Below, in pieces: positions 1 through 64,000 of a stretch of 64,000 nt of DNA. Where the stretch lies: positions 434,001-498,000 of the forward strand of contig MTMD02000002.1 of the NCBI GenBank assembly GCA_002010065.2. Reading direction: 5' to 3'. The position numbers and the translations under genes are program-made. This stretch comes from Candidatus Pyrohabitans jungbluthii. Its GTDB lineage: Archaea > Hydrothermarchaeota > Hydrothermarchaeia > Hydrothermarchaeales > BMS3B. Positions within the stretch are counted from its first letter, which is position 1. Every line of letters starts with the position of its first letter. The notes beneath the pieces are model-generated. The model was not told where the DNA came from, did no database searches, and worked only from the letters and a program-made list of their open reading frames with translations.

Positions 1-1
1 C

Positions 2-706
2 TTCGTCGTAAAGGAAGAGGCGCCGCAACCTTCGGGTACCTCTGTGCTCGCGAAGCGCTGCAGAGCAAGCCTGGCAATAGTTGCGGAGCCCACCAGTCTT
101 GAGCTCTACCTGGGGCAGCGGGGCAGGGTTACCATGGAGGTGAGCGTCCGCGGCAGGGCGGCGCATGCAAGCAGGGCTGAGAAGGGGATAAATGCGATTT
201 ACAAAGCTATCGACGCTATAGAGAGGCTTCGTCTCTTACCACTGCCAGAGCACCCGGTGGTGGGTAAAGCCAGCCTCGAGATTACGGCTATAGAGGCAGG
301 GGTGGCTGCAAATGTGGTGCCTGAGGTGTGCACCTTTACCATAGACAGGAGGCTAACCCTTGGGGAGACTCCCGAGGAGACGATGAAGCAGGTTCACAGG
401 GCGCTGGCAGGTATGGAGTACACCGCCAGGCTTATAAATGGCGACACCTTTTCCAAACCCTTTCTCGTGGATGAAGATGAGCCCCTCGTTAGGGAGCTTT
501 CCGGCGCGATTTCGCGGCGACGTGAGCTGCGCTACGGTGTTAGCAGGGCTACTACCGACGCCTCCTACTACCACAGCGCAGGCATACCTGCGGTGATCTT
601 TGGTCCCGGCGATCCATCGCTTGCCCACACAAGAGAGGAGCGAATAGATATAAATGAGGTTGTTGAGTTTGCGGATATAATTGTTGATTTCCTGAGGTTA
701 TGCTGA
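2..706 (+). CDS. M20-family metallopeptidase/deacylase (ArgE/DapE-like), 5' end cut by the window
   Basis: Zinc-dependent amidohydrolase of the M20 family; relatives remove acyl groups from N-acyl amino acids (ArgE, DapE, LysK) or cleave dipeptides. The frame is open from the first bases, so the real start lies left of the window and the GTG at 44 is probably internal. Visible are the zinc-ligand motif AEPTS near the left end, the dimerisation-domain signature GRAAHAS, and C-terminal segments TTDASYY and AHTREERID carrying the last zinc-binding His. The stop TGA shares its A with the ATG of glmS (TGATG), so translation is probably coupled. The substrate cannot be decided from this fragment; a lysine or arginine pathway role is possible because lysA and lysC are also in the window. 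Confidence 0.8.
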   Translation, partial: FVVKEEAPQPSGTSVLAKRCRASLAIVAEPTSLELYLGQRGRVTMEVSVRGRAAHASRAEKGINAIYKAIDAIERLRLLPLPEHPVVGKASLEITAIEAGVAANVVPEVCTFTIDRRLTLGETPEETMKQVHRALAGMEYTARLINGDTFSKPFLVDEDEPLVRELSGAISRRRELRYGVSRATTDASYYHSAGIPAVIFGPGDPSLAHTREERIDINEVVEFADIIVDFLRLC

Positions 707-2484
707 TGTGCGGGATAGTTGGCTACGTAGGCAAGAGAAACGCTGGCAAAGTGATATTTCAGGGCTTAAAGCGCTTGGAATACAGAGGTTACGACTCCTG
801 CGGCATCGCGAGCATAGATGGCGAGCTAATGGTAAAGAAAGACGTGGGCATGATAGATGAGATTGAGCGCAGGCTCAGGCTGAGCGACATTAAGGGCAGC
901 ATTGGAGTAGGTCACACGCGCTGGGCGACCCATGGAGGCGTGACTAGGGATAACGCCCACCCCCACTTAGACTGCAAAGGTGAGATTGCTGTAGTGCACA
1001 ATGGAATAATCTCCAACCATGAGGAGCTTAGGAAGCGCCTCGAGGCGAAGGGGCACGTTTTTGCTTCAGAGACAGACACCGAGGTTGTACCCCACCTTAT
1101 CGAAGAGTATTACACCACCAGCCTCGAGGAGGCGGTGCGGCGAGCGCTGTCAGATGTGGAGGGAACCTACGCCCTGCTGGTTATCTCTACGAGGGAGCCG
1201 GAAAAGATAATCGCTGCCCGCAGGGAGTCTCCGCTGGTGCTGGGAGTAGGCGAGGGCGAGATGTTCGTTGCTTCTGATATATTTTCCTTTCTGAAGCACA
1301 CGCGCACAGCTTTGCCCTTGGACGATGGGGAGTACGCTGTTATCACCGCCCACGGCTACGTGGTCAAAGAGCTTGCGACAGGTAAGGAGAAGCGCAAGCA
1401 GGTTATAAACGTGGACTGGAGCGATGAGGAGGCGAGGAAGGAAGGTTATGCTCATTTTATGTTAAAAGAGATTCACGAGCAGCCTCGCACAGTGGCAAGC
1501 GCTCTTAATATATACCACGAGGACGTTGAAAAGCTTGCGGAGATGATAGACGCCACTGAAAGGGTTTACATCACAGGCGCTGGCACGAGTTTGCACGCCG
1601 CAATGGTGGCTGAGTACTGGTTTGCGAGCCTGGCTGAGAAGGTGGTCATCGCCATCGATTCTTCTGAGCTGAAAAACAAGGGCGTGGTGGATGAGAACAC
1701 CCTTGTGATTGGCATAACCCAGAGCGGGGAGACCTACGACACCCTGGCAGCGCTGCGCTACGCCAAGCAGAGGCAAGCGCGTACCGCGGCGATAGTGAAC
1801 GTAATAGGCTCCACCGCCACTAGGTTAGTGGACCACGTGCTCATGCAGGGCTCTGGAATAGAAATCGCCGTGTGCGCCACCAAGACCTACACCTCGCAGC
1901 TAACGCTTCTCCTTCGCGTTGCCCTTGAGCTTGCTGAGAGACGTGGCAGAGATGTGAGCAGACTTAAAGAAGAGCTTCAGAGGCTTCCTGAGAAGATGAG
2001 CGAAGTACTTGAGCTTGAGCCAGAGATTAAGCGCGTTGCCGAGGAGTACTTCAACGTTAAAAACTACCTCTTCATAGGCAAGGGCATAAACCACCCCACT
2101 GCCCTTGAGGGCGCGCTTAAGCTCAAGGAGATTTCCTACCTCCATGCCGAGGGCATGAGTTCTGGCTTGCTCAAGCACGGGACCATCTCGCTGATAGATG
2201 AGGACATGCACACCGTCGCCTTCGTCCCCGCGGAGGGAGAGAACAGGAAGCGGATAATGAGCAACATTCAGGAAGTTAAGGCAAGGCAGGGCGTGGTTAT
2301 AGCCATAGCCTCGGACGAACCCGTGGCAAGCGACGCGTGCATAAGCATTGCAAAATGCAGCGAGGAGGTATCGCCCATCATGTTCGCCCCTGTTTTCCAG
2401 CTCCTCGCATACTACGTCGCCCTTAAGCTCGGTCGTAATGTGGACAAGCCGCGAGCCCTCGCCAAGTCGGTGACTGTGGAGTGA
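706..2484 (+). CDS. glmS: Glutamine--fructose-6-phosphate aminotransferase (isomerizing)
   Basis: Makes glucosamine-6-phosphate from fructose-6-phosphate and glutamine, the entry to UDP-GlcNAc; this can feed the N-glycosylation genes near 43-48 kb. I start it at the ATG at 706 rather than the in-frame ATG at 700, because the N-terminal nucleophile hydrolase needs Cys2 right after Met (MCGIVGYVG). The glutaminase domain spans about 1-220 (GHTRWATHG, HNGIISN), followed by two SIS sugar-isomerase domains (ITGAGTSLHA, GITQSGETYDT, LFIGKGINHPTALEGALK), and it ends in the family-typical LAKSVTVE. Length 592 aa is normal. It overlaps the M20 gene by one base; an AT-rich promoter region for the next gene follows. 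Confidence 0.97.
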   Translation: MCGIVGYVGKRNAGKVIFQGLKRLEYRGYDSCGIASIDGELMVKKDVGMIDEIERRLRLSDIKGSIGVGHTRWATHGGVTRDNAHPHLDCKGEIAVVHNGIISNHEELRKRLEAKGHVFASETDTEVVPHLIEEYYTTSLEEAVRRALSDVEGTYALLVISTREPEKIIAARRESPLVLGVGEGEMFVASDIFSFLKHTRTALPLDDGEYAVITAHGYVVKELATGKEKRKQVINVDWSDEEARKEGYAHFMLKEIHEQPRTVASALNIYHEDVEKLAEMIDATERVYITGAGTSLHAAMVAEYWFASLAEKVVIAIDSSELKNKGVVDENTLVIGITQSGETYDTLAALRYAKQRQARTAAIVNVIGSTATRLVDHVLMQGSGIEIAVCATKTYTSQLTLLLRVALELAERRGRDVSRLKEELQRLPEKMSEVLELEPEIKRVAEEYFNVKNYLFIGKGINHPTALEGALKLKEISYLHAEGMSSGLLKHGTISLIDEDMHTVAFVPAEGENRKRIMSNIQEVKARQGVVIAIASDEPVASDACISIAKCSEEVSPIMFAPVFQLLAYYVALKLGRNVDKPRALAKSVTVE

Positions 2485-2485
2485 C

Positions 2486-2557
2486 AAACCTTAAATATAA
2501 GTATTTGCTATTTATATTAAGCAGAAAATAGCAGCAAATTTTTTAAATAAAAGGAGG
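2486..2557 (+). promoter_or_regulatory. AT-rich promoter region and ribosome binding site of the Lrp-type regulator
   Basis: Between glmS and the regulator lie TATA-like stretches (TTAAATATAAG near 2490, TTTTTTAAATAAAAG near 2540) and a strong Shine-Dalgarno GGAGG at 2553-2557. The GGAGG sits 7 bases before an ATT codon at 2565 but 25 bases before the first conventional start (TTG 2583), which matters for the start call of the next gene. Confidence 0.5.
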
Positions 2558-2582
2558 AAGTCCCATTAGGGAATGGCTAGAC

Positions 2583-3140
2583 TTGGATGAAAAGGACAAA
2601 AAGATAATCTCCCTTCTGGAGGAAAATCCTGACCTCTCCCAGAGTGAGATTGCAGCCCAGGTTGGCATCTCTCAGCCCAGCGTCGGCGTGAGGCTTCGGA
2701 AGCTGAAGGAGAAGGGGGCTCTCTCCTTTCTTATAGGCATGAACTTCAAGAAGATTGACCTCTTTCTGGTTAACGTGGAGATGACAGCCGAGAACTCTAC
2801 GGAAATTCTTAAAAAATTCCGTGGATGCCCCTACTTCCTCAACGGCTTTGTGGTTTCAGGCAAAAAGAATCTCTCCCTCTTCTTTGTGAGCGAAGACCTG
2901 ACGACAATCGACTCCCTTGTGGATGCGCACCTCAGAAACAGGGAGGACGTGAAAGATGTGGAGGTAAACATTGTGATTACCTCCTACAAGGATCTAATTT
3001 TCCCTGTAAGGATGAAGATGGAGAAGTCCGACTCGCCACCATGTGGCAGCAAGGGCAGTTGCGGCGAGTGTAGGTACTATCAGATTGGTCACTGCCTCGG
3101 GTGCCCAGTGACGGGTCACTACCGGGGCAAGTTCTGGTGA
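2583..3140 (+). CDS. Lrp/AsnC-type winged-helix regulator with Cys-rich (DUF3795-like) C-terminal tail
   Basis: Probable transcriptional regulator. The N-terminus (DEKDKKIISLLEENPDLSQ) is the Lrp/AsnC helix-turn-helix, followed by a middle domain like the Lrp effector domain. The last 35 residues form a cysteine cluster CGSKGSCGECRYYQ...CLGCPVTGHYRG, probably a metal site; the spacing resembles the short DUF3795 zinc-binding motif. A paralog with the same architecture lies at 59687-60241. The conventional start would be TTG 2583, but the Shine-Dalgarno at 2553-2557 is spaced for an in-frame ATT at 2565, which would add residues REWLDL; an ATG at 2573 is out of frame and stops after five codons. 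The regulated genes are unknown; glmS upstream is a possible target by position only. Confidence 0.8.
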   Translation: MDEKDKKIISLLEENPDLSQSEIAAQVGISQPSVGVRLRKLKEKGALSFLIGMNFKKIDLFLVNVEMTAENSTEILKKFRGCPYFLNGFVVSGKKNLSLFFVSEDLTTIDSLVDAHLRNREDVKDVEVNIVITSYKDLIFPVRMKMEKSDSPPCGSKGSCGECRYYQIGHCLGCPVTGHYRGKFW

Positions 3141-3349
3141 AGTAGCCACACTGTATATGAATCACATTAAAACGTTCAGAGTGATGCCGAGAAGGGCTAT
3201 GGTGTTTGCCAGAATGTACTTCTTCGCCTTTCGCTGGCTCACAATGGAGGGAAGCGAGTATTAAAGCAAGAATTATGGCTACCACATTTATCTCCCCCGG
3301 GAGCTACTGTCCACCCAGCGAGAACAGCGCAGCTTCTGAGGCTCCGCCC

Positions 3350-3931
3350 TTAATTAGCCCTCTTGCCGGACTGCCATCTGAGCAGTGCCCTTGCGAGCAG
3401 GCGCGCCACCTTGAGTGGCTCTGGTACGGAGCCCTGGAGTGTGAAGAGGTTGAGGGCATGCCTAACCTCGTGCAGCGAGAGCCCGCGGTAGCGTACGAAT
3501 ACCCTGTAACCTGTGCTGAGCCTAACTTCGCTGCGCTCACCGAGGCGGCGGTATATCTCCAGCCTCGCTTCTGCGTCGCTGAACTCGCGCAGGTACTTCT
3601 CCAAGCCAGTACTCTCCTCGTAGGTGACGCAGATTACAGGCGTGGAGAGGGTTTCATAAACCTCGTCTAAGTCGATGAGGTTGAAAAGGCTTATCACGCA
3701 GCCGTTGAGCAGGATTAGGTTGATGTCCCGCCGCCCAAGCTGGTTGTAAATCTCAAACACGCCCTGCGTAGCGTCTAAACCGCGAAGAGTTATCTCAGCA
3801 AACCCAAAGCCGTCTATCTGCAGGTCGCCGCGCATAACCACGCCTGCCAGAATAGCTTTGTTGCGCTGCTTGACAAAGCTCTCCGCTATGCCCAGAGCGC
3901 GAAGCCCGCGCTTGAAGAAGTGCAGCGGCAT
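3350..3931 (-). CDS. DUF99 (UPF0215) family protein
   Basis: Conserved archaeal protein of the DUF99 family, function unknown; the family is thought to share a fold with endonuclease V. The family core is clear: GFGFAEITLRGLDAT, LGRRDINLILLNGCVIS, FNLIDL, and a conserved C-terminal region. I start at the ATG at 3931 (MPLHFFKRGLRALGIAESF) because a TATA box (TATATAAA, about 3952-3960 on the minus strand) lies about 25 bases upstream, predicting a leaderless transcript. The alternative ATG at 3979 would lie upstream of the TATA box and overlap dphB. A GTG-start 26-codon frame just downstream (3162-3242) was not accepted as a gene. Confidence 0.85.
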   Translation of the reverse strand: MPLHFFKRGLRALGIAESFVKQRNKAILAGVVMRGDLQIDGFGFAEITLRGLDATQGVFEIYNQLGRRDINLILLNGCVISLFNLIDLDEVYETLSTPVICVTYEESTGLEKYLREFSDAEARLEIYRRLGERSEVRLSTGYRVFVRYRGLSLHEVRHALNLFTLQGSVPEPLKVARLLARALLRWQSGKRAN

Positions 3932-3947
3932 GAGTTTTAGTTTGTTT

Positions 3948-3962
3948 GAGGGTTTATATACT
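3948..3962 (-). promoter_or_regulatory. TATA box of the DUF99 gene
   Basis: On the minus strand the sequence reads GGAGTATATAAACC. Its centre is about 25 bases before the ATG at 3931, the usual archaeal TATA-to-start distance, so the transcript probably begins at or next to the start codon. Confidence 0.6.
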
Positions 3963-3969
3963 CCTTGCC

Positions 3970-4749
3970 TTACTTCCACCCAGCGAACTGGCGGAGGTAC
4001 TCCTCCTCCATGAAGTGGAGCTCCCCCGGAATTATAATCGTATGCGGCAGAGCGCCAAGCTCAGCTTTCAAAAGTTCACTGATTTTCCCTGCCTTCACTC
4101 TTGTCTGGGGAGCGCCCGCAGCTGAGACCACTACCGCAAGAGTATCGCCGCTCACAACGCCTTCGCCCCGTTTTTTTTCCAGAGTAAGGAGTATCTCCAG
4201 AGCCTCCTTCGCGGACATCATGTACACCTCGTCCTTGCCAACCTTTATGTCCAGAAAGAGCAGGGTGTGCAGCCCCCGGGAGAGGTTTTCCTTAATCACA
4301 TCGTAGGGAGTCTCGGGAAAAAAGTCACCCTCAGGCTTTGCAACGGTTGCGCTCCTGCCGAACTTGTAGTTGTGCAGACCCGTAAGCGATGGCACGGCGG
4401 AGATTATCGAAGCGTTGTGCACCACACGGGTGGGTATCCCGCGCTTCTCTGCCTCAAGGCGAAGTGCTGCATGCGTCGTCGACACCATTGCGTCGCCGGG
4501 CACGAGCAGAGCTACATTGCGCTCCTTCGCTGGCTTTAAAATAACCTCCTCGGCTCGCTCCTCTACATCGCCCCTGCTCAGCAGCTGTATGCGCTTGCCT
4601 GAAAGCTTCTCCAGGCGTTCAAGGCTCAGCCCGGGCATGCGGGAGGTGTACAACTCCACAAAGGCTAAGTCGCACCGCTTAAGCTCCTCCAAGCCGCGCA
4701 AGGTTATGTCCATCTCGTCGTATAACCCCAAGCCTATGAATATGAGCAT
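3970..4749 (-). CDS. dphB: Diphthine synthase (diphthamide biosynthesis methyltransferase)
   Basis: SAM-dependent methyltransferase of the tetrapyrrole-methylase fold that methylates the modified histidine of elongation factor 2 on the way to diphthamide. The N-terminus MLIFIGLGLYDEMDITLRGLEE, the GDAMVSTTHAALRLEA and NASIISAVPSLTGLHNYKFG segments, and the C-terminal IIPGELHFMEEEYL are typical of archaeal Dph5/DphB; 259 aa is the usual length. It is divergent from trm5 across a 33-base gap, so two translation-related modification genes share a promoter region. Confined to Archaea and eukaryotes, it is good taxonomic evidence. Confidence 0.95.
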   Translation of the reverse strand: MLIFIGLGLYDEMDITLRGLEELKRCDLAFVELYTSRMPGLSLERLEKLSGKRIQLLSRGDVEERAEEVILKPAKERNVALLVPGDAMVSTTHAALRLEAEKRGIPTRVVHNASIISAVPSLTGLHNYKFGRSATVAKPEGDFFPETPYDVIKENLSRGLHTLLFLDIKVGKDEVYMMSAKEALEILLTLEKKRGEGVVSGDTLAVVVSAAGAPQTRVKAGKISELLKAELGALPHTIIIPGELHFMEEEYLRQFAGWK

Positions 4750-4782
4750 AAATAAATACTCGCATGGGTTATAAAAAAGGGT
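4750..4782. promoter_or_regulatory. Bidirectional promoter dphB/trm5
   Basis: The 33-base divergent gap contains TTATAAAAAAGG just before trm5 and TATTTATT just before dphB on the minus strand. There is no room for a long leader on either side. Confidence 0.45.
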
Positions 4783-5796
4783 ATGCTGGGCGTGCGTGTT
4801 CCTGCGAGGGAGGCGGAAAAGGCAAGGCGAGCGCTTCTTGCAGCGGGGGCGCTGGCAAAGGAGTATAGGATTAAGAGGCAGGGGAGTTATGTGATTCTCC
4901 CTGTTAAGGAGGAGGCACGAGACCTTTTGCAGGGCTACGAGGTGGTGGAGACTGAGTTCGAGTCTCTGGAAAAGCGTAAAAGCTTTGAGGACAGGCTGAG
5001 GGAACTTTTAAGCCCTCAAGAGTTTGTGCTGGTGAGGCGAAGCTTTGACATAATTGGAGACCTCGCCATTCTTGAAGTTCCCGATGAACTGTTCCACAGG
5101 AAGCATGAAATTGCGAGGGCACTCATGGAGGCACATAAAAACATTAAGGCGGTGTTCTGCAAGCGCAGTGAGGTTAAGGGCGAAGCTAGGGTGCGTGAGC
5201 TTGAGCACCTCGCCGGGGAGCGCAGGAGTGAAACGGTGCATCGGGAACATGGTCTAAGGCTCAAGCTGGACATTGCAAAAGTCTACTTCTCCCCCCGTCT
5301 TGCCTACGAGAGGCAGCGTGTGCTCAAGCAGGTGCAGGATGGCGAGGTTATAGTTGACCTATTCGCCGGCGTTGGTCCCTTTGCGCTCCTCTTCGCGAGG
5401 CATCGAAGGGTCAGGGTTTACGCCATAGATATAAACCCTGAGGCGGTGAGGTATCTTAGGGAGAACATCGCGCTTAACAAGCTAAAGGGTGAGGTTATAC
5501 CCCTGCTGGGCGATGCCCGCGAGGTGGCGCCACGAGGCGTAGCCTCGCGCGTAATAATGAACTTGCCAAAGAGCAGCGACGCATTCCTAGACCTTGCCTT
5601 TGAGGTTTTGAAACCCGAAGGAGGGGTGGTACACTTCTACACCATTGCACCCGAGGAGAACCTCTGGGGCAAGGCTGAGCTTGCTCGTAGTGTAGCGAAG
5701 CGCATGGGAAAGAGACTAGAGGTCCTGGAAAAGCGGGTGGTGCGCACCTACTCGCCGCGAAATTATCACGTGGTTTTTGACCTCAGGGTCTCCTGA
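4783..5796 (+). CDS. trm5: tRNA (guanine-37-N1)-methyltransferase
   Basis: Transfers a methyl group from SAM to N1 of G37 in tRNA, needed for reading-frame maintenance and, in archaea, for wyosine derivatives. The Rossmann motif DLFAGVGPFALLFA at about 193-206, the acidic AIDINPEAVRYLRENIALNK and the NLPKSSDAF catalytic loop are those of Trm5. The N-terminal D1 domain (LGVRVPAREAEKARRALLAAG) and D2 domain are present; 337 aa is normal. It converges on the next minus-strand gene with a 14-base overlap of the 3' ends. Confidence 0.93.
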   Translation: MLGVRVPAREAEKARRALLAAGALAKEYRIKRQGSYVILPVKEEARDLLQGYEVVETEFESLEKRKSFEDRLRELLSPQEFVLVRRSFDIIGDLAILEVPDELFHRKHEIARALMEAHKNIKAVFCKRSEVKGEARVRELEHLAGERRSETVHREHGLRLKLDIAKVYFSPRLAYERQRVLKQVQDGEVIVDLFAGVGPFALLFARHRRVRVYAIDINPEAVRYLRENIALNKLKGEVIPLLGDAREVAPRGVASRVIMNLPKSSDAFLDLAFEVLKPEGGVVHFYTIAPEENLWGKAELARSVAKRMGKRLEVLEKRVVRTYSPRNYHVVFDLRVS

Positions 5797-6259
5797 AAAA
5801 GCTCCGCCTGCGCAGGGTTTCGAAGTTAAGAGGTAAAAGCTCTGGCTTATAGGCAGCGAGGAATAAAAGCATGCCTATCGCGTCGGTGCCAATTCCAAAG
5901 AAAGCTAAGTAGTGGTCGAATATGCTGTAGCTCTCCACTACCGGAAAATCGTAGTCAATAAACGGGTAAAACCAGGGTATAAAGGAGTAGGCGTCCTCTA
6001 TGAGATGGGCGACGCAGCCTAGGGCGAGGGCTACGCCAGCCCGTCTTCCGCGAAGCAGGGCAAGCGCGCCTCCTGCAATGGCAGCGAAGGCGAGGGTGTG
6101 AGCGATGAAGCGCCCAGATCCGATGCCGAAGAAAATCAGCAGGATTTTATCCACTAGGTCGGGGAGAAGTACGCCCAGGGCGAGAAAGCCAAGGCTGAGT
6201 TTAAGCTTCCTGCCAAAAAGCAGAGTGAAGGTCACGTGACCAAGGGGATACATAATCAA
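5783..6259 (-). CDS. Membrane-bound YdjM-like (DUF457) metal-dependent hydrolase
   Basis: Small polytopic membrane protein resembling the LexA-regulated inner-membrane hydrolase YdjM/DUF457; enzymatic activity is not established for the family. The N-terminal GHVTFTLLFG, the LLPDLVDKIL motif, the IAHTL histidine and the HLIEDA motif supply the conserved Asp/His residues for a metal site. About four hydrophobic segments are seen. A second member of the family lies at 34763-35257. The 3' end overlaps trm5 by 14 bases. Confidence 0.65.
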   Translation of the reverse strand: MIMYPLGHVTFTLLFGRKLKLSLGFLALGVLLPDLVDKILLIFFGIGSGRFIAHTLAFAAIAGGALALLRGRRAGVALALGCVAHLIEDAYSFIPWFYPFIDYDFPVVESYSIFDHYLAFFGIGTDAIGMLLFLAAYKPELLPLNFETLRRRSFFRRP

Positions 6260-6295
6260 AAACCCTTTTTTACGGGGTATATATAAGTTAACCCT

Positions 6296-7282
6296 ATGAA
6301 ACTCTCACAGCTTGGCGAGCGCAGGGTAATTGAGATTTTCGCGGAGGTTTTCGGAGGCTGCGATATTGCTGAGGTGGGAATAGGCGATGATGCAAGCGTG
6401 TTGAGAGTCGGTGACGCCCTGATTGTGGTTTCTACTGACATGATTCGCGAAGGCACGCACATCCCCAGAGAGATGACGCCGGAGCAAGCTGGAGGATACG
6501 CGGTCAATGTTAACCTCAGTGACCTCGCAGCCATGGGTGCAAAGCCTTTAGCGATGCTCTTTTCCTTTGGCTTGCCGGGCAGCAAGGATGAGGAGTTTGT
6601 GAGGAGGCTTGCGCGGGGTATAAGGGAAGCCTGCGATTCTCACGGCGTTTGCGTTATAGGAGGCGATACCAAGGAGCATGAGGAGATGGTAATCTCAGGC
6701 GTTGCCCTGGGTATCGCTGGGAGCGGGAGATACCTCACGCGTGGCGGAGCCAGGGCAGGGGATGTGCTCTGCGTTACAGGTAGCATAGGCAGCGCTGCCG
6801 CTGGCTTTTACTGCCTTACGAAGAATATAGAGCATCCCAAGAGGGAGGAGTTCATCAAAGCTGCGCTTGAGCCTAAAGCCAGGGTTAAAGAGGGGCTCGC
6901 ACTCGCAGGCGTTGCTAGTGCCTGCATGGACATAAGCGATGGGCTTGCTTTTAGTTTGAGCGAAATTGCGCGCAAGAGCGGTGTGGGCTTCGAGGTTTAC
7001 GAGGAGCGCGTACCGCGAGATAAAGCGGTTAAGGAAATAGCTGCTCTTGCGAAGGTGGATGAGAGGGAGATAATCTTCCACAAGGGCGGAGACTTCGAGC
7101 TTCTTTTCACCATAAGCGAAGAGTCGCTGCCCGCATTGCGTGCTGAGTTCAGAAGAAAAAAGCTGGCGCCGATTGCGGAGATAGGCAGGGTTGTCGAGGA
7201 AGGGTGCTGGCTGATAACAAAAGAGGGCCAGAGGATAGAGCTTCCAGCGCGGGGATATGAGGCATTCAAAAGCAGGTTTTAA
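6296..7282 (+). CDS. thiL: Thiamine-monophosphate kinase
   Basis: Phosphorylates thiamine monophosphate to the cofactor thiamine pyrophosphate. It shows the PurM/ThiL fold signatures: LGERRVIEIFAEVF at the start, GIGDDASVLRVGD (metal and ATP binding), NLSDLAAMGAKP, GGDTKEHEEMVISG, and DISDGLAFSLSEIARKSGVG. Length 328 aa is usual. A TATA-like stretch (GTATATATAAG) lies just before the ATG. The stop overlaps by four bases with the end of the convergent small membrane-protein gene. Confidence 0.95.
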   Translation: MKLSQLGERRVIEIFAEVFGGCDIAEVGIGDDASVLRVGDALIVVSTDMIREGTHIPREMTPEQAGGYAVNVNLSDLAAMGAKPLAMLFSFGLPGSKDEEFVRRLARGIREACDSHGVCVIGGDTKEHEEMVISGVALGIAGSGRYLTRGGARAGDVLCVTGSIGSAAAGFYCLTKNIEHPKREEFIKAALEPKARVKEGLALAGVASACMDISDGLAFSLSEIARKSGVGFEVYEERVPRDKAVKEIAALAKVDEREIIFHKGGDFELLFTISEESLPALRAEFRRKKLAPIAEIGRVVEEGCWLITKEGQRIELPARGYEAFKSRF

Positions 7283-7572
7283 ACCCCTATCAACCCCAGA
7301 TCCCAGATGCCCCACAGAATGGCGATTAAGCCGGCGATGCGCAGCGCAGCCTCTGCCATGCTCTTCCCGACAAAGATTATCACCAGACCTATAACCACTG
7401 GGAATATCGCTTCCAGGTTTATCGCAAAGCCGCTCAGGTAGTATTTCACCCCTCCGATGAGAATGAAGCCCACGCCTATGATGTTGAGAATCATGCCCAC
7501 AACGCGGGGGGCGATGAGTATAAGCACGAGACCAATGGCAATTTTAATCAGAGGCTCTGCTCCCAGGTTCAT
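7279..7572 (-). CDS. Small hypothetical membrane protein
   Basis: 97 aa, nearly all hydrophobic, with three to four predicted transmembrane segments (KIAIGLVLILIAPRVVGMIL, IIGVGFILIGGV, FPVVIGLVIIFVG, LRIAGLIAILWGIW) and small loops. I do not recognise the family. A TATA-like TATATA lies only a few bases before the ATG, which could belong to the divergent plus-strand gene or mean that translation starts at an internal Met. It converges on thiL with a 4-base overlap. Confidence 0.55.
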   Translation of the reverse strand: MNLGAEPLIKIAIGLVLILIAPRVVGMILNIIGVGFILIGGVKYYLSGFAINLEAIFPVVIGLVIIFVGKSMAEAALRIAGLIAILWGIWDLGLIGV

Positions 7573-7651
7573 GTATATATTTTTTCCTGCGGGGGAGTTA
7601 AATAGCTTTCGCAGGACAAGCTTTATTAGCCACCCTGCGAATACCCTTGCG

Positions 7652-8401
7652 ATGATTGAGGCAGAGTTTCTGATTGAAGCTCAGGGTAACGATAGGGATG
7701 CCGTAGCCAGGTCGCTTCGCGAGCTGGAGGAGAAGATAAAGGCTGAAGATGGGGTCAGGCTTCGCAAGGCGGAGTATGGTGATGTGGTGAAGGAGGAGCT
7801 GTTCTACTCTGCGGTTGCCGAATTTCAGTTGGAATTTGCTAACCTTCAGAGCTATCTCAATGCGGCGATAAGGTATGGTCCCTCCGCGATATACGTGCTC
7901 AGCCCGGAGAGGCTCACCCTCACCGCAGAGGAATTTCTCCTAACCCTTGGTGAGATAATCAAGCTGGCGCGGAAGTTTTACCAGAGCTACCACGTGGGGT
8001 TTGAGTTTGAGCCAGAGGAAGAGGTGAGCGTTGGTATCGAGGATTACGAGATAGAGGAACTGCTTAAAGAGGGAGCGATTCACGTCAAGCTCGTTGCTGA
8101 GGTCATGGCTGAGAGCGAGGCAGAGGCGGTGAGAATCCTTGTGGGGGATATTAAAGATGAGGCACCGGTAAATAAGGTGAAGAGCACCTTTAATGAGGAG
8201 AGCGGAGCCTACCTCGTTGCAGTGGATGCTTTCGCCTTGGATGCGAGGGCGCTGTTTAGCATAGCACTGCGCCATGTCCCTGTGCTCATAGAAATCCTTG
8301 AGCCAAAGGAGATAACACTGAGCATGCTCGACCTTCAGGACATTGCCCTCGACATCGCAGGTGTGTTTTTTGAAGCCTCTCAAAGGCTGGCGCTGAGCTG
8401 A
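7652..8401 (+). CDS. Hypothetical protein, acidic, possibly conserved in archaea
   Basis: 249 aa, unrecognised. I start at the ATG at 7652 (MIEAEFLIEAQGNDRDAVARS); the frame is open further left, but that part is only the shadow of the minus-strand gene. The protein is rich in Glu and Leu, mixes predicted strands and helices, and contains two similar halves, each beginning with a strand-helix unit (EAEFLIEAQGNDRDAVARSL and HVKLVAEVMAESEAEAVRIL), suggesting an internal duplication of a ferredoxin-like or ACT-like fold; this is inference. It is followed after 38 bases by the TPR protein in the same direction. Confidence 0.7.
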   Translation: MIEAEFLIEAQGNDRDAVARSLRELEEKIKAEDGVRLRKAEYGDVVKEELFYSAVAEFQLEFANLQSYLNAAIRYGPSAIYVLSPERLTLTAEEFLLTLGEIIKLARKFYQSYHVGFEFEPEEEVSVGIEDYEIEELLKEGAIHVKLVAEVMAESEAEAVRILVGDIKDEAPVNKVKSTFNEESGAYLVAVDAFALDARALFSIALRHVPVLIEILEPKEITLSMLDLQDIALDIAGVFFEASQRLALS

Positions 8402-8439
8402 GCCAAAAGGTTAAATATGGCAACGCCCACCTCAGTGGC

Positions 8440-9708
8440 ATGGAAGCTCTTCTTAAAAGGCTGGAGGAGCATTTTAGGAGGAAGGAGTGGAAGGAGCTTG
8501 AGGAGGTGAGCAGTGAGCTACTTGCCTCCAACCCAGAGGGTAAGCTCAAGGCACTGGCAGAGGGTTTTAGAAGCTATGCACGCGCGAGGCAGGAGAGTGA
8601 GCCCGCGAAGATAATTCCCGAGCTTGAGAGAGCTGTGTCCGCCTTTAAAGGTGTGGACGAGCTTTTGTACTCGATGGCAACTACAGAGAGGCTCCTGCTT
8701 CTCTCTGTCTTTGATGAGGCTAACAGGGGGCGGCATCTCAAGGCTCTGGGGGAGTTCTCCCTCAATCGCTTCATGAGAACCCAGAGCGAGGGCGACATTC
8801 GGCTTGCGATTGAGGCGCTGGAGCGTGCAAGAGAGCACCTCACGGGGAGAGAGCTTGCGGAAGCTGAGCTCAACCTCACCTTCTGCTATGGGTGCTGCGC
8901 GGCGGTCAGCGATAATCCAAAGCGCGAGTATGAGAGGGTGATAAGTCTATGCGAGGAGCTGGAGGAGCGCTACCAAGAGGACAAAGCCACGCTTGCAAGG
9001 CTCAGGATGAACCATGCAACAGCACTTCAGAGCCTTGCGCAAGTCTCGGGCTCAGAGGCGGTGGCGCTGCTTGAGAAGGCAGCTACATTAAGCCGCGAGG
9101 CAGCTGACATTTTCAGTGAGCTTGGTGCGAAGGTTGAGGAGGTGAGGGCGCTTCAGAGCCTTGCGAATATCTACAGGGACGCTGCAACCCTGGCAGAGGA
9201 GGGCGAGGGCTACCTTGAAAGGTTTATTAAGGTTAAGAAGGAGATAGCAAAGCTCTTCAGCGAGGCTGAGTACACAGCAAAGGCTGCCATTGAGGAGCTT
9301 GAGGCAGGCGTGGCAAGGCTTGAGCTCGCAGCCAAGCGTGGGGTGAGGGCTGAGATTGAGACAGCGCTTAAGGAGATTGCAAAAGTGTCAGAGGTCTTCA
9401 GGGAAGAAGGTCTTAAGGAGGAGCTTGCACATTCCCTCGCTGCTATGGGCGCTGCTTACAGGAGCCTCGCATCCTTCAGCGACGACGCAACGGAGCTTCT
9501 CGGCAGAGCGGTTGAGAGTTACGGGGAAGCGATAGGCATATTCTCGAGGAGTGGGAAGCAGGCATACCTTGGCGCGGCGAAGGCGGCACTCGCACAGGTT
9601 TACCGTGACTTAGCTGCGCTCTCCTCAGACGCCGCCCATAAAGAAAAAGCTGAGAAGCTTGAGAGAGAAGCAAGAGAAATCCTTGAGCAGAGCAGTAAAA
9701 ATGAATAA
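8440..9708 (+). CDS. Helical-repeat (TPR/SNAP-like) protein
   Basis: 422 aa, almost entirely alpha-helical and rich in Ala, Glu, Leu and Arg. Repeated helix pairs such as GSEAVALLEKAATLSREAAD, VRALQSLANIYRDAATLAEE and YLGAAKAALAQVYRDLAAL have the spacing of tetratricopeptide repeats, a scaffold for protein-protein contacts. No catalytic motif or signal peptide is seen, so it is probably cytoplasmic. A TATA-like GGTTAAATATGG (near 8409) sits about 25 bases before the ATG, predicting a short or absent leader. The partner is unknown. Confidence 0.75.
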   Translation: MEALLKRLEEHFRRKEWKELEEVSSELLASNPEGKLKALAEGFRSYARARQESEPAKIIPELERAVSAFKGVDELLYSMATTERLLLLSVFDEANRGRHLKALGEFSLNRFMRTQSEGDIRLAIEALERAREHLTGRELAEAELNLTFCYGCCAAVSDNPKREYERVISLCEELEERYQEDKATLARLRMNHATALQSLAQVSGSEAVALLEKAATLSREAADIFSELGAKVEEVRALQSLANIYRDAATLAEEGEGYLERFIKVKKEIAKLFSEAEYTAKAAIEELEAGVARLELAAKRGVRAEIETALKEIAKVSEVFREEGLKEELAHSLAAMGAAYRSLASFSDDATELLGRAVESYGEAIGIFSRSGKQAYLGAAKAALAQVYRDLAALSSDAAHKEKAEKLEREAREILEQSSKNE

Positions 9709-9728
9709 AAACAGAAGAAAGAGAGGGT

Positions 9729-9929
9729 TTACTTTGCAGCCAGCTTTATATCGCTCGCCTTAACGGTCTTCCTGCCAGCATGCTTTGCAAGGGCACCTGC
9801 CTCTCTGGCTATCTCGGTGCCTATTTCCTCAAGAATTTCCGCAAGGTACTCTGCAGCATCCCTGCCAACACGCAGTCCTGTTGCATTTCTTATTATCCTG
9901 TCGCACGCAGAAATAGGTAGTTCACCCAT
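9729..9929 (-). CDS. Archaeal histone
   Basis: 66-aa histone-fold protein that dimerises and wraps DNA. The three-helix fold is plain: [50 protein letters not shown], and [14 protein letters not shown]. This is the canonical length of HMf-type histones without tails. A strong ribosome binding site (GAGGTG) lies before the ATG, and a TATA-like TGTATAAAAATTTC lies near 9955 on the minus strand. It is convergent with the TPR gene and has a long non-coding region upstream. Confidence 0.95.
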
Positions 9930-10261
9930 TATATCACCTCTTTTTTGAAATTTTTATACATTTTCCCGACTGTTCTGTGTAAACCTTATTATATATAAAT
10001 CTTACTGTGGTTATACGTCAAGAAGTCGATTCTTTCAGGCAATCAGATTTTTACGGAGAAGGGTTAGCACCCTTATTTACCAGTTGTGATGAGCTTCGGG
10101 TTCCATGAGCCCCTTCTCGAATCGTTGAGGCAGCGCACATAGTGCTACCACTTACAAGTATAATCTTTTTTAATCATAAATACTATGTGCGGAAAACCTT
10201 TGGTGGTTCAGCATCAGAATGTGTCCGCTAAAATTAAATACCCCCGCTTCCACTCAAAATC
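9930..10261. other. 332-base non-coding region with hairpins and an inverted repeat
   Basis: No credible ORF. From left to right: the histone promoter on the minus strand; a TATA-like TTATATATAAATC near 9988-10000 that could drive plus-strand transcription; a hairpin AAGGGT-TAGC-ACCCTT at 10060-10075; a hairpin GGGTTC-CAT-GAGCCC (one G-T pair) at 10098-10112; a 10-bp perfect inverted repeat CGCACATAGT/ACTATGTGCG at 10134-10143 and 10182-10191; and an AT-rich promoter-like stretch before the kinase gene. Together these could be a small structured RNA, but I do not recognise a known RNA family. Confidence 0.4.
10134..10191. repeat. 10-bp perfect inverted repeat with AT-rich centre
   Basis: CGCACATAGT at 10134-10143 is the exact reverse complement of ACTATGTGCG at 10182-10191; the 38 bases between are AT-rich and contain a TATA-like TATAATCTTTTTTAATC. 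It could be an operator pair around a promoter, or a stem in a transcript. Confidence 0.6.
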
Positions 10262-11299
10262 ATGGAATTCGTTGAAGGCGTGGTAGAAGCGCTGAAACGC
10301 CCTGAGGCTTATCCCCACGAAGTGAGGAGCATAACCCTCATTCAGACCCACATCTCCTTCGTGTTTCTGACGGGAGATTATGTATATAAGGTGAAGAAGC
10401 CCGTGGATTTTGGCTTTCTGGATTTCACCACCCTTGAGAAGCGCCGCTACTACTGCAACGAGGAGATTCGGGTTAACCGTGCCCTTGCAGGTGAGCTATA
10501 CTTAGGCGTTGTTCCAATAACGCGCGATGATAAGGGTGAAATTAAGGTGGAGGGCGAGGGTGATGTGGTGGAGTATGCGGTTAAGATGGTGCAGCTCCCC
10601 CAAGAGGCGATGATGAAGTCCCTCCTCGAGAGGGGCGAGGTTCAGCTAAGCGATGTCAAGGAGATAGCTGCGAGAGTGGCGAAGTTTCACGCTGGTGCTG
10701 CGAGGGGTGCTGAGATTACCCGCTGGGGGGCCTACGAGCAGGTGGTCAAAAACTGGGAGCAGAACTTCGAGCAGACAGCGCAGCTCAAGGCCAAAGAGGT
10801 TGATGAGCAAGAGTATGAGACCCTTGAGACGAGGGTGAGACGCTTCCTCAGAGAGAAAGAGGAACTTTTCAGGGCTAGAGAGAGGGCGGAGAAGATACGC
10901 GAATGCCACGGCGACCTGCACAGCGGCAACATATTTATCGTGAGAGAGCCGGGAAAGCTGTACCGCGAGGGGATTTATATTTTTGACGCCATAGAGTTTT
11001 TTAAGGGCTTCAGCTGCAGCGATGTGCTCGCTGACGTTGCCTTCTTCGCCATGGACCTGGACTTCCACCGTAGGCAAGAGCTTAGCGAAGCCTTTGTCGA
11101 GGCTTACGTCGCTGCGAGTGGGGAGAGCTTTCCCGAGGAACTCCTGGAGTTCTACAAGTGCTACCGCGCCTTTGTGAGGATGAAGGTGGAGAGCTTCAAG
11201 CTTTTTGATGCCCATGTAACAAAAGAGGAAAAGGAAGTAACGCGGAAGTTGGTGGAAGAGTACTTTAACCTCGCCTGCCGCTACGCCTCGCAGCTTTAG
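10262..11299 (+). CDS. APH-like phosphotransferase (COG2187-type)
   Basis: 345-aa kinase-fold protein of the aminoglycoside-phosphotransferase superfamily, related to COG2187. Motifs: VYKVKKPVDFGFLDF near residues 40-55 (ATP-binding Lys), the catalytic CHGDLHSGNIF at about 217-227, and FDAIEF (metal-binding Asp). In many bacteria this domain is fused to a COG0645 P-loop kinase; here a COG0645-like kinase is the next gene but on the opposite strand, the two overlapping tail to tail by 35 bases. Substrate unknown; the family is not evidence for antibiotic resistance. Confidence 0.8.
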   Translation: MEFVEGVVEALKRPEAYPHEVRSITLIQTHISFVFLTGDYVYKVKKPVDFGFLDFTTLEKRRYYCNEEIRVNRALAGELYLGVVPITRDDKGEIKVEGEGDVVEYAVKMVQLPQEAMMKSLLERGEVQLSDVKEIAARVAKFHAGAARGAEITRWGAYEQVVKNWEQNFEQTAQLKAKEVDEQEYETLETRVRRFLREKEELFRARERAEKIRECHGDLHSGNIFIVREPGKLYREGIYIFDAIEFFKGFSCSDVLADVAFFAMDLDFHRRQELSEAFVEAYVAASGESFPEELLEFYKCYRAFVRMKVESFKLFDAHVTKEEKEVTRKLVEEYFNLACRYASQL

Positions 11300-11801
11300 T
11301 TCTGCTCCTTATGTAGCGCATAATCTCGGCAAGGTTCTCCTCCAGAGGGTTGCTGGTGTCCACTATAACCCGAGGTCTCTGCAGAGGCTCAAACTGGTCG
11401 CGTATCTTCTTGTACACCTCGAAGTCGGCGTCGGTGGGAATGTTCTTCTTTTTTGCACGCATCTCCATCCTCTGCTTAACTACCGCCTCAGGAGCGCAGC
11501 ACTCCACGATTATGAGCTTTGTTTTCATCGCCTTTGCGAGCTGGTAAACGCGCTCACGCAGACTGCGCTTGTAGAAGGTTCCGTCGAGGATTACGTTCCT
11601 CTCTGCTCTTAGAAGGTACTCTGCTATTAGGAAGGTTACCCTGTAGACAAGCTCCTTCTCTTCCTCCGTGTACTTCGGCTCAGGGAAGAGCTGTTTACGT
11701 ATTACGTCGGTGCGCAGCACAGTGGCGCGAAGCCTTCTCGCCAGGTGCATGGCGATGGTGCTCTTTCCGGTGCCGGGTAAGCCTGCGATTAGCACCAGCA
11801 T
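11265..11801 (-). CDS. P-loop kinase (COG0645-type)
   Basis: 178-aa small-molecule or RNA kinase-like ATPase. Walker A is GLPGTGKST at residues 7-15, with an adenylate-kinase-like layout: RTDVIRKQLFPE, a NVILDGTFYKRS motif near 95-105, and a lid-like RMEMRAKKKN. This domain is commonly the C-terminal partner of COG2187 proteins, which supports a functional pair with the convergent gene at 10262. The C-terminus is very basic (RSRTKAARRSGRRG) within the 35-base overlap. Confidence 0.8.
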   Translation of the reverse strand: MLVLIAGLPGTGKSTIAMHLARRLRATVLRTDVIRKQLFPEPKYTEEEKELVYRVTFLIAEYLLRAERNVILDGTFYKRSLRERVYQLAKAMKTKLIIVECCAPEAVVKQRMEMRAKKKNIPTDADFEVYKKIRDQFEPLQRPRVIVDTSNPLEENLAEIMRYIRSRTKAARRSGRRG

Positions 11802-11890
11802 GGGGTAAAATACGCGAAGGTGTTATAAAAAGGCTTCCAGCGGTAACTATATAACTCTCCCCCACCCACTTTCTAATTCTGGTGCATTGA

Positions 11891-12943
11891 ATGCGGATAT
11901 ACTTTGTAAGCAATGGCTTCGGCTACGGGCATGTGAGCAGGGATGTGGAGCTTGCGAAGGCGCTGCGCGAGCGCGGGCACGAGGTGATCTTCTCCACCTA
12001 CGGCGATGGCTTGGTATTCCTGCGCAACTATGACTTTGAGGTAATCGAGGTGGAGGAGTTCGGCGAGGTCTCTTTTACCTCGACTGAGATTGAAGTCTTC
12101 AAGACGGTGCTCAACACGCTGCGCAGCGTTAAGCCGGGTATGCTCCTCGAGGCGAGGCGCATACTGCGCGACGTTTCGCCTGATGTGATGGTCGTCGATG
12201 GTTACGTGCCTGCGATGGTCTCGAAGATTCTGCGCTCATGGCGCAAGATGCGGATTTTTCTTATAACCAACGAAACAATACAGTGGAAGAAGCTGGAAGG
12301 CAACCTCAGCTTACCTATAAAAAAGCTGGGCGAGGTTGCAGAGGCTGCGCTTGTGTACCTCGCAGATGAGATAATAGTGCCCGACTTTCCGCCGCCCTAC
12401 ACGGTTTGCCTGGAAAACCTCGCCTTCTATGACCAGAAGCGCAAATTCCACTTTGTTGGTCCCATGCTTCCGGAACTCGAGAGCAGGGGCGAGGGGAAGG
12501 TAGTGGTGAACTTTGGCGGCTCTGGTGTGAATCCAGACGTTACCGAAGCTCTCTCTAAAGCAGAGGAGATTCTCGGCGAAAGTTTTATTGTAGCCAAAGG
12601 AATGCGCCGCGAGCGCTACCTGGAGCACCTTTCGCGCGCTCGTGTGCTGATAACCCACGGCGGGCACAACAGCATAATGGAGGCAATAGCGTGCGCCAAG
12701 CCTATAGTGGGCATACCAATTAAAAACTACCCCGAGCGGGAGGGTAACCTGCGCGGGGTTGAGAGGCTCGGCGTGGGGAGGATGCTGGATGCGGAGTGGA
12801 TAACCGGAGATAGCCTTGCTACGGCGATACAGGAGGTCTCCCTTCCAGAGTTCAGGCGTCGCCTTGATATTTTCAGTGCCCTCGCCAGGCGCACCAACGG
12901 CGTGGCGAAGGCTGTTGAGATAATTGAGAATGGGACGCACTAG
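11891..12943 (+). CDS. GT28/MGT-like glycosyltransferase
   Basis: 350 aa, GT-B glycosyltransferase related to MurG and the COG1819 family. N-terminal acceptor domain begins MRIYFVSNGFGYGHVSRDVELAKALRERGHEV; the C-terminal donor site has VVNFGGSG and the HGGHNSIMEAIACAKPIVGIP loop typical of nucleotide-sugar binding. A TATA-like ACTATATAAC lies about 40 bases upstream. Sugar and acceptor are unknown; an archaeal lipid or surface glycan is likely. The stop overlaps the convergent priS end by four bases. Confidence 0.85.
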   Translation: MRIYFVSNGFGYGHVSRDVELAKALRERGHEVIFSTYGDGLVFLRNYDFEVIEVEEFGEVSFTSTEIEVFKTVLNTLRSVKPGMLLEARRILRDVSPDVMVVDGYVPAMVSKILRSWRKMRIFLITNETIQWKKLEGNLSLPIKKLGEVAEAALVYLADEIIVPDFPPPYTVCLENLAFYDQKRKFHFVGPMLPELESRGEGKVVVNFGGSGVNPDVTEALSKAEEILGESFIVAKGMRRERYLEHLSRARVLITHGGHNSIMEAIACAKPIVGIPIKNYPEREGNLRGVERLGVGRMLDAEWITGDSLATAIQEVSLPEFRRRLDIFSALARRTNGVAKAVEIIENGTH

Positions 12944-13953
12944 CCGCGCTCCTGCACGAAGCGAGGAACAGCGTCTTTGAGAGGGTCGAAGCGCTCTATG
13001 TTTTTAATGTACATGCACTTCATGCTCACCTTGCTGTGCAGCGAACTTGGCAGGCGGAGGATGCGCTTTACATCGACGGTAACCTTTGCGTCAAGCATCT
13101 CAGCGTTAATTCTACGCACCAGCTCTAAGAACTTCGCAAAACCAGTGCTTCCCAGGATTTCCTTGAGGGTGGTAAACTTCGCCTCCTCCAGCTCGTTCGC
13201 CACCCTTCTAAGCATCTTGGGGTTGAGAAGGGCATCAGCACGCTTTAGGCTAATGCCTCCGCTGCGCAGGGTTTCAAGGTTGAGCAGAGACAGCAAGCGC
13301 AGCACGCGCATGCGGAAGACGCGCGGGTAGCCGCGGCGAAGCTCCAAAAGTTCGGGCTCAGGTATCACTCCTCCCGCAACGTAGTCCAAGAGGCTCCCCC
13401 TCTCTGGGCTCTGCATATGCAGCACATCCTTGTCGAGCACGCGCAGGTGGTACCCCCTGCCTGAGTACACGAAGTGAAGCTCCTTCAGGGCGAAATCCTC
13501 ACGAAGTATCTCTGCGACTTCGATAATGTACTCCTTGGCTTCGCCTAAGCAGAGTTCGCACACCTCTCCAGGCGAGCATGAGCAGGGGCGAAGAGGCAAG
13601 TCCTTGGCATCGACGTCAAAAACCAGCTCCGCGCCTAACCAGCCCTCTCGCTTCTCAGGCCTCTCATAGAAGGAGATGCTTGCATACGCTGCATAGGGTG
13701 CTGCGTTTATGAGCACGCCCTCAAGCTGGGTCGGTGTTGAGATTCGATTGTAGCGGTCGTTTGGTCCCTCACCACGGTGGTCAAAGCCGAACTCCCGCTG
13801 CGCAATCGTCGCAAGAATGAACTCCGGCACATCGTTCAGCTTCCACTCCTCGCGGTAGTAGCGTCGTCGCTCCTCAAGCGTAGCCTCGCGGAAAACTTGC
13901 AACTCTCTTCGAGAGTTGCTTCGATTTCCCTCACTGGCGTTCGGGAAATGCAT
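12940..13953 (-). CDS. priS: DNA primase small (catalytic) subunit
   Basis: Catalytic subunit of the archaeal/eukaryotic primase that makes RNA/DNA primers. Seen: EERRRYYREEWKL, the catalytic acidic motif VFDVDAKDLP, a zinc knuckle CSCSPGEVCELC, and the SGRGYHLRV motif. The start ATG at 13953 overlaps the priL stop (GTGATG), so translation is coupled; the N-terminus has about 20 residues more than usual before EERRRYY, so an internal start is possible. It is the last gene of the minus-strand run ilvB-ilvN-OB-pcn-priL-priS. Confidence 0.95.
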   Translation of the reverse strand: MHFPNASEGNRSNSRRELQVFREATLEERRRYYREEWKLNDVPEFILATIAQREFGFDHRGEGPNDRYNRISTPTQLEGVLINAAPYAAYASISFYERPEKREGWLGAELVFDVDAKDLPLRPCSCSPGEVCELCLGEAKEYIIEVAEILREDFALKELHFVYSGRGYHLRVLDKDVLHMQSPERGSLLDYVAGGVIPEPELLELRRGYPRVFRMRVLRLLSLLNLETLRSGGISLKRADALLNPKMLRRVANELEEAKFTTLKEILGSTGFAKFLELVRRINAEMLDAKVTVDVKRILRLPSSLHSKVSMKCMYIKNIERFDPLKDAVPRFVQERG

Positions 13954-15104
13954 CACTTATCCTCCTTGGCGAAGCGCTTTCTGGTGTAGTAAACTAGGGG
14001 GTTCTTAATGCCTTTGCAGTCCTTGTCCGGGCGACAGAGCGATGGCGCCTCTCTGCGAATCTTCTCACAGTTGGGAACGAAGTACCAGGGGCTTTTTCCA
14101 GAATCTTCTAGCTTAGGCTGCTCAGTGAAGCCGAAGCCTAAGTGATAGCAGATGTTGAGCTTCTCCTGGGGCTGGTCCTCAAAAAGTGGCGGGGAGCATC
14201 GCTCCGCGGCTGCGTAGATTACCGGGAGAACCTCCTCTATTATTATGCTTATGTCGCTTATGAAGTCCGCTACCCTCGCGTTCTCACCTGCGTTGAAGGG
14301 CGCTATCCGCGCGTAGGAGAGGAAAGATGTTAAGAGCACTGTGATGGCGTAGTTTCTTGAGCCACTTCCCACGCCTGCGAGCGTTGCCTTTATACATGGT
14401 GGAAAATGCTCCTCCTTGAGCGACTTGCCCGCGTGCTTTACCAGCACCGGCATGGCTGAAAGAGCTGCGCTGCTCAACGCACTCGCGATCTCCTCCAGGC
14501 GCTCATCCTTCGCTACGCTTCCCTCGAGGGAGCGCAGGAAGGCGTCGCATCTCTCAGCGATGCTCTCTGCATAGCACTCAATCGCCTGCCTCAGCGTGAG
14601 CAGCGCATACCCCTGAGTAAGATAGAGCTGGGGAAGGCTCAACCTCCGACTTCGCAATACTGGCAAAAGCTCCCCCCAGGGCACAGCGTAGAGTAGGGGC
14701 TCACCCTCGTGGGCTGTAAGGAGCCTTACATCACCTTCCTCCAGCTTTACCCCTGCCTGTGTGAGGGTGAGCAGCTCAAAGTCCTCTAGGAGATAAGCCA
14801 GAGCCTCCGGGTTAAACCTGCTCGTGCCCCAGCCCTCGCGCTTTACCAGCGCCCACACGCGAGAAGCGATCTGCTTTTTAATAATCTCCTTCGCCGCCCT
14901 CGCCTCCTTCGAGGCAAAGCCGCGGAGGGAAGCCGCACTCAGGAGGATGTAAAAGGAAAGCGCATCATCGCGGGGCTCTACATCAAGCCTAACCTCACCA
15001 GCGAGTTTTCTCTTAGCTTCTGTAAAGGCTTCCTTGGTGAACTTGCCCTCTTGAAAGTAGCGCAGCACACGCTTAGAGAAGGGGTTAACAATGGGGTGGA
15101 GCAT
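13953..15104 (-). CDS. priL: DNA primase large subunit
   Basis: Non-catalytic primase subunit carrying the C-terminal iron-sulfur domain. Four Cys residues in the last third ([33 protein letters not shown]) have the pattern of the 4Fe-4S site, and [11 protein letters not shown] and [12 protein letters not shown] are typical. The N-terminal half is helical. 383 aa is normal. It overlaps priS by one base and lies 53 bases after pcn. Confidence 0.93.
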
Positions 15105-15157
15105 GTATCTATCTAACTTCCATCCAACTTAAGGTTAATCCAAGCAGGGGAAAAGTG

Positions 15158-15898
15158 TCACTCACTCTCAACGCGTGGCGCTAACAGGAAGCTGAGGCTT
15201 ACCCCTGGAGCAAGAAAGTCAAGCTTCACAGGGATGTCGTTGCCCAGGTTTATCCTCACCGTCGTTGCTATGTCGCCAGCCTTAATCATGTCTTTGAGGT
15301 ACTCTATAGAGAACATGCTCCTGCAGGGTTCGCTCACCTCGAAGCTCACCGCCTCTTCCCTGCTCACCTTCACCTCCACGTTGCCCAAGTCTCCCCTCGC
15401 CGAGATGTAGAGATTCTCAGCGTCGCAGCGCAGCGTCACGTGGTCGCTGAATATCTCCGCGTCCTTAATACCCTCGCTCAGTATCTTCGGGTCTATCTCC
15501 ACCTTTGCAGGAAACTCAAGCTGGGGTACGCGAAGCTCCTCCTCGCCCACGTCTATGAGCGGCAGATCGAAGCGCCTTGTGGCGCTGTTGCGGATTGTGA
15601 TTCTCAGCGAACCTCCATCATCGCTGGTGGAGAGCTCAATCCTGTCGCTGCTCCCTGCACGCTTGAGTATGGTATTTAGCCTGTCCAAATCTATGCCTAG
15701 GGTGAGCGTCTCGTTAACATCATACTCCTCAAAGGCTTCCTTCTCCAGCTTGAAGTCCACCAGAGCAACGTGCGCCGGGTCCATGGCGCGCAGCGCTATT
15801 CCTTCCTGCGAGACGATAACGCCAGCCTCGTCTATCATGTTGGAAATCGCATCTATGCTCGACTTCAAAATTTTGGGATCTGCAAGCGTTGCTTTCAT
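15158..15898 (-). CDS. pcn: DNA polymerase sliding clamp (PCNA)
   Basis: Ring-forming processivity clamp for replicative polymerases and for repair and ligation factors. The two-domain fold is intact: start MKATLADPKILKSSIDAISNM, AMDPAHVALVDF, the central-loop DLPLIDVGEEELRVPQLEF, and KLDFLAPGVSLSFLLAPRVESE at the end. 246 aa is canonical. A strong GGAGGAGA ribosome site precedes the ATG; the OB-fold gene ends 15 bases upstream. Confidence 0.97.
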   Translation of the reverse strand: MKATLADPKILKSSIDAISNMIDEAGVIVSQEGIALRAMDPAHVALVDFKLEKEAFEEYDVNETLTLGIDLDRLNTILKRAGSSDRIELSTSDDGGSLRITIRNSATRRFDLPLIDVGEEELRVPQLEFPAKVEIDPKILSEGIKDAEIFSDHVTLRCDAENLYISARGDLGNVEVKVSREEAVSFEVSEPCRSMFSIEYLKDMIKAGDIATTVRINLGNDIPVKLDFLAPGVSLSFLLAPRVESE

Positions 15899-15913
15899 CT
15901 TCTCTCCTCCTTA

Positions 15914-16249
15914 TCAACTTTTAAGCTTCTCTACTGCATACTTCACCTGCTCATAGAGGGCTATGTCCAGTTTGCTCATGTCCTGAATTACTTCAACCTC
16001 AATCTCAACCGCCTCAGCTACGCGCACCCTTCCGAGAACCCTAACTCGCCTTCCCTCCACTGCTCGGGAGAATAGCTCGGGGTCGGCAAAGAGGAGAACC
16101 GCCCTGCCTGTGCCGTCATCGATAAGCGCTGTGCCGCTGGCTTCATCCTTATCTACGATGGTGCCAAGAACGCGCACACGAAACTCCTCACCAGTTATGT
16201 TCGCTATCTCCACCTCCTTTGCAGGAAACCTGCGCTTCTCCTGTGGCAT
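15914..16249 (-). CDS. OB-fold nucleic-acid-binding protein (RPA-associated type)
   Basis: 111-aa single OB-fold protein resembling archaeal RPA-associated or RPA32-like proteins (COG3390 type). The beta-barrel pattern is visible in FRVRVLGTIVDKDEASGTALIDDGTGRAVLLF and GRRVRVLGRVRVAE. It sits between ilvN (2 bases upstream) and pcn (15 bases downstream), so a role in single-strand DNA handling at the fork is a reasonable inference. Confidence 0.75.
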   Translation of the reverse strand: MPQEKRRFPAKEVEIANITGEEFRVRVLGTIVDKDEASGTALIDDGTGRAVLLFADPELFSRAVEGRRVRVLGRVRVAEAVEIEVEVIQDMSKLDIALYEQVKYAVEKLKS

Positions 16250-16251
16250 GC

Positions 16252-16758
16252 CTACTCCCTCAGCTTAACGCTCTTAGCTCCCCTCGCCATTATCGTCTTA
16301 CCTGTGCGCGCAATCTCCTTTATCCCATAGCTCCGCATGAGCTCGATGAAGGCTCTTATCTTGTCCTCATCGCCGGTTATCTCCACCACCATGCTCTGCT
16401 TAGCCACGTCCACGATGCGCCCGCGGAATATGTTAGCGTACTGCACCACCTCAGCGCGCGCCGCCTCGTTCTTCACGCTTACCTTTATCAGTGCCAGCTC
16501 TCGAATAACACTCTCCCGCGGGTTCAGCTCGCTAACCTTCACGACCTCGATGAGCTTATTGAGCTGCTTCATCACCTGCTCAAGGGTAACTCTGTCGCCG
16601 CGTACTGTCATGGTAATTCGTGAGATGCCAGGAATTTCAGTCTCGCCCACGGAGATACTGTCTATGTTGAAGTTGCGCTTTCTCAGCAAACCAGAGACGC
16701 GTTGCATGACGCCGGGGCGATCCTCCACGAGGGCGACGATGTAGTGGGTATCCTCCAT
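16252..16758 (-). CDS. ilvN: Acetolactate synthase regulatory (small) subunit
   Basis: Feedback-sensing subunit of acetolactate synthase in valine/leucine/isoleucine synthesis. The N-terminal ACT domain is complete (YIVALVEDRPGVMQRVSGLLRKRNFNIDS) and the C-terminal half has the family pattern (RELALIKVSV, RGRIVDVAKQSMVVEITG). 168 aa is usual. It lies 9 bases after ilvB and 2 bases before the OB-fold gene, so transcription probably continues into the replication genes. Confidence 0.95.
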   Translation of the reverse strand: MEDTHYIVALVEDRPGVMQRVSGLLRKRNFNIDSISVGETEIPGISRITMTVRGDRVTLEQVMKQLNKLIEVVKVSELNPRESVIRELALIKVSVKNEAARAEVVQYANIFRGRIVDVAKQSMVVEITGDEDKIRAFIELMRSYGIKEIARTGKTIMARGAKSVKLRE

Positions 16759-16767
16759 TCAGACCAC

Positions 16768-18444
16768 CTACTCAATAATGTCCTTAAGGCACCTGCCAGG
16801 CGGCACCATGGGGAAGATGTTGCACTCCCTGTCTATGATGAAGTCTATCACCGCCGGCTTGCCCGCATCGAAGGCTTCGCTGAGTGCGTCGCGTATCTCC
16901 CCCGGCTTCTCCACGCGTAAGCCCAGCGCTCCGAAGGCTTCTGCAACCTTAACGAAGTCCGGCGAGCTACCAAGGTTAACCGCGGAGTAGCGGCGGTCGT
17001 AGAATAGCTCCTGCCACTGGCGCACCATTCCCAAATAGCGGTTGTCAAAGACCGCAACCACCACGTTAATGTTATTCTCAACCACAGTTGCAAGCTCCTG
17101 AATGTTCATGAGAAAGCTCCCATCGCCAGCGATGTCTATCACCTTAGCCTCAGGCCTCGCCACCTTGGCGCCCATAGCCGCAGGAAAGCCGAATCCCATT
17201 GTGCCAAGTCCACCAGAGGATATAAAGGTGCGGGGCTTCGTCCTGCCAAGGTAGTGGTGCGCCCACATCTGGCACTGCCCAACTTCGGTGGTGACGATAT
17301 CCTCTTCACCTAAGAAGTCCATTATCTCCTTTATAACGCGGTGCGGCTTCAGCGGGATGTCGTCGTAGTCCATGCGCGGATTGAACTCCTTCTTCCAGCG
17401 CTGAACTTTTTCCACCCAGGCTTTTGTTTTAGCCTGCCTCATCATCTCCCTGAGCACGCGAAGAAGCTGGCGAAGAACGCGCTTAGCATCTCCGACTACA
17501 GGAATGTCTGCGCGAACATTCTTACCTATCTCCGCTGGGTCTATGTCTATGTGGATTATCTTCGCTTCGGGGGCGAAGCAGCTCACCATGCCCGTGCTTC
17601 TGTCGCTGAATCTCGTGCCAATGGCGATGAGCAGGTCAGCATCGGTAACCGCATAGTTTGCAGCCTTGCGCCCGTGCATTCCTAGCACACCAAGAGCGAG
17701 GGGGTGCGACTCGGGAAAGCTGCCCTTGCCCATGAGCGTCGTAACCACAGGCGCCATGATTAGCTCTGCCAGCTCCATAAGCTCTGGCGAAGCACCTGAG
17801 ATTATCACACCCCCGCCAGCGAGTATAACGGGACGCTCCGCCTCGAGTATCGCCTTTGCAGCGGCTTTTATCTGCCTTGGATGCCCCTCGTAGGTGGGCT
17901 TATAGCCCACGATCTCAACCTTATCAGGGAACTCAACCTCGGCTTCACCTTCCTGCATGTCCTTGGGGAGGTCTATGAGCACAGGACCAGGTCTGCCCGT
18001 CTGCGCGATGTGGAATGCCCTTTTTATAACCTCAGGTATCTCCGCTACGCTGCGAATCTGGAAGTTGTGCTTGGTTATTGGCATAGTTATGCCTATAACG
18101 TCTGTCTCCTGAAAGGCGTCCTTGCCTATGAAGGGCGTCGCAACTTGGCCTGTGAAGGCTACCACTGGCGATGAGTCCATGTAGGCTGTGGCGATTCCCG
18201 TGGTAAGGTTTGTTGCTCCCGGTCCTGAGGTGGCGCTGCACACACCCGCTTTGCCCTGGACTCGGGCGTAGCCATCGGCAGCATGCGCTGCCCCCTGCTC
18301 ATGGCGCGTGAGTATGTGCCTTATGTTGGCGTCATAGAGTTCGTCGTAGAGCGGAATCGACGCGCCGCCAGGAATACCAAAGATAACCTCAACGCCTTCT
18401 CTTTCCAGAGCCTTGACTATCGCCTCAGCACCCTTCATCCTCAT
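16768..18444 (-). CDS. ilvB: Acetolactate synthase catalytic (large) subunit
   Basis: Thiamine-pyrophosphate enzyme condensing two pyruvates to acetolactate. Domains in order: N-terminal PYR domain (GIPGGASIPLYDEL, catalytic Glu in RHEQGAAHAADGYAR), central FAD/Rossmann-like domain, and C-terminal PP domain (GDGSFLMNIQELATVVENN, the TPP-binding GDG motif). The ATG at 18444 gives 558 aa; a GTG at 18453 is an alternative. It heads the minus-strand run of ilvN, OB-fold, pcn, priL and priS. TPP could come from the thiL-dependent pathway in this window. Confidence 0.95.
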   Translation of the reverse strand: MRMKGAEAIVKALEREGVEVIFGIPGGASIPLYDELYDANIRHILTRHEQGAAHAADGYARVQGKAGVCSATSGPGATNLTTGIATAYMDSSPVVAFTGQVATPFIGKDAFQETDVIGITMPITKHNFQIRSVAEIPEVIKRAFHIAQTGRPGPVLIDLPKDMQEGEAEVEFPDKVEIVGYKPTYEGHPRQIKAAAKAILEAERPVILAGGGVIISGASPELMELAELIMAPVVTTLMGKGSFPESHPLALGVLGMHGRKAANYAVTDADLLIAIGTRFSDRSTGMVSCFAPEAKIIHIDIDPAEIGKNVRADIPVVGDAKRVLRQLLRVLREMMRQAKTKAWVEKVQRWKKEFNPRMDYDDIPLKPHRVIKEIMDFLGEEDIVTTEVGQCQMWAHHYLGRTKPRTFISSGGLGTMGFGFPAAMGAKVARPEAKVIDIAGDGSFLMNIQELATVVENNINVVVAVFDNRYLGMVRQWQELFYDRRYSAVNLGSSPDFVKVAEAFGALGLRVEKPGEIRDALSEAFDAGKPAVIDFIIDRECNIFPMVPPGRCLKDIIE

Positions 18445-18542
18445 CGAAAGCACCCGCTTTCTTTCACTATTCTACATGCATCATTAAAAACCTTTTCTTC
18501 ACCTCACCCCGAAAGCCTTAACCCGAGCTTCACTGCGTGCTA

Positions 18543-19904
18543 CTACCCCAGATGCTGAAGCAACAGCGAGGCGAGTGTGAAGTAAACCACCAGCCCGGTT
18601 ATATCCTGCGTGGTAGTCATAAAGGGACCGCTGGCAATCGCCGGGTCTATCTTCAGCTTTTCAAAAATCCAGGGTATAACCACGCCCATAACGCTGGCTA
18701 AGCTCATTGCACAGAACATGGCTACGCCCACGATTAGACCTATAATAGGCTTTCCAACGAGAAGCTGTGCGAAGACCGCGACGGCAGCGCCTGCAAGCAG
18801 AGCCATGGTTATGCCTATCTTAACCTCGCGTAGAAGATAGCGCAGCCTGTCAGAAATCTCCTTCGTAGCAAGACCGCGGATGAATATCGTCGAGGTCTGC
18901 AAACCAACGTTTCCCCCCATGGTCATTATCGCGGGCACGAAGAGGGAGAGGGCAACCACTGAAGCGAGGGCCTCTTCGAAGCGCTTAAGTATACTCGCCG
19001 CCACTAGGCCATCGCCGAGGAGTGCCACCAGAAGCCAGGGCAGGCGAGCCTTTACCACCTCTATCGCCGGCGCTTCGATAAGCCTGTCCACCCCAACGCC
19101 AGTACCCGCGATCTGACCCATGTCCTCGACGATCTCCTCCTCAATAACGTCCACCACGTCGTCTACCGTTACTATGCCCACAAGTTTTCCCTCTTTGTCA
19201 ACCACTGGCACAGCGGCAAGGTCATAGTCGGCGACGATCTTGGCCACCTCTTCCTGGTCCATCTCTAAAGGCACAGAGATTACATCAGGATTCATCACCT
19301 CCCCCAGCTTCCTTTTACCCGGAGCGAGCACAAGTTCGCGGAGGGAAAGCACCCCCACGAGCTTGCCCTTCTCGTCAACCACGTAGAGGTAGTAGATGGT
19401 TTCATACTCACCCGCGTGCTGACGTATGAACCTGATCGCCTCCTCAACCGTCATATCCTTGGGCAGCGCTAGCACGCGTGTTGTCATTAGTCCGCCTGCA
19501 GAGTCGCTGGGATGGCGGAGCAGAGCTCGTGCTTCAAGGCGAAGCTTCTCTGGCATGTACTGCATTATCGCCTGCCTTACCTCCGGGCTGAGGAGCGAGA
19601 GCACATCGGCGCGCTCGTCCGGCTGGAGATGCAGCAGAAGTTCCGCTGCAGCGCGAGGCGGGAGGAGTTCTAAAAGCTCCGCCTGGATTTCATCGCGAAG
19701 CTCCGGCAGAAACTGGGCAACGAGCTTTGGAGAGAGTCGCGTCAGCACCTGCCTGCGCTGCTCGTCCTTCAGGCTCTGCACAAACTCGCTCAAATCGTGG
19801 GGGTGGAGCTTTGCTATCTCCTGCTCAAGCTCCTCCCACTCTCTCTCTTCTATGAGCCACTGCAATCGCCTTTCTGTAGCCTCGTCAACGGCTATGAAAA
19901 TCAC
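18543..19904 (-). CDS. mgtE: MgtE-type magnesium transporter
   Basis: Membrane Mg2+ channel. N-terminal superhelical domain (residues 1-130, EEREWEELEQEIAKLHPHDLSEFVQ), two CBS domains (about 140-265, with ALPKDMTVEEAIRFIRQH, VDEKGKLVGVLSLREL, VDKEGKLVGIVTVDDVVDVIEEE), then five transmembrane helices including the conserved PAIMTMGGNVGLQTSTI filter and the C-terminal GPFMTTTQDITGLVVYF. 453 aa is normal. Start GTG 19904 has a GGAGAG site and a TATA (ACTATATATTCC) about 40 bases upstream. Confidence 0.95.
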   Translation of the reverse strand: MIFIAVDEATERRLQWLIEEREWEELEQEIAKLHPHDLSEFVQSLKDEQRRQVLTRLSPKLVAQFLPELRDEIQAELLELLPPRAAAELLLHLQPDERADVLSLLSPEVRQAIMQYMPEKLRLEARALLRHPSDSAGGLMTTRVLALPKDMTVEEAIRFIRQHAGEYETIYYLYVVDEKGKLVGVLSLRELVLAPGKRKLGEVMNPDVISVPLEMDQEEVAKIVADYDLAAVPVVDKEGKLVGIVTVDDVVDVIEEEIVEDMGQIAGTGVGVDRLIEAPAIEVVKARLPWLLVALLGDGLVAASILKRFEEALASVVALSLFVPAIMTMGGNVGLQTSTIFIRGLATKEISDRLRYLLREVKIGITMALLAGAAVAVFAQLLVGKPIIGLIVGVAMFCAMSLASVMGVVIPWIFEKLKIDPAIASGPFMTTTQDITGLVVYFTLASLLLQHLG

Positions 19905-19998
19905 TCTCCTTTTTCTACCTTGATAATTTTGAGCGAGGCAGGAATATATAGTTGACTAATATTTAAGCTTGCTGTGGGTGCCCAAAAGAAAAGTAGCC

Positions 19999-21300
19999 TT
20001 ATCTCAGCCTCTCGGGCACCACCTGCTTTGCAGTTAAATCCTCGAAATCCTCGGCGTAGCGTATGAGCTCCGCCTTTCCATTATTCACCAGCACCTCAGC
20101 GCAGCGTGGACGGGAGTTGTACTGCGAAGCCATGACAAAGCCGTACGCGCCAGCGTCAAGAAAGGCTAAAACGTCACCCTTCTCTATCTCCGGCAGCAGC
20201 CTGTCCTTCGCAAGCAAATCGCCGCTCTCGCACAGGTTGCCGGCGATGGTGACTTCCTCGGCTGGAGCGAGAGAAGCCTTATTCGCTACAACCACATCAT
20301 GATGAGAGCCATACATCGCTGGCCTTATAAGAAGGTTGAATCCAGCGTCGCAGCCTATAAACTTCTTATATGGGGTGCGCTTTGTGGTGTAAACCCGCGC
20401 CAGCATTACTCCAGCGTCGCCCACGATGTAGCGCCCAGGCTCGAAGAGAAGCTTGGGCTTTCTTAACGAATACTCAGCCAGCTTCTCTTCAATTATGGGC
20501 AGTATCGCCTCAGCCAGCTGCGCTGGGGTAATATAGGGCTGCTCACCCGAGTAGCGGATTCCCACACCTCCGCCAAGGTCGGCGAACTCCAGCTCCAAGC
20601 CAAGCTCTCTCTTCAGCCTGCCCATGATATCAAAAAGCCTGCGCGTCGCCTCCTCGTAGGGCTCTGTCTTGGTAATCTGCGAACCTATGTGCATATGTAT
20701 TCCTACGACGTTTAAACGTGAGCAGCGCATCGCCCGCTCGTATGCTTTGAGCACAATATCTTCATGAATGCCGAACTTGCTCTCCCGTAAGCCAGTCGCA
20801 AGGTGGGGATGCGTCTCCGGCGAGACTTCGGGGTTCACCCTGAATGAGACATTAGCCTCAGCATTCTCGGCTTCCACAATATCAATCAGCCTCTCAAGCT
20901 CATGAAGCGAGTCCAAGTTAATAATCACCCCTGCCTCCACCGCCTTCTCTAACTCGCGGTCGCTCTTGTTGTTTCCCGTAAAGATAATCTTGTCTCCAGG
21001 CAAACCAACCTTGAGCGCTAGGTAGAGCTCTCCCTCACTCACTATGTCAGCACCTGCACCCTCGCTACGCAGAATGTGGAGTATCGCAAGCGAAGTGTTG
21101 GCCTTGTATGCGTAGCACACCTCCACGTCACCGTAGCCTGCGAAGGCATCGCGAAACTCGCGATAGCGCCCGCGAATGCGCTGTTCATCGTACACATAGA
21201 GAGGAGTGCCGTACTTCTCCGCAAGCTCCACCAGATCGGCGCCGCCCAGCGCGAGGTGTCCGCGCTCGTTTATGCTCAGATGGGGTCGGAAGTCGAGCAT
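19999..21300 (-). CDS. lysA: Diaminopimelate decarboxylase
   Basis: PLP enzyme that decarboxylates meso-diaminopimelate to lysine. Motifs: VCYAYKANTSLAIL (PLP Lys near residue 63), FADLGGGVGIRYSGEQ, EPGRYIVGDAGVMLARV, and CESGDLLAKDR with the active-site Cys. 433 aa is typical. A ribosome site (GGTGAT) and AT-rich TATA region (TAATTATATTATAAC near 21335) lie before the ATG, so it can be expressed apart from the tubulin-like operon that ends 51 bases upstream. With lysC it points to lysine synthesis via DAP. Confidence 0.95.
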   Translation of the reverse strand: MLDFRPHLSINERGHLALGGADLVELAEKYGTPLYVYDEQRIRGRYREFRDAFAGYGDVEVCYAYKANTSLAILHILRSEGAGADIVSEGELYLALKVGLPGDKIIFTGNNKSDRELEKAVEAGVIINLDSLHELERLIDIVEAENAEANVSFRVNPEVSPETHPHLATGLRESKFGIHEDIVLKAYERAMRCSRLNVVGIHMHIGSQITKTEPYEEATRRLFDIMGRLKRELGLELEFADLGGGVGIRYSGEQPYITPAQLAEAILPIIEEKLAEYSLRKPKLLFEPGRYIVGDAGVMLARVYTTKRTPYKKFIGCDAGFNLLIRPAMYGSHHDVVVANKASLAPAEEVTIAGNLCESGDLLAKDRLLPEIEKGDVLAFLDAGAYGFVMASQYNSRPRCAEVLVNNGKAELIRYAEDFEDLTAKQVVPERLR

Positions 21301-21351
21301 AGTGTATCACCTGGGATTATATCTTGTTATAATATAATTAAAAACTCACTT

Positions 21352-22527
21352 TTACTCCTCCTTCTCCTCCCTCCTCCCCCTCTCTGCAATCTCCCGCATG
21401 TCATCGTATATCTCCCTGGAAAGCTCGTCGAAGTCGGCTATGCGCCTGCGCAGCAGCTTGAACTTCTCAAACACCCGAGAAAAGCGTTCACTCACCTCCC
21501 CGCGGTTGCGCAGCATTCTGCCCAGCTGGTACAGGTAGCGTATCCTGTCGGAGCGGCGAATGCCTGAGTAGAGCACAGTAACCTCAAGGCTGCGCTTGTC
21601 GCTCGCTGGCAGGTCACCGCCTCTAACCTCGCCCTCAAGCTGTTTCTCAATCCATAGCCTGGAGGGTATGCTCCCCAGAAAGTCCAGGTAACGCCTTGGC
21701 CCTGAGACAACCACCAGGGCGCGCTTCGCCGCCGCCAGATCGAAGCTCACCAGCGTAGCCTGAGAAGCTTTTTTGGTCAGGTGTACCACAAGCTCGGGCT
21801 TATCCAGGTTTTCCTCCCCGCCGCCAAAGAGCGAGCCTGAGCTTCGCATCTCCTTGCCGGCTAAACCTATGCTCGAGACACCCGAAAGGGTATTTATCAC
21901 GTCGGTTGCGCCCAGCACATTGCTCCCCAGCTCTTCTGGCGCACGGTATTCGCCAACCTCGAAGAGATTGTTGAAGTACCTGAAGATCTTCTCGTTAATC
22001 ACATTGAGCTGCCCCTGGACGCGGAGCCCTTCGCTCAGCGCCTCATTGTCCACAGGAAAGACGGCATCGCTCTTGGCAACTATCGGTTTAAAACTCTCTG
22101 AGAAGTTTATAAGTGCGCGGTCAACATCCTGCTCGCTTGGTAAGATGCCCAGGTAGTACACCGGCTCTGTGTAGCTCTTCTTAAGCTCATCTATAAGCAT
22201 GTCCACGCCACCGCCTGTGCCCCCGCCGAAGGCTGAGATCACAAGCAGGCAGTCGAAGGTATCCTTCACGCGGTCTATCAGCTCGACGACGTTGTACTTC
22301 TCCTCATCCAGAATCTGCCTCCCCATCTCAATGTCGTAGTTTGTGCCGTTGCCGTCAAGCAAGCGCTCGCCAAGGAGGAGCTTGTGCTTATGCGGTAATG
22401 CAGCGAGCGTAAGGGCATCGCTGTCTAAAAGCACGCCAGTGTAGGGTACCCTGGAGCGACCTTCCTTTAGAAATACGCTTGCAATCTTACATCCAGCCCT
22501 GCCGACGCCTACAATCAGCGGCTTCAA
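21352..22527 (-). CDS. Tubulin/FtsZ-superfamily GTPase, paralog 1 (CetZ-like)
   Basis: 391 aa. The GTPase domain is clear: MKPLIVGVGRAGCKIA (nucleotide-binding T1), SAFGGGTGGGVD at about 99-109 (tubulin signature loop T4), and GILPSEQDVDRALINF. The segment equivalent to the catalytic T7 loop reads VLGATDVINTL (204-214): of the DxxD/E pair used for GTP hydrolysis only the second acid is present. The C-terminus is highly charged (RRRIADFDELSREIYDDMREI, then RGRREEKEE), perhaps a coiled tail. Last gene of a four-gene operon with two paralogs and a membrane protein (gaps 9-17 bases). Cytoskeletal role in shape or division is inferred from family only. Confidence 0.85.
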   Translation of the reverse strand: MKPLIVGVGRAGCKIASVFLKEGRSRVPYTGVLLDSDALTLAALPHKHKLLLGERLLDGNGTNYDIEMGRQILDEEKYNVVELIDRVKDTFDCLLVISAFGGGTGGGVDMLIDELKKSYTEPVYYLGILPSEQDVDRALINFSESFKPIVAKSDAVFPVDNEALSEGLRVQGQLNVINEKIFRYFNNLFEVGEYRAPEELGSNVLGATDVINTLSGVSSIGLAGKEMRSSGSLFGGGEENLDKPELVVHLTKKASQATLVSFDLAAAKRALVVVSGPRRYLDFLGSIPSRLWIEKQLEGEVRGGDLPASDKRSLEVTVLYSGIRRSDRIRYLYQLGRMLRNRGEVSERFSRVFEKFKLLRRRIADFDELSREIYDDMREIAERGRREEKEE

Positions 22528-22544
22528 TTGCTTCTCTCCCTACT

Positions 22545-23363
22545 TCAGCCCAGTTCTCCCGTTCTCTGCTTAATGAAGAACACAACCAAGGCAATTACAA
22601 TCACACCAGCTATGACAAGGAGATACTTTTTGAGGCTGGACTTCTTCTCCGCCGCCTGCGCCTTCTCTTTCGCCTCCTTTATTATATCCTCAAGCAGGGC
22701 GAGGGAACTCTCGGCATTCTGCTTTGCCAGATCCACATTACCCCTGTCGTGGAGCTTCTTAGCGGTGTTTAGGGTATCCTTCGCGGTTTCAAGGCGTTTT
22801 TTGAGGCTTTCCACATCCACTCCGCGCTTCTCAAGCTCGTTAACCAGTTCCTCAGCTTCGCTCAGCTTAACCTCTGCCCTGCTTATCTCGCTGAGCGCAG
22901 CACTTATCAATTCGTTGGTCACGTCCAAGTAAAGGGAAGTCTCCTCCTGGTAACCCTTGTTGTCCTCGTCATAGTAAACATACGTGGAGACCTTGACAAC
23001 CTGTATGCGGGTGAGCTTGCTAACAGATGGAGCGTTGCCCACAAGCTTTATTGACACGCTCTTAAGCCCCTTGGGTAGAGGAATTTCAATCTCATTGCCA
23101 TAGTAGGTGTTAGCCTCGCCTCCGTCGAAGATTACGGTGGTGGTGGGGTTGTCCAGCCCTATGGTTATATTCAGCCTTGCCTCCTGAGGCTCGGGCCCAA
23201 GCTTCTTCAGCACCACATCAACTGCAACAGGGTCGCCAATCCTCGCAACCCCAACGGGTGAAACCTTCTGTTCCTCCACTGCCAGGTAGTCGGCAGATAT
23301 CTCAGCAGCTAAGGTAATACCAACGGCAACAATCATGGCAACTACAATAGGTAGAGCTTTCAT
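22545..23363 (-). CDS. Secreted, membrane-anchored coiled-coil protein of the tubulin-like operon
   Basis: 272 aa, no recognised family. Layout: signal peptide (about 1-24, MKALPIVVAMIVAVGITLAA), an extracellular beta-rich domain (25-150, with EARLNITIGLDNPTTTVIFD and IPLPKGLKSVSIKLVG), a predicted coiled coil (about 155-240, LSEAEELVNELEKRGVDVES), a transmembrane helix (about 247-265, YLLVIAGVIVIALVVFFI) and a short basic cytoplasmic tail. It sits between two tubulin-like GTPase genes with 15- and 17-base gaps, so an envelope partner or anchor for a polymer is inferred. Confidence 0.75.
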   Translation of the reverse strand: MKALPIVVAMIVAVGITLAAEISADYLAVEEQKVSPVGVARIGDPVAVDVVLKKLGPEPQEARLNITIGLDNPTTTVIFDGGEANTYYGNEIEIPLPKGLKSVSIKLVGNAPSVSKLTRIQVVKVSTYVYYDEDNKGYQEETSLYLDVTNELISAALSEISRAEVKLSEAEELVNELEKRGVDVESLKKRLETAKDTLNTAKKLHDRGNVDLAKQNAESSLALLEDIIKEAKEKAQAAEKKSSLKKYLLVIAGVIVIALVVFFIKQRTGELG

Positions 23364-23378
23364 ACATCTTTCCTCCTG

Positions 23379-24395
23379 TTACAGAGGGCTTATGTCCTCA
23401 AGAAGGTCCTCCAACTCAGGAGAAAGCCTTTTCTCCTCCTTCTCCTCCTTGACCTCATAGCTCCTGATTATATCATCTACACCAGTAATTATCATCCCAA
23501 TATTTAAATGTTTAGACCCAAAAACCTCATGAGAGGAAAAGCTCACCTCAGCCCCAAGCTTGTTCTTAACCCACTCCACAGCGAAGCCCTCGCCGTATAC
23601 GTTGCGAACATCTCCATTTATAAGCAGGAGTATCTTCTCAGGCTTTACATCCTCAAGGTTTATGTAGATGTGGTCTCGCAGCATCCTGCTTATTATATCC
23701 TTTGCCGAGATGTGCTCAGCTTTTATCCGCATAAATCCAATCGTCGCCTTCTTGCCCTCGACCTCCTTCGCCACGAGCACGGGGTCGGCGATGCTCATGA
23801 AGTTGGTTATCGTCGCGGTTATGGTTGCGTGGCTCCTACCTAGGTCTTCGCCGCGCGATGTCAGCACATTGTTGTCCAGAAAAAGCGCACCATCAACCTT
23901 GCTCACGACCTCATGGAAATACTTGCCAACATTTTTGATGTAGTGCAGCCCCTCGCCGCGAGAAGGCAGAAGAAAGATGCCAACCACAGGTACGCGATAA
24001 TACTTCCTAAGTCGCTCTGCAATCACAGGCGCACCGCCAGTGCCGGTGCCTCCTCCTAAGCCGGCAATAACAAAGAACACCTCTGGCTTCTCTGTGTTCG
24101 CCTTCCTCACAGCGTTCATCGCAAGCTCTATCTCCTCCTCCATTATCTTCCGCCCAAGCTCGACATCAGCACCCGTGCCGTGTCCCTTAGCTCTGCTCCT
24201 CCCTATTAGCACGCGGTTTTCCACAGGCAGGTGCTTTAGTGCGGAGATCGCCTCGGAGGTGTCGATGCCAACGCCTCTGAGCTCTTCCTGCTTGGAAGGA
24301 GCAAGAAGGCTGAAAAGGCTGGAGAGAGGGTCTTTTTTGTAGAAAGCATCAACTATCCTGCAGCCAGCTCCGCCTACGCCAACTAGGGAGAACAT
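23379..24395 (-). CDS. Tubulin/FtsZ-superfamily GTPase, paralog 2
   Basis: 338 aa, the shortest of three paralogs. T1 is SLVGVGGAGCRIV; signature loop AGLGGGTGTGGAPV is at about 111-124, closest of the three to canonical FtsZ; VVGIFLLPSRGEG follows. The stretch aligned with the T7 loop, SIADPVLVAKEV (about 201-212), keeps only the first acid of DxxD/E. An insertion after T1 (KKDPLSSLFSLLAPSKQ) distinguishes it. The C-terminus is an acidic tail ending LSPELEDLLEDISPL, similar to the DYLLGDIEGL ending of paralog 3, perhaps a shared binding peptide. Gaps are 9 and 15 bases, so it is co-transcribed. Confidence 0.85.
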   Translation of the reverse strand: MFSLVGVGGAGCRIVDAFYKKDPLSSLFSLLAPSKQEELRGVGIDTSEAISALKHLPVENRVLIGRSRAKGHGTGADVELGRKIMEEEIELAMNAVRKANTEKPEVFFVIAGLGGGTGTGGAPVIAERLRKYYRVPVVGIFLLPSRGEGLHYIKNVGKYFHEVVSKVDGALFLDNNVLTSRGEDLGRSHATITATITNFMSIADPVLVAKEVEGKKATIGFMRIKAEHISAKDIISRMLRDHIYINLEDVKPEKILLLINGDVRNVYGEGFAVEWVKNKLGAEVSFSSHEVFGSKHLNIGMIITGVDDIIRSYEVKEEKEEKRLSPELEDLLEDISPL

Positions 24396-24404
24396 CCACC
24401 CACC

Positions 24405-25550
24405 TTACAGGCCCTCAATATCTCCGAGAAGGTAGTCCAGGTCTCTCTCTTTCTGAGGCTCAGCCTCCGCGGTTACCTTCTTCTGAATCTCCCTGGCGCG
24501 CTCAAGCATGCGCTTCACTCGCGGAGCGTTGGTTATGCCGGCAAGAAGCACCACGCAGCCGACGTGGTTCTCCTTGGGCAGCGGATAATCGCCGCCTCTC
24601 ACTTCAGTGCCTGCGATGGTGCTCTCCAACCACTCTCTAGCCTTCTCTATACCCTTGCGGTCAAGCTGGTCCGGCGGCCCTGCGATAACAATAAGAGCCT
24701 TGCTGGCAGAGCGATAGTCGCAGGGTAAAAGCAGCCTTCCCTTAACGGCGCGCTTTGTAACAGAGAGGATGCGCGACGCCTTGCCTATCTCATACTCCTT
24801 CTTCTTGAAGAGCTTTGTCAGGAAGCCTTCCTTCTTAACTGCCTCCGAGGCGTAGCCTATGCTGCATATCCCGCCTGCCTTAAGAGTGTTTATAATCTCA
24901 CTCGCATCGACCACCATCTCGCCCACATGCTTGCGGTTCTTCACCTCACCCGCTCTGCAGAGAATGCCAAGGCGCTTTACTATCTCGTCGTTTATCCTGT
25001 CGTACGCCTGGCGAACACTCTCGCCGCTGCGCAGGAAAGCACCATTGTCTACCAAGATGGTCGCGTCTGCATGAGGAATCAGTGCTTTAAGGCTACGGGC
25101 GGCATTGAGGGTGTAGATATCGCCCTCATTCTCCGCGGGTAGTATTCCTATCGCATAAACAGGCTCGTCGTACACCTCCTTAAGGTGCCTGGTTACAACG
25201 CTTATGCTCCCGCTTCCTGTGCCACCTCCCAAGCCTGCTACGACGAAGAAGGCGTCAAAGGCGCTGACATTCAGCCTTGATATACGGTTGAGGATTATCT
25301 CTATCTCATCCTCGGCTATTCTCGCCGCCTTCTTATTATCTGCACCCACACCATGCCCCTTAACAACCGTCTCACCCAGAAGTATGCGGTCTTCCTGAGG
25401 TATGTATTGCAAACCCATGAGGTCAGAAACCGCCGTATTCACGGCTATTGCTTCAAAGGTGTGGGGTACGTGACTTTTTCTATCTCTCATTATGAATAAA
25501 TCAGCTATTTTACCTCCAGCCTGTCCTAAGCCGATTACCATCACTCTCAT
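24405..25550 (-). CDS. Tubulin/FtsZ-superfamily GTPase, paralog 3 (CetZ-like)
   Basis: 381 aa, first gene of the operon and most CetZ-like. MRVMVIGLGQAGGKIADLF at the N-terminus and AGLGGGTGSGSISVV at about 105-119 are the GTP-binding motifs; IGILPAENEGDIYTLNA is typical of CetZ. The T7-equivalent VVDASEIINTL (213-223) has both acids of DxxE, so this paralog can be expected to hydrolyse GTP. The tail ends RDLDYLLGDIEGL. The ATG has a GGAGG site 9 bases upstream and a TATA (TTATATATATC) near 25594-25605. Confidence 0.88.
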   Translation of the reverse strand: MRVMVIGLGQAGGKIADLFIMRDRKSHVPHTFEAIAVNTAVSDLMGLQYIPQEDRILLGETVVKGHGVGADNKKAARIAEDEIEIILNRISRLNVSAFDAFFVVAGLGGGTGSGSISVVTRHLKEVYDEPVYAIGILPAENEGDIYTLNAARSLKALIPHADATILVDNGAFLRSGESVRQAYDRINDEIVKRLGILCRAGEVKNRKHVGEMVVDASEIINTLKAGGICSIGYASEAVKKEGFLTKLFKKKEYEIGKASRILSVTKRAVKGRLLLPCDYRSASKALIVIAGPPDQLDRKGIEKAREWLESTIAGTEVRGGDYPLPKENHVGCVVLLAGITNAPRVKRMLERAREIQKKVTAEAEPQKERDLDYLLGDIEGL

Positions 25551-25593
25551 CTGCTCTGCCTCCAGCTCTTCCGTTTAGAGTGTACTTTTTCCC

Positions 25594-25606
25594 CTTATAT
25601 ATATCT
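25594..25606 (-). promoter_or_regulatory. TATA box of the tubulin-like operon
   Basis: Minus-strand GATATATATAAGG, about 50 bases before the ATG at 25550, predicting a 5' leader of about 20-25 bases with the GGAGG ribosome site inside it. Confidence 0.6.
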
Positions 25607-25669
25607 TACCTTGGAGTAACTTTTACTTACGAATAACACCTTTAGAATAACTTCCTCACTCGAACCTGA

Positions 25670-25750
25670 ATGTGATTTTGGCTGTCAAATTTTTATGCAA
25701 AACATTCGGGTATCATTAATTTGTGAAAAAAATACCGCACAAAATCACAT
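25670..25750. repeat. 11-bp perfect inverted repeat in an AT-rich gap
   Basis: ATGTGATTTTG at 25670-25680 is the exact reverse complement of CAAAATCACAT at 25740-25750. It lies between the tubulin-like operon promoter and the 3' end of the AT-rich hydrolase gene. It may be a terminator or operator, or mark the border of an inserted segment. Confidence 0.55.
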
Positions 25751-25753
25751 GTT

Positions 25754-26410
25754 TTACGGCCAAACATTCCTTCCAAACTTGGGATGGTCAGGATTGTATT
25801 TTAAAAATGTTGTTCCACCAAAAGTTTTTGTTATAATGAAAACAGGCGGATCTTTATTTAGATTTTTTCTGAAAAAATTTGTAGGCTTTTTTAAAGATCG
25901 ATTTCCCTCCCAGAAATAGGCACCTTTTGTTATATCTGTTGGATTAAACAATGCTCTAACTGTAGCCTCAAGATCAGATAACATATATTTATTATCAAAC
26001 CAGTTTTTTAGAGGTAGATTGTTAGCTTCTCTGTATCTAGCTGAATCTCGTCCATATATTGCATGTCCTCCAATACCTCCCTCCTTATGCGAACGCCAGA
26101 AATTAGGGCTCGAATAGTCTATGCCCTTATATTCAGCCCTATTTCTGATAACGCGAGCGATACCCTCACTCTCCTTGGGGTTATGACTTGATTCGCTATA
26201 CACCGTTGCTGCAATATCGCGAAGCACCGGTTCATCAAAAATGCGTAAAACACGAAAACCTGCAATATAAGAGGGGGTGCGATTTTTAACTGCTTCTACA
26301 ACCACTTCTTGCACAAGACAACAATCTAAATTCTCAAGAATAAATACCCTGTTATCTCCATCATCGTAATAACCAGAAAATGTCCCATCATCGCTGAAGA
26401 TGTATGTCAT
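25754..26410 (-). CDS. SleB/CwlJ-like cell-wall hydrolase
   Basis: 218 aa. The central region IAATVYSESSHNPKESEGIARVIRNRAEY, then the AIYGRDSARY and AYFWEG segments, matches the pattern of SleB/CwlJ-type hydrolases (Hydrolase_2), with the Glu in YSESS as expected catalytic acid. Such enzymes cleave peptidoglycan, which archaea lack. There is no clear signal peptide. The ATG follows directly on the stop of the upstream DUF2589-type gene, so it is the last gene of that cassette. The DNA is very AT-rich (16 G+C in the 60 bases 25801-25860), unlike its neighbours, suggesting horizontal transfer. It could be an antibacterial effector or a virus-derived lysin; neither is shown. Confidence 0.65.
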   Translation of the reverse strand: MTYIFSDDGTFSGYYDDGDNRVFILENLDCCLVQEVVVEAVKNRTPSYIAGFRVLRIFDEPVLRDIAATVYSESSHNPKESEGIARVIRNRAEYKGIDYSSPNFWRSHKEGGIGGHAIYGRDSARYREANNLPLKNWFDNKYMLSDLEATVRALFNPTDITKGAYFWEGNRSLKKPTNFFRKNLNKDPPVFIITKTFGGTTFLKYNPDHPKFGRNVWP

Positions 26411-26770
26411 TTATTCGTCACCCTCCTCAAAAACCCTCATTTCCACCGGCGAAAATCGGATTTTCATATAACTAATGTGATGTGGTTCGAGGTCTTTCAG
26501 CGAATCTGGCGAGATTCTAATCTTGATGTCTGATATTTCACCCTCACGTGTTTTTTTAACCTCAGGTGGTCCTGCAACGGCGAATCGCAGCTCCACCTCC
26601 ACGTCGGAGATGGTAAAAGCTGGAATAGAAAATGAGGACAGGGCTTTCTGGCTTTTATACGTATCTACCAGCCTAGCGCTCTCCAAATCTCCCAAGAACT
26701 TCGCTTGTCTCAGTGCTTGCAGTATACCTCCCACCACCGTCTTTAGGCTGACCTCCGCCTGCTCTGTCAT
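26411..26770 (-). CDS. Short DUF2589-type cassette protein
   Basis: 119 aa. I start at ATG 26770 (MTEQAEVSLKTVVGGILQAL), which has a GGGTGG ribosome site; the frame is open further upstream but passes through a hairpin. The helix followed by PAFTISDVEVELRFAVAGPPEV echoes the strand pattern of DUF2589 proteins (for example IPFIRINDMTIDFEYQI in the next gene), so I place it as a shortened relative. The stop TAA abuts the hydrolase ATG, meaning tight coupling. Function unknown. Confidence 0.6.
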   Translation of the reverse strand: MTEQAEVSLKTVVGGILQALRQAKFLGDLESARLVDTYKSQKALSSFSIPAFTISDVEVELRFAVAGPPEVKKTREGEISDIKIRISPDSLKDLEPHHISYMKIRFSPVEMRVFEEGDE

Positions 26771-26796
26771 TAATATCCACCCCAAACGGTTAAAAT

Positions 26797-26813
26797 GGGG
26801 GATGGAGTCCCCC
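26797..26813. terminator. Intra-cassette hairpin
   Basis: Perfect 6-bp stem GGGGGA/TCCCCC with a 5-base loop, in the 57-base gap between the second DUF2589 gene and the short third gene. On the transcript it is followed by ATTTTAA, so it may act as an attenuator, partial terminator or RNA-processing site that lowers expression of the last two genes. Confidence 0.5.
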
Positions 26814-26827
26814 ACTATTAACCACGG

Positions 26828-27475
26828 TCAGCCGCCTCCGGAGCCACCGCTACCGCCGGCGGGAACAGTTATCTTCTCTCCCTCGGAAAGGGGTACCACC
26901 TTCATCGCATCGCTGAGCATATCCAGAACCCTTGCAAGACCTTCAGGTATCTCATCCTGCACAGCATTTACTGTAATCTTCAATGTACTCCTCCTGTCGG
27001 TTTCCCTCTTGTTCGCACTCCGGTAGGTGAAAGAGCCCTTGAGCTGTACCTTGTAGAACCAGCCCCCCGCCTTTGCATTTGTGCTTATGTTCGTCTCAGT
27101 TGTGGATTCTGATGTTTCCACATCCCTTATTTGATATTCAAAGTCTATTGTCATGTCGTTGATTCGAATGAACGGTATGGGTACTATGCTCAGGAGCGGA
27201 ACCGTAAGTTTCGAAGGCACCACCTTGTGCACAGTTTCCTCTCCTTCCCTCTCCTCAATCACCCGGTCGAATTTGAACTCCACGTATCTAGCCTCGTACC
27301 CCGTTTTGTCATCTGTGGCGGTCCAGCTGGAGTCCTCCTTGAGACCCACCTCCTTTATGAAATCCACTGTGGTCTTTGCCGCCAGTGCCTGCGCCTTAAT
27401 AGCCGCCACAAGTGGCGACCCAATTACATGCTCCAATGGAAGAGCTCTCAACTCTGCCGGTATATTTGCCATCAT
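26828..27475 (-). CDS. DUF2589 family protein
   Basis: 215 aa. The start LPLEHVIGSPLVAAIKAQALAAKTTVDFIKEVG is typical of DUF2589, followed by the hydrophobic proline-rich segment LTVPLLSIVPIPFIRINDM and beta strands. A long amphipathic helix followed by a beta sandwich is predicted. The C-terminus is a Gly/Ser-rich tail (PAGGSGGSGGG). No function is established for the family. A good ribosome site (GGAGGTGAG) precedes two adjacent ATG codons; 9 bases separate it from the upstream gene. Confidence 0.75.
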   Translation of the reverse strand: MMANIPAELRALPLEHVIGSPLVAAIKAQALAAKTTVDFIKEVGLKEDSSWTATDDKTGYEARYVEFKFDRVIEEREGEETVHKVVPSKLTVPLLSIVPIPFIRINDMTIDFEYQIRDVETSESTTETNISTNAKAGGWFYKVQLKGSFTYRSANKRETDRRSTLKITVNAVQDEIPEGLARVLDMLSDAMKVVPLSEGEKITVPAGGSGGSGGG

Positions 27476-27484
27476 CTCACCTCC

Positions 27485-28246
27485 TTATTTTTCTCCCTCA
27501 GCGAGGAGCTTTGCCTTTTTTCTCCATCCGAGAATGCGTCTTTCCGAAACGCCAACAGTCTTCGCCAGCTCTTTAACACCTTCATTTGTCTTGGTTGCAG
27601 AAATCAGGTCCATAACGGTGGCAATTCCCTTTTTCTTGAGGAGGTCCGCTGTCTCGGCTCCAATACCACGTATTTTCTCCACAGGAAGAGAGCTTTCAGC
27701 TTGCTTCTTCTGTGCCCCTGTACTGGCTGATGGGGTCTTACCGCTCAGTAAGTCGACAAGAACATCCCCAAGTCTCGCCATTCCCTCAGGAACATCTCTG
27801 GTGATTTTCATCTTTACCCTTATTGTGGTTGGGTTGGATTTCCCCAGGGGAGAGAACAGTGCCAGGGTTGGTGCAAGAGAGGCACCCTTTAATGCCGATG
27901 ATATGACCGACGATTTTATAGGTTCTGTCCTCGGCTCCACTATTTCAACCCCAAACTCCACGTCCATCTCCTGAAGCTGCATTACCGGAGGAGGTACCAG
28001 TGCAAGCAGTGGTATGCTCAGCTCCAGAGGTTTTTCTTTGATCTCTGTTTTGGACTCACCAGTTTCAGGGTCAATTTTTCTCTCCTCTACTATCCTTTCG
28101 GCTCTCAGGCTGAAGGTTCTGGCGGAACCTTTCTCCATGCCAAACTCTTCAATGAAGGAGATTGTCTCCTGAAGGGCAAGATTCTGCGCCCTTATTGCAG
28201 CTTGGAGAGGCAGAGCGAAAAGCTGACCTAACTGGAGGAGTTTCAC
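27485..28246 (-). CDS. DUF2589-like protein with C-terminal DUF4332-type helix-hairpin-helix domain
   Basis: 253 aa, first gene of the cassette. Residues 1-175 follow the DUF2589 pattern (LFALPLQAAIRAQNLALQET, SIPLLALVPPPVMQLQEMDV, a run of strands). After a linker, about 185-250 (VEKIRGIGAETADLLKKKGI, VMDLISATKTNEGVKELA) is a helix-hairpin-helix module like DUF4332, which usually contacts nucleic acid or mediates protein contacts. Start is GTG 28246. A TATA-like TTTTAAATAATAG lies at 28282-28294 on the minus strand, so this is probably the operon head. Confidence 0.7.
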   Translation of the reverse strand: MKLLQLGQLFALPLQAAIRAQNLALQETISFIEEFGMEKGSARTFSLRAERIVEERKIDPETGESKTEIKEKPLELSIPLLALVPPPVMQLQEMDVEFGVEIVEPRTEPIKSSVISSALKGASLAPTLALFSPLGKSNPTTIRVKMKITRDVPEGMARLGDVLVDLLSGKTPSASTGAQKKQAESSLPVEKIRGIGAETADLLKKKGIATVMDLISATKTNEGVKELAKTVGVSERRILGWRKKAKLLAEGEK

Positions 28247-28281
28247 GAAATACCCCCTGCATAACCCCCTATTTCATGGTA

Positions 28282-28294
28282 CTATTATTTAAAA
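28282..28294 (-). promoter_or_regulatory. TATA-like element of the DUF2589/hydrolase cassette
   Basis: Minus-strand TTTTAAATAATAG about 42 bases before the GTG start at 28246. Between them are two copies of GGGGGT, one of which may be the ribosome site. Confidence 0.45.
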
Positions 28295-28328
28295 TTAACG
28301 CAATGTGAGCCGTTGGCAGATTATGATG

Positions 28329-28874
28329 CTATTTTAATCTGACCTCACGCAGCATGGAATACACAGCCCCTTTCGGCGTGAGGATGCTCTTCATCAGTTT
28401 CACCTCACTGGCGAGAACTTCACCAAGCTCATCCTGTGCATGCTCGGCAATAAAGCGGGCTATCTTGTTCCTCTCCTGCATGCTCTTCACTCTCGCCAGG
28501 GTGATGTGGGGCACAAAGGCGCGTTTCTCCGGCGGAAACCCTAGCCTGAGCAGTTCCCTTTCAAGCTTTCCCTGAAGCTCTATTAGCGCGTCCTTACCCT
28601 CGGTTATCCCTGCCCATATTACGCGTGCGCTCCTCGCGCTGGGAAAGGCACCCACGCCCCTAATCGAGAATTTAAAGCTGCTGCAATCCTCAAAGGCGCG
28701 CTTCATGGCGGAGTGCACCTCTTCTACCTGCGCTTCTTCGATTTCCCCCAGAAACTTGAGGGTTATGTGCAGACTCTCTGGGGATACAGGCTTCACGCCT
28801 CTGATGCTGGATAGCTCCTCAAGCAGCTTCGGAAGCGCACTCGTATGTGCATCCACGGCGATGAAGGTGCGCAT
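28329..28874 (-). CDS. thpR: RNA 2',3'-cyclic phosphodiesterase (2'-5' RNA ligase family)
   Basis: 181-aa 2H phosphoesterase. The two catalytic HxT motifs are SLHITLKFLGEI (about 39-50) and FVPHITLARVKS (about 129-140), with family features MRTFIAVDAH at the start and GVGAFPSARSARVIWAG between. It opens 2',3'-cyclic phosphates on RNA ends. It is followed by a 7-bp inverted repeat (CAGATTA/TAATCTG, 28317-28341) over its stop, probably a terminator before the DUF2589 cassette. Confidence 0.93.
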   Translation of the reverse strand: MRTFIAVDAHTSALPKLLEELSSIRGVKPVSPESLHITLKFLGEIEEAQVEEVHSAMKRAFEDCSSFKFSIRGVGAFPSARSARVIWAGITEGKDALIELQGKLERELLRLGFPPEKRAFVPHITLARVKSMQERNKIARFIAEHAQDELGEVLASEVKLMKSILTPKGAVYSMLREVRLK

Positions 28875-28968
28875 GTTATTCTCTTCCTGCGTGACCTTTA
28901 TCTTATTTGCGCAGGGTTAGGGCGCGAAGGGCAGAAAGATTTATGAAAGCGTGAGCTAAGCTGTGAGT

Positions 28969-29640
28969 ATGGAGCACCGCATACTCTACCGTCCAACCTA
29001 TAGCATAGCAGAGATAAGGCTGGCTGAGGGTGAGGCGATACAGGCGGAAGCGGGCGCAATGGTGTACATGTCCGAGAATGTAAAGCTCGAGACCAAGATA
29101 AAGGGTGGTGTACTCGGAGCTTTGAAAAGAACTCTGCTTGGCGGCGAGAGCTTTTTTGTAAATACCTACAGGGCACATGGTGGAGAGGGGACAATAGGGT
29201 TAGCGCCTCCGTATCAGGGGGATATTACCCACCACTCCCTCAGCGGCGAGCTGTTTGTGCAGAGCGGCAGCTTTCTGGCATGCTCCCCTGAGGTGGACAT
29301 AGACATAAAGTGGGGCGGCGCAAAGACCTTCTTCGGAAGGGAGGGGCTCTTCCTGCTCAAGATGAAAGGCGAGGGGAGCGTTTTCCTCTCGAGCTTCGGC
29401 GCCATCCATGAGGTTGAGTTGCGGGGCGAGAGCTTTGTGGTTGACACGGGGCATATAGTCGCCTTCACCCCAGGCGTCGACTTCTCTCTGCGCAGAGCCG
29501 GTGGGATGAAGGAGACGCTTCTCAGTGGCGAGGGTTTGGTGGCTGAATTCTCTGGTCACGGTAAGCTCTACCTCCAGACGAGAAGCGTGGATTCCTTCAT
29601 GAACTGGCTTTTACCACTGCTGCCCTCCAGGGAAGGATGA
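28969..29640 (+). CDS. TIGR00266/AIM24 family protein
   Basis: Conserved beta-rich protein of the TIGR00266 (AIM24-like) family, biochemical role unknown. Pattern matched: LAEGEAIQAEAGAMVYMSENVKLETK, GALKRTLLGGESFFVNTY, LLKMKGEGSVFLSSFGAIHEVEL, FVVDTGHIVAFTPGVDF, GEGLVAEFSGHGKLYLQTR. Internal repeats of the same beta-helix unit are visible. I use ATG 28969; GTG 28963 is also possible. A TATA-like AGATTTATGAAAG sits about 30 bases upstream, so the transcript has almost no leader. Confidence 0.9.
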   Translation: MEHRILYRPTYSIAEIRLAEGEAIQAEAGAMVYMSENVKLETKIKGGVLGALKRTLLGGESFFVNTYRAHGGEGTIGLAPPYQGDITHHSLSGELFVQSGSFLACSPEVDIDIKWGGAKTFFGREGLFLLKMKGEGSVFLSSFGAIHEVELRGESFVVDTGHIVAFTPGVDFSLRRAGGMKETLLSGEGLVAEFSGHGKLYLQTRSVDSFMNWLLPLLPSREG

Positions 29641-29675
29641 GTTTTTTACTCGACCACCAGCAGTTACCATTTTCA

Positions 29676-29698
29676 CTTTTCCGGTGCTCTCGGAAAAG
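29676..29698. terminator. 8-bp perfect hairpin between the TIGR00266 gene and nurA
   Basis: CTTTTCCG (29676-29683) pairs exactly with CGGAAAAG (29691-29698) across a 7-base loop. It lies 35 bases after the upstream stop. A terminator or processing signal is likely; a regulatory site for the NurA/HerA pair is an alternative. Confidence 0.5.
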
Positions 29699-29733
29699 CT
29701 ACATTACAGCAGGGGTTAAGCAAGATTTAAGCG

Positions 29734-30690
29734 ATGGAGTGGCTCAGGCAGGTGGAGGAGTTTAGAAAGTATGCGGAAGACAGGCTCCTCAGAGGGGAAT
29801 ACTACGAGTTGGAGAAGGTGGAAACGCCGCTGAAGCATGCGCTGCCCCCGCACATGGAGGTGCGCCTCCTGGAGATACCGGGCATCTACCGCGTGGCAGA
29901 GCGCTATGAGCCAGCCACCGGGCTGAGGTACTTTATGGATGGGGTGCAGCGCACTGTGCTGTGGCGCTATTACGATTACCACTCTGCGAAAGTGCCCCTC
30001 TTTCTGCATCTTTCGGGTGCTGTGGTGCTGGAGCGGGTTAAGCCGGGTGTTTTTGTACCCGTAGAGCAGGGGTATCACAGTGCCATACTTGTGCCGGAGT
30101 TCATCTACGAGGAGTTCGCTGACCTCGAGGGCGTGGTTTCCATCGGGGAGGTAGAGCCCTGGGATATTGCCGAAATAGCCTCACTGGCAAAGGTTAAGTC
30201 AAAGGCGCTTCGTCAGGCGCTTGAGCTTGAGGTGATGCACCGCTTCCTTGAGCGCGAGGAGGAGTATTTACTGGTGAAGGACGGCAATATCATTGACACG
30301 GGCAGGCACAACGTCGTGGGCGTGGTGAAGACCCATACTACGCTATACCTTCAACACATAAACCCTTCGCTTCAGCGCTTAGTGTGGAATATGCCCCTAT
30401 ACCACAGAAGCGCCATCTTTTCTTTACGCTTAAGCGACGGCTCCCGCGTGGAGAGCTTCTACCTAAGGATACATGAGCCCCTTGCCCCTGAGACGGGCTT
30501 GATACGCGTGGAGCATCGCCTCGCCGACTGCGAAGAGCTTGCGGCTTGGCTTATAGCTGAGAGCAGGGTTTATTCACGTGGTGAGCGCTGGCACAATATG
30601 CTCTATCCGATACAGCGCTGCGAGGACTACCTGCGCACACAGCTTCCAAGCTCAAAGAAGCTAAAGGCGCTGCTGGGGGTTGTGGCATGA
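29734..30690 (+). CDS. nurA: NurA-domain nuclease
   Basis: 318 aa, NurA-like 5'-3' exonuclease that works with HerA-type translocases. The first metal motif is YFMDGVQRT (Asp near 69, equal to the IDGS motif), a helix with LELEVMHRFLE (Glu near 166), the LLVKDGNIID motif (Asp near 183) and VGVVKTHTTLY. The ATG follows a TATA-like GCAAGATTTAAG by a few bases, so the start is close to the transcript start. It overlaps the HerA-like gene by four bases (ATGA), the usual sign of an obligate pair. Confidence 0.8.
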   Translation: MEWLRQVEEFRKYAEDRLLRGEYYELEKVETPLKHALPPHMEVRLLEIPGIYRVAERYEPATGLRYFMDGVQRTVLWRYYDYHSAKVPLFLHLSGAVVLERVKPGVFVPVEQGYHSAILVPEFIYEEFADLEGVVSIGEVEPWDIAEIASLAKVKSKALRQALELEVMHRFLEREEEYLLVKDGNIIDTGRHNVVGVVKTHTTLYLQHINPSLQRLVWNMPLYHRSAIFSLRLSDGSRVESFYLRIHEPLAPETGLIRVEHRLADCEELAAWLIAESRVYSRGERWHNMLYPIQRCEDYLRTQLPSSKKLKALLGVVA

Positions 30691-32282
30691 GCGCTCTAGG
30701 CTATGCAATAGGCACGCGCTCCTCGCCGAATACAGCGAACGAGTTTTACTTCTGGATACCGCCTGAAGAGGCGAGCCTGCAGATAGGTTCTATAGTTAAA
30801 GTGGAGAGCCCTGAGAACAGTGTAATAGGCGTAGTAGAGGAGATGAAGAGCTACGTGGATGTGGACGACTTCCTCACGCATGCGTTACCTCGTGGTAATG
30901 ACCCTCTGCTTACCCCGGCCAACAAAGAGCAGAGCATCCTCGTGTGCAAAGCGCGGGTGCTGAAGCAGCAGGTGGAGCGCCCGATTAAGGAAGGCGTTGT
31001 GTACTACCCAACGCGTGAAGAGCTGGAAGAGGTGTTCAACGTCGAGGGTTGCAATCTTCCCTTCGGCGTATTTGTGAACACCGACGCTACGATGCTCCCG
31101 GTTAAGGTGCACGAGGAGTACGTGCTGGGCTACGAGGGGGCGCACGTGAATATCTCCGGAATGAGTGGCTTAGCCACGAAAACCTCAACATTTCTCTTCC
31201 TTCTCGCCTCAATCTTCACCCACGCAAAGAGCAGAGTCGCGTGCGTAATATTCAACAACAAGAGTGACGATTTGTTGTACATAGACCAGCCTTCAACAGA
31301 GCTGACCGAAGAGGACATGTTAATATACGAAGAGTGCGGCATCTCACCTCGGGGCTTTAACGCCCGCTTCTTTGCCCCTAGCAACTTCTACGGCAGACCC
31401 CATTCCTTAAAAGAAGATGCAGAGGTGTTCAGGTGGGGGTGGCAGGAGATAGTGGAGTACATCCCCTCACTGCTCAAGGCTGCCACGCAGGACCAGAAGG
31501 AAAAGCTGGACAACGCCTTCTATGAGCTCAAGCGCATGTCCGTAGAGCATGGTATTGACTCCCTCGCTGAACTTCTGGAGTTCATGCGCCGCGAACTTCT
31601 GCGCGAGGATAAGGGCTGGGCGGAGCTCATCCGCGGTACCTACAAAGCTACGTGGGGGAAGCTGTACAACCAGCTCCGTGGGCTGGAGACAAAGTACGAC
31701 GGGCTCATAACCAGCTACGCCGACGAAGTTGTGGACATACCCTTCAACGATATATCCGACCGTGAGGTGTGGGTGATAGACATCCAGCAGCTTGGCTTCT
31801 ACCCGCGCAAGCTGGTGTTTGAGCGCGTAATAGACGAGTTCCTCTCCCGCTTAGAGCGCCGCTCCCTGAAGGTTGACAAACTTATAATTTTCATGGACGA
31901 GCTGAACAAGTACGCCCCCACCAATGCAAGCACAGAGGTGGCATCGCTAAAGGAGAAGCTCATCGAAATCGCTGCCCGCGGTAGAAGCGTTGGAATCTCC
32001 CTCTTCGGCGCTGAGCAGTTTAAGTCAAAAATAGACCAGAACATCCTAGGCAACATATCCACAGACATCTACGGAAAAACCAAGGATGCGGAGCTTGCGG
32101 AGCCGCTGTACAAAAACTTATCCGACGAGGTGAAGGGGAGGATAAGAAGGTTCTCCCGTGGCGAGAAGCTGCTTGATCATGAGCTTTTCGAGACACCGGT
32201 TTTTATACGTGTCCCCCGCCCGCCATGTATGCTGGGCAGTGAGAGGTCCAAGCTAAAGGCGATGCAGAAGAACATAGCCTAG
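30687..32282 (+). CDS. Divergent HerA-like DNA translocase ATPase
   Basis: 531 aa. N-terminal HAS-barrel-like domain (1-145, GSIVKVESPENSVIGVVEEM), then a FtsK/HerA-type ATPase. Walker A is atypical: SGMSGLATKTS (about 157-167), with Thr-Lys-Thr in place of Gly-Lys-Thr/Ser. Walker B is clear, LIIFMDELNKYAP (about 398-410), and an arginine-finger region AARGRSVGISLFGAEQ follows. Canonical HerA pumps DNA into NurA for end resection together with Mre11-Rad50, which are not in this window. Its four-base overlap with nurA makes it part of that module; repair or anti-virus defence are both possible. The stop overlaps the convergent small gene by four bases. Confidence 0.8.
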   Translation: MSALGYAIGTRSSPNTANEFYFWIPPEEASLQIGSIVKVESPENSVIGVVEEMKSYVDVDDFLTHALPRGNDPLLTPANKEQSILVCKARVLKQQVERPIKEGVVYYPTREELEEVFNVEGCNLPFGVFVNTDATMLPVKVHEEYVLGYEGAHVNISGMSGLATKTSTFLFLLASIFTHAKSRVACVIFNNKSDDLLYIDQPSTELTEEDMLIYEECGISPRGFNARFFAPSNFYGRPHSLKEDAEVFRWGWQEIVEYIPSLLKAATQDQKEKLDNAFYELKRMSVEHGIDSLAELLEFMRRELLREDKGWAELIRGTYKATWGKLYNQLRGLETKYDGLITSYADEVVDIPFNDISDREVWVIDIQQLGFYPRKLVFERVIDEFLSRLERRSLKVDKLIIFMDELNKYAPTNASTEVASLKEKLIEIAARGRSVGISLFGAEQFKSKIDQNILGNISTDIYGKTKDAELAEPLYKNLSDEVKGRIRRFSRGEKLLDHELFETPVFIRVPRPPCMLGSERSKLKAMQKNIA

Positions 32283-32491
32283 CTGTACTCGTAGATATCC
32301 TCCCCCTCCGAGGCAAGGCTGAGCATGCTGCCCGCGATTGCGTTAAGCGCTTCTCTCAGCTCATGAAGCTCCATAAGCAGGCGCATCTGAAGCAGAAGCG
32401 ATGCATAGCTCAGGTCACGCTTCCCTGTAATCCGCTCCACCTGACTGAGAAGCTTCTCCAGCTCCTCGCTAACCTTCTGAATATCTGTCAT
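32279..32491 (-). CDS. Small helical hypothetical protein
   Basis: 70 aa (MTDIQKVSEELEKLLSQVER...), predicted all-helical, amphipathic, likely a coiled-coil dimer; family unknown. I choose ATG 32491 because a GGAGG lies 7 bases upstream; the ATG at 32497 would be only one base from that site. The 3' end overlaps the HerA-like gene by four bases on the opposite strand, and its promoter faces that of endonuclease V. Confidence 0.6.
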   Translation of the reverse strand: MTDIQKVSEELEKLLSQVERITGKRDLSYASLLLQMRLLMELHELREALNAIAGSMLSLASEGEDIYEYS

Positions 32492-32544
32492 CTCCATGCC
32501 TCCGGCTAAGTTTAAATACACCTCCTTTTAAACCTTACCATGCC

Positions 32545-33174
32545 GTGAACCTGAGACGCTTTGCCGAGATTCAACACAAGCTTAGCCAGCGGATAACCCT
32601 GAAGGACGCCTTTACAAAAGTGGAGCGCATCGCCGGCGTGGATGCAGCGTATACCAGCGACGCATGCTTCGCTGGTGCTGTGGTGGTGAAGCTCCCCACA
32701 CTGCGCACAGTAGAGGAGAAGACGGCGATGCAGGCTTTGCATGTGCCCTACATCCCGGTCTTCTTTGCCTTCCGCGAAATGGGCGCCGTGATTAAAGCGC
32801 TGCGAAGGCTGCGCTCAAGCTACGACGTTCTTATGGTTGAGGGACATGGCATAGCTCACCCCAATGGGTGCGGCTTCGCCTCCCACCTGGGCGTACTCCT
32901 GCGCAAGCCCAGCATCGGCGTAGCCAAACGCCTGCTCTGCGGACGTGTAGAGGGCATACCCACGCCGGAGAAGCCTGCGGAGATAGTGCTTAATGACAGG
33001 GTGGTGGGCTATGCGGTGCTGAGCAATGGAAAGGTGATATACGTGAGCCCTGGCAATATGATTAGCTTAGCTACAGCGCTTGAAGTGGTTAAGAAAGCAA
33101 CCCACAGGCACACGCTGCCAGAGCCTCTGCAAAGAGCGCACGTGCTCGCGGAGCGCGCGAAGCGAGGTTACTAA
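32545..33174 (+). CDS. nfi: Endonuclease V
   Basis: Cuts DNA or RNA near deoxyinosine/inosine. Family motifs: RIAGVDAAYTSD (metal Asp33), YIPVFFAFRE (Glu78), VEGHGIAHPNGCGFASHLGV, and VSPGNMISLATALEVV. Two positions are unusual: the metal-binding Asp that normally precedes GHG in DGHGIAHP is Glu99, and YIPG is YIPV. The GTG start at 32545 gives 209 aa, a normal length. Activity may be altered, but the rest of the site is intact. Confidence 0.88.
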   Translation: MNLRRFAEIQHKLSQRITLKDAFTKVERIAGVDAAYTSDACFAGAVVVKLPTLRTVEEKTAMQALHVPYIPVFFAFREMGAVIKALRRLRSSYDVLMVEGHGIAHPNGCGFASHLGVLLRKPSIGVAKRLLCGRVEGIPTPEKPAEIVLNDRVVGYAVLSNGKVIYVSPGNMISLATALEVVKKATHRHTLPEPLQRAHVLAERAKRGY

Positions 33175-33244
33175 TTTTCCGTCGTTACACCTCACTGAGC
33201 AAATACCTCAAAGTTGATTAGCAACCAAAATTTGAGTAGGTACT

Positions 33245-33904
33245 ATGGAAGTCGCTGCATTAATAGCGCTGGCAAAGGCGGGTGCATATCAAGGGTACGC
33301 CTTTATATCTTCTGCCCAGCTTGCATCTCTACTAGGCGTTTCTCAGCAGACAGCTTCGCGTAGACTCAAGCTTCTGGAAGATGCGGGCTATATTGCGCGA
33401 GAGGTCTTCCCCAGAGGGCAGCGGGTTAAGCTCACAGCCCAGGGAAAGCGCGCCCTGGGCGAGCTTTATGCAGAGCTTCGCACCATTCTGGGCGACTCCG
33501 GCAAGGCGGCGCTAACGCTGTGCGGCGAGGTAACCTCAGGCTTGGGTGAGGGAAGCTACTACATGTCCCTGCCCGGCTATGTTAAGCAGTTCGAGGAAAA
33601 GCTGGGTTTTACCCCCTATCCGGGCACACTGAACCTTGCGCTCAAGACTCAGGAGGATATACGCACCAGGCAGGAGCTTGTGAACATGGGAGGCATAGCA
33701 GTCAAGGGGTTTAACCATGGCGGAAGAAGGCTGGGTGATGTAACCTGCTTCCATGCAGAGCTTCAGGGCGCGCAGGCAGCTGTAGTACTTCCCACAAGAA
33801 CCCACCACAGTCTAGCCACGCTGGAGGTAATTGCGCCCGTGAATCTGAGGCAAAAGCTCGGGCTTAAAGATGGCGACATGGTTGCTGTCAGGGTATTCGT
33901 GTAG
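33245..33904 (+). CDS. ribK: CTP-dependent riboflavin kinase with N-terminal winged helix
   Basis: Makes FMN from riboflavin using CTP, an archaeal-type enzyme. Residues 1-80 are a MarR/ArsR-like winged helix ([29 protein letters not shown]), 90-219 the kinase: [64 protein letters not shown]. The HTH fusion suggests self-regulation by flavin. Eight bases separate it from ribB, so both form a riboflavin/FMN operon. Confidence 0.94.
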
Positions 33905-33912
33905 GTGGTAGC

Positions 33913-34587
33913 ATGAGCGTGAAGAGAGCTATTCAGGCGCTGAAGCAGGGGGAGATGGTGCTCATCTTCGACGGCGATGGCAGAGAGGAGGAGACCGACC
34001 TCGTCATAGCCTCGCAGTTCGTAACACCAGAACACATTCGCAGGATGCGCAAGGACGGCGGCGGGCTGATATGCACCGCTCTGCATCCAGCGATAGCGAG
34101 GGAGCTTGGCTTGCCCTTTCTCAGCGATGTGCTGAGCAGTGCTGCGGAAAGATTTCCTGTGCTTAACGCCCTTGAGGCTAATGATATCCCTTACGATGAG
34201 CGCTCCTCCTTCTCCATAACAATAAACCACAGGCGTACCTTCACAGGTATAACCGACAGCGACAGGGCGCTCACTATACGCGAGCTGGCACGCTTAGCCT
34301 CGCTCAACGGCGAGAAGCGCACGCTATTTGGCAAAAACTTCCGCTCACCGGGGCATGTTATACTCCTGCGCGCCGCCGATGGTTTGCTGCACTCAAGGCG
34401 AGGGCACACTGAGTTGAGTGTCGCCCTGGCAGAGATGGCTGGCCTAACCCCAATAGCGACGATATGTGAAATGATGGGCGACAATGGCGGTGCCCTGAGC
34501 AAGCGTGAGGCAAAACGCTATGCTGAGAAGCACGGCTTGGTCTTTTTAGAAGGCGAGGAGATAATGCAGGCGTACTTGGGGGAGTAA
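33913..34587 (+). CDS. ribB: 3,4-dihydroxy-2-butanone-4-phosphate synthase
   Basis: Makes the four-carbon precursor of riboflavin from ribulose-5-phosphate. Typical motifs: [99 protein letters not shown]. 224 aa with no GTP cyclohydrolase II fusion, as expected in archaea. Downstream 34588-34762 holds a weak hairpin (CTAGG/CCTAG near 34618-34636) and a TATA-like element without a recognised gene. Confidence 0.95.
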
Positions 34588-34762
34588 ATTAGCCTCATTT
34601 TACTCTCTCCCCTATCATCTAGGTAAACTTTTCCTAGTCATGAGCTGTTAACACCAGAGTACGCCTCTTTTTACAGGGATTTTGTCGGTTACTTGAGCCT
34701 CCTTAAATATAATCATAGGAACCACTGAGTTCGAAAGGAAGCACAGCGCTGAAGCTTATAAC

Positions 34763-35257
34763 TCATCTACAACCTCCAATCCAAATCTCCCAGGGATACT
34801 CTCTTTTCCAGATGAAGTATATGGCGGCGGAGTATAATAGGATTTCCAGAGATATGTATACGGCTCTAAAAGCTATAGTTGGTACATTTATATGGTACGC
34901 GAGGAGACACTCTGCCTCAGAAAATGGCCAGAGGCACCACACACCTCCCCTGAAAATTATGCCGGTGTTCAGCAGGATATCTACGAGGATGTGCAGGTAG
35001 GCGCCGAGGAGGAGCGCCAAGGGAATACGCCATGAGCGTAGCAGTGGCGAAACGGTAAGGGCAAGAAGCAGCCACAGCACCAGAGAGTGGCTGAGGGTTG
35101 CGTGGTACTTCAGAAGAAAATCCATGCCAAATATGAGGGTTACCGCGTCGATATCCGGCAGAAGAGAGGCAAGAGTAAGAGCGCGGTAAGCAGGCCTCTT
35201 CAGCTTCATCCTTCTGCCGATGAGCCATGCGAGCATGTAATGTCCTAAGGGGTCCAT
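34763..35257 (-). CDS. Membrane-bound DUF457/YdjM-like metal-dependent hydrolase
   Basis: 164 aa, with MDPLGHYMLAWLIGRRMKLK, ASLLPDIDAVTLIFG, HATLSHSLVLW and HILVDILLNTG giving the conserved His/Asp metal positions between four transmembrane stretches. It is a paralog in architecture of the gene at 5783-6259. It ends toward ribB and its start lies 23 bases after carB, in the same direction. Confidence 0.65.
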   Translation of the reverse strand: MDPLGHYMLAWLIGRRMKLKRPAYRALTLASLLPDIDAVTLIFGMDFLLKYHATLSHSLVLWLLLALTVSPLLRSWRIPLALLLGAYLHILVDILLNTGIIFRGGVWCLWPFSEAECLLAYHINVPTIAFRAVYISLEILLYSAAIYFIWKREYPWEIWIGGCR

Positions 35258-35280
35258 ATCCCTAATGGGCTGTTACCATT

Positions 35281-38200
35281 TTATCCCCCAAAATCCTCAA
35301 GGCGAAGCTCGTGCACATGTCCGCGGTAGTATTCGTCCAGGTTGCGAATGCTTATCTCTCCGCTAAGCACGCTCTCTATAGCTTTGCACGCCGCCTGGGC
35401 TGCGGCGATGGTTGTGATGTAGGGTATCCCAAGGTCTACCGCGTGCCTGCGGATGTAAAAGCCGTCGGTGAAGGGCACCTTGCCAGCGGTGGGCGTGTTT
35501 ATTATTAAGTCCACTTCTTTGCGTAGCATCACGTCGAGGATATTCGGCTTAGCCTCGCTCACCTTTCTTACCAGCTTCGCGGGTATCCCTGCCTCTTCGA
35601 GGCTTGCCTTGGTACCGTCGGTGGCAAGAAGCTCAAACCCGAGCTCGTGGAGCTTCTTAGCTATAGGGATAATCGCCTGGCGGTCACGCTTGCTCACACT
35701 TATAAATATCCTCCCGCTCGTAGGGAGGCGGTTGCCTGCGGCAAGCTGCGCCTTGTAGTAGGCTTTTCCAAAGTCGAAGTCTATTCCCATGACCTCGCCC
35801 GTGGACTTCATCTCGGGTCCGAGCACCGGGTCGACGCCCGGAAGCTTCAGGAATGGGAACACTGCCTCCTTGACTGCAACGTGGCGAATCTTGCGCTCCC
35901 CCACGTAACCCAGATCGCGAAGCTTTGCGCCCAGCATCACCTTCGTGGCAAGCTTTGCTAAGGGAACACCTATCGCCTTGCTCACATATGGCACAGTGCG
36001 TGAAGCGCGGGGGTTTGCCTCCAGCACGTAAACTTTGCCGTCCTTCACCGCATACTGTATGTTCAGCAGCCCCACAACGTTGAGCTCCCTAGCGAGCCTT
36101 ATCGTATAGTCCTTAATTGTGCCAAGCACCTCCCGAGATAACGTCTGGGGTGGAAGCACACACGCGGAGTCGCCGCTGTGCACGCCCGCCTGCTCTATGT
36201 GCTCCATTATTCCGCCAATGAACACATCCTCGCCGTCGCTCACCGCATCGACGTCTACCTCCACGGCGTCTTCCAAAAACTTGTCCACAAGCACAGGATG
36301 TTCCTCGCTGACCTCAATGGCGAGAGCCATGTAGCGTTCAAGCTGAGCCTCGTCGTAAACTATCTCCATCGCCCTGCCACCCAGCACATAGCTGGGGCGA
36401 ACCAGCACCGGATAGCCTATCCTCTTAGCTATGCGCTTCGCTTCGTCAACGCTGAAGGCGGTGCCATACTCCGCTTGGGGTATCCCCAGCTTCTTAAGCA
36501 CCCGCGTGAAGAGTTCGCGATCCTCAGCCCGGTCTATGTCCTCGCTCCTCGTGCCCAGGAGCTTTACCCCCTGCTTGGCGAGGGGCACCGCAAGGTTGAG
36601 AGGCGTCTGACCGCCGAACTGTACTATAACCCCTTCCGGCTTCTCCTTCTCAATTATGTTCATTACGTCCTCCAGCGTAATCGGCTCAAAGTAGAGCTTG
36701 TCGCTGGTGTCGTAATCAGTGGAGACCGTCTCAGGGTTGTTGTTCATGAGTATCGCTTCAATGCCAGCCTCGCGAAGGGCAACCGCGGCATGGACGCAGC
36801 AGTAGTCAAACTCTATGCCCTGGGCAATGCGTATTGGCCCGCCTCCGATAACCAAAACTTTTCGCCTGTTGCTCACCTTAACCTCGTCCACGCTGTCGTA
36901 GGCGGAGTAGTAGTAGGGTGTCTTCGCCTCAAACTCCGCTGCACACGTGTCCACCATCTTATAGACAGGCTTGGCTCTGCGCTTTTTCCTCAGCGTGAGC
37001 TCCTCGCAGCCGAGAAGGTGCGCAAGCTGCCTGTCGCTGAAGCCGAGGCGCTTCGCTAAGGTGAGCTCTTCCTGCGTAACCTCCTCTATGCCCTTCCCCT
37101 CAAGGGAGCGCTCCATCTCCAGGATGTTCTTAATCTTCTCTATGAAGAAGGGCGATATGCCCGTAAGCTTGTTAATTTCAGCCACGCTCATGCCCAGGCG
37201 AAGGGCGTCGTAGATGTAGAATATGCGCTTATCCGTGGGGTTGCGCAGGTTCTCAACTATCACCTCGCGGTTGGTTTCGTACTCGCGCCCATCGCAGCAA
37301 ATGCCGAAGCGCTTTATGTCGAGGCTGCGTATCGCCTTTTGCAGAGCCTCCTCAAAGCTTCGCCCTATCGCCATGACTTCGCCTGTGCTCTTCATCTGCG
37401 TGCCTATCCTCTGCTCTGCCTCGGGAAACTTGTCAAAGGGCCAGCGTGGAATTTTCACAACCACGTAATCCAGGGTGGGCTCAAAGCTGGCTGGCGTCTC
37501 CTTCGTTACGTCGTTGGGGATTTCGTCAAGCGTTAGCCCTACGGCGATCTTCGCTGATATCTTGGCGATAGGGTAACCTGTTGCCTTGCTCGCCAGCGCA
37601 GAGCTTCTCGATACTCGGGGATTGACCTCTATCACGTAGTACTCCCAGGTTTCGGGGTTTACCGCGAACTGAATATTGCAACCGCCCTCGATGCGGAGAG
37701 CGCGGATTATCTTGAGTGCGGCGCTCCTCAGCCTCTGGTGGTCCTCATCGCTGAGCGTCTGCGCCGGCGCTACCACGATGCTCTCGCCAGTGTGTATCCC
37801 CATGGGGTCAATGTTCTCCATGTTACAGACGGTTATGCAGTTGTCCGCGGAGTCACGCATAACCTCGTACTCGTACTCATACCACCCAAGCAGAGACTTC
37901 TCTATGAGCACCTGGTGCACCATGCTGGCGCTCAAGCCGCGCTCCGCTATGCTGCGAAGCTCAGCCTCATTGTTAGCCACGCCGCCACCGGTACCGCCGA
38001 GGGTGTACGCTGGCCTAATAATCACCGGGTATCCTATCTTGTTTGCAGCCTCCACCGCCTCCTCAACACTATTAACCGCGTAGCTCTCGGGTATCGGCTC
38101 GCGGATCTCCCGCATGAGCTCCGCGAATAGCTCACGATCCTCGGCGCGCTTTATCGTCTCAACACTCGTCCCGAGAACTTCAACGTCGTACTTCTCGAAG

Positions 38201-38520
38201 ATGCCCATGTCGGCAAGCTGGGCTGTGAGATTTAAGCCGGTCTGCCCGCCCATTGTGCCTATAAAGCCGTCTGGCTTTTCCTTGGCTATAATCTTAGCCA
38301 CTATCTCGGGCACGAGGGGCTCGAGGTAGATAACGTCAGCTATCTCCTTATCTGTCTGAATCGTCGCTGGGTTTGAGTTCACCAGCACAACGCGATAACC
38401 TTCTTCGCGAAGTGCCTTGCATGCCTGCGAACCCGAATAGTCGAACTCTGCCGCCTGGCCTATTATTATCGGCCCAGAGCCTATGACTATGATTTTTTCA
38501 ATATCCTTACGCTTTGGCAC
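35281..38520 (-). CDS. carB: Carbamoyl-phosphate synthase large subunit
   Basis: Synthesises carbamoyl phosphate for pyrimidines and arginine. Two homologous ATP-grasp halves are visible: [22 protein letters not shown] with [13 protein letters not shown], and [21 protein letters not shown] with [19 protein letters not shown], then a C-terminal MGS allosteric domain ([23 protein letters not shown]). I start at GTG 38520 ([14 protein letters not shown]), giving 1079 aa; the upstream open frame is the carA shadow. It overlaps the carA 3' end by 14 bases. Confidence 0.95.
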
Positions 38521-39592
38521 GGCGCACCATCTCCAGAAACTCGTCGAAAAGATATTCGCTGTCCTTAGGGCCCGGATTAGCCTCAGGGTGATACTGCACA
38601 CTCATTATCTCCAAGCTACGGTGGCGCATACCTTCAACGGTGGAGTCGTTCAGGTTTATCTTATCAACGCGAAACTCGTCCTCAGGCAATGAGCCAGCGT
38701 CCACTGCATAGCCGTGGTTCTGCGAGGTTATGTACACCCTCCCGGTGCGCAGGTCCTTCACCGGCTGATTTGCGCCGCGGTGACCGAATTTCAGCTTATA
38801 GGTTTCGCCCCCACTCGCCAAGGCAAGCATCTGATGCCCCAGGCAAATGCCGAACAGCGGCACTTCTCCGAGAAGCTCGCGAACGGTGCGAATCGCATAC
38901 GGCGCGCGCTTCGGATCCCCTGGCCCGGGGGATACAACCACACCATCGGGTTCTAAATTCAGAATCTCCTTCGCTGGCGTCTCCGCTGGCAGAACATAAA
39001 CCTCACACCCGCGCTTGAGGAAGTTGTCGCGAATCGACCACTTCATTCCCAGGTCAAGAATCGCAATGCGCTCCCCCTTGCCCGGGTAGTGCAGCATTTT
39101 TTCGCAGGTAACTTTGCTCACCAGGTCGAGCTCGCCTATGTCCGGCGCGGCTCTGCACTTTTCCAGCAGCGCTTCTGCGTCTATCTCCTCACGCGATGTT
39201 TTAAGCGCACCCTTCATCACGCCGTAGCTTCTGATCTTTCTGGTGAGCGCCCTGGTATCGACGCCTGCGATGCCGGGTATCCCCTCTCGCTTCAGAAACT
39301 CGTCCACCGTCGCCTCTGCGCTGCGGTGGCTCGGCTTGTCGCAGGCTTCGCGAACCACAAAACCCTCGACCTGTATCCTCGAACTCTCATAGTCCTCGCT
39401 ATTTATGCCATAATTACCAATCAGTGGGTAGGTGAGCAGGAGTATCTGCCCGGCATAGCTCGGGTCGGTAAGCGCTTCCTGGTAACCCGTCATGCTGGTG
39501 CAGAACACCACCTCTCCATAAACCTCAGCCTCTGCACCGAAGCCCTCGCCACGGACAATAGTACCATCCTCAAGAACCAGCGTCGCCTTCAT
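38507..39592 (-). CDS. carA: Carbamoyl-phosphate synthase small (glutaminase) subunit
   Basis: Class I glutamine amidotransferase subunit supplying ammonia to CarB. N-terminal CPSase domain ([37 protein letters not shown]), then the Triad domain with catalytic Cys in [15 protein letters not shown] and His in [12 protein letters not shown]. 361 aa is usual. A TATA region lies in the 92-base divergent gap shared with the ACT-domain gene at 39685. carA-carB form an operon with overlapping ends. Confidence 0.95.
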
Positions 39593-39684
39593 GCTATCAA
39601 AACTACTGCTATGTTTCCCCTACTTAAGGTTTATTCAACTAATGTATCAAATGGTAATAAGTTGAGCCATATGCGTCGATTGCG

Positions 39685-40332
39685 ATGAATATATCTCAGG
39701 CAACCCGCAAGGTGCTCAGGAAGTATCCCAACATAGCCGAGTATTTAAGCTATGGTGTGGTTAACTACCGCGCCCTGGCGAGGCTTATTCAGCCGGAGGT
39801 TGAGAGGCTCCTGGGCACAGGGGTAAAGCTTCAGAGCATAGTTACAGCGCTGCGCAGGAGTGGGAGCGCAAAGCTGGAGCAGGGCGAGGCGTCGCGAATC
39901 CTGGCTAAAAGCGAGGTCAGCCTTCGCTACGATTTGGGTTTGATAACAACTTCGCTCTCCAGAGAAACACCGCGCAAGGTGCTTGAGGTGCACCGCGCGC
40001 TTCGAGGTGAGACCTACGTCCTGCTCCAGGGGCTGGAGAACCTTACGATAGTAACACGGCAGGAACACATAGCTAAGCTTGAGAAGCTCTTCGGTGATGA
40101 AATGATTGAGAGCAAGCGCAGCCTCGCCGGCATCTTCGTAAAGAGCCCGCCAGAGATTGCCTCCACCAGCGGTGTTCTGGCAAGGCTGAGCGGTCTCCTC
40201 GCAGCCGAGGGGATAAATGTGGTGGAGATGATGTCCAGCCACATGGAGACAATTTTCCTGGTGGAGGAGCGTGACTGCCTTCGCGGCGTAGAGGCGATAC
40301 GGGAGGAGATTAAGCGTGCGAGGGGTGGGTGA
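39685..40332 (+). CDS. ACT-domain protein (archaeal conserved)
   Basis: 215 aa. The N-terminal half is helical and basic (ATRKVLRKYPNIAEYLSYGVVNYRALARLIQPEVE), resembling a winged helix; the C-terminal 140-200 stretch TSGVLARLSGLLAAEGINVVEMMSS is a textbook ACT domain that often binds amino acids. A regulatory role is likely but the ligand is unknown. It is divergent from carA, so control of pyrimidine/arginine supply is one possibility by position only. Confidence 0.75.
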   Translation: MNISQATRKVLRKYPNIAEYLSYGVVNYRALARLIQPEVERLLGTGVKLQSIVTALRRSGSAKLEQGEASRILAKSEVSLRYDLGLITTSLSRETPRKVLEVHRALRGETYVLLQGLENLTIVTRQEHIAKLEKLFGDEMIESKRSLAGIFVKSPPEIASTSGVLARLSGLLAAEGINVVEMMSSHMETIFLVEERDCLRGVEAIREEIKRARGG

Positions 40333-40400
40333 ATAGCTCATTGGTTGGTAGAAACCTCTAAATACTCCCGCTCACAAAACTATTACTGGAGGTGGTTGAT

Positions 40401-40685
40401 TTGCCAAAGTATGTAGTAGTTTCCACTCTTACTGACGAGGGGGCTAAAACGCTGAAAAACAGACCCTCCCGCGTGAAAGAGGTCAATCAAGAGCTGGAGA
40501 ACATGGGGGTTAAAGTGCTGGAGCAGTACATGGTGCTGGGAAGCTTTGACTTTCTGAACATAGTTGAAGCAGAGGATGACGCTACAATAGCAAAGGCGAT
40601 GGTGGAGCTAGCCTCGCGAGGCACTATACGCACACAGACGATGCCCATTATTCCAGTGGATGAGTTTCTTGAAAAGCTGGGCTAA
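40401..40685 (+). CDS. GYD-domain protein
   Basis: 94 aa (MPKYVVVSTLTDEGAKTLKN...), matches the GYD domain, a ferredoxin-like small protein of unknown function; the family's GxYD site appears here as LGSFDFLNIVEA. I choose TTG 40401, because GGAGG (40388-40392) is 8 bases upstream; a GTG at 40392 lies inside that site. It converges on the GPN GTPase with a 4-base overlap. Confidence 0.8.
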   Translation: MPKYVVVSTLTDEGAKTLKNRPSRVKEVNQELENMGVKVLEQYMVLGSFDFLNIVEAEDDATIAKAMVELASRGTIRTQTMPIIPVDEFLEKLG

Positions 40686-41446
40686 TCGCTGCTAAGGTCT
40701 TCGCCGCCGTACAGCACCTGCTGCACCTCGTTGTACAGGTCAGGAATACCCTCGCCCGTCTCTGCAGAGGTGGGTATCAGAGGCTTGTAGGCGTCCATTA
40801 TCTCCAGGGCTCGGAATAGCTCCACATTGAGGTTCGCAGTTAGCGAACCCTGAGCAATCAAGTCGTCGTACAGCACATTGGGGTCGCTGCCCCACTCCAA
40901 AATCCGCTCCATTTCTTCTCTCGCGAGAAGGTCAACCTTGCTCAGTGCCGTCACGCAGGGTAAATCAAGACGGAACTGCGCAGAGAGGCTCTGCAGCACC
41001 AGAGAGATAAAGCCTTGCGGAGTTTTCGCAAGCGCTGGGTCGAAGAGGTATGCGAGAACGGCGCTATCCTTGCCCAAGGTTTCGACGACAACGTGGCTGG
41101 AGCTTCGCAGGGTGAACAACTCCATTTGCCCGGGGGTATCTATCAGGTAGTACTCGGTTACAAACTCGTCGAGAGCTTCCTTAATCTCATTGATTTTCAA
41201 TGCCAGTAAATCGGCAGCGACGATCTGCGCGCCGTTGGGGCCCACGCCGTACTCGCGCATGACATCGTCTAGATTAATCCACTCTCTCACGTCCACGTCT
41301 GGAGCGTAGGGAAGCCACTCAACGCCCGGGTCGAGATTAACCGTAACCACGTCGTAGCCATAGGTCTGCATCCAGTTTTTAAAGGCACTCGTGAGGGCGC
41401 TCTTCCCGCAGCCTGCGTTGCCTATGAAGTAGAGGTAGGCGGGCAT
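40682..41446 (-). CDS. GPN-loop GTPase
   Basis: 254 aa. Walker A GNAGCGKSALTSAFK (about 9-23), the family-defining Gly-Pro-Asn in YGVGPNGAQI, and DTPGQMELF and TALSKVDLL (G4-like) define it. Eukaryotic relatives help assemble RNA polymerase II; in archaea the role is less certain and the enzyme is dimeric. It starts 75 bases from lysC, divergently. Confidence 0.9.
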   Translation of the reverse strand: MPAYLYFIGNAGCGKSALTSAFKNWMQTYGYDVVTVNLDPGVEWLPYAPDVDVREWINLDDVMREYGVGPNGAQIVAADLLALKINEIKEALDEFVTEYYLIDTPGQMELFTLRSSSHVVVETLGKDSAVLAYLFDPALAKTPQGFISLVLQSLSAQFRLDLPCVTALSKVDLLAREEMERILEWGSDPNVLYDDLIAQGSLTANLNVELFRALEIMDAYKPLIPTSAETGEGIPDLYNEVQQVLYGGEDLSSD

Positions 41447-41521
41447 AGCTTTTAGTCTACTCCACGCCTTATGAACTTTGCTCCGGTAACCTTAAATATC
41501 ACCATTGCCATGCCTTAAGCG

Positions 41522-42946
41522 ATGAAGCGCCTGGTTATGAAGTTCGGTGGCACCAGCGTGGGCAGCGCTGAGCGCATAGCGAGAGTTGCCAAGCTGGTGA
41601 AAGAATTCGCAGCACCGGAGACGATTGTGGTGACCAGTGCAATGAGCGGCGTCACAGATCGTCTGGTGGAGATAGCCGAGAGAGTGGCTCAGGGTATAGA
41701 AGAGGAGCACATCCATGAGTTTGTCGCCTACATGCGGGAGAAGCACATAAGCACAGCACAGGAGGTAGCGAGGGAGGAAGAAATTCCGGAGCTGAAGGCG
41801 GAAATAGAGCGTCTGCTGAGCGAGCTGGAGAAGATACTTGTGGGTATCTCCTACGTGGGCGAGCTGACGCCACGCTCTCTGGATTATGTGCTCTCCTTCG
41901 GTGAGCGCCTGGCTGCGCCTCTTGTGAGTGCTGCGCTGCGTAAAGAGGGGATAAACTCGCGCTGGTACACCGGTTACGAGGCGGGAATAGTTACAGACTC
42001 CAACTTTGGTAGAGCATCGCCCATAATGGACATAACAGAAGAGCGCGTGCGAGAGGTGATAGAGCCCCGCCTGAAGGACACCATACCTGTGGTCACTGGT
42101 TTTATCGCCGGAAACGAGAAGGGTAGGATAACCACCCTTGGTAGAGGCGGCTCCGACTACACAGCGGCGATACTCGGAGCGGTGCTTGATGCAGACGAGA
42201 TATGGATCTGGACGGATGTGGACGGCATTCTTACCACTGACCCTAGGCTGGTGAAGGAGGCTCGGGTAATAGAGGTGCTCTCCTACATCGAAGCTATGGA
42301 GTTAGCGTACTTCGGCGCCAAGGTGCTGCACCCCAAAACCATTGAACCAGCGATGGAAAAGGGCATTCCGGTGCGCGTGAGGAACACCTTTAACCCGGGC
42401 TGCGAGGGTACACTGATAGTGAGTGAGCAGGAGAAGACCAGCGACATAGTTAAGGCGATAAGTGTGATGAAAAACGTAGCTCTGCTCAATATCTCTGGCG
42501 TGGGGATGATAGGCTTACCCGGCGTCGCCTCTCGAGTTTTTACAGCGCTGGCGCAGCAGAAGGTTAACATCCTCATGATCTCCCAGGGTTCAAGCGAGGC
42601 GAACATCTCAATCGTAGTGGAGAAAGGCGATGTGGAGCGTGCTGTGGATGCGCTTCGCGAGGAGTTTCTCGGCGCAAACATCGTTAAGCACGTGCAGTAC
42701 AATGAGGACGTAGCAATAATCGCCGTGGTGGGCGCAGGTATGCGCGGAACTCGAGGAGTAGCGGCGCGGGTTTTCACCGCCGTGGCAAACGCCGGCGTTA
42801 ATGTGCTCATGATAGCCCAGGGCTCAAGTGAGGTGAACATATCATTTGTCATCGCTGGCGAAGACGCTGCGAAGGCTGCAAGAGCGCTGCACGAGGAGTT
42901 CATAACTAAGCGCGGGAGTTCCCCGTCTCGCGAAGCGATAGAGTGA
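41522..42946 (+). CDS. lysC: Aspartate kinase
   Basis: First step of the aspartate family (lysine, threonine, methionine). Kinase domain starts VMKFGGTSVGSAERI, with SFGERLAAPLVSAAL, TTLGRGGSDYTAA and WTDVDGILTTDPRLV. C-terminal tandem ACT domains (ISGVGMIGLPGVASRVFTAL and VVGAGMRGTRGVAARVFTAV) give feedback control. 474 aa is normal. The last codons (GSSPSREAIE) contain a 20-base sequence repeated in reverse complement at 50321-50340. Confidence 0.95.
   Translation: MKRLVMKFGGTSVGSAERIARVAKLVKEFAAPETIVVTSAMSGVTDRLVEIAERVAQGIEEEHIHEFVAYMREKHISTAQEVAREEEIPELKAEIERLLSELEKILVGISYVGELTPRSLDYVLSFGERLAAPLVSAALRKEGINSRWYTGYEAGIVTDSNFGRASPIMDITEERVREVIEPRLKDTIPVVTGFIAGNEKGRITTLGRGGSDYTAAILGAVLDADEIWIWTDVDGILTTDPRLVKEARVIEVLSYIEAMELAYFGAKVLHPKTIEPAMEKGIPVRVRNTFNPGCEGTLIVSEQEKTSDIVKAISVMKNVALLNISGVGMIGLPGVASRVFTALAQQKVNILMISQGSSEANISIVVEKGDVERAVDALREEFLGANIVKHVQYNEDVAIIAVVGAGMRGTRGVAARVFTAVANAGVNVLMIAQGSSEVNISFVIAGEDAAKAARALHEEFITKRGSSPSREAIE
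42922..42941 (+). repeat. Copy 1 of a 20-base dispersed repeat
   Basis: CCCGTCTCGCGAAGCGATAG, within the extreme 3' end of lysC; the exact reverse complement occurs at 50321-50340 inside another coding region. It contains the palindrome TCGCGA. Confidence 0.6.
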
Positions 42947-42989
42947 CGGAAACCCTAAATATTATATCTGTGATTGCAAACTTTTATCC

Positions 42990-45908
42990 ATGAAGGTATC
43001 GGAGAGGGGATGGCGTGAGTTAGCTGTGGTGTGTGGAATCGTTGTGGTATTCCTTGCGATACGGCTTACCTTCTTGCGATACGGCTTTCTTTACGGCTTT
43101 GACCCCTACTACCACTACCATAACGCAAAGGCTCTGCTTGAAGAGGGCACTGTTCTTCTGCCCTTTGGCTTCTATACTCCGGCGTTACTTCTCTATACAG
43201 TCTTAAAACCCCTTGGCGTAAGCTTCTACGACGCCTTCCGCCTCACCACGCCGGTGGTTGGTGCGCTTACAATTGTGTTCTTCTACCTCCTTGCCAGGGA
43301 GCTATTCGGTGTAAGCGTTGCGAGGCTATCAGCGCTTACTCTGGCGGTGCTTCCAGGCTTCGTTACACGAGCGCTGGCAGGGAATTACCGCGGCGACCTG
43401 TATGCAATGCTCTTTTATGTGGCCGGATTCTTCCTCTTCTTTAAAGCTTTAAAGGCAGCTAACCTTGCGAGGACAGCAGGATTTTCGGTAGCGGCTGGCG
43501 CCGCCTTCGCACTCTCTGCCTTTGTGTGGAGCTCTGGCTACATCTTTGCCATGGCGGTGCTCTCGCTGTTCATACTTGCTCAGGCTTCGACCAGCTTTGC
43601 GCTTGCGGAGCGGGGTAATAAAGCCGCCCACGCCTATTTCCTCTCCTCTCTCACCGGCATCATGCTCATTCTAGCTGCGCAGAAGTTTGAGCTTGCTGTG
43701 GTAAGGGCAGTGGGATTTAAAGACTACTACACCTACATCTTCCCAGCGGTGGCGGCTTATTCTCTGCTTCTAACCTTTACTTCTGACAGGATAAAGGTGG
43801 AGAGCGCTGCTAAGCGAGCCGCCATCCCCAGCTGCATTGCTGCCATAGGTTTAATTGCAGGCTATGCCATCTTTACCACTCCCATCGAAAACCTCATGAA
43901 CATCTACGGGAAGCTCATCAACCCGCAGGTGCTGCGCCCCACGGCTGAGACTGTTAAGGTGGGCTTTCCCATGCTGTGGGAACGCTTCTCCCTGCTCCTC
44001 CTCTTTATCCCTCTGGCGTTTCTGCACATTTTAAGAAAAACTGTCAAAAAACTGCAAGACAATGCAAGCATCTTCCTCCTAGTTTGGTTTGCTGCCGGGG
44101 TATTCATAGTATACAAGGCAGGCCAGCGCGCCATCTTTACCGCCTCTCCCTCAGTTGCGCTGCTGCTGGGAGTTTTTCTTGCAAACTTAAGGACATACCT
44201 GCCCAAGAACCTCGCCCATGCAGCGGTTGCCTTTGCTGTGGGCTTCACTTCAGTCGCTGGGATAACCTTCGCCTCAGATTATGCGCCCATGATAACCCCA
44301 GAGTGGAACGAATCGCTCAGCTGGCTCAAACAGAACACTCCCAGCGACGCGAGAGTGCTCTCCTGGTGGGACTACGGATACTGGATTCTCGCCATAGGGG
44401 AGCGGAGCCCGATTCTTACGCCGAGTAGCTCTGGCAACGCGGTGAAACCTGTGGGGGAGCTTTTGCTGAGCACCAATGAGGGCAAGCTCATAGAGTACAT
44501 GAAGAAGCGGAGGGCGGAGTACCTCCTCCTTCCGACTGACATGGTGGCCCAGGTGCACAACCTGGAGGCGATTTTAAACGTCTCAGACTACCAGTACGTG
44601 TACTTCCCCTTTACGGATGCAGTGCTGCTCTTCAACTCCCCGGCAAGGCTGTACGGCAGCAACCTCTACATTTTAACCACCTCCCAGGGCAAACTGGCGC
44701 TGGTTGAACAGAGTGGTAACTTCTATGCCTTCCGCGACGTTTACTACAGGAAGAAGGGCAAGCTGGTGCACAGGCGCTACACAAGCTCAGAGATCTCCTT
44801 CACCGAGGGCGCAGTGTACATCTCTGACAACGACACAAAGCTGCCGCTGATAGAAAGCTACGAGTACGTGCTGTACATCCCGCCAAAGATGCAGAGTGCG
44901 TTGCTCAACTCTTTTATCCTCCTAGACGGCGAAGGGCTGAGCAATTTCACCCTTGTGTATTCAAACCCAGAGGTCAGGATTTACAAAGCAAGATACGAGC
45001 ACACCTTCGCCTCCATAGTGCCGGAGAGGCGTGCATACAGCGCTGGCGAAGTGGTAACGCTTCTCGCTAAGCTGCGCTCCACTAGACCATTTTCAGGCAC
45101 CATACGCGTAGGTGTGCGCAACCCTGAGGGTGCGCTGGTTTACTATGGTACAGCTAAGATAAACGACTCCACCAACGTGAGCCTTTCCTTCTTCCTGCCT
45201 GCGGATGCAAAGGAGGGGAGGTATAAAGTTTCTGCCTCCCTGCATAACCCCAAGGGCAAGCGGGTTGATTCAACCTCCACGAGCTTCATGGTTAAGGGTA
45301 GAGAAGGGAAGAGCTTCTCCGCGAGCCTTGAGGAGGGCTCCTCAACGCGCGAGCTAATCATCTCGGGCAAACTACCCTCACAGGGTGAGGTGGTGGTGGC
45401 AATTGCAGGGCAGGAGATTAAGAGAGAGTCCACCTCTAGCGACGGAAGCTTCACCGTAGCCATCGAAAAGCCGCGCCTTTTCCGGGGCAGCAATGCCATT
45501 GCACTCTTCACCCCCGACTACGGCTACAGCGCCACCGTCTATGCTGTGGTTCAGGCAGAGCTTGTGAGGGACTTTACGCTGAGCAAGAGCAGGGTCAGGC
45601 GCGGAGAAGAGGTCACAGCAAGATTCGCTGTCAAGAACACCGGCAACCTTGCACTGAAAGGCTACCTCAGCCTGAATCCAAAGGGCAACGCTCCCAAGAG
45701 AATATTCACAGAGGACTTCAACCTACCATATGAACTCAAGCCTGGTGAGGAGGCGGAGTTTACCCACACCTTTACCGTTGCGCAGGATGCTCCCACAGGA
45801 AAGTTCAGGCTCTGGAGAGAGATGCGGGAGGAGAATCTCAAGCTCTGGGTTGCGCCAATGAATAGACATGGGAAGGGGAACTCGGCTTTGCTCGAGGTAG
45901 TGGAGTAA
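42990..45908 (+). CDS. aglB: STT3-type oligosaccharyltransferase
   Basis: 972-aa membrane enzyme that transfers the lipid-linked glycan to Asn in N-X-S/T sequons outside the cell. About 11-13 transmembrane helices fill the first 430 residues, with DPYYHYHNAK (external loop 1 acidic motif) and GNYRGDLYAM. The hallmark WWDYGYW lies in the soluble domain near 455. The C-terminus carries Ig-like domains, including a CARDB-like module (VTARFAVKNTGNLALKG). Followed 39 bases later by a GlcNAc-1-P transferase-like gene. A 20-base near-tandem duplication lies in the first transmembrane region (43051-43090). Confidence 0.93.
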   Translation: MKVSERGWRELAVVCGIVVVFLAIRLTFLRYGFLYGFDPYYHYHNAKALLEEGTVLLPFGFYTPALLLYTVLKPLGVSFYDAFRLTTPVVGALTIVFFYLLARELFGVSVARLSALTLAVLPGFVTRALAGNYRGDLYAMLFYVAGFFLFFKALKAANLARTAGFSVAAGAAFALSAFVWSSGYIFAMAVLSLFILAQASTSFALAERGNKAAHAYFLSSLTGIMLILAAQKFELAVVRAVGFKDYYTYIFPAVAAYSLLLTFTSDRIKVESAAKRAAIPSCIAAIGLIAGYAIFTTPIENLMNIYGKLINPQVLRPTAETVKVGFPMLWERFSLLLLFIPLAFLHILRKTVKKLQDNASIFLLVWFAAGVFIVYKAGQRAIFTASPSVALLLGVFLANLRTYLPKNLAHAAVAFAVGFTSVAGITFASDYAPMITPEWNESLSWLKQNTPSDARVLSWWDYGYWILAIGERSPILTPSSSGNAVKPVGELLLSTNEGKLIEYMKKRRAEYLLLPTDMVAQVHNLEAILNVSDYQYVYFPFTDAVLLFNSPARLYGSNLYILTTSQGKLALVEQSGNFYAFRDVYYRKKGKLVHRRYTSSEISFTEGAVYISDNDTKLPLIESYEYVLYIPPKMQSALLNSFILLDGEGLSNFTLVYSNPEVRIYKARYEHTFASIVPERRAYSAGEVVTLLAKLRSTRPFSGTIRVGVRNPEGALVYYGTAKINDSTNVSLSFFLPADAKEGRYKVSASLHNPKGKRVDSTSTSFMVKGREGKSFSASLEEGSSTRELIISGKLPSQGEVVVAIAGQEIKRESTSSDGSFTVAIEKPRLFRGSNAIALFTPDYGYSATVYAVVQAELVRDFTLSKSRVRRGEEVTARFAVKNTGNLALKGYLSLNPKGNAPKRIFTEDFNLPYELKPGEEAEFTHTFTVAQDAPTGKFRLWREMREENLKLWVAPMNRHGKGNSALLEVVE

Positions 45909-45947
45909 CTGCCCAAAACTTATTAACCCCCGTCTCCACCTTTATTT

Positions 45948-46880
45948 ATGCTTGAGGCTCTGCCCTTTGCTGCTCTCTCATTTGCAATAACTTTTCTCGC
46001 CACCCCAAAGGTTATGAGGTGGGCTAAGCGAGCGGGCTTCACCGGCGTAGACCTTCACAAGGAGGCTATGCCTGAGATACCGGAGCAGGGGGGTATCGCT
46101 GTTATTATGGGCTTTCTCACCTCCGCTCTGCTCTATGCCCTTCTCACAGACGCGAGCCCCCGCTTCTACGCCACGCTTGTTGCTGTGCTCCTAGTCGCCG
46201 CCCTGGGCTACTACGACAGGATTAGACGCCTCTCAGCAAAGGAGAAGGTGGTCTACCTGAGTTTAATAGGTGTGATTCTCTTACCCTTCGTGGGGGATAC
46301 GCGCCTCTTTGGCGTAGAGCTTGGTTTTCTCTACCTTCTGGCGGTGCCTCTCGCATTTATGTGCGCGTGCAACTTCACAAATATGCTCGCAGGCTTCAAC
46401 GGCCTGGAAATAGGCACCGGGGCGATAGCATCGCTGGGCGTAGCTGTAGTGGCTCTGCTTCAGGGAAAAGAGGAAAGCTTCGTCATTGCTATGCTCCTGT
46501 TTGCCTCTCTCATCGCCTTCCTCCACTACAACCGCTACCCGGCGAGGGTTTTCCCTGGCGACGTTGCAACTCTTGCGATTGGCGCTGCACTGCTTCCAGC
46601 ATTAATATTCGGCAAACTTGAGGTGGAAGGCGCAGTAATCTTCCTCCCCTACGTTGCGGACGCGTTGTTAAAGTTTATAAGTGCCGGTGTTATGACAAGG
46701 GAGGCGCAGAAGCCCACGCTGGTTAGGCAGGGGCTACTCTACGCGCCAGAAGGGGGAAACCTCTCACTGCCAAGGCTATTCCTGAAGCTCAAACCAATGC
46801 GCGAGCCACAGGTGGTGGCTCTCGTATGGGCGGTTGAGCTAGCGTGCGTAGCTGTAGCCATCGTCCTAGCCCTGCGGTAG
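45948..46880 (+). CDS. GPT-family UDP-GlcNAc:polyprenol-phosphate GlcNAc-1-P transferase-like enzyme
   Basis: 310-aa polytopic protein of the MraY/WecA/DPAGT1 family that starts lipid-linked glycan assembly. Signature parts: IPEQGGIAVIMGF, LGYYDRIRRLSAKEKV (equivalent of the DD loop), NFTNMLAGFNGLEIGTGAI, and ARVFPGDVATLAIGA. The NMLAGFNGLE motif is nearest to eukaryotic ALG7/archaeal AglH-type enzymes. Located between aglB and DUF354 in one direction, it fits N-glycosylation. Confidence 0.85.
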   Translation: MLEALPFAALSFAITFLATPKVMRWAKRAGFTGVDLHKEAMPEIPEQGGIAVIMGFLTSALLYALLTDASPRFYATLVAVLLVAALGYYDRIRRLSAKEKVVYLSLIGVILLPFVGDTRLFGVELGFLYLLAVPLAFMCACNFTNMLAGFNGLEIGTGAIASLGVAVVALLQGKEESFVIAMLLFASLIAFLHYNRYPARVFPGDVATLAIGAALLPALIFGKLEVEGAVIFLPYVADALLKFISAGVMTREAQKPTLVRQGLLYAPEGGNLSLPRLFLKLKPMREPQVVALVWAVELACVAVAIVLALR

Positions 46881-46910
46881 GTTTATATCATCGCGAAGAG
46901 AGCATGCTAC

Positions 46911-47891
46911 ATGCTCTGGGTTGACATAACCAACCTGCCCCACGTCCCCTTTTTCCAGAGGTTTATAGAGGAGAACCACTGCTTCGTCACCGCCAGGAGG
47001 CACGGCTTCCTTGAGGATATGCTCAAGGCACGCGGAATAAGCTTTGTTTCCGTAGGGGAGCACGCAGGTGATAGGAGAGAGAAGCTCATCGCCAGCGCCG
47101 AGCGGATAATAGGTTTGGCGAAAGCGCTCGAGGGCAGGCGCATCTCCGCGTGCATAGCCAAGCACAGCGTCGAAGCTGCGCGGGTTGCCTTCGGGTTGGG
47201 CATACCCTACTACCACTTCGTGGACAACGAGTATGCCGAGCATCAGAACCGCCTGACGCTGAGCCTGTGCACCCGCATCATTGCACCTGAGGCCACGGAT
47301 AAAAAACTCCTGCTCGACCAGGGAGCGCAACCACAGCGCCTGCTTACCTTTAAAGGCGTCTTAGAGGTGGTGCAGGTCAGAAACTTCATCCCCGACCCCT
47401 CCTTAATTAAGTCGCTTAAGCTTGAACGCTTTGTTCTGCTCCGCCCCCCTCCGTTGGGTGCTGCCTACTATCAGGGAAAAAAGAGAACCCAAGCCATAAT
47501 TGACAGTCTGCGCGCGCGAGGCTACAGCGTGGTGGTAATCCCACGGGGGGATGAAAGCTACCGGCGCTGCATCACACTGAAGAATGTGGACACCCTCACC
47601 CTGAGCTACTATGCAGAGGTGGTTATCAGCGAAGGCGGGACGATGAACCGGGAGGCTGCGCTCCTCGGCACGCCTGCGATTTCCCTATACCCGCAGGCTT
47701 TGCTGGGCGTTGACAGGTATCTGATAAAGCTCGGGCTTATGAAGCACGCTCGCAGCGTGGAGGAGCTTCTTGAGCTTCTGCCAGAGGATGGGGAGAAGGA
47801 AGAACTCAGGGAGCGCGCTCAGCAAAAAGTCGCAAGGATGCAGGACCCCTTTGTTGTGCTTGCCAAAGCTATGGGCGAAAGGGATATATGA
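46911..47891 (+). CDS. DUF354 (glycosyltransferase-like) protein
   Basis: 326 aa, DUF354 family, GT-B-like fold close to UDP-GlcNAc 2-epimerases. MLWVDITNLPHVPFFQRFI at the N-terminus, HSVEAARVAFGLGIPYYHFVDNE, and the C-terminal VVISEGGTMNREAALLGTPAISLY donor-type loop are typical. Found beside glycan-assembly genes, so a nucleotide-sugar step is plausible. The end overlaps nothing; a TATA-like GGATATATG at its stop serves the next gene. Confidence 0.85.
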   Translation: MLWVDITNLPHVPFFQRFIEENHCFVTARRHGFLEDMLKARGISFVSVGEHAGDRREKLIASAERIIGLAKALEGRRISACIAKHSVEAARVAFGLGIPYYHFVDNEYAEHQNRLTLSLCTRIIAPEATDKKLLLDQGAQPQRLLTFKGVLEVVQVRNFIPDPSLIKSLKLERFVLLRPPPLGAAYYQGKKRTQAIIDSLRARGYSVVVIPRGDESYRRCITLKNVDTLTLSYYAEVVISEGGTMNREAALLGTPAISLYPQALLGVDRYLIKLGLMKHARSVEELLELLPEDGEKEELRERAQQKVARMQDPFVVLAKAMGERDI

Positions 47892-47916
47892 GCACCACCG
47901 ATATGGAAATTATCGG

Positions 47917-48408
47917 ATGCACTTCAGCAATTACATAAGCATGAGGCATGCGAAAGCGTGCGTTGAGCGGGGGGTAAGAAAGATAAGCCTCACTCCAACG
48001 GCGCTGAAGCAGACCCCAGAGAGAACCCTTGCTTTTCTTCGCGAGCGGGGCATTGAAGTGGAGGTTGTAGCCTCGCGAGGCAGACCGAGAAAGCTTCGCG
48101 AGGAAAAAGTCAAGAAGATTCTCGCCATGCGAAAAGCCGGGGTAAGCTTTTACCGCATTGCAAGCGTGCTGGGCATACCCAAGAGTACTGTCTTTGACTA
48201 CTTTCAGCGTTACTCGCATGTAGATGTGCCAGAGAGCGAGGTGGAGAGGCTGCAGATAAGCGAGGCGCGCAGAGTGCTGGAGAACATAGCAAAGGGGAAC
48301 TTCGACGCTGAGGTTAAGGAGATTGCAGAGCGTGGCTTAGCAGCCGAGAGCAGGGAGGAGCTGGAGTACTACCTCCGTGAGCTTCTGCTGTGTCTTAATG
48401 GGGAATAA
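47917..48408 (+). CDS. HTH DNA-binding protein with resolvase-like helix-turn-helix
   Basis: 163 aa, starts ATG 47917 (MHFSNYISMRHAKACVERGV). A basic GRPRK motif (like an AT hook) precedes a Hin/resolvase-type HTH, KVKKILAMRKAGVSFYRIAS followed by VLGIPKSTVFDYF, near residues 68-105; no recombinase catalytic domain is present. The C-terminus is acidic and helical. Probably a regulator, target unknown. A TATA-like GATATATG lies at 47883, about 30 bases before the ATG. Confidence 0.65.
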   Translation: MHFSNYISMRHAKACVERGVRKISLTPTALKQTPERTLAFLRERGIEVEVVASRGRPRKLREEKVKKILAMRKAGVSFYRIASVLGIPKSTVFDYFQRYSHVDVPESEVERLQISEARRVLENIAKGNFDAEVKEIAERGLAAESREELEYYLRELLLCLNGE

Positions 48409-48450
48409 TTTTTTATTGTTAGGCTGAGTGAGAATTATAGGGTGAGACGC

Positions 48451-48618
48451 ATGGTGAAGAGAAAGAAGCAGCGCGTTGCGATGCCCGCCTCTGGCGCTGG
48501 TTTAGTGCGCTACATGGACGAGGAGGGGCGTGGCATAAAGTTCAAGCCAGAGCAAATACTCTACGCCGCTTTGGGATTGATCGCCATAGAGGTTCTGGTT
48601 AAGCTGGGGTTTGTATAG
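48451..48618 (+). CDS. secG: Preprotein translocase subunit Sec61-beta/SecG
   Basis: Only 55 aa: MVKRKKQRVAMPASGAGLV start, MDEEGRGIKFKPEQ middle, then one transmembrane helix (ILYAALGLIAIEVLVKLGFV). MPxSGAGLVRYxDEEG is the archaeal Sec61-beta signature, so I am confident despite its size. It is the small beta subunit of the SecYE channel. The stop is 4 bases before the hemD ATG, so both are co-transcribed. Confidence 0.93.
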   Translation: MVKRKKQRVAMPASGAGLVRYMDEEGRGIKFKPEQILYAALGLIAIEVLVKLGFV

Positions 48619-48622
48619 AGGC

Positions 48623-49351
48623 ATGAAGATCGCGATTACACGTCCGAAGGGTAAGGAGGGCGCCACGAAGGAGCTGGCTTCTTCTTACGGTTTTGAAGCG
48701 CTGATTGTCAATGCGGTTGAACTCGTGCCTCGAAGCGAAGATGAGGTTAAGGCTGCGGTGGGCGACATAGCGAGCTACGACTGGGTGGTTATAACCAGCG
48801 CCTTTGGCGCAAGGCTCATGCACCGCTACTTTGGCGAGGCGCTGCGCAGGGCTAAAATAGCTGTCGTGGGGGAGAAAACTCGCCAAGCACTGGAAAAGCT
48901 TGGGATAAGCGTTGCGCTAACCCCGGGAGAGTTTCGGAGCGAGGGACTCGTTGCAGCGCTGCGTGAAGCCGGCGCTGAGGGAAAGCGCATCCTCGTTGCT
49001 CGTGCCTCTGCCGGGAGAGAGCTACTCGTCAGAGAACTTGAGAAGATCGCCGAGGTGGTGGAGGTGCCCCTCTACGATTCAGTGATTCCTGAAGATAAAA
49101 GCTCAATCTTTGCCCTGCGCGAAGGCTTAGAAAAAGGAGAGATTAAAGCTGCGGTATTCACCTCCGCCAAGACGGTGGAGAACATCTTCTCTGTGGTAGG
49201 CGACAACCTTGCGGCGTTGCTCAACCGCATCGCTGTCGTCGCTATAGCACCGGAGACGAAGAAGGCGCTGAAGAGCTACGGAGTTGAGCACGTGGCTATG
49301 CCGGAACGCTATACCCTGGAGGAGTGCCTCAGGTTATTGAAGGAGAGGTGA
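48623..49351 (+). CDS. hemD: Uroporphyrinogen-III synthase
   Basis: Cyclises hydroxymethylbilane to uroporphyrinogen III (haem, sirohaem and cobalamin routes). MKIAITRPKGKEGATKELASS, DWVVITSAFGARLM, AVVGEKTRQALEKLGI, ILVARASAGRELLVREL, and AAVFTSAKTVENIFSVV match the two-lobed HemD pattern. 242 aa. Start ATG 48623; the frame upstream belongs to Sec61-beta. It is followed after 2 bases by srp19 with the ribosome site in its 3' end. Confidence 0.88.
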   Translation: MKIAITRPKGKEGATKELASSYGFEALIVNAVELVPRSEDEVKAAVGDIASYDWVVITSAFGARLMHRYFGEALRRAKIAVVGEKTRQALEKLGISVALTPGEFRSEGLVAALREAGAEGKRILVARASAGRELLVRELEKIAEVVEVPLYDSVIPEDKSSIFALREGLEKGEIKAAVFTSAKTVENIFSVVGDNLAALLNRIAVVAIAPETKKALKSYGVEHVAMPERYTLEECLRLLKER

Positions 49352-49353
49352 TT

Positions 49354-49641
49354 ATGGAGAGGATTATGATATGGCCCCCTAACATCGACGCAAACAAGTC
49401 GCGAGCTGACGGAAGGAAGATTTCTGAGAAGCACGCCATAGCTTCGCCAACACTCAAGGAGATAGCTGAAGCGGCTGAACGCCTGGGTTTAAATCCGGAG
49501 GTGGAGCGGGAGAAGGCTTACCCGAAGGAGTGGTGGGAGGTTTCAGGGCGCGTTATAGTGGACAAGGTTAAGCCGAAGAGCATGATTCTTAAGGAGATTG
49601 CCGCTGAAATTAAAAAGATGCGCGCCTCAGCGAGCAAGTAA
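49354..49641 (+). CDS. srp19: Signal recognition particle 19 kDa protein
   Basis: 95 aa, binds SRP RNA and promotes assembly with SRP54. Family features: IMIWPPNIDANKSRADGRKI near the N-terminus, EIAEAAERLGL, EKAYPKEWW, and GRVIVDK. I start at ATG 49354, with AAGGAGAGG 5 bases before; the frame is open in hemD upstream. Together with Sec61-beta it forms a protein-targeting group flanking hemD. The 3' end overlaps the next minus-strand gene by 15 bases. Confidence 0.92.
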   Translation: MERIMIWPPNIDANKSRADGRKISEKHAIASPTLKEIAEAAERLGLNPEVEREKAYPKEWWEVSGRVIVDKVKPKSMILKEIAAEIKKMRASASK

Positions 49642-50442
49642 GCTTCGTATGAAGCTTACAGCCTCCCTCAGCGCTTCTTCGCCGCTGCTCCTGTATTCCA
49701 GGCAGACCTCAGCATTTAATTCCTGAGCGAAAACCTGCTCGAAGTTTATTCTCCCCTTCCCCGGGGGCAGGCTTTCGGTATCTTTGATGTGAAGCTCCGC
49801 TATCTCAGCGCCGTATTCGGCTATAACCTCTGCCACGTCTTCGCCAGCGTCGTAGAGATGCATGGTATCTGCCATCGCATAAACATTTTCTCTGTCTATA
49901 TCCCTTACCAGAGCGACAACCTCTCGCAGGCGTGGCAGGAAGGATGTTCGCTTAGGGCTAAGGGCTTCTATCGCAATACCTACGCCATAGTCAGAAGCGT
50001 AGTCTGCCAGCTCACGGAAGCTTTTCACGCAGATTTCCCTTGCGTTTGCCGCATGCGAATAGCCATAAGCGGGCACTGTAACCACGCGTTTCGCCCCTAT
50101 TCCGCTGGCAAGCTCTATCTTTTCCTTAATGTGCTCCATCGCAGCGACGCGCTCTTCTCTGCGCGAGCTCACAATGCTAAGCTCATGGAGCTTATACGCC
50201 TGCACAGAGCGCACCTCTACGCCATAGCTGCCAAGCGCTTCGAGGTTATCTTCAAACTTCGTCACCGCTTCTCGAGCGCCAGCGAGGGAAGCTGAAGCCG
50301 ATCTCGAAGAGATTGGCGAGCTATCGCTTCGCGAGACGGGTAACTTCGCCAGCTCCAGCCAGAGATCAAGCTCCTCAAAAATACTCAAAACCTCTTCGAG
50401 GGTTTCACAGTCAAGAACAAAATCCACAGCGCCGAGGGACAT
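49627..50442 (-). CDS. Xylose-isomerase-like TIM barrel protein
   Basis: 271 aa, sugar-phosphate isomerase/epimerase or AP-endonuclease-2 family. Metal ligands are suggested by IAIEALSPKR (Glu), YAMADTMHLYDAG (Asp/His), AELHIKDTESLPPGKGRINFEQ (His/Asp) and CLEYRS (Glu). A low-complexity insertion RSDSSPISSRSASASLAG lies near 38-55 and contains the second copy of the 20-base repeat. Substrate unknown. Confidence 0.8.
   Translation of the reverse strand: MSLGAVDFVLDCETLEEVLSIFEELDLWLELAKLPVSRSDSSPISSRSASASLAGAREAVTKFEDNLEALGSYGVEVRSVQAYKLHELSIVSSRREERVAAMEHIKEKIELASGIGAKRVVTVPAYGYSHAANAREICVKSFRELADYASDYGVGIAIEALSPKRTSFLPRLREVVALVRDIDRENVYAMADTMHLYDAGEDVAEVIAEYGAEIAELHIKDTESLPPGKGRINFEQVFAQELNAEVCLEYRSSGEEALREAVSFIRSLLAR
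50321..50340 (-). repeat. Copy 2 of the 20-base dispersed repeat
   Basis: CTATCGCTTCGCGAGACGGG on the plus strand, the exact reverse complement of 42922-42941, falling in the Ser-rich insertion of the TIM-barrel gene. Confidence 0.6.
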
Positions 50443-50448
50443 GGCTGT

Positions 50449-50718
50449 TCAAACTTCAGCTTTGTAGATGTATGTACATCCAATAGCCTCAAAATTCTTT
50501 GTAACTCCTTCCTTAAGCTCTCTTCTGATTCTCTGAATTTTTTCATGGGTCTCTTTTGAGTAGATCCTCTCCCCGCATTTTGAACATACCCCTGCCTTAA
50601 CCCTAATAATAGCGACGTTGTTCCCGCCCTTAACCATCTTCTCTACTTCTTTTACAACCACGTCTCCACCACATATCGGGCAAACCGAAACAATCTCACT
50701 CATTTCTTTTTTCTCCAT
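50449..50718 (-). CDS. YgiT/MqsA-type zinc-finger antitoxin-like protein
   Basis: 89 aa. Two CxxC pairs (VCPICGG and CSKCGE) form a YgiT-type zinc finger, followed by a basic helix (KIQRIRRELKEG). In bacteria YgiT-type proteins are antitoxin or regulator partners. No C-terminal HTH like MqsA is visible, so it is a short form. It lies 11 bases after the DUF4258-like gene in the same direction; the pair is AT-rich compared with its surroundings. Confidence 0.7.
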   Translation of the reverse strand: MEKKEMSEIVSVCPICGGDVVVKEVEKMVKGGNNVAIIRVKAGVCSKCGERIYSKETHEKIQRIRRELKEGVTKNFEAIGCTYIYKAEV

Positions 50719-50729
50719 CTGTAATCAAT

Positions 50730-51023
50730 TCAGCGATTAGCATCGGGAATATATGCTGTAATTAGTATAGCGATATTTGATTCACTTGCATACGCCCAGA
50801 CACTATGAATAGGTCTGCCTTGTTGATCTCTTCCAAATATCAAGCAACTGGGAAATGGTAAGTCATCCGGGTACTCTTCGATTATCTCACCATGTAAAAC
50901 AGAATAGTAAAGCGATTCATTTGATATCTCATCGTTGGCAAGTTCTTCATCTGCATGTTCTGTTATATTTATCCTTCCTGATTTAATCGCATCTTTTATT
51001 CGATTTATGTCCATCCGTTGCAT
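50730..51023 (-). CDS. DUF4258-type toxin-like protein
   Basis: 97 aa. The DUF4258 pattern (related to RelE/MqsR-like toxins) is seen in RINITEHADEELANDEIS, GEIIEEYPDDLPFPSCLIFG, and PIHSVWAYASESNIAILITAY. Two starts are possible (51023, or M4 at 51014). It precedes the YgiT-type zinc-finger gene, the usual order for such pairs. RNase or other activity is untested. Confidence 0.7.
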   Translation of the reverse strand: MQRMDINRIKDAIKSGRINITEHADEELANDEISNESLYYSVLHGEIIEEYPDDLPFPSCLIFGRDQQGRPIHSVWAYASESNIAILITAYIPDANR

Positions 51024-51093
51024 GTTTAACTGCAGATGATATTAAGCTTTACCTATTTAACCCTTGAGAGATGTTAGCGCCAGAGCTTGAAAC

Positions 51094-51687
51094 ATGGGCA
51101 GAATAAGGATTGTGGGGGTGCACCACAGGCACCAGATGAGCATCGCCGACGTGGAGGATGCCATCGCCGAGCAGAAGCCAGACATAGTGTGCGTGGAGCT
51201 GCCCAGCGACGACTACCTGAAGTTTCTGGAGGTGCGCTCCTACCTGGAGACTGAGATGAAAATCGCCATGGTCACCGCCTGCGAAGTTGGAGCCAGGGTT
51301 TACCTGATAGACCTTAAAAAAGAGTACATCGAGAAGAGGCTGAGGGAGACACTGAGAATTTCCGATCCCCGCCTATGGGAGGAGTTTGAAAAGGGCGACA
51401 TCCCCGCGTTCTACCGCCGGCTGCTGGAGGTGACACCAGCAGCTATCAATAAGGCAAAGCAGGTGCTGCTTCTCGACAGAGAGGCAGCGATGGCGGCAAA
51501 GCTCTTATCCTTAGCTGAGAAATACCCCGAAAGTAGAATTCTTGCTGTGGTGGGCTACAGCCACAAACCCGCGATAGAGGAATTTCTGAAGGACAGGAAA
51601 AGGTTGAGTGAGACCGTCAAAAAGAGAGGAATCCTCGTAGATGAGCCCTATTTCCTCGACTGCGAGGAGATTATGATTTACAGCTAA
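51094..51687 (+). CDS. TraB/PrgY-family protein
   Basis: 197 aa soluble TraB (Tiki-like) domain protein. Motifs: IVGVHHRHQMSIADVEDAIAEQ, PDIVCVELPSDDY, ACEVGARVYLIDLK, and VVGYSHKPAIEEFL, equal to the two conserved Gly-His and Glu sites. The typical C-terminal membrane helices of PrgY are absent. The family is thought to be metal-dependent proteases, but not shown for this form. Confidence 0.75.
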   Translation: MGRIRIVGVHHRHQMSIADVEDAIAEQKPDIVCVELPSDDYLKFLEVRSYLETEMKIAMVTACEVGARVYLIDLKKEYIEKRLRETLRISDPRLWEEFEKGDIPAFYRRLLEVTPAAINKAKQVLLLDREAAMAAKLLSLAEKYPESRILAVVGYSHKPAIEEFLKDRKRLSETVKKRGILVDEPYFLDCEEIMIYS

Positions 51688-51760
51688 AGAGAGCGAAAAG
51701 CTAAAATACCACCTGCAGCAACTTACCTGCATCTGAATGAAGATGGGAGGTTAGGGATAG

Positions 51761-52453
51761 ATGGATGTTGTGGAAATTTACCGCCGTGCCTTTGAGCTTT
51801 TTAAGGTGAATTATGTAATAGCAGTGCCGTTTATTGTAGCTTATATACTAATGGATGTAGTGGCCTATCTATTTGGTGGTTTTTGGTGGGGTGGAGTAGG
51901 ATTTGGAGGAAATATGTCTCCTAGCACCTTTAGATTAGGTGCAATGCTCGGTGCAGCTCTGATTATGATGCTCCTATCCCTTGTGCTCAGTACCCTTGCG
52001 CAGGGTATGGCTATTGGAATGTGCAGAGAAGCAATTGAAGAGGGACTGGCACATCTCGAGAGCGGTTTGAAGGTGATAAGTAGCAGAATCGTAGGTCTTT
52101 TAATAGCCGCCATACTTGTTAGCATTCTTGTTGTAATGGGTTTCATATTGTTCATAATACCTGGGCTAGTAATTGGATTTTTCCTGATGTTCACGATAAT
52201 AGCGCTTGTTTTAGAGGACCTCGACGCCATCTCAGCTATGGGTAGAAGTTACAGAGTAGTTAGAGCAAACATTGGAGATGCTTTTGTTTATGCCTTAATT
52301 CTTATTGCAATACAAATAATCACATGGATATTAGGAATAATTGTGGGATTCATCCCAATCATCGGTGCTCTTGTTTCTTCAGGAGTTAGTGGCTTGACTA
52401 CTGGTTATACTACTCTTGCTGGTGTGATATTTTTCAGGGAGGCAACTACTTAG
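51761..52453 (+). CDS. Polytopic membrane protein, GDPD-membrane-domain/DUF4013-like
   Basis: 230 aa, about six transmembrane segments. The opening DVVEIYRRAFELFKVNYVIAVPFI and LEDLDAISAMGRSYRVVRANIGD resemble membrane domains of glycerophosphodiesterases and DUF4013-type proteins; no catalytic domain is seen. Gly-rich FGGFWWGGVGFGGN lies in an early loop. DNA is AT-richer than the neighbours because of hydrophobic codons. The 3' end overlaps nadA by 8 bases. Confidence 0.65.
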   Translation: MDVVEIYRRAFELFKVNYVIAVPFIVAYILMDVVAYLFGGFWWGGVGFGGNMSPSTFRLGAMLGAALIMMLLSLVLSTLAQGMAIGMCREAIEEGLAHLESGLKVISSRIVGLLIAAILVSILVVMGFILFIIPGLVIGFFLMFTIIALVLEDLDAISAMGRSYRVVRANIGDAFVYALILIAIQIITWILGIIVGFIPIIGALVSSGVSGLTTGYTTLAGVIFFREATT

Positions 52454-53372
52454 AAAGCTCCAGCATGCGCTCAAGGCTGAGCAATGCTCGCTCCGCAATC
52501 TTTGGCTCGACTCTCACCACATTTTTTCTTTCCCTGAGCTGAGTCAGGAACTTTTCCCAGGTGTTCATCTTCATTGTCCTGCATACCGCCTTCTCGTAAA
52601 GAGGGTAGAATTTTTTATCCGGAAACTCCTTCTGCAGGCGGTAGATGAGGCCAACCTCCGTGCCTATTATGAACTCAGTGGCGCTGCTCTCCCTTGCTCG
52701 CTTAACCATCTGCTCAGTGCTGCATATGTAGTCCGCTAAGAGCTGAACCTCGGGAGTGCACTCCGGGTGAATGAGTACCTCCGCATCGGGATGCTCTTCC
52801 CTCGCCTTTTCCACATGCTCAGGCTTGAAGAGGAGATGGGTTATGCAGTGCCCCTTCGCAGGCACAGGGATTATCTCCTTGTCCTTAACATGGCGCTGCA
52901 CATGCCATGCCAGGTTGGCGTCTGGCCCAAAGATTATCTTTTTCTCAGGCAGAGCCTTGACTATCTTCACCGCATTTGCAGAGGTGCATATCACGTCTGC
53001 CTCCGCCCTCGCCTCAAGGCGGGTGTTGATGTACAGCACCACAGCAGCGTCTGGATGCTCCTCCCGTGCCTCGCGCACAAGCTTTGCCGGTAACTGCGCT
53101 GCCATGGGGCAGTGCGCTTCGAGATCTGGCATGAGTACTGTCTTGTCAGGGTTGAGCATCGCTGCACTCTCTGCCATGAAGTCAACACCACAGAAGAGGA
53201 TGTATGGCTTATCAACGCGCTGTGCCGCCCTGCACAAGCCAAGCGAGTCGCCAATGAAGTCTGCCACATCCTGAATCTCAGGTATCTGATAGTTGTGCGC
53301 AAGAACTATACAGTCCTTCTTAAGCTCTTCAACCTCTTTCAGAGTAGCCTCATCAATAACCACGAGAACCAC
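52446..53372 (-). CDS. nadA: Quinolinate synthase
   Basis: Iron-sulfur enzyme condensing iminoaspartate with dihydroxyacetone phosphate to quinolinate. Cluster Cys are likely Cys88 (LEAHCPM), Cys175 (KGHCITHL) and Cys263 (AVCRTMKM), spaced 87 and 88. Also AHNYQIPEIQDVADFIGDSL and PDANLAWHV are typical. 308 aa. The start GTG 53372 is not strongly supported. It supplies nadC, with iminoaspartate from NadX. Confidence 0.93.
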   Translation of the reverse strand: MVLVVIDEATLKEVEELKKDCIVLAHNYQIPEIQDVADFIGDSLGLCRAAQRVDKPYILFCGVDFMAESAAMLNPDKTVLMPDLEAHCPMAAQLPAKLVREAREEHPDAAVVLYINTRLEARAEADVICTSANAVKIVKALPEKKIIFGPDANLAWHVQRHVKDKEIIPVPAKGHCITHLLFKPEHVEKAREEHPDAEVLIHPECTPEVQLLADYICSTEQMVKRARESSATEFIIGTEVGLIYRLQKEFPDKKFYPLYEKAVCRTMKMNTWEKFLTQLRERKNVVRVEPKIAERALLSLERMLELSK

Positions 53373-53461
53373 CGGGATTACAACCTGTGGAGAAGGTACT
53401 TTTTGAAAATATTGTTGAAATGCTCAACACTCTTAAAAGGCTGTAAATCAGATATAATCCC

Positions 53462-54100
53462 ATGAGGAGCATTCTGAGGAGTTTCATGATTTTTATTTAC
53501 GGCGCTCTCACAGGAGTGGCTCTTTTTCTGCTTATCAGTGTAGCTGCGCCTGAGCTCAAGTCTCTAATTCTACTCCTCCTAAAAACAAAAATTGAGGCTC
53601 AGGAAAAGCTGGTTAGGAACCCGAGCATGGCAATACTCCTCAACAATCTGATAGCCTCGCTTCTCTGCTCCTACGGAGGATTCTTAACTACGATGGCTTT
53701 TCTCAGACTGGGCGAAGTAAGCGACCCCAGTTTGAGAGTTTTAAGGAGGCTGGACAGAAGGCTTAGCCAGATTAGAGATGACAGGCTGAAGTTCTACCTC
53801 TCCCTCTTCATATTCCCTGTTTTCATCCTCTTTCTCAACGGCGCTGTTCTCGGCTTCCTATTCGGCTTCTTTCTCCACTCGCCCGCAGAGTACTTCGCGC
53901 GTCTGAACTCCCACGGGATTACTGAGCTACCGGCGATTATCCTCTCGGGAAGCATAGGATTAAAAATCGGCGAGGCTATGCTCCCTAGGTTAAACACTGA
54001 TTTCGAGGCAGAGCTAACAGAAGAGGTAAGACGGAGCCTTAAAGATTATATTCTCGTAGTCGCCCTTCTGGTGGTAAGCGCATATCTCGAAACCATGTAG
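53462..54100 (+). CDS. SpoIIM/DUF95-family membrane protein
   Basis: 212 aa, integral membrane protein with about five hydrophobic segments. FLLISVAAPELKSLI, NNLIASLLCSYGGFLTT, FLNGAVLGFLFGFF, ITELPAIILSGSIGLKIGEAML match the stage-II-sporulation-M-like family (DUF95), widespread outside sporulators and of unknown function. It lies divergently from nadA and converges on the DUF59 gene. Confidence 0.8.
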   Translation: MRSILRSFMIFIYGALTGVALFLLISVAAPELKSLILLLLKTKIEAQEKLVRNPSMAILLNNLIASLLCSYGGFLTTMAFLRLGEVSDPSLRVLRRLDRRLSQIRDDRLKFYLSLFIFPVFILFLNGAVLGFLFGFFLHSPAEYFARLNSHGITELPAIILSGSIGLKIGEAMLPRLNTDFEAELTEEVRRSLKDYILVVALLVVSAYLETM

Positions 54101-54101
54101 C

Positions 54102-54350
54102 CTAAAGAACCACTTCCACGCTTGCCTTCTCCACGCCCTCCAGCTTCCTTATCTCCTTCTCTGCCAGCACCGCAAGCACAAAGGCATAGCCGCACACGCA
54201 GTCGCGGGGACGCTGCAGCTTTACCTTCACCTCTCCCCCAGCTATCTCCACCTGCTTCACCATGCCCGCATCTACCAGGTTGCTCCCCTGAGGAAGGCTG
54301 AAGACCTTCTTCAACGCTGAAATTACCTCATCCTCGCCTACAACGCTCAT
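54102..54350 (-). CDS. DUF59/MIP18-like Fe-S assembly protein
   Basis: 82 aa, related to PaaD/MIP18 domain proteins that help assemble or transfer Fe-S clusters. DEVISALKKVFSLPQGSNLVDAGMV matches the family pattern and the Cys pair CVCGYAF is a probable metal site. Its ATG overlaps the hydrolase stop by four bases. Iron-sulfur NadA nearby is a possible client by position only. Confidence 0.75.
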   Translation of the reverse strand: MSVVGEDEVISALKKVFSLPQGSNLVDAGMVKQVEIAGGEVKVKLQRPRDCVCGYAFVLAVLAEKEIRKLEGVEKASVEVVL

Positions 54351-54859
54351 ACTATCTCTGCACCCAGCACCTCGCGCATGTGTTTAAGCGCCCACTCCTG
54401 CGTGGCTTCGTCTACGGTGGCGACGCATTCTCTGCACACCACAACGCGAAAGCCACGCATTGCAGCATCCGCCGCGGTGTGGAGCACGCATATATTGGTG
54501 AGCACGCCCACTAAGACAACTTCGGTGACGCCACGCTTCCTCAGCTCCTCCTCTAAGGGAGTGCCGAAGAAGGCTGAGAAGCGTTTCTTCTTTATTACCA
54601 CGTCATCGCTGCGCTTGTCAAGCTCATCTATCACCTCCGCTCCAGGGGTGCCCTCTACTGCATGCCTCCCCCACACCCTGAACTCCTCGTCGTCCTCGTC
54701 ATGGGAGTCGCAGATGAAGAAAACTGGCTCGCCCCTGGCGCGGAACTCGGCGATCTTGGCATTTATTGGCTCTATAAGCTTTCTCGCCCCCGGCACGGGC
54801 AGGGCTCCGTCCTCGTACACGAAGTCCTTCAGCATGTCTATTACAAGCAGAGCGCGCAT
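54347..54859 (-). CDS. pncA: Isochorismatase-like cysteine hydrolase, probable nicotinamidase
   Basis: 170 aa. ALLVIDMLKDFV (Asp8), VIKKKRFSAFFGTPLEEEL (catalytic Lys) and VLVGVLTNICVLHTAADA (nucleophile Cys) are the triad motifs. Nicotinamidase (nicotinamide to nicotinate) is inferred because nadC and nicotinate phosphoribosyltransferase lie next to it; family members can have other substrates. A TATA region in the divergent gap (54860-54896) predicts a leaderless transcript. Confidence 0.75.
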   Translation of the reverse strand: MRALLVIDMLKDFVYEDGALPVPGARKLIEPINAKIAEFRARGEPVFFICDSHDEDDEEFRVWGRHAVEGTPGAEVIDELDKRSDDVVIKKKRFSAFFGTPLEEELRKRGVTEVVLVGVLTNICVLHTAADAAMRGFRVVVCRECVATVDEATQEWALKHMREVLGAEIV

Positions 54860-54896
54860 GATATCTTTTTAAACTCCGCGAGATATAAAAATTCCC
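54860..54896. promoter_or_regulatory. Bidirectional promoter pncA/nadC
   Basis: The 37-base gap holds TTTTTAAAC for nadC and TTTTTATATCTCG (minus) for the hydrolase, each about 25 bases from its ATG. Both transcripts are likely leaderless and co-regulated by proximity. Confidence 0.5.
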
Positions 54897-55724
54897 ATGC
54901 ACCCTCGCCTGGCTGAACTCATGCGCTTTCTCGAAGAGGATCTCGGCTATGAGGATATAACCACCAGCAGCGTATTACCCGAGGATGTGAAGGCTCTCGC
55001 CGAGATTGTGGCGAAGGCTCAGGGCGTGGTCGCGGGCGTAGAGGAGGCGAAGGCACTTCTGGAGCACTTTAATTTAAGGTGCAGGGCTCTGAAGGAGGAT
55101 GGCGAAGATATTAACCCCGGAGATGTGATTCTTGAGATTGAAGGAAGCGCTAGGGCGATACTCATGCTGGAGCGCGTGGTGCTGAACCTGCTCATGCGCA
55201 TGAGCGGCATAGCAACTGCCACAAGGCGCATGGTGGCTATAGCTCAGCGCTACGGAGTTAAAATCGCAGGCACGAGAAAAACTACGCCGGGATTCAGGTA
55301 CTTTGAGAAGCGCGCCATAGCCATAGGCGGCGGAGATATGCACCGCTTTCGCTTGGACGATGCAGTGCTTATAAAGGACAACCACCTAGTGCTAGTGGAC
55401 ATTGGCGAAGCGATTAGGCGTGCGAAGCAGGTGAATTTCACAAAGAAGGTAGAGGTAGAGGTGGGCAGCGTCGAGGAGGCAAAGGTTGCGCTAGAGGCGG
55501 GCGCGGATATAGTGATGCTGGACAACCTCAGCGTTGAGGAGGTGGAGCATGTGCTTACGCTTGTGGAGCAACGCGGCTACCAAGCGATAATAGAGGTCTC
55601 CGGCGGGATAACCCCTGATAATCTGGAGAGCTACGCCAAGCTTCGACCGCATGTAATCTCCACCGGCTATATAACCACTCGCGCAGAATGGCTGGACATG
55701 AGCCTTCGCCTGCGAAAGCGCTAG
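54897..55724 (+). CDS. nadC: Nicotinate-nucleotide pyrophosphorylase (carboxylating)
   Basis: Quinolinate phosphoribosyltransferase. Motifs: EEDLGYEDITTSSVL, LLMRMSGIATATRRM, IAGTRKTTPGFRYFEKRAIAIGGG (substrate/PRPP), LIKDNHLVL, VEVEVGSVEEAKVALEAGADIVMLDNLS, IIEVSGGITPDNL. 275 aa is normal. It converges with nadX with a four-base overlap. Confidence 0.95.
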   Translation: MHPRLAELMRFLEEDLGYEDITTSSVLPEDVKALAEIVAKAQGVVAGVEEAKALLEHFNLRCRALKEDGEDINPGDVILEIEGSARAILMLERVVLNLLMRMSGIATATRRMVAIAQRYGVKIAGTRKTTPGFRYFEKRAIAIGGGDMHRFRLDDAVLIKDNHLVLVDIGEAIRRAKQVNFTKKVEVEVGSVEEAKVALEAGADIVMLDNLSVEEVEHVLTLVEQRGYQAIIEVSGGITPDNLESYAKLRPHVISTGYITTRAEWLDMSLRLRKR

Positions 55725-56536
55725 GTGCCCACCTGCAGTGACGAAGCGATCTTGCGCAGCGTGGCTATGGCTGAGAGCGCCGCGAGATAGCTTGTCTTCG
55801 GGTTCTCAGGTGAAGGCAGGTTCTCCACCCTGAAGTAGAGCTCGCCGAACTTCCCACGAGCATAAACTTCGTGCACATTCCTCTTTGCTTCGGGATCTGC
55901 GACTATCTCAACCCTCGTCCTGTCCACGCCTATGCCGGCTAAGCTCACAGCCACGGCGACGTTAATATTCGCCGGAAATCCTGCTATAGCTTCTCTCGCT
56001 GTGCCCGAGAAGACCACCTTCCTCTCCTTCAGCCCCTTGAGGGAGATGCCCCTCTCAGCCAAATAGGGTGCGCCCTCCAGAGCATGCGGCGGCTTTGTGG
56101 TGGTAATCCTCACCTCCTCCAGCCCTGCTTCCCTCGCTGACTTCAGTGCATCTAATGCTCCTACCGCGCCTGAGGGGAGGTAAACCCTTCTATGCTTCTG
56201 CGTGGCTGCCTTCTCCACTTCCTCAAGAAACCCTGCGTCTGCAAGCGCACCCACGCTTAAGAGGAGCACATCCTTTCCAGCTTTCAGCGCTGGTATGAGC
56301 AGTGCTTTAGCCGCAGCCACCGAGGCGGCTTCAATCACCAGCTCTGCCTCGCTTGAGAGCACTTCCTCGATGCTTGCCGCTACATCGGGCTTTTTCCTGA
56401 ATAGAGAGCTCAGCCGCACCGCCTTCTCCCTGTCTAGGTCAAAAATACAAACAAGCTCCGCCTCTACCCTGCCATCTGCAATAGCCTTAGCAAGGACTGT
56501 GCCTATTGCACCGCAACCTACCAGAGAAACCTTCAA
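55721..56536 (-). CDS. nadX: L-aspartate dehydrogenase
   Basis: NAD(P)-dependent oxidation of aspartate to iminoaspartate, the alternative to L-aspartate oxidase NadB. Rossmann start KVSLVGCGAIGTVLAKAI, VIEAASVAAAKALL, YLPSGAVGALDALKSA, TTTKPPHALEGAPY, FPANINVAVAVSLAGIG are diagnostic. I start at TTG 56536: a TATA (GGTATAAAGC near 56563) is about 25 bases upstream and GGTGA just before; upstream open frame is a shadow of pncB. 271 aa. Confidence 0.9.
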   Translation of the reverse strand: MKVSLVGCGAIGTVLAKAIADGRVEAELVCIFDLDREKAVRLSSLFRKKPDVAASIEEVLSSEAELVIEAASVAAAKALLIPALKAGKDVLLLSVGALADAGFLEEVEKAATQKHRRVYLPSGAVGALDALKSAREAGLEEVRITTTKPPHALEGAPYLAERGISLKGLKERKVVFSGTAREAIAGFPANINVAVAVSLAGIGVDRTRVEIVADPEAKRNVHEVYARGKFGELYFRVENLPSPENPKTSYLAALSAIATLRKIASSLQVGT

Positions 56537-56585
56537 GCCATCACCTGCAAAAAGCTTTATACCTGCGTACTTAAACTTTGATACC
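56537..56585. promoter_or_regulatory. Bidirectional promoter nadX/pncB
   Basis: The 49-base divergent gap contains GCTTTATACC (both strands TATA-like) and ACTTAAACTTT before pncB. Salvage and de novo NAD genes can thus be controlled together. Confidence 0.45.
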
Positions 56586-57749
56586 ATGTTCCATGTTGCA
56601 AGCGAAGAGGACATAAAGGCGGGGAAGACTACCGACGTGTACTTTATCAACACCAAGCGTGTGCTGGAAGAAAAGGGGATAAGCAAGCGCGTCGTCGCTG
56701 AGGTAACCGCAAGTTCATTGCCAAAGGGCTACGCCTGGGGTGTACTCGCTGGAATAGAGGAGGCGGCACGCCTTCTCGAGGGTTACAACCTCGACGTTTA
56801 TGCCATGCCAGAGGGGAGTATCTTCTATCCCCTTGAGCCGGTGATGCGCATCGAAGGCGATTACAAAGAATTTGCGGTGCTTGAAACGCCTCTTCTCGGC
56901 TTGCTCTGCCAGGCTTCTGGCATAGCCACGAAGGCAGCGCGTTTCAGGAAGCTCGCCGGGGATAAGATTCTGCTCAGCTTTGGGATTCGCAGGATGCACC
57001 CTGCCATTGCGCCCATGATAGACCGCGCCGCATACATAGGCGGGTGCGATGGCTTCTCAGGCATCGCGGCAGAGAGGATTATAGGTGAGAAGGCTCGAGG
57101 AACGATGCCACATGCTCTTATAATTACGGTGGGCGACCAGGTTAAGGCGTGGCGCTACTTCGACGAGGTCGTGGAGAAGGACGTACCTCGCATTGCGCTG
57201 GTCGATACGTACTGCGACGAGAAGCAGGAAGCGGTGCTTGCAGCGGAAGCCATAGAGAACCTCTACGGCGTGCGCCTGGATACGCCCAGCTCGAGGCGGG
57301 GCAACATGAAGAGAATACTGGAGGAGGTGCGCTGGGAGCTGGACGTTCGCGGATATAAGCATGTGAAGATATTTATCTCTGGCGGCGTTAAGGAGGAGAA
57401 CATTCGCGAACTTAGCTTGGCGGACGGCTTCGGCGTGGGCACAAGCATAAGCGCTGCCGCAACCATAGACTTTGCTCTCGATATAGTGGAAGTAGAGGGG
57501 AAGCCCGCAGCAAAGCGGGGCAAGTTCAGCATCGCCAAGGCGGTACTCCGCTGTCCCCGCTGCCTGCATAGCAAGCGCGTGCCTGCGAGGGAAGTAAAAG
57601 AACACACATGCGAGAGGTGCGGCTCTACCATGGAGAACATGCTCCGCCCGCTGATAAGGCAGGGCAAGCTGGTGGCGGAGCTTCCCCCTGCGAAGGAGAT
57701 TCGCGATTATGTGCTGCAACAGCTAGAAAAGGTGGAGGGTATTGAATGA
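56586..57749 (+). CDS. pncB: Nicotinate phosphoribosyltransferase with zinc ribbon
   Basis: Salvage enzyme making nicotinate mononucleotide. 387 aa from ATG 56586. [20 protein letters not shown], the [11 protein letters not shown] and [25 protein letters not shown] segments, and [13 protein letters not shown] are typical of the archaeal form. The C-terminus bears a four-Cys zinc ribbon ([10 protein letters not shown]...HTCERCGS, near 319-341). It overlaps acs by four bases (ATGA). Confidence 0.9.
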
Positions 57750-59686
57750 GCAATGGCGAGAAAATCGAGTCTCTCATTAGATCTGTGAAAAAGTTTCCTC
57801 CCAAGAAAGAGTTCGCAGAAAAAGCTTGGGTAAATGATGAGAAGGTGTACGAAGACGCTGCGAAGGATTATGAAGCCTTCTGGGAACGTGCCGCTGAGGA
57901 GCTTCACTGGTTCAAGCGCTGGGAGCGCGTGCTGGACGAGAGCGAAGCGCCTTTCTACAAGTGGTTCGTTGGTGGAGAGATAAACATAACCTACAACTGC
58001 CTGGACAGGCACGTTGAGAGCTGGAGAAAGAACAAGGCGGCGATAATCTGGGAGGGGGAGCCAGGAGATAGGAGGGTGCTCACCTACTTTGAGCTTTTCC
58101 GTCGAGTTAACCGCTTTGCAAATGCGCTGAAAAAGCTCGGCGTTGGCAAAGGCGACAGGGTTACCATCTACATGGGCATGGTGCCCGAGCTTCCCATAGC
58201 GATGCTTGCGTGCGCTCGCATAGGCGCGGTGCACAGTGTTGTGTTTGGCGGCTTCTCCGCAAAGGCGCTCGCCGACAGGATAAACGACTGCAAGGCAAAA
58301 GTGGTTGTAACTCAGGACGGAGCGTACCGCCGGGGTAAGGTAATCCCCCTCAAGGATAATGTGGATGAAGCTCTGAAGGAAGCGCCCAGCGTTGAGAAGG
58401 TGGTGGTGCTCAAACGCGCGGGGAACGAGGTTAGCATGCGCAAGGGCAGAGACTTCTGGTGGCATGACCTTCAGTATCTGGTGGATGCAAAATGCGAGGC
58501 TGTGCCCGTTGAGAGCGAGCACCCCCTCTTCATCCTCTATACCTCCGGCACAACAGGCAAGCCCAAGGGCGTGCTTCATGTGCATGGGGGCTACAATGTG
58601 GGCACCCACTTAACAACCAAGTGGATTTTCGACCTGAAGGATGATGATATATTCTGGTGCACCGCAGACATAGGCTGGATAACAGGGCATAGCTATGTCG
58701 TCTATGGCCCGCTTTCCAACGGCGCGACGGTGGTGATGTACGAGGGCGCGCCGGACTACCCCAAGCCGGATCGCTTCTGGGAGATTATAGAGCGCTATGG
58801 CGTAACCATCTTCTACACAGCTCCGACTGCGATACGCTTCTTCATGAAGCTCGGCGAGGAGTGGGTGAAGAAGCACGATTTAAGCACACTACGCCTTCTG
58901 GGCACTGTGGGCGAGCCTATAAATCCAAGGGCGTGGCTGTGGTATTATGAGGTTATTGGTGGCAAGCGCTGCCCCATCGTCGATACCTGGTGGCAGACTG
59001 AGACGGGCATGATAATGATAACCCCACTCCCTGGAGTGAGTACGCTGAAACCGGGCTCAGCGTGCAAGCCCTTCCCGGGCGTTTTTGCTCAGGTGGTGGA
59101 CGAGAAGGGCGAAGAGGCTAAGCCCAACCAGGGAGGTTACCTGGTTATCACAAAGCCCTGGCCTGCGATGCTGCGCACCCTATGGGGCAATCCCGAGCGT
59201 TACGTGAACACTTACTTCGGAACCTACCCCAACATCTACCTCACCGGCGATGGCGCGCGCATTGACGAGGAGGGCGACTTCTGGATTATGGGCAGGATAG
59301 ACGACGTGATCAACGTCTCGGGGCACAGGCTGGGCACGGCTGAGCTTGAAAGCGCTTTGGTGAGCCACGAGAGCGTGGCAGAGGCAGCGGTAGTTGGCAA
59401 GCCCCATGAGATTAAAGGCCAGGCGATTGTGGCATTCGTGGTTCTTCGCGAAGGGATTAAGCCAACACCTGAGCTTAAGGAAGAGCTGAGAAGGCACGTG
59501 GCTACTGAAATAGGGCCAATAGCCAAGCCGGATGAAATCCACTTTGTGAGCATGCTGCCAAAGACGCGCTCTGGCAAAATAATGCGCCGCATTATGCGCG
59601 CTCTCGAAGAGGGCAAGGAGATAGGCGACATCACAACGCTGGAAGATGCGAAGGCGATAGAGGAGATTAAGAAGGCGGAGGAGTAG
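57746..59686 (+). CDS. acs: Acetyl-CoA synthetase (AMP-forming)
   Basis: Activates acetate with ATP and CoA. 646 aa ANL enzyme: [32 protein letters not shown] (phosphate loop), [66 protein letters not shown], and the C-terminal [11 protein letters not shown] with the acetylatable Lys. The four-base overlap with pncB couples them. The convergent Lrp-type regulator next door may control it. Confidence 0.95.
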
Positions 59687-60241
59687 TCACCTCCCCATCC
59701 CCTTATAGTAAACTGTAGCAGGGCAGCCCAGGCACTTCCTCTCGTAAAGATAGCACTCAGGGCAGCGCTTACCGCAGGGTGCGATCTCCCTGCTTGGCGA
59801 TACCTTCACCTCCATAAAGGTGGGATACACAGGAGCCTCGCCTATTGAGACCTCCATGCTCAGTACATTCTTCAGCGGCCTTATGCTGTTCTCCACCGTC
59901 GACTCGAGCAGGGAGGTGTTCTCTGCTATTATTACCATGCTCAGGTTGTACTTGCCAGTTGTGACTGCAACAAAGGCAATTCTCGGGCAGGAGGCGAACA
60001 TGTCCGCGAGCTTCATCGCATGCTCCATGCTCTCAACTTGGAGGTTCACCACCGCTGACTTGAAGTTGAGCTCTTTTATGTTCAGCAGAGCCTTGACAGC
60101 AATCTCTCGCTTTCTGAGCAACTTGTCCAGCCTCTCCTTAACTGAGGGATGTGTTAAGCCAAGCTTACGAGCTATCTCGGTCAGCTTGGCTCTACCATTT
60201 TTTTGCAGAATCTGGTAAATCTGGAAGTCCTTCTCATCCAT
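59687..60241 (-). CDS. Lrp/AsnC-type regulator with Cys-rich tail, paralog
   Basis: 184 aa from ATG 60241 (GGTGG ribosome site just before; a GTG 12 bases upstream is less likely). HTH: DEKDFQIYQILQKNGRAKLT. The C-terminus has CGKRCPECYLYERKCLGCPATVYYKG, the same CxxxCxxCxxY...CxGCP module as the gene at 2583. The stop directly abuts that of acs. Redox or metal-sensing control is inferred from cysteines only. Confidence 0.8.
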   Translation of the reverse strand: MDEKDFQIYQILQKNGRAKLTEIARKLGLTHPSVKERLDKLLRKREIAVKALLNIKELNFKSAVVNLQVESMEHAMKLADMFASCPRIAFVAVTTGKYNLSMVIIAENTSLLESTVENSIRPLKNVLSMEVSIGEAPVYPTFMEVKVSPSREIAPCGKRCPECYLYERKCLGCPATVYYKGMGR

Positions 60242-60373
60242 ACTCTCCACCACTTTTAAGAGTTATATTTTACTTTGCCTACAATTTGTAGGTGTTTTGC
60301 TTAATTTTCATGGGAAAATAATATAAAGTTATCGAATGATATACATAAAGTTGGCTAACAGGAGGTGGTTTGC

Positions 60374-60574
60374 ATGGAAAGGAACGAGGGAACTGTGGAC
60401 AGAGCTGTTAGGCTTCTGCTCGGCATAGCACTTCTTGCCCTAGGCGGACTTGAGAAGATACCCTACCCGAAGGTTGCACTTCTCGTAGGTCTTGTGTTAC
60501 TGGTAACCGGAATCGCCGGCATATGCCCTCTCTACTCAGTGCTAAAAATAAAGACCTGCGGCGAGAAGTGCTGA
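60374..60574 (+). CDS. DUF2892 small membrane protein
   Basis: 66 aa, two transmembrane helices; MERNEGTVDRAVRLLLGIAL, VTGIAGICPLYSVLKIKTC match DUF2892 (YgaP membrane part). A Cys pair ends the protein. The ATG 60374 has GGAGGTGG a few bases upstream; TATA-like AATATAAAG lies near 60320. No rhodanese domain is attached. Function unknown, often linked to sulfur metabolism. Confidence 0.85.
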   Translation: MERNEGTVDRAVRLLLGIALLALGGLEKIPYPKVALLVGLVLLVTGIAGICPLYSVLKIKTCGEKC

Positions 60575-60582
60575 CCTATCTT

Positions 60583-61275
60583 TTATTTTTTGCTTTTTAA
60601 CCTTCTCTGAACTGCCTCGCTGGTTAGCTCTCTTAATGCATCAGAGGCTATCCACCTGGCGCTGCGTGAGTCGATTTTTTGTATCTCTCTGGCAACTTCA
60701 ATCGCCTTGCTGTTTAGGCTTGGGCTTCGCTTTCCTATCTGCCTCAACGCCCAGTTGACAGCTTTCTTAACGTAATTTCTATTGTCTGTGGCTTCCCTCT
60801 GTATGATAGGGAAGAATCTCTCAAATTGCTCATCACCTGCCTCTTTATCGCTTACAGCAAGGCGAGCCATCAGCACAAAGCCAGCCCTCTTGACAAATTC
60901 CTCCTCCCTAGAACTCCACTCAACCGCCTTTTGATAGGCAAATCTGGTCTTTTCAAAGAGATTTGCACAGCACTGGTCGCAGATTTCCCAGTAGTCGAAC
61001 TCAGCTACCCAGCGCTCCATCTGCTCCTCAGTAACCACCTCCGGGTCGTCTATCATACTCGCAAGTATCATGGTTTCACGTATCCCCAGCGCCCAGAGTT
61101 GCTGAGCCAAGGAATGGTCTCGCCCTATCTCCTTGGCAAGCTTTCTCAGGTTCGGAATCGCCACTCCATAGGTTTTCTTAGGGGTAATCCCAAATCTTGC
61201 CATTCCTTCCGCTGCTTCAGGGTTGCTGAGACCTTCCAGCTTTTTAAGGACTGATTCAACGTCTGCTGCTCCCAT
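60583..61275 (-). CDS. alkD: AlkD-type DNA alkylation repair protein
   Basis: 230-aa HEAT-like repeat protein of the AlkC/AlkD DNA glycosylase family, which excises alkylated purines. GVAIPNLRKLAKEIG, WALGIRETMILASMIDDPE, WVAEFDYWEICDQCC, REEEFVKRAGFVLMARLA and VKKAVNWALRQIG match, with Trp/Asp positions typical. Start ATG 61275 or GTG 61287; TATA (AATAAATATATC) lies at 61309-61320, overlapping the tRNA promoter zone. Confidence 0.88.
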   Translation of the reverse strand: MGAADVESVLKKLEGLSNPEAAEGMARFGITPKKTYGVAIPNLRKLAKEIGRDHSLAQQLWALGIRETMILASMIDDPEVVTEEQMERWVAEFDYWEICDQCCANLFEKTRFAYQKAVEWSSREEEFVKRAGFVLMARLAVSDKEAGDEQFERFFPIIQREATDNRNYVKKAVNWALRQIGKRSPSLNSKAIEVAREIQKIDSRSARWIASDALRELTSEAVQRRLKSKK

Positions 61276-61332
61276 CTTATCTCTCACTATCGTCTTCCAC
61301 AGCGCCTGATATATTTATTCCGCCACCTACAA

Positions 61333-61347
61333 TAAGGTTTAAGTAGT
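61333..61347 (+). promoter_or_regulatory. TATA-like element of the tRNA-Met gene
   Basis: AAGGTTTAAGTAG is about 27 bases before the tRNA 5' end at 61367. Confidence 0.45.
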
Positions 61348-61366
61348 TAAGGCATTGCTCTCTTTT

Positions 61367-61477
61367 GCCGGGGTAACTCAGCCTGGTTAGAGTGCCACGC
61401 TCATAGGGAGAGGCTCCGCCTCACGTGGGCACTCCTGGGATACGTGGAAGTCGCGGGTTCGAAGCCCGCCCCCGGCA
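61367..61477 (+). tRNA. tRNA-Met (CAT), elongator type, with a 36-base intron
   Basis: Acceptor GCCGGGG (61367-61373) pairs with CCCCGGC (61470-61476), discriminator A; no CCA encoded. D arm ACTC/GAGT, T arm GCGGG-TTCGAAG-CCCGC. Anticodon stem CCACG (61395-61399) with CGTGG (61443-61447); loop CTCATA + A gives anticodon CAT at 61402-61404. The intron is 61406-61441. The bulge-helix-bulge is exact: outer stem, 3' bulge ATA (61440-61442), central 4 bp CTCA/TGGG (one T-G), 5' bulge TAG (61404-61406), inner stem GGAG/CTCC (61407-61410, 61432-61435). Nearly all stems are G-C, as in thermophiles. Confidence 0.95.
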
Positions 61478-61524
61478 TGCTTTATAACTTACATAATCGT
61501 TGTAACAAAGATGAGATATATTAC

Positions 61525-61833
61525 TTAATTATCAGATTTGTTTAATTTATCGAGCATTCTGGCGAGTTTTATGCATTTATCTTGTGTTTTACGTAATAGA
61601 ATTCCAAGAAGTATCGCTATAAAAAACAGAAGTATAGCAATTTCAGGATATTTTTCATTAACCCATCTTACACCCTCCTTAATTACGGTTGCTACAAAAG
61701 CTGTTAATATTACGAGATATGCCCACAATATTCTCGAAATATAAATTTTTTGGATTTCAATTATTGTTTTTATTTCTTCTTCCCCCATATCCTCGTGTCC
61801 TTTCTCCTTTTTCCCAAATATCCATAAACGCAT
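61525..61833 (-). CDS. Hypothetical membrane protein
   Basis: 102 aa, unrecognised. Charged N-terminus (FGKKEKGHEDMGEEE), two transmembrane helices (ISRILWAYLVILTAFVATVI and PEIAILLFFIAILLGILL), charged C-terminus. AT-rich relative to neighbours and next to a tRNA gene, so possibly acquired. A ribosome site-like GGAGG is present before the ATG. Confidence 0.55.
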   Translation of the reverse strand: MRLWIFGKKEKGHEDMGEEEIKTIIEIQKIYISRILWAYLVILTAFVATVIKEGVRWVNEKYPEIAILLFFIAILLGILLRKTQDKCIKLARMLDKLNKSDN

Positions 61834-62076
61834 TATTAACCCTCCTCCACAAATATTGGCAGGTTCCTTCCTTAAAAACCTTTTCTAGTCAGATTGGAGA
61901 AAACGCTAATCATGTTGGAATCTATAAGGGCTATAGAGCATATCTTAAGCATAGAGAGAACGGCTATTGTTATCTGACCGTCTTCCAAACCGAAAACCCT
62001 CACCTAGCTTATTTTACTTTCTGCAACAACAAAGTATATCTACCCATGTGCCAACATCTTTACGGGAGATGTAAAA

Positions 62077-62262
62077 ATGAACTGTTGTGGCACGCACGAG
62101 AAGAAGGAAGGAGAAGAGGAAAAGCACGAGCATGGCAAGGAAGAGCATTCCCACACCTCCCACGCTGGATGCGGCATGCACGGCGGAGGCTGGCTCTACT
62201 GGATTCTCGTAGGGACATTCATCTATCTGGTGGTTGCCTACATATTCACCTACGTAATATAG
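62077..62262 (+). CDS. Small His/Cys-rich membrane peptide
   Basis: 61 aa. N-terminal half is rich in metal ligands (CC, HEHGKEEHSHTSH, CGMH), followed by one transmembrane helix (WLYWILVGTFIYLVVAYIF). Preceded by GGGAGATG. Probably binds metal (Cu, Zn or Ni) at the membrane or forms part of a metal homeostasis route; no family recognised. Thirty bases before htpX in the same direction, so it may be co-transcribed with that zinc protease. Confidence 0.6.
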   Translation: MNCCGTHEKKEGEEEKHEHGKEEHSHTSHAGCGMHGGGWLYWILVGTFIYLVVAYIFTYVI

Positions 62263-62291
62263 ATGTTAGCGCTCACGCCTTTGCGTAAACA

Positions 62292-63272
62292 GTGGAAGAG
62301 AGGAGAATAGCAAAGATGTGGCTTCAAATTAGGATGTACCTCCTGCTTGCGGTGATGTTCGCAATTGTATACGCGGTGATAGTTGTAGCAGCGAGTAGCC
62401 TTGGAATTCAGAGCTTTGCAGTTTACGGTGGCATCGCCGCGGTGATGCTTCTCATCCAGTACATGATTTCACCAAAAATAGTTGAGATGAGCATGGGTGT
62501 GCGCTACGTAAGTGAGGCTGAAGCGCCGAAGCTGCACAGCATCGTCGCCGAGCTTGCGAGGCGCGCGGGCATACCCAAGCCGAAGGTGGGAATCTCCCGC
62601 CTGCCCATACCCAACGCCTTCGCCTTCGGGCGCTGGAAAAGCGATGGCAGAGTGTGCGTTACTGAGCAGCTTCTGCACCTTCTAAGCGAGGAGGAGCTGC
62701 GCGCGGTGCTCGGGCACGAGATTTCCCACCTGAAGAACAGGGATGTTACGGTGATTACTGCGCTAAGCGTCGTGCCCATGGTGCTCTGGTACCTCGCCTG
62801 GAGCTTCATGTGGGGCGGTGGCAGGAACCGGGGCAACACCGTGGTTCTGGGCATCGCCGCCTTTGTGCTCTACTTCATAACCAACCTGCTGGTGCTCTAC
62901 GGCTCAAGGATTCGCGAGTACTACGCCGACGAGGGCAGCGTGAAGCTGGGCAACCCACCGCACGCCTTAGCGAGTGCGCTGTACAAGCTGGTCTACGGCA
63001 GCGCCCGTGTGGATAGGGAAACCCTGAGGCAGATGCAGGGATACAAAGCCTTCTTTGCCAACGACCCCGCGAGAGCGTACCACGAGATTCGCGAGCTGAG
63101 GCAAGTGGATGTGGACATGAACGGGAGCATCGATGCAAATGAGCTTCTTGCGCTGAGCAGCAAGCAGGTGCGCCTGAACTCTGCAGACAGGCTGATGGAG
63201 ATGTTCAGCACCCACCCGAATATGGTGGCTCGCATAAAGCGTCTCAGCCAGCTCGCCGCTCGCAGGGCGTAG
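62292..63272 (+). CDS. htpX: HtpX-type M48 zinc metalloprotease with an EF-hand-like insertion
   Basis: Membrane quality-control protease. Transmembrane helices near 12-35 and 40-60; active site VLGHEISHLKNRDV (HExxH), third ligand Glu in REYYADEGSVKLG; helices near 160-205. Near 273-284 is DVDMNGSIDANE, a perfect canonical EF-hand calcium loop (D, D, N, G, I, D, E positions). Whether it binds Ca2+ is unknown. 326 aa from GTG 62292; ATG 62316 is an alternative. It converges with the HhH gene (2-base gap). Confidence 0.92.
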   Translation: MEERRIAKMWLQIRMYLLLAVMFAIVYAVIVVAASSLGIQSFAVYGGIAAVMLLIQYMISPKIVEMSMGVRYVSEAEAPKLHSIVAELARRAGIPKPKVGISRLPIPNAFAFGRWKSDGRVCVTEQLLHLLSEEELRAVLGHEISHLKNRDVTVITALSVVPMVLWYLAWSFMWGGGRNRGNTVVLGIAAFVLYFITNLLVLYGSRIREYYADEGSVKLGNPPHALASALYKLVYGSARVDRETLRQMQGYKAFFANDPARAYHEIRELRQVDVDMNGSIDANELLALSSKQVRLNSADRLMEMFSTHPNMVARIKRLSQLAARRA

Positions 63273-63274
63273 CC

Positions 63275-63973
63275 TCAAATTCTCCTCATAATCTCGGCGT
63301 ACCTCTCTATCAACCCGCTGCTTTCGTACTGCACCAGCCAGGCTAAGAAGCACAGCTCTATCGCCCTGCGCTGCGTTGTCTTCGCAATCTCATGAACCTT
63401 TGCTATAAAAGTGAGGTCCTCTTCCACTTTGGCTTCGCCAGCCTCGGCGAGTATGCGATTGATAACCCGCTTCACAATCTTGTCGGGCATAGTCGTGTCT
63501 ATTCCACCCATCATGCGCAGGTACTGGAAGGTGTTTATCCCCACGCCTTTAACCCTGCCTATGGCATCGTTGCGCCACTCTTCAAGCTTCGCCTGCCTCG
63601 CCCACCTTCTTAAAGCCTGGCGGTCGTCTATATGATGCTGTTTCTTAAGCTTTGCCAGGTGGGCTGCGATACCTTGCGCAGCTTTCCAGCTTCGCCTGTT
63701 TCCCCAAATCTCAAACAGCTTCTCAAGCTTAGCCGAAGCAAGGTCCTCCACGCTTACTATTTCGCCGGTGGAAACGAATCTGCGCCTGAACTCCTCAACC
63801 CGGGGCACCACCACAGTGAAGTAATTAACCCCGGTAGAGGTGATGGCAGCATCCACGAGCATGCAAACAACGCTCCCACCCCAGCGCTCCGTGGCAAGGC
63901 AGCGTGAAGCTAACTCGCTGAGGTAGGGCACTCTTGCGATGTGGTCATCTACAATCTCCTTTAGCGTGGGCAT
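63275..63973 (-). CDS. HhH-GPD-like protein, possible DNA glycosylase relative
   Basis: 232 aa, mostly helical. A helix-hairpin-helix VKGVGINTFQYLRMMGGID, then TTMPDKIVKRVINRIL, resembles the HhH-GPD pattern in which a conserved Asp follows the hairpin. The usual iron-sulfur Cys loop is absent. Base-excision activity is inferred only. The full gene lies inside the window with its ATG at 63973. Confidence 0.6.
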   Translation of the reverse strand: MPTLKEIVDDHIARVPYLSELASRCLATERWGGSVVCMLVDAAITSTGVNYFTVVVPRVEEFRRRFVSTGEIVSVEDLASAKLEKLFEIWGNRRSWKAAQGIAAHLAKLKKQHHIDDRQALRRWARQAKLEEWRNDAIGRVKGVGINTFQYLRMMGGIDTTMPDKIVKRVINRILAEAGEAKVEEDLTFIAKVHEIAKTTQRRAIELCFLAWLVQYESSGLIERYAEIMRRI

Positions 63974-64000
63974 TGCACTCGACCTCTAAATCTTAACTCT

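What the first reader, a model, noticed from the sequence alone, without database searches (positions are those of the whole stretch)
21352..25550. Operon of three divergent tubulin/FtsZ-superfamily GTPases plus a membrane-anchored extracellular coiled-coil protein
Seen: four minus-strand genes with 9-17 base gaps; three carry the GGGTG(S/T/G)G tubulin loop and one has signal peptide, coiled coil and C-terminal transmembrane helix. Known: archaea use FtsZ for division and CetZ for shape. Inference: this is a dedicated multi-subunit polymer machine linked to the envelope, distinct from the FtsZ/SepF divisome; I know of no described system with this gene set.
Basis: partly seen in the sequence, partly recalled or inferred. 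Interest (0 to 1): 0.82.

Follow-up and report, generated by a model that had tools for sequence, protein, structure and literature searches.

The report
CetZ cytoskeleton operon with membrane anchor
A deep-branching group of archaea (Hydrothermarchaeota) carries a conserved four-gene operon for one ordinary and two altered members of the tubulin-like CetZ family plus a small membrane protein, related to proteins encoded beside CetZ in Archaeoglobus relatives, that probably ties the CetZ filament to the cell surface; no such anchor for CetZ turned up in the papers searched.

Summary
The four genes are real, lie at the stated coordinates and form an operon (gaps 9, 15 and 17 bp; one conserved TATA box upstream). 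The host is a Hydrothermarchaeota archaeon that also has FtsZ1, FtsZ2 and SepF elsewhere. The genes are: ZA, an ordinary CetZ (same clade as Haloferax CetZ1/2); ZB and ZC, two separate deep CetZ-side clades with altered catalytic (T7) loops; and, between them, a signal-peptide / beta-sandwich / helical-bundle / one-TM protein with a 6-9 residue cytoplasmic tail ending -ELG. The order ZA-ZB-TM-ZC recurs across the order and in a second order of the class, while flanking genes change; a third lineage has ZA-TM-ZC. New here: homologues of the membrane protein sit directly after cetZ in several Archaeoglobi and, with a ZB-like second gene, in one more archaeal class. The best reading is a dedicated CetZ polymer: ZA is the GTPase, ZB and ZC are half-active partner subunits, and the TM protein links the filament to the envelope. 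The anchor role, co-polymerisation and function (probably cell shape) are inferred, not shown. New variant of a known kind.

The parts
25594..25603 (-). archaeal TATA box (TATATATAAG), about 45 bp before the ZA start; the operon's probable promoter
   Evidence: TATATATAAG at the same place in all 7 order-level loci whose upstream sequence was printed (window, L025-L028, L030, L035); not evident in the two loci of other orders
25559..25563 (-). Shine-Dalgarno GGAGG before ZA
   Evidence: sequence
24405..25550 (-). ZA: canonical CetZ, 381 aa; intact nucleotide site (GQAGG, GGGTGSG) and T7 loop VVDASEIINTL; C-terminal tail LDYLLGDIEGL
   Evidence: Pfam CetZ_C 229 bits; PDB 4b46 (H. volcanii CetZ1) E=1e-109; careful tree 100/96 with HvCetZ1/2 and Archaeoglobi CetZ
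23379..24395 (-). ZB: divergent CetZ-side protein, 338 aa; intact GGAG and GGGTGTGG loops, 17-residue deletion before T7, catalytic acid of T7 not conserved; keeps the CetZ-type C-terminal tail ELEDLLEDISPL
   Evidence: Pfam Tubulin 104 bits, no CetZ_C; hhalign to ZA prob 100, E=3e-43; residue counts; own clade 100/100
22545..23363 (-). TM: predicted membrane anchor, 272 aa, called the CetZ-anchor candidate here
   Evidence: signal peptide, beta-sandwich 27-149, three-helix bundle 151-271 running into the TM helix; AF2 mean pLDDT 82; homologues next to cetZ in Archaeoglobi and G202
23304..23363 (-). signal peptide of TM (about residues 1-20)
   Evidence: hydrophobicity; helix 4-17
22917..23285 (-). 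extracellular beta-sandwich domain (residues 27-149)
   Evidence: AF2 model; Foldseek finds only generic beta-sandwiches
22629..22913 (-). extracellular helical bundle (residues 151-245)
   Evidence: AF2 model
22572..22628 (-). transmembrane helix (residues 246-264)
   Evidence: hydrophobicity
22548..22571 (-). cytoplasmic tail KQRTGELG-COOH; the basic stretch plus -ELG end is kept in 15 of 16 order members
21352..22527 (-). ZC: divergent CetZ-side protein, 391 aa; GxGRAG, GGGTG-GG with one residue missing, T7 with the second acid only (LGATDVINTL), charged helical C-terminal extension in place of the CetZ tail
   Evidence: CetZ_C 91 bits; hhalign to ZA prob 100, E=7e-57; own clade 100/100

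Best explanation
The operon encodes a dedicated, membrane-linked CetZ cytoskeleton. Steps SHOWN from sequence: ZA is a canonical CetZ with a complete GTPase site; ZB and ZC derive from the CetZ side of the superfamily and keep nucleotide-binding loops but have altered T7 loops, the element that completes the GTPase site of the neighbouring subunit in an FtsZ/tubulin filament; TM is a single-pass surface protein with a very short, conserved cytoplasmic tail; and a CetZ-TM pairing exists in three archaeal lineages. Steps INFERRED: ZA polymerises by GTP-driven head-to-tail assembly; ZB and ZC join or cap the ZA filament, making interfaces whose GTP is hydrolysed slowly or not at all and so setting filament polarity, length or stability; TM binds the filament (ZA, or the ZA/ZB assembly) through its basic, -ELG-ending tail and carries the link through the membrane to its extracellular beta-sandwich and helical bundle, which contact the S-layer or other envelope proteins. 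The likely output is cell shape or polarity (as for Haloferax CetZ1) rather than division, because a separate FtsZ1/FtsZ2/SepF set is present.
For: Domain and structure-sequence matches. Tree: ZA inside canonical CetZ 100/96, ZB 100/100, ZC 100/100 (quick tree). T7 and loop residues. Operon order ZA-ZB-TM-ZC in about 12 neighbourhoods of the order and in G021 of another order, ZA-TM-ZC in G022, with different flanking genes. TM found in 16 of 20 genomes of the order by sequence alone. TM homologue directly downstream of cetZ in Archaeoglobi: E down to 3e-32, gaps -4 to +11 bp, tails ending WDELK/WDELR or FRRL/FQRL; and in G202 as Z1-Z2-TM, E=3e-26. G202 Z2 groups with ZB (97/87) and also has a degenerate T7 loop. 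-ELG tail invariant in 15/16 while the protein is only 31-44% identical outside the genus. TM architecture. FtsZ1, FtsZ2 and SepF elsewhere.
Against: No interaction, filament or localisation data exist. Conserved neighbourhood suggests but does not prove a physical complex. Basic residues after a TM helix are common (positive-inside rule), so only the -ELG / WDELK ends argue for a binding motif. Most Archaeoglobaceae examined have cetZ without the TM gene, and Haloferax CetZ works without a described anchor, so TM is not universally required. The AF2 model of ZB failed (pLDDT 41), so its altered T7 region is known from alignment only; an acid aligns at the catalytic position in 6 of 17 ZB sequences. 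The ZB + G202_Z2 grouping carries a long-branch warning.
Confidence: 0.6

Rival explanations
1. ZB and ZC are regulators (capping or sequestering proteins, or nucleators) and not lattice subunits: they bind a filament end through the nucleotide face or the opposite face and control ZA assembly, while TM recruits only ZC.
For: ZB lacks a normal T7 side, so it could accept a subunit only on its nucleotide side; ZC has a charged helical extension in place of the CetZ tail and sits next to TM in the operon. ZA-TM-ZC exists without ZB in G022.
Against: The nucleotide loops are kept in both, which is also what a lattice subunit needs; nothing here separates cap from lattice.
Confidence: 0.25
2. The unit serves placement of a surface machine (archaellum or type IV pilus) and not cell shape: TM is the docking site on the envelope.
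For: CetZ genes lie beside type IV pilus genes in Thermococcales and some Halobacteria (PMC9856176); the own genome has seven archaellin-type genes.
Against: Archaellin genes lie on another contig (C8) from the operon (C2); no pilus genes were seen adjoining the operon in the listed relatives.
Confidence: 0.1
3. TM is an ordinary surface protein co-transcribed for expression reasons, with no physical link to the CetZ proteins.
For: No interaction data; helical-bundle surface proteins with a C-terminal TM are common in archaea and account for most weak hits outside the class.
Against: TM stays between ZB and ZC across the order and another order while all other neighbours change; homologues sit next to cetZ in two further lineages; conserved tail end.
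Confidence: 0.1
4. Ordinary CetZ paralogues in tandem after recent duplication, with no special system.
For: All three are CetZ-side proteins.
Against: ZB and ZC are deep, single-origin clades (100/100 each) kept in order across a whole order under purifying selection.
Confidence: 0.03

Closest known systems
CetZ (archaeal tubulin-like cell-shape proteins; H. volcanii CetZ1/CetZ2, PDB 4b46/4b45)
   Same: ZA is a member: same domains, same clade, same T7 loop and a similar C-terminal tail.
   Different: Brown and Duggin 2023 (PMC9856176) name CetZ neighbours such as pilus, cofactor and sugar genes and report few common neighbours for Archaeoglobales cetZ; no multi-CetZ operon and no membrane partner is mentioned in the passages read. 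Here there are two extra altered subunits and a TM protein.
Archaeoglobi cetZ followed by a signal-peptide/TM gene (found here)
   Same: Homologous TM protein directly after a canonical cetZ; in one family (L280) preceded by a second, altered CetZ.
   Different: Lacks ZB and ZC; tails end WDELK/WDELR or FRRL/FQRL and not ELG; the beta-sandwich was not compared.
FtsZ1/FtsZ2 with SepF (archaeal divisome)
   Same: Two tubulin-superfamily proteins with a membrane-linking partner.
   Different: SepF is a peripheral, amphipathic-helix anchor (general knowledge); here the partner is a single-pass surface protein. FtsZ1, FtsZ2 and SepF are encoded elsewhere in the same genome.
alpha/beta-tubulin, BtubA/B
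   Same: Works-like only: paired subunits of which one has lost the acid of the T7 loop (general knowledge; sequence analogy here).
   Different: Not members: ZA, ZB and ZC branch with CetZ, and solved tubulins score far below CetZ.
FtsZ-like families FtsZl1/FtsZl2 (Makarova and Koonin 2010, PMC2875224) and Pfam Tubulin_2
   Same: Superfamily members encoded with membrane proteins.
   Different: Those operons carry vWA, protein-kinase and OmpA-type genes, absent here; Tubulin_2 scores are below its cut-off.

Membership tests
CetZ (for ZA) | CetZ_C domain over the curated cut-off | tested here: met
   229 bits against 21.6
CetZ (for ZA) | branches with characterised CetZ inside the Thermococcales boundary of PMC9856176 | tested here: met
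   100/96 with HvCetZ1/2 and Archaeoglobi CetZ
CetZ (for ZA) | forms dynamic filaments and affects cell shape | not testable with these tools
   needs experiment
CetZ (for ZC) | CetZ_C domain over cut-off | tested here: met
   91 bits
CetZ (for ZC) | inside the canonical CetZ clade | tested here: not met
   own clade, outside canonical CetZ but inside the Thermococcales boundary
CetZ (for ZC) | canonical nucleotide and T7 loops | tested here: not met
   one residue missing in GGGTG(S)G; first T7 acid lost in most, second kept as D in 15/15
CetZ (for ZB) | CetZ_C domain over cut-off | tested here: not met
   no match, although profile-profile alignment to ZA is full length
CetZ (for ZB) | canonical T7 loop | tested here: not met
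   17-residue deletion, acid at position 218 in 6 of 17
CetZ (for ZB) | branches inside the Thermococcales boundary | tested here: met
   long branch
FtsZ | TIGR00065 over cut-off | tested here: not met
   81, 87 and 27 bits against 295
FtsZ-like / Tubulin_2 | PF13809 over cut-off | tested here: not met
   25.6 and 22.7 bits against 27; no hit for ZC
CetZ-adjacent membrane protein (family proposed here) | significant match to the TM profile, signal peptide plus C-terminal TM, gene directly beside a cetZ | tested here: met
   Hydrothermarchaeota, Archaeoglobi, G202; full-length match clear for f136 and G202, partial for Archaeoglobaceae

The most novel reading that the evidence does not exclude
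ZA and ZB (or ZC) form an asymmetric heteropolymer in which alternate GTP sites are not hydrolysed because one partner lacks the catalytic T7 acid, an arrangement like alpha/beta-tubulin that arose separately inside the CetZ family, and a single-pass protein couples this polymer through the membrane to the cell surface.
Probability: 0.2. Interest if true: 0.85.

Novelty: new variant of a known kind. Interest (0 to 1): 0.68.

Why it matters
How CetZ filaments, the archaea-specific shape cytoskeleton, are linked to the membrane and envelope is not answered in the papers I could read. This locus supplies a named candidate, a membrane protein family encoded next to cetZ in at least three archaeal lineages with a short conserved cytoplasmic tail, and so makes the question directly testable, also in cultured Archaeoglobus relatives. 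The altered partner subunits give a case for how a homopolymer GTPase becomes a multi-subunit filament, a step relevant to the origin of tubulin heterodimers.

Tried and rejected
(1) Tree with all seven superfamily proteins: the three window proteins are not FtsZ. (3) Fold searches with the TM model: generic beta-sandwiches only, low TM-scores, no functional clue. (4) TM profile over 393 genomes: many weak hits outside the class are helical regions of unrelated long surface proteins; only those next to cetZ were kept. (5) genome-contig scan with ZB: one true orthologue (WANX01000054.1, used for the name), the rest distant FtsZ/tubulin-type hits. (7) Pilus/archaellum link: no pilus genes seen adjoining the operon in the listed loci. 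(8) FtsZl1-type membrane-remodelling system: context genes absent, Tubulin_2 below cut-off. (9) H. volcanii CetZ1 T7 mutant literature: the Nature 2015 paper is not held, so the role of E218 rests on my own knowledge.
Full report
OBSERVATION. The four minus-strand genes exist at the given coordinates with gaps of 9, 15 and 17 bp. A TATA box TATATATAAG lies about 45 bp before the first gene in all seven order-level loci printed and is not evident in the two loci of other orders; a GGAGG ribosome site precedes the first gene in the window. The next gene downstream, a diaminopimelate decarboxylase by its sequence, starts 51 bp after the operon and is not kept beside it outside the genus in the relatives examined. 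NG86 dN/dS between the window and a congeneric genome is 0.013, 0.06, 0.10 and 0.08 for ZA, ZB, TM and ZC.

WHOSE GENOME. A genus-mate's contig is WANX01000054.1, 'Candidatus Hydrothermarchaeota archaeon'. The genome (G000) holds seven tubulin-superfamily genes: FtsZ1 and FtsZ2 on contig C8, the three of the operon, and a further pair about 105 kb away. SepF is on C14.

WHAT THE PROTEINS ARE. ZA: CetZ_C 229 bits and Tubulin 106 bits; nearest solved structure H. volcanii CetZ1 (4b46, E=1e-109). ZC: CetZ_C 91 bits. ZB: Tubulin 104 bits, no CetZ_C, but profile-profile alignment to ZA is full length at E=3e-43; ZC to ZA E=7e-57. A careful tree of 57 rows places ZA with Haloferax and Archaeoglobi CetZ (100/96); ZB and ZC are each one clade (100/100), outside canonical CetZ but inside the Thermococcales CetZ that Brown and Duggin use as the family boundary (PMC9856176).

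ACTIVE-SITE ANATOMY. At the two T7 acids (D215 and E218 in HvCetZ1 numbering) ZA has D in 18/18 and E/D in 18/18. ZC keeps D at the second in 15/15 but mostly G at the first, and lacks one residue of GGGTG(S)G. ZB keeps both nucleotide loops, has a 17-residue deletion before T7, and an acid at the second position in only 6 of 17. In FtsZ and tubulin the T7 loop of one subunit completes the GTPase site of the next (general knowledge), so ZB should bind GTP but be a poor activator of its neighbour. ZA and ZB share a C-terminal tail ([DE][LI][DE]xLLxDIxxL), partly visible in HvCetZ1 (NLETLINDDE) and Archaeoglobi CetZ (FDEDIEPL); ZC has a charged helical extension instead.

THE MEMBRANE PROTEIN. 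AF2 gives mean pLDDT 82: signal helix, ten-strand sandwich (27-149), three-helix bundle (151-271) whose last helix runs into the TM helix; this came from a two-row alignment and one of five models stands out, so treat it as provisional. The tail is 6-9 residues in nearly all; it ends -ELG in 15 of 16 order members although the protein is only 31-44% identical outside the genus, and -ERL in the two members from other orders. The sixteenth (L036) lies in a stretch that may be frameshifted.

CONSERVATION. ZA-ZB-TM-ZC order is seen in L025, L026, L027 (ZC cut by the contig end), L028-L032 and L035-L039; flanking genes are shared in the genus only, or in part. L035 has a glycosyltransferase-like ORF between TM and ZC. 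In G021, another order, the same four-gene order holds (L073); in G022 it is ZA-TM-ZC without ZB (L074), and G020 shows ZA-TM and ZC on separate contigs (L075, L076). Of the four order genomes without a TM hit, G011 and G013 have contigs that end inside or just after ZB, G009 is 62% complete, and G004 (93% complete) shows no operon.

OUTSIDE THE CLASS (found here). In G202, the only genome held of its class, Z1-Z2-TM lie in a row (L228): Z1 is canonical, Z2 has a degenerate T7 loop and groups with ZB (97/87; long-branch warning), and TM matches at E=3e-26. In Archaeoglobi (59 genomes searched; about 30 loci read), nine loci read (L252, L253, L254, L258, L260, L265, L274, L276, L205), plus L231, have a signal-peptide/TM gene at -4 to +11 bp after cetZ, matching the TM profile from E=3e-32 (family f136) to 4e-6; the weaker ones match mainly in helical regions. 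Their tails end WDELK/FDELK/WDELR or FRRL/FQRL. In family f135 (L280) a second, altered CetZ precedes the pair. Most loci without the TM gene have a ubiX-like gene (by its sequence, not tested) or no close same-strand gene after cetZ.

HOW IT LIKELY WORKS. See Best explanation: ZA is the dynamic GTPase; ZB and ZC join or cap the filament and create interfaces with slow or no hydrolysis; TM tethers the filament by its short tail and carries the link to the envelope. Steps shown: gene order, homology, site changes, TM architecture (predicted). Steps inferred: co-assembly, tail binding, S-layer contact, shape function.

LITERATURE. Brown and Duggin 2023 (PMC9856176) report CetZ in Halobacteria, Archaeoglobales, Methanomicrobiales, Methanosarcinales and Thermococcales and few shared neighbours for Archaeoglobales cetZ. 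Santana-Molina et al. 2023 (PMC9871819) list CetZ in Hydrothermarchaeota and note coiled-coil genes near some archaeal tubulin-like genes, so CetZ in this phylum is not new. In the passages I read, neither describes this operon, ZB/ZC as lineages, or the TM family; figures and supplements were not available to me.

VERDICT. Observation confirmed; interpretation partly supported; a new variant of a known kind whose most valuable part is a candidate CetZ membrane anchor.

Noticed in passing
L041:8820-12788 (G000:C2:563.8-567.8 kb): Second tubulin-superfamily locus: D (399 aa from its probable start), a 457-aa protein with two N-terminal TM helices and a long helical cytoplasmic part, and E (432 aa). 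The D-coil-E order is kept across the order (L086-L092); D and E are very long branches outside CetZ, the middle protein has no Pfam match. Divergently transcribed signal-peptide/TM genes lie beside it.
   Followed up: partly
L236-L241 (Archaeoglobi), second cetZ-like genes: Archaeoglobi carry a second CetZ-like protein of about 304-313 aa that keeps the T7 acids but has lost the GGGTG nucleotide loop, the mirror image of ZB.
   Followed up: partly
L229:6865-9430 (G202): A second canonical/degenerate CetZ pair (Z3, Z4) in divergent orientation in the same genome as Z1-Z2-TM.
   Followed up: no
L080, L081, L084: Some members of the order have an additional CetZ (ZA2) with its own branch outside the operon.
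   Followed up: no
L035:10297-11016: Glycosyltransferase-like ORF inserted between TM and ZC in G012.
   Followed up: no
window 26828-28246: Two DUF2589 proteins encoded upstream of the operon on the same strand, one with an added DUF4332 / helix-hairpin-helix region.
   Followed up: no
L032:8513-9523 and L036:524-2580: ZB is split into two ORFs in L032, and the TM and ZC ends look altered in L036: probable frameshifts in the assemblies or real decay.
   Followed up: no
G000:C8:364778-379881: Seven archaellin-family genes in the own genome.
   Followed up: no
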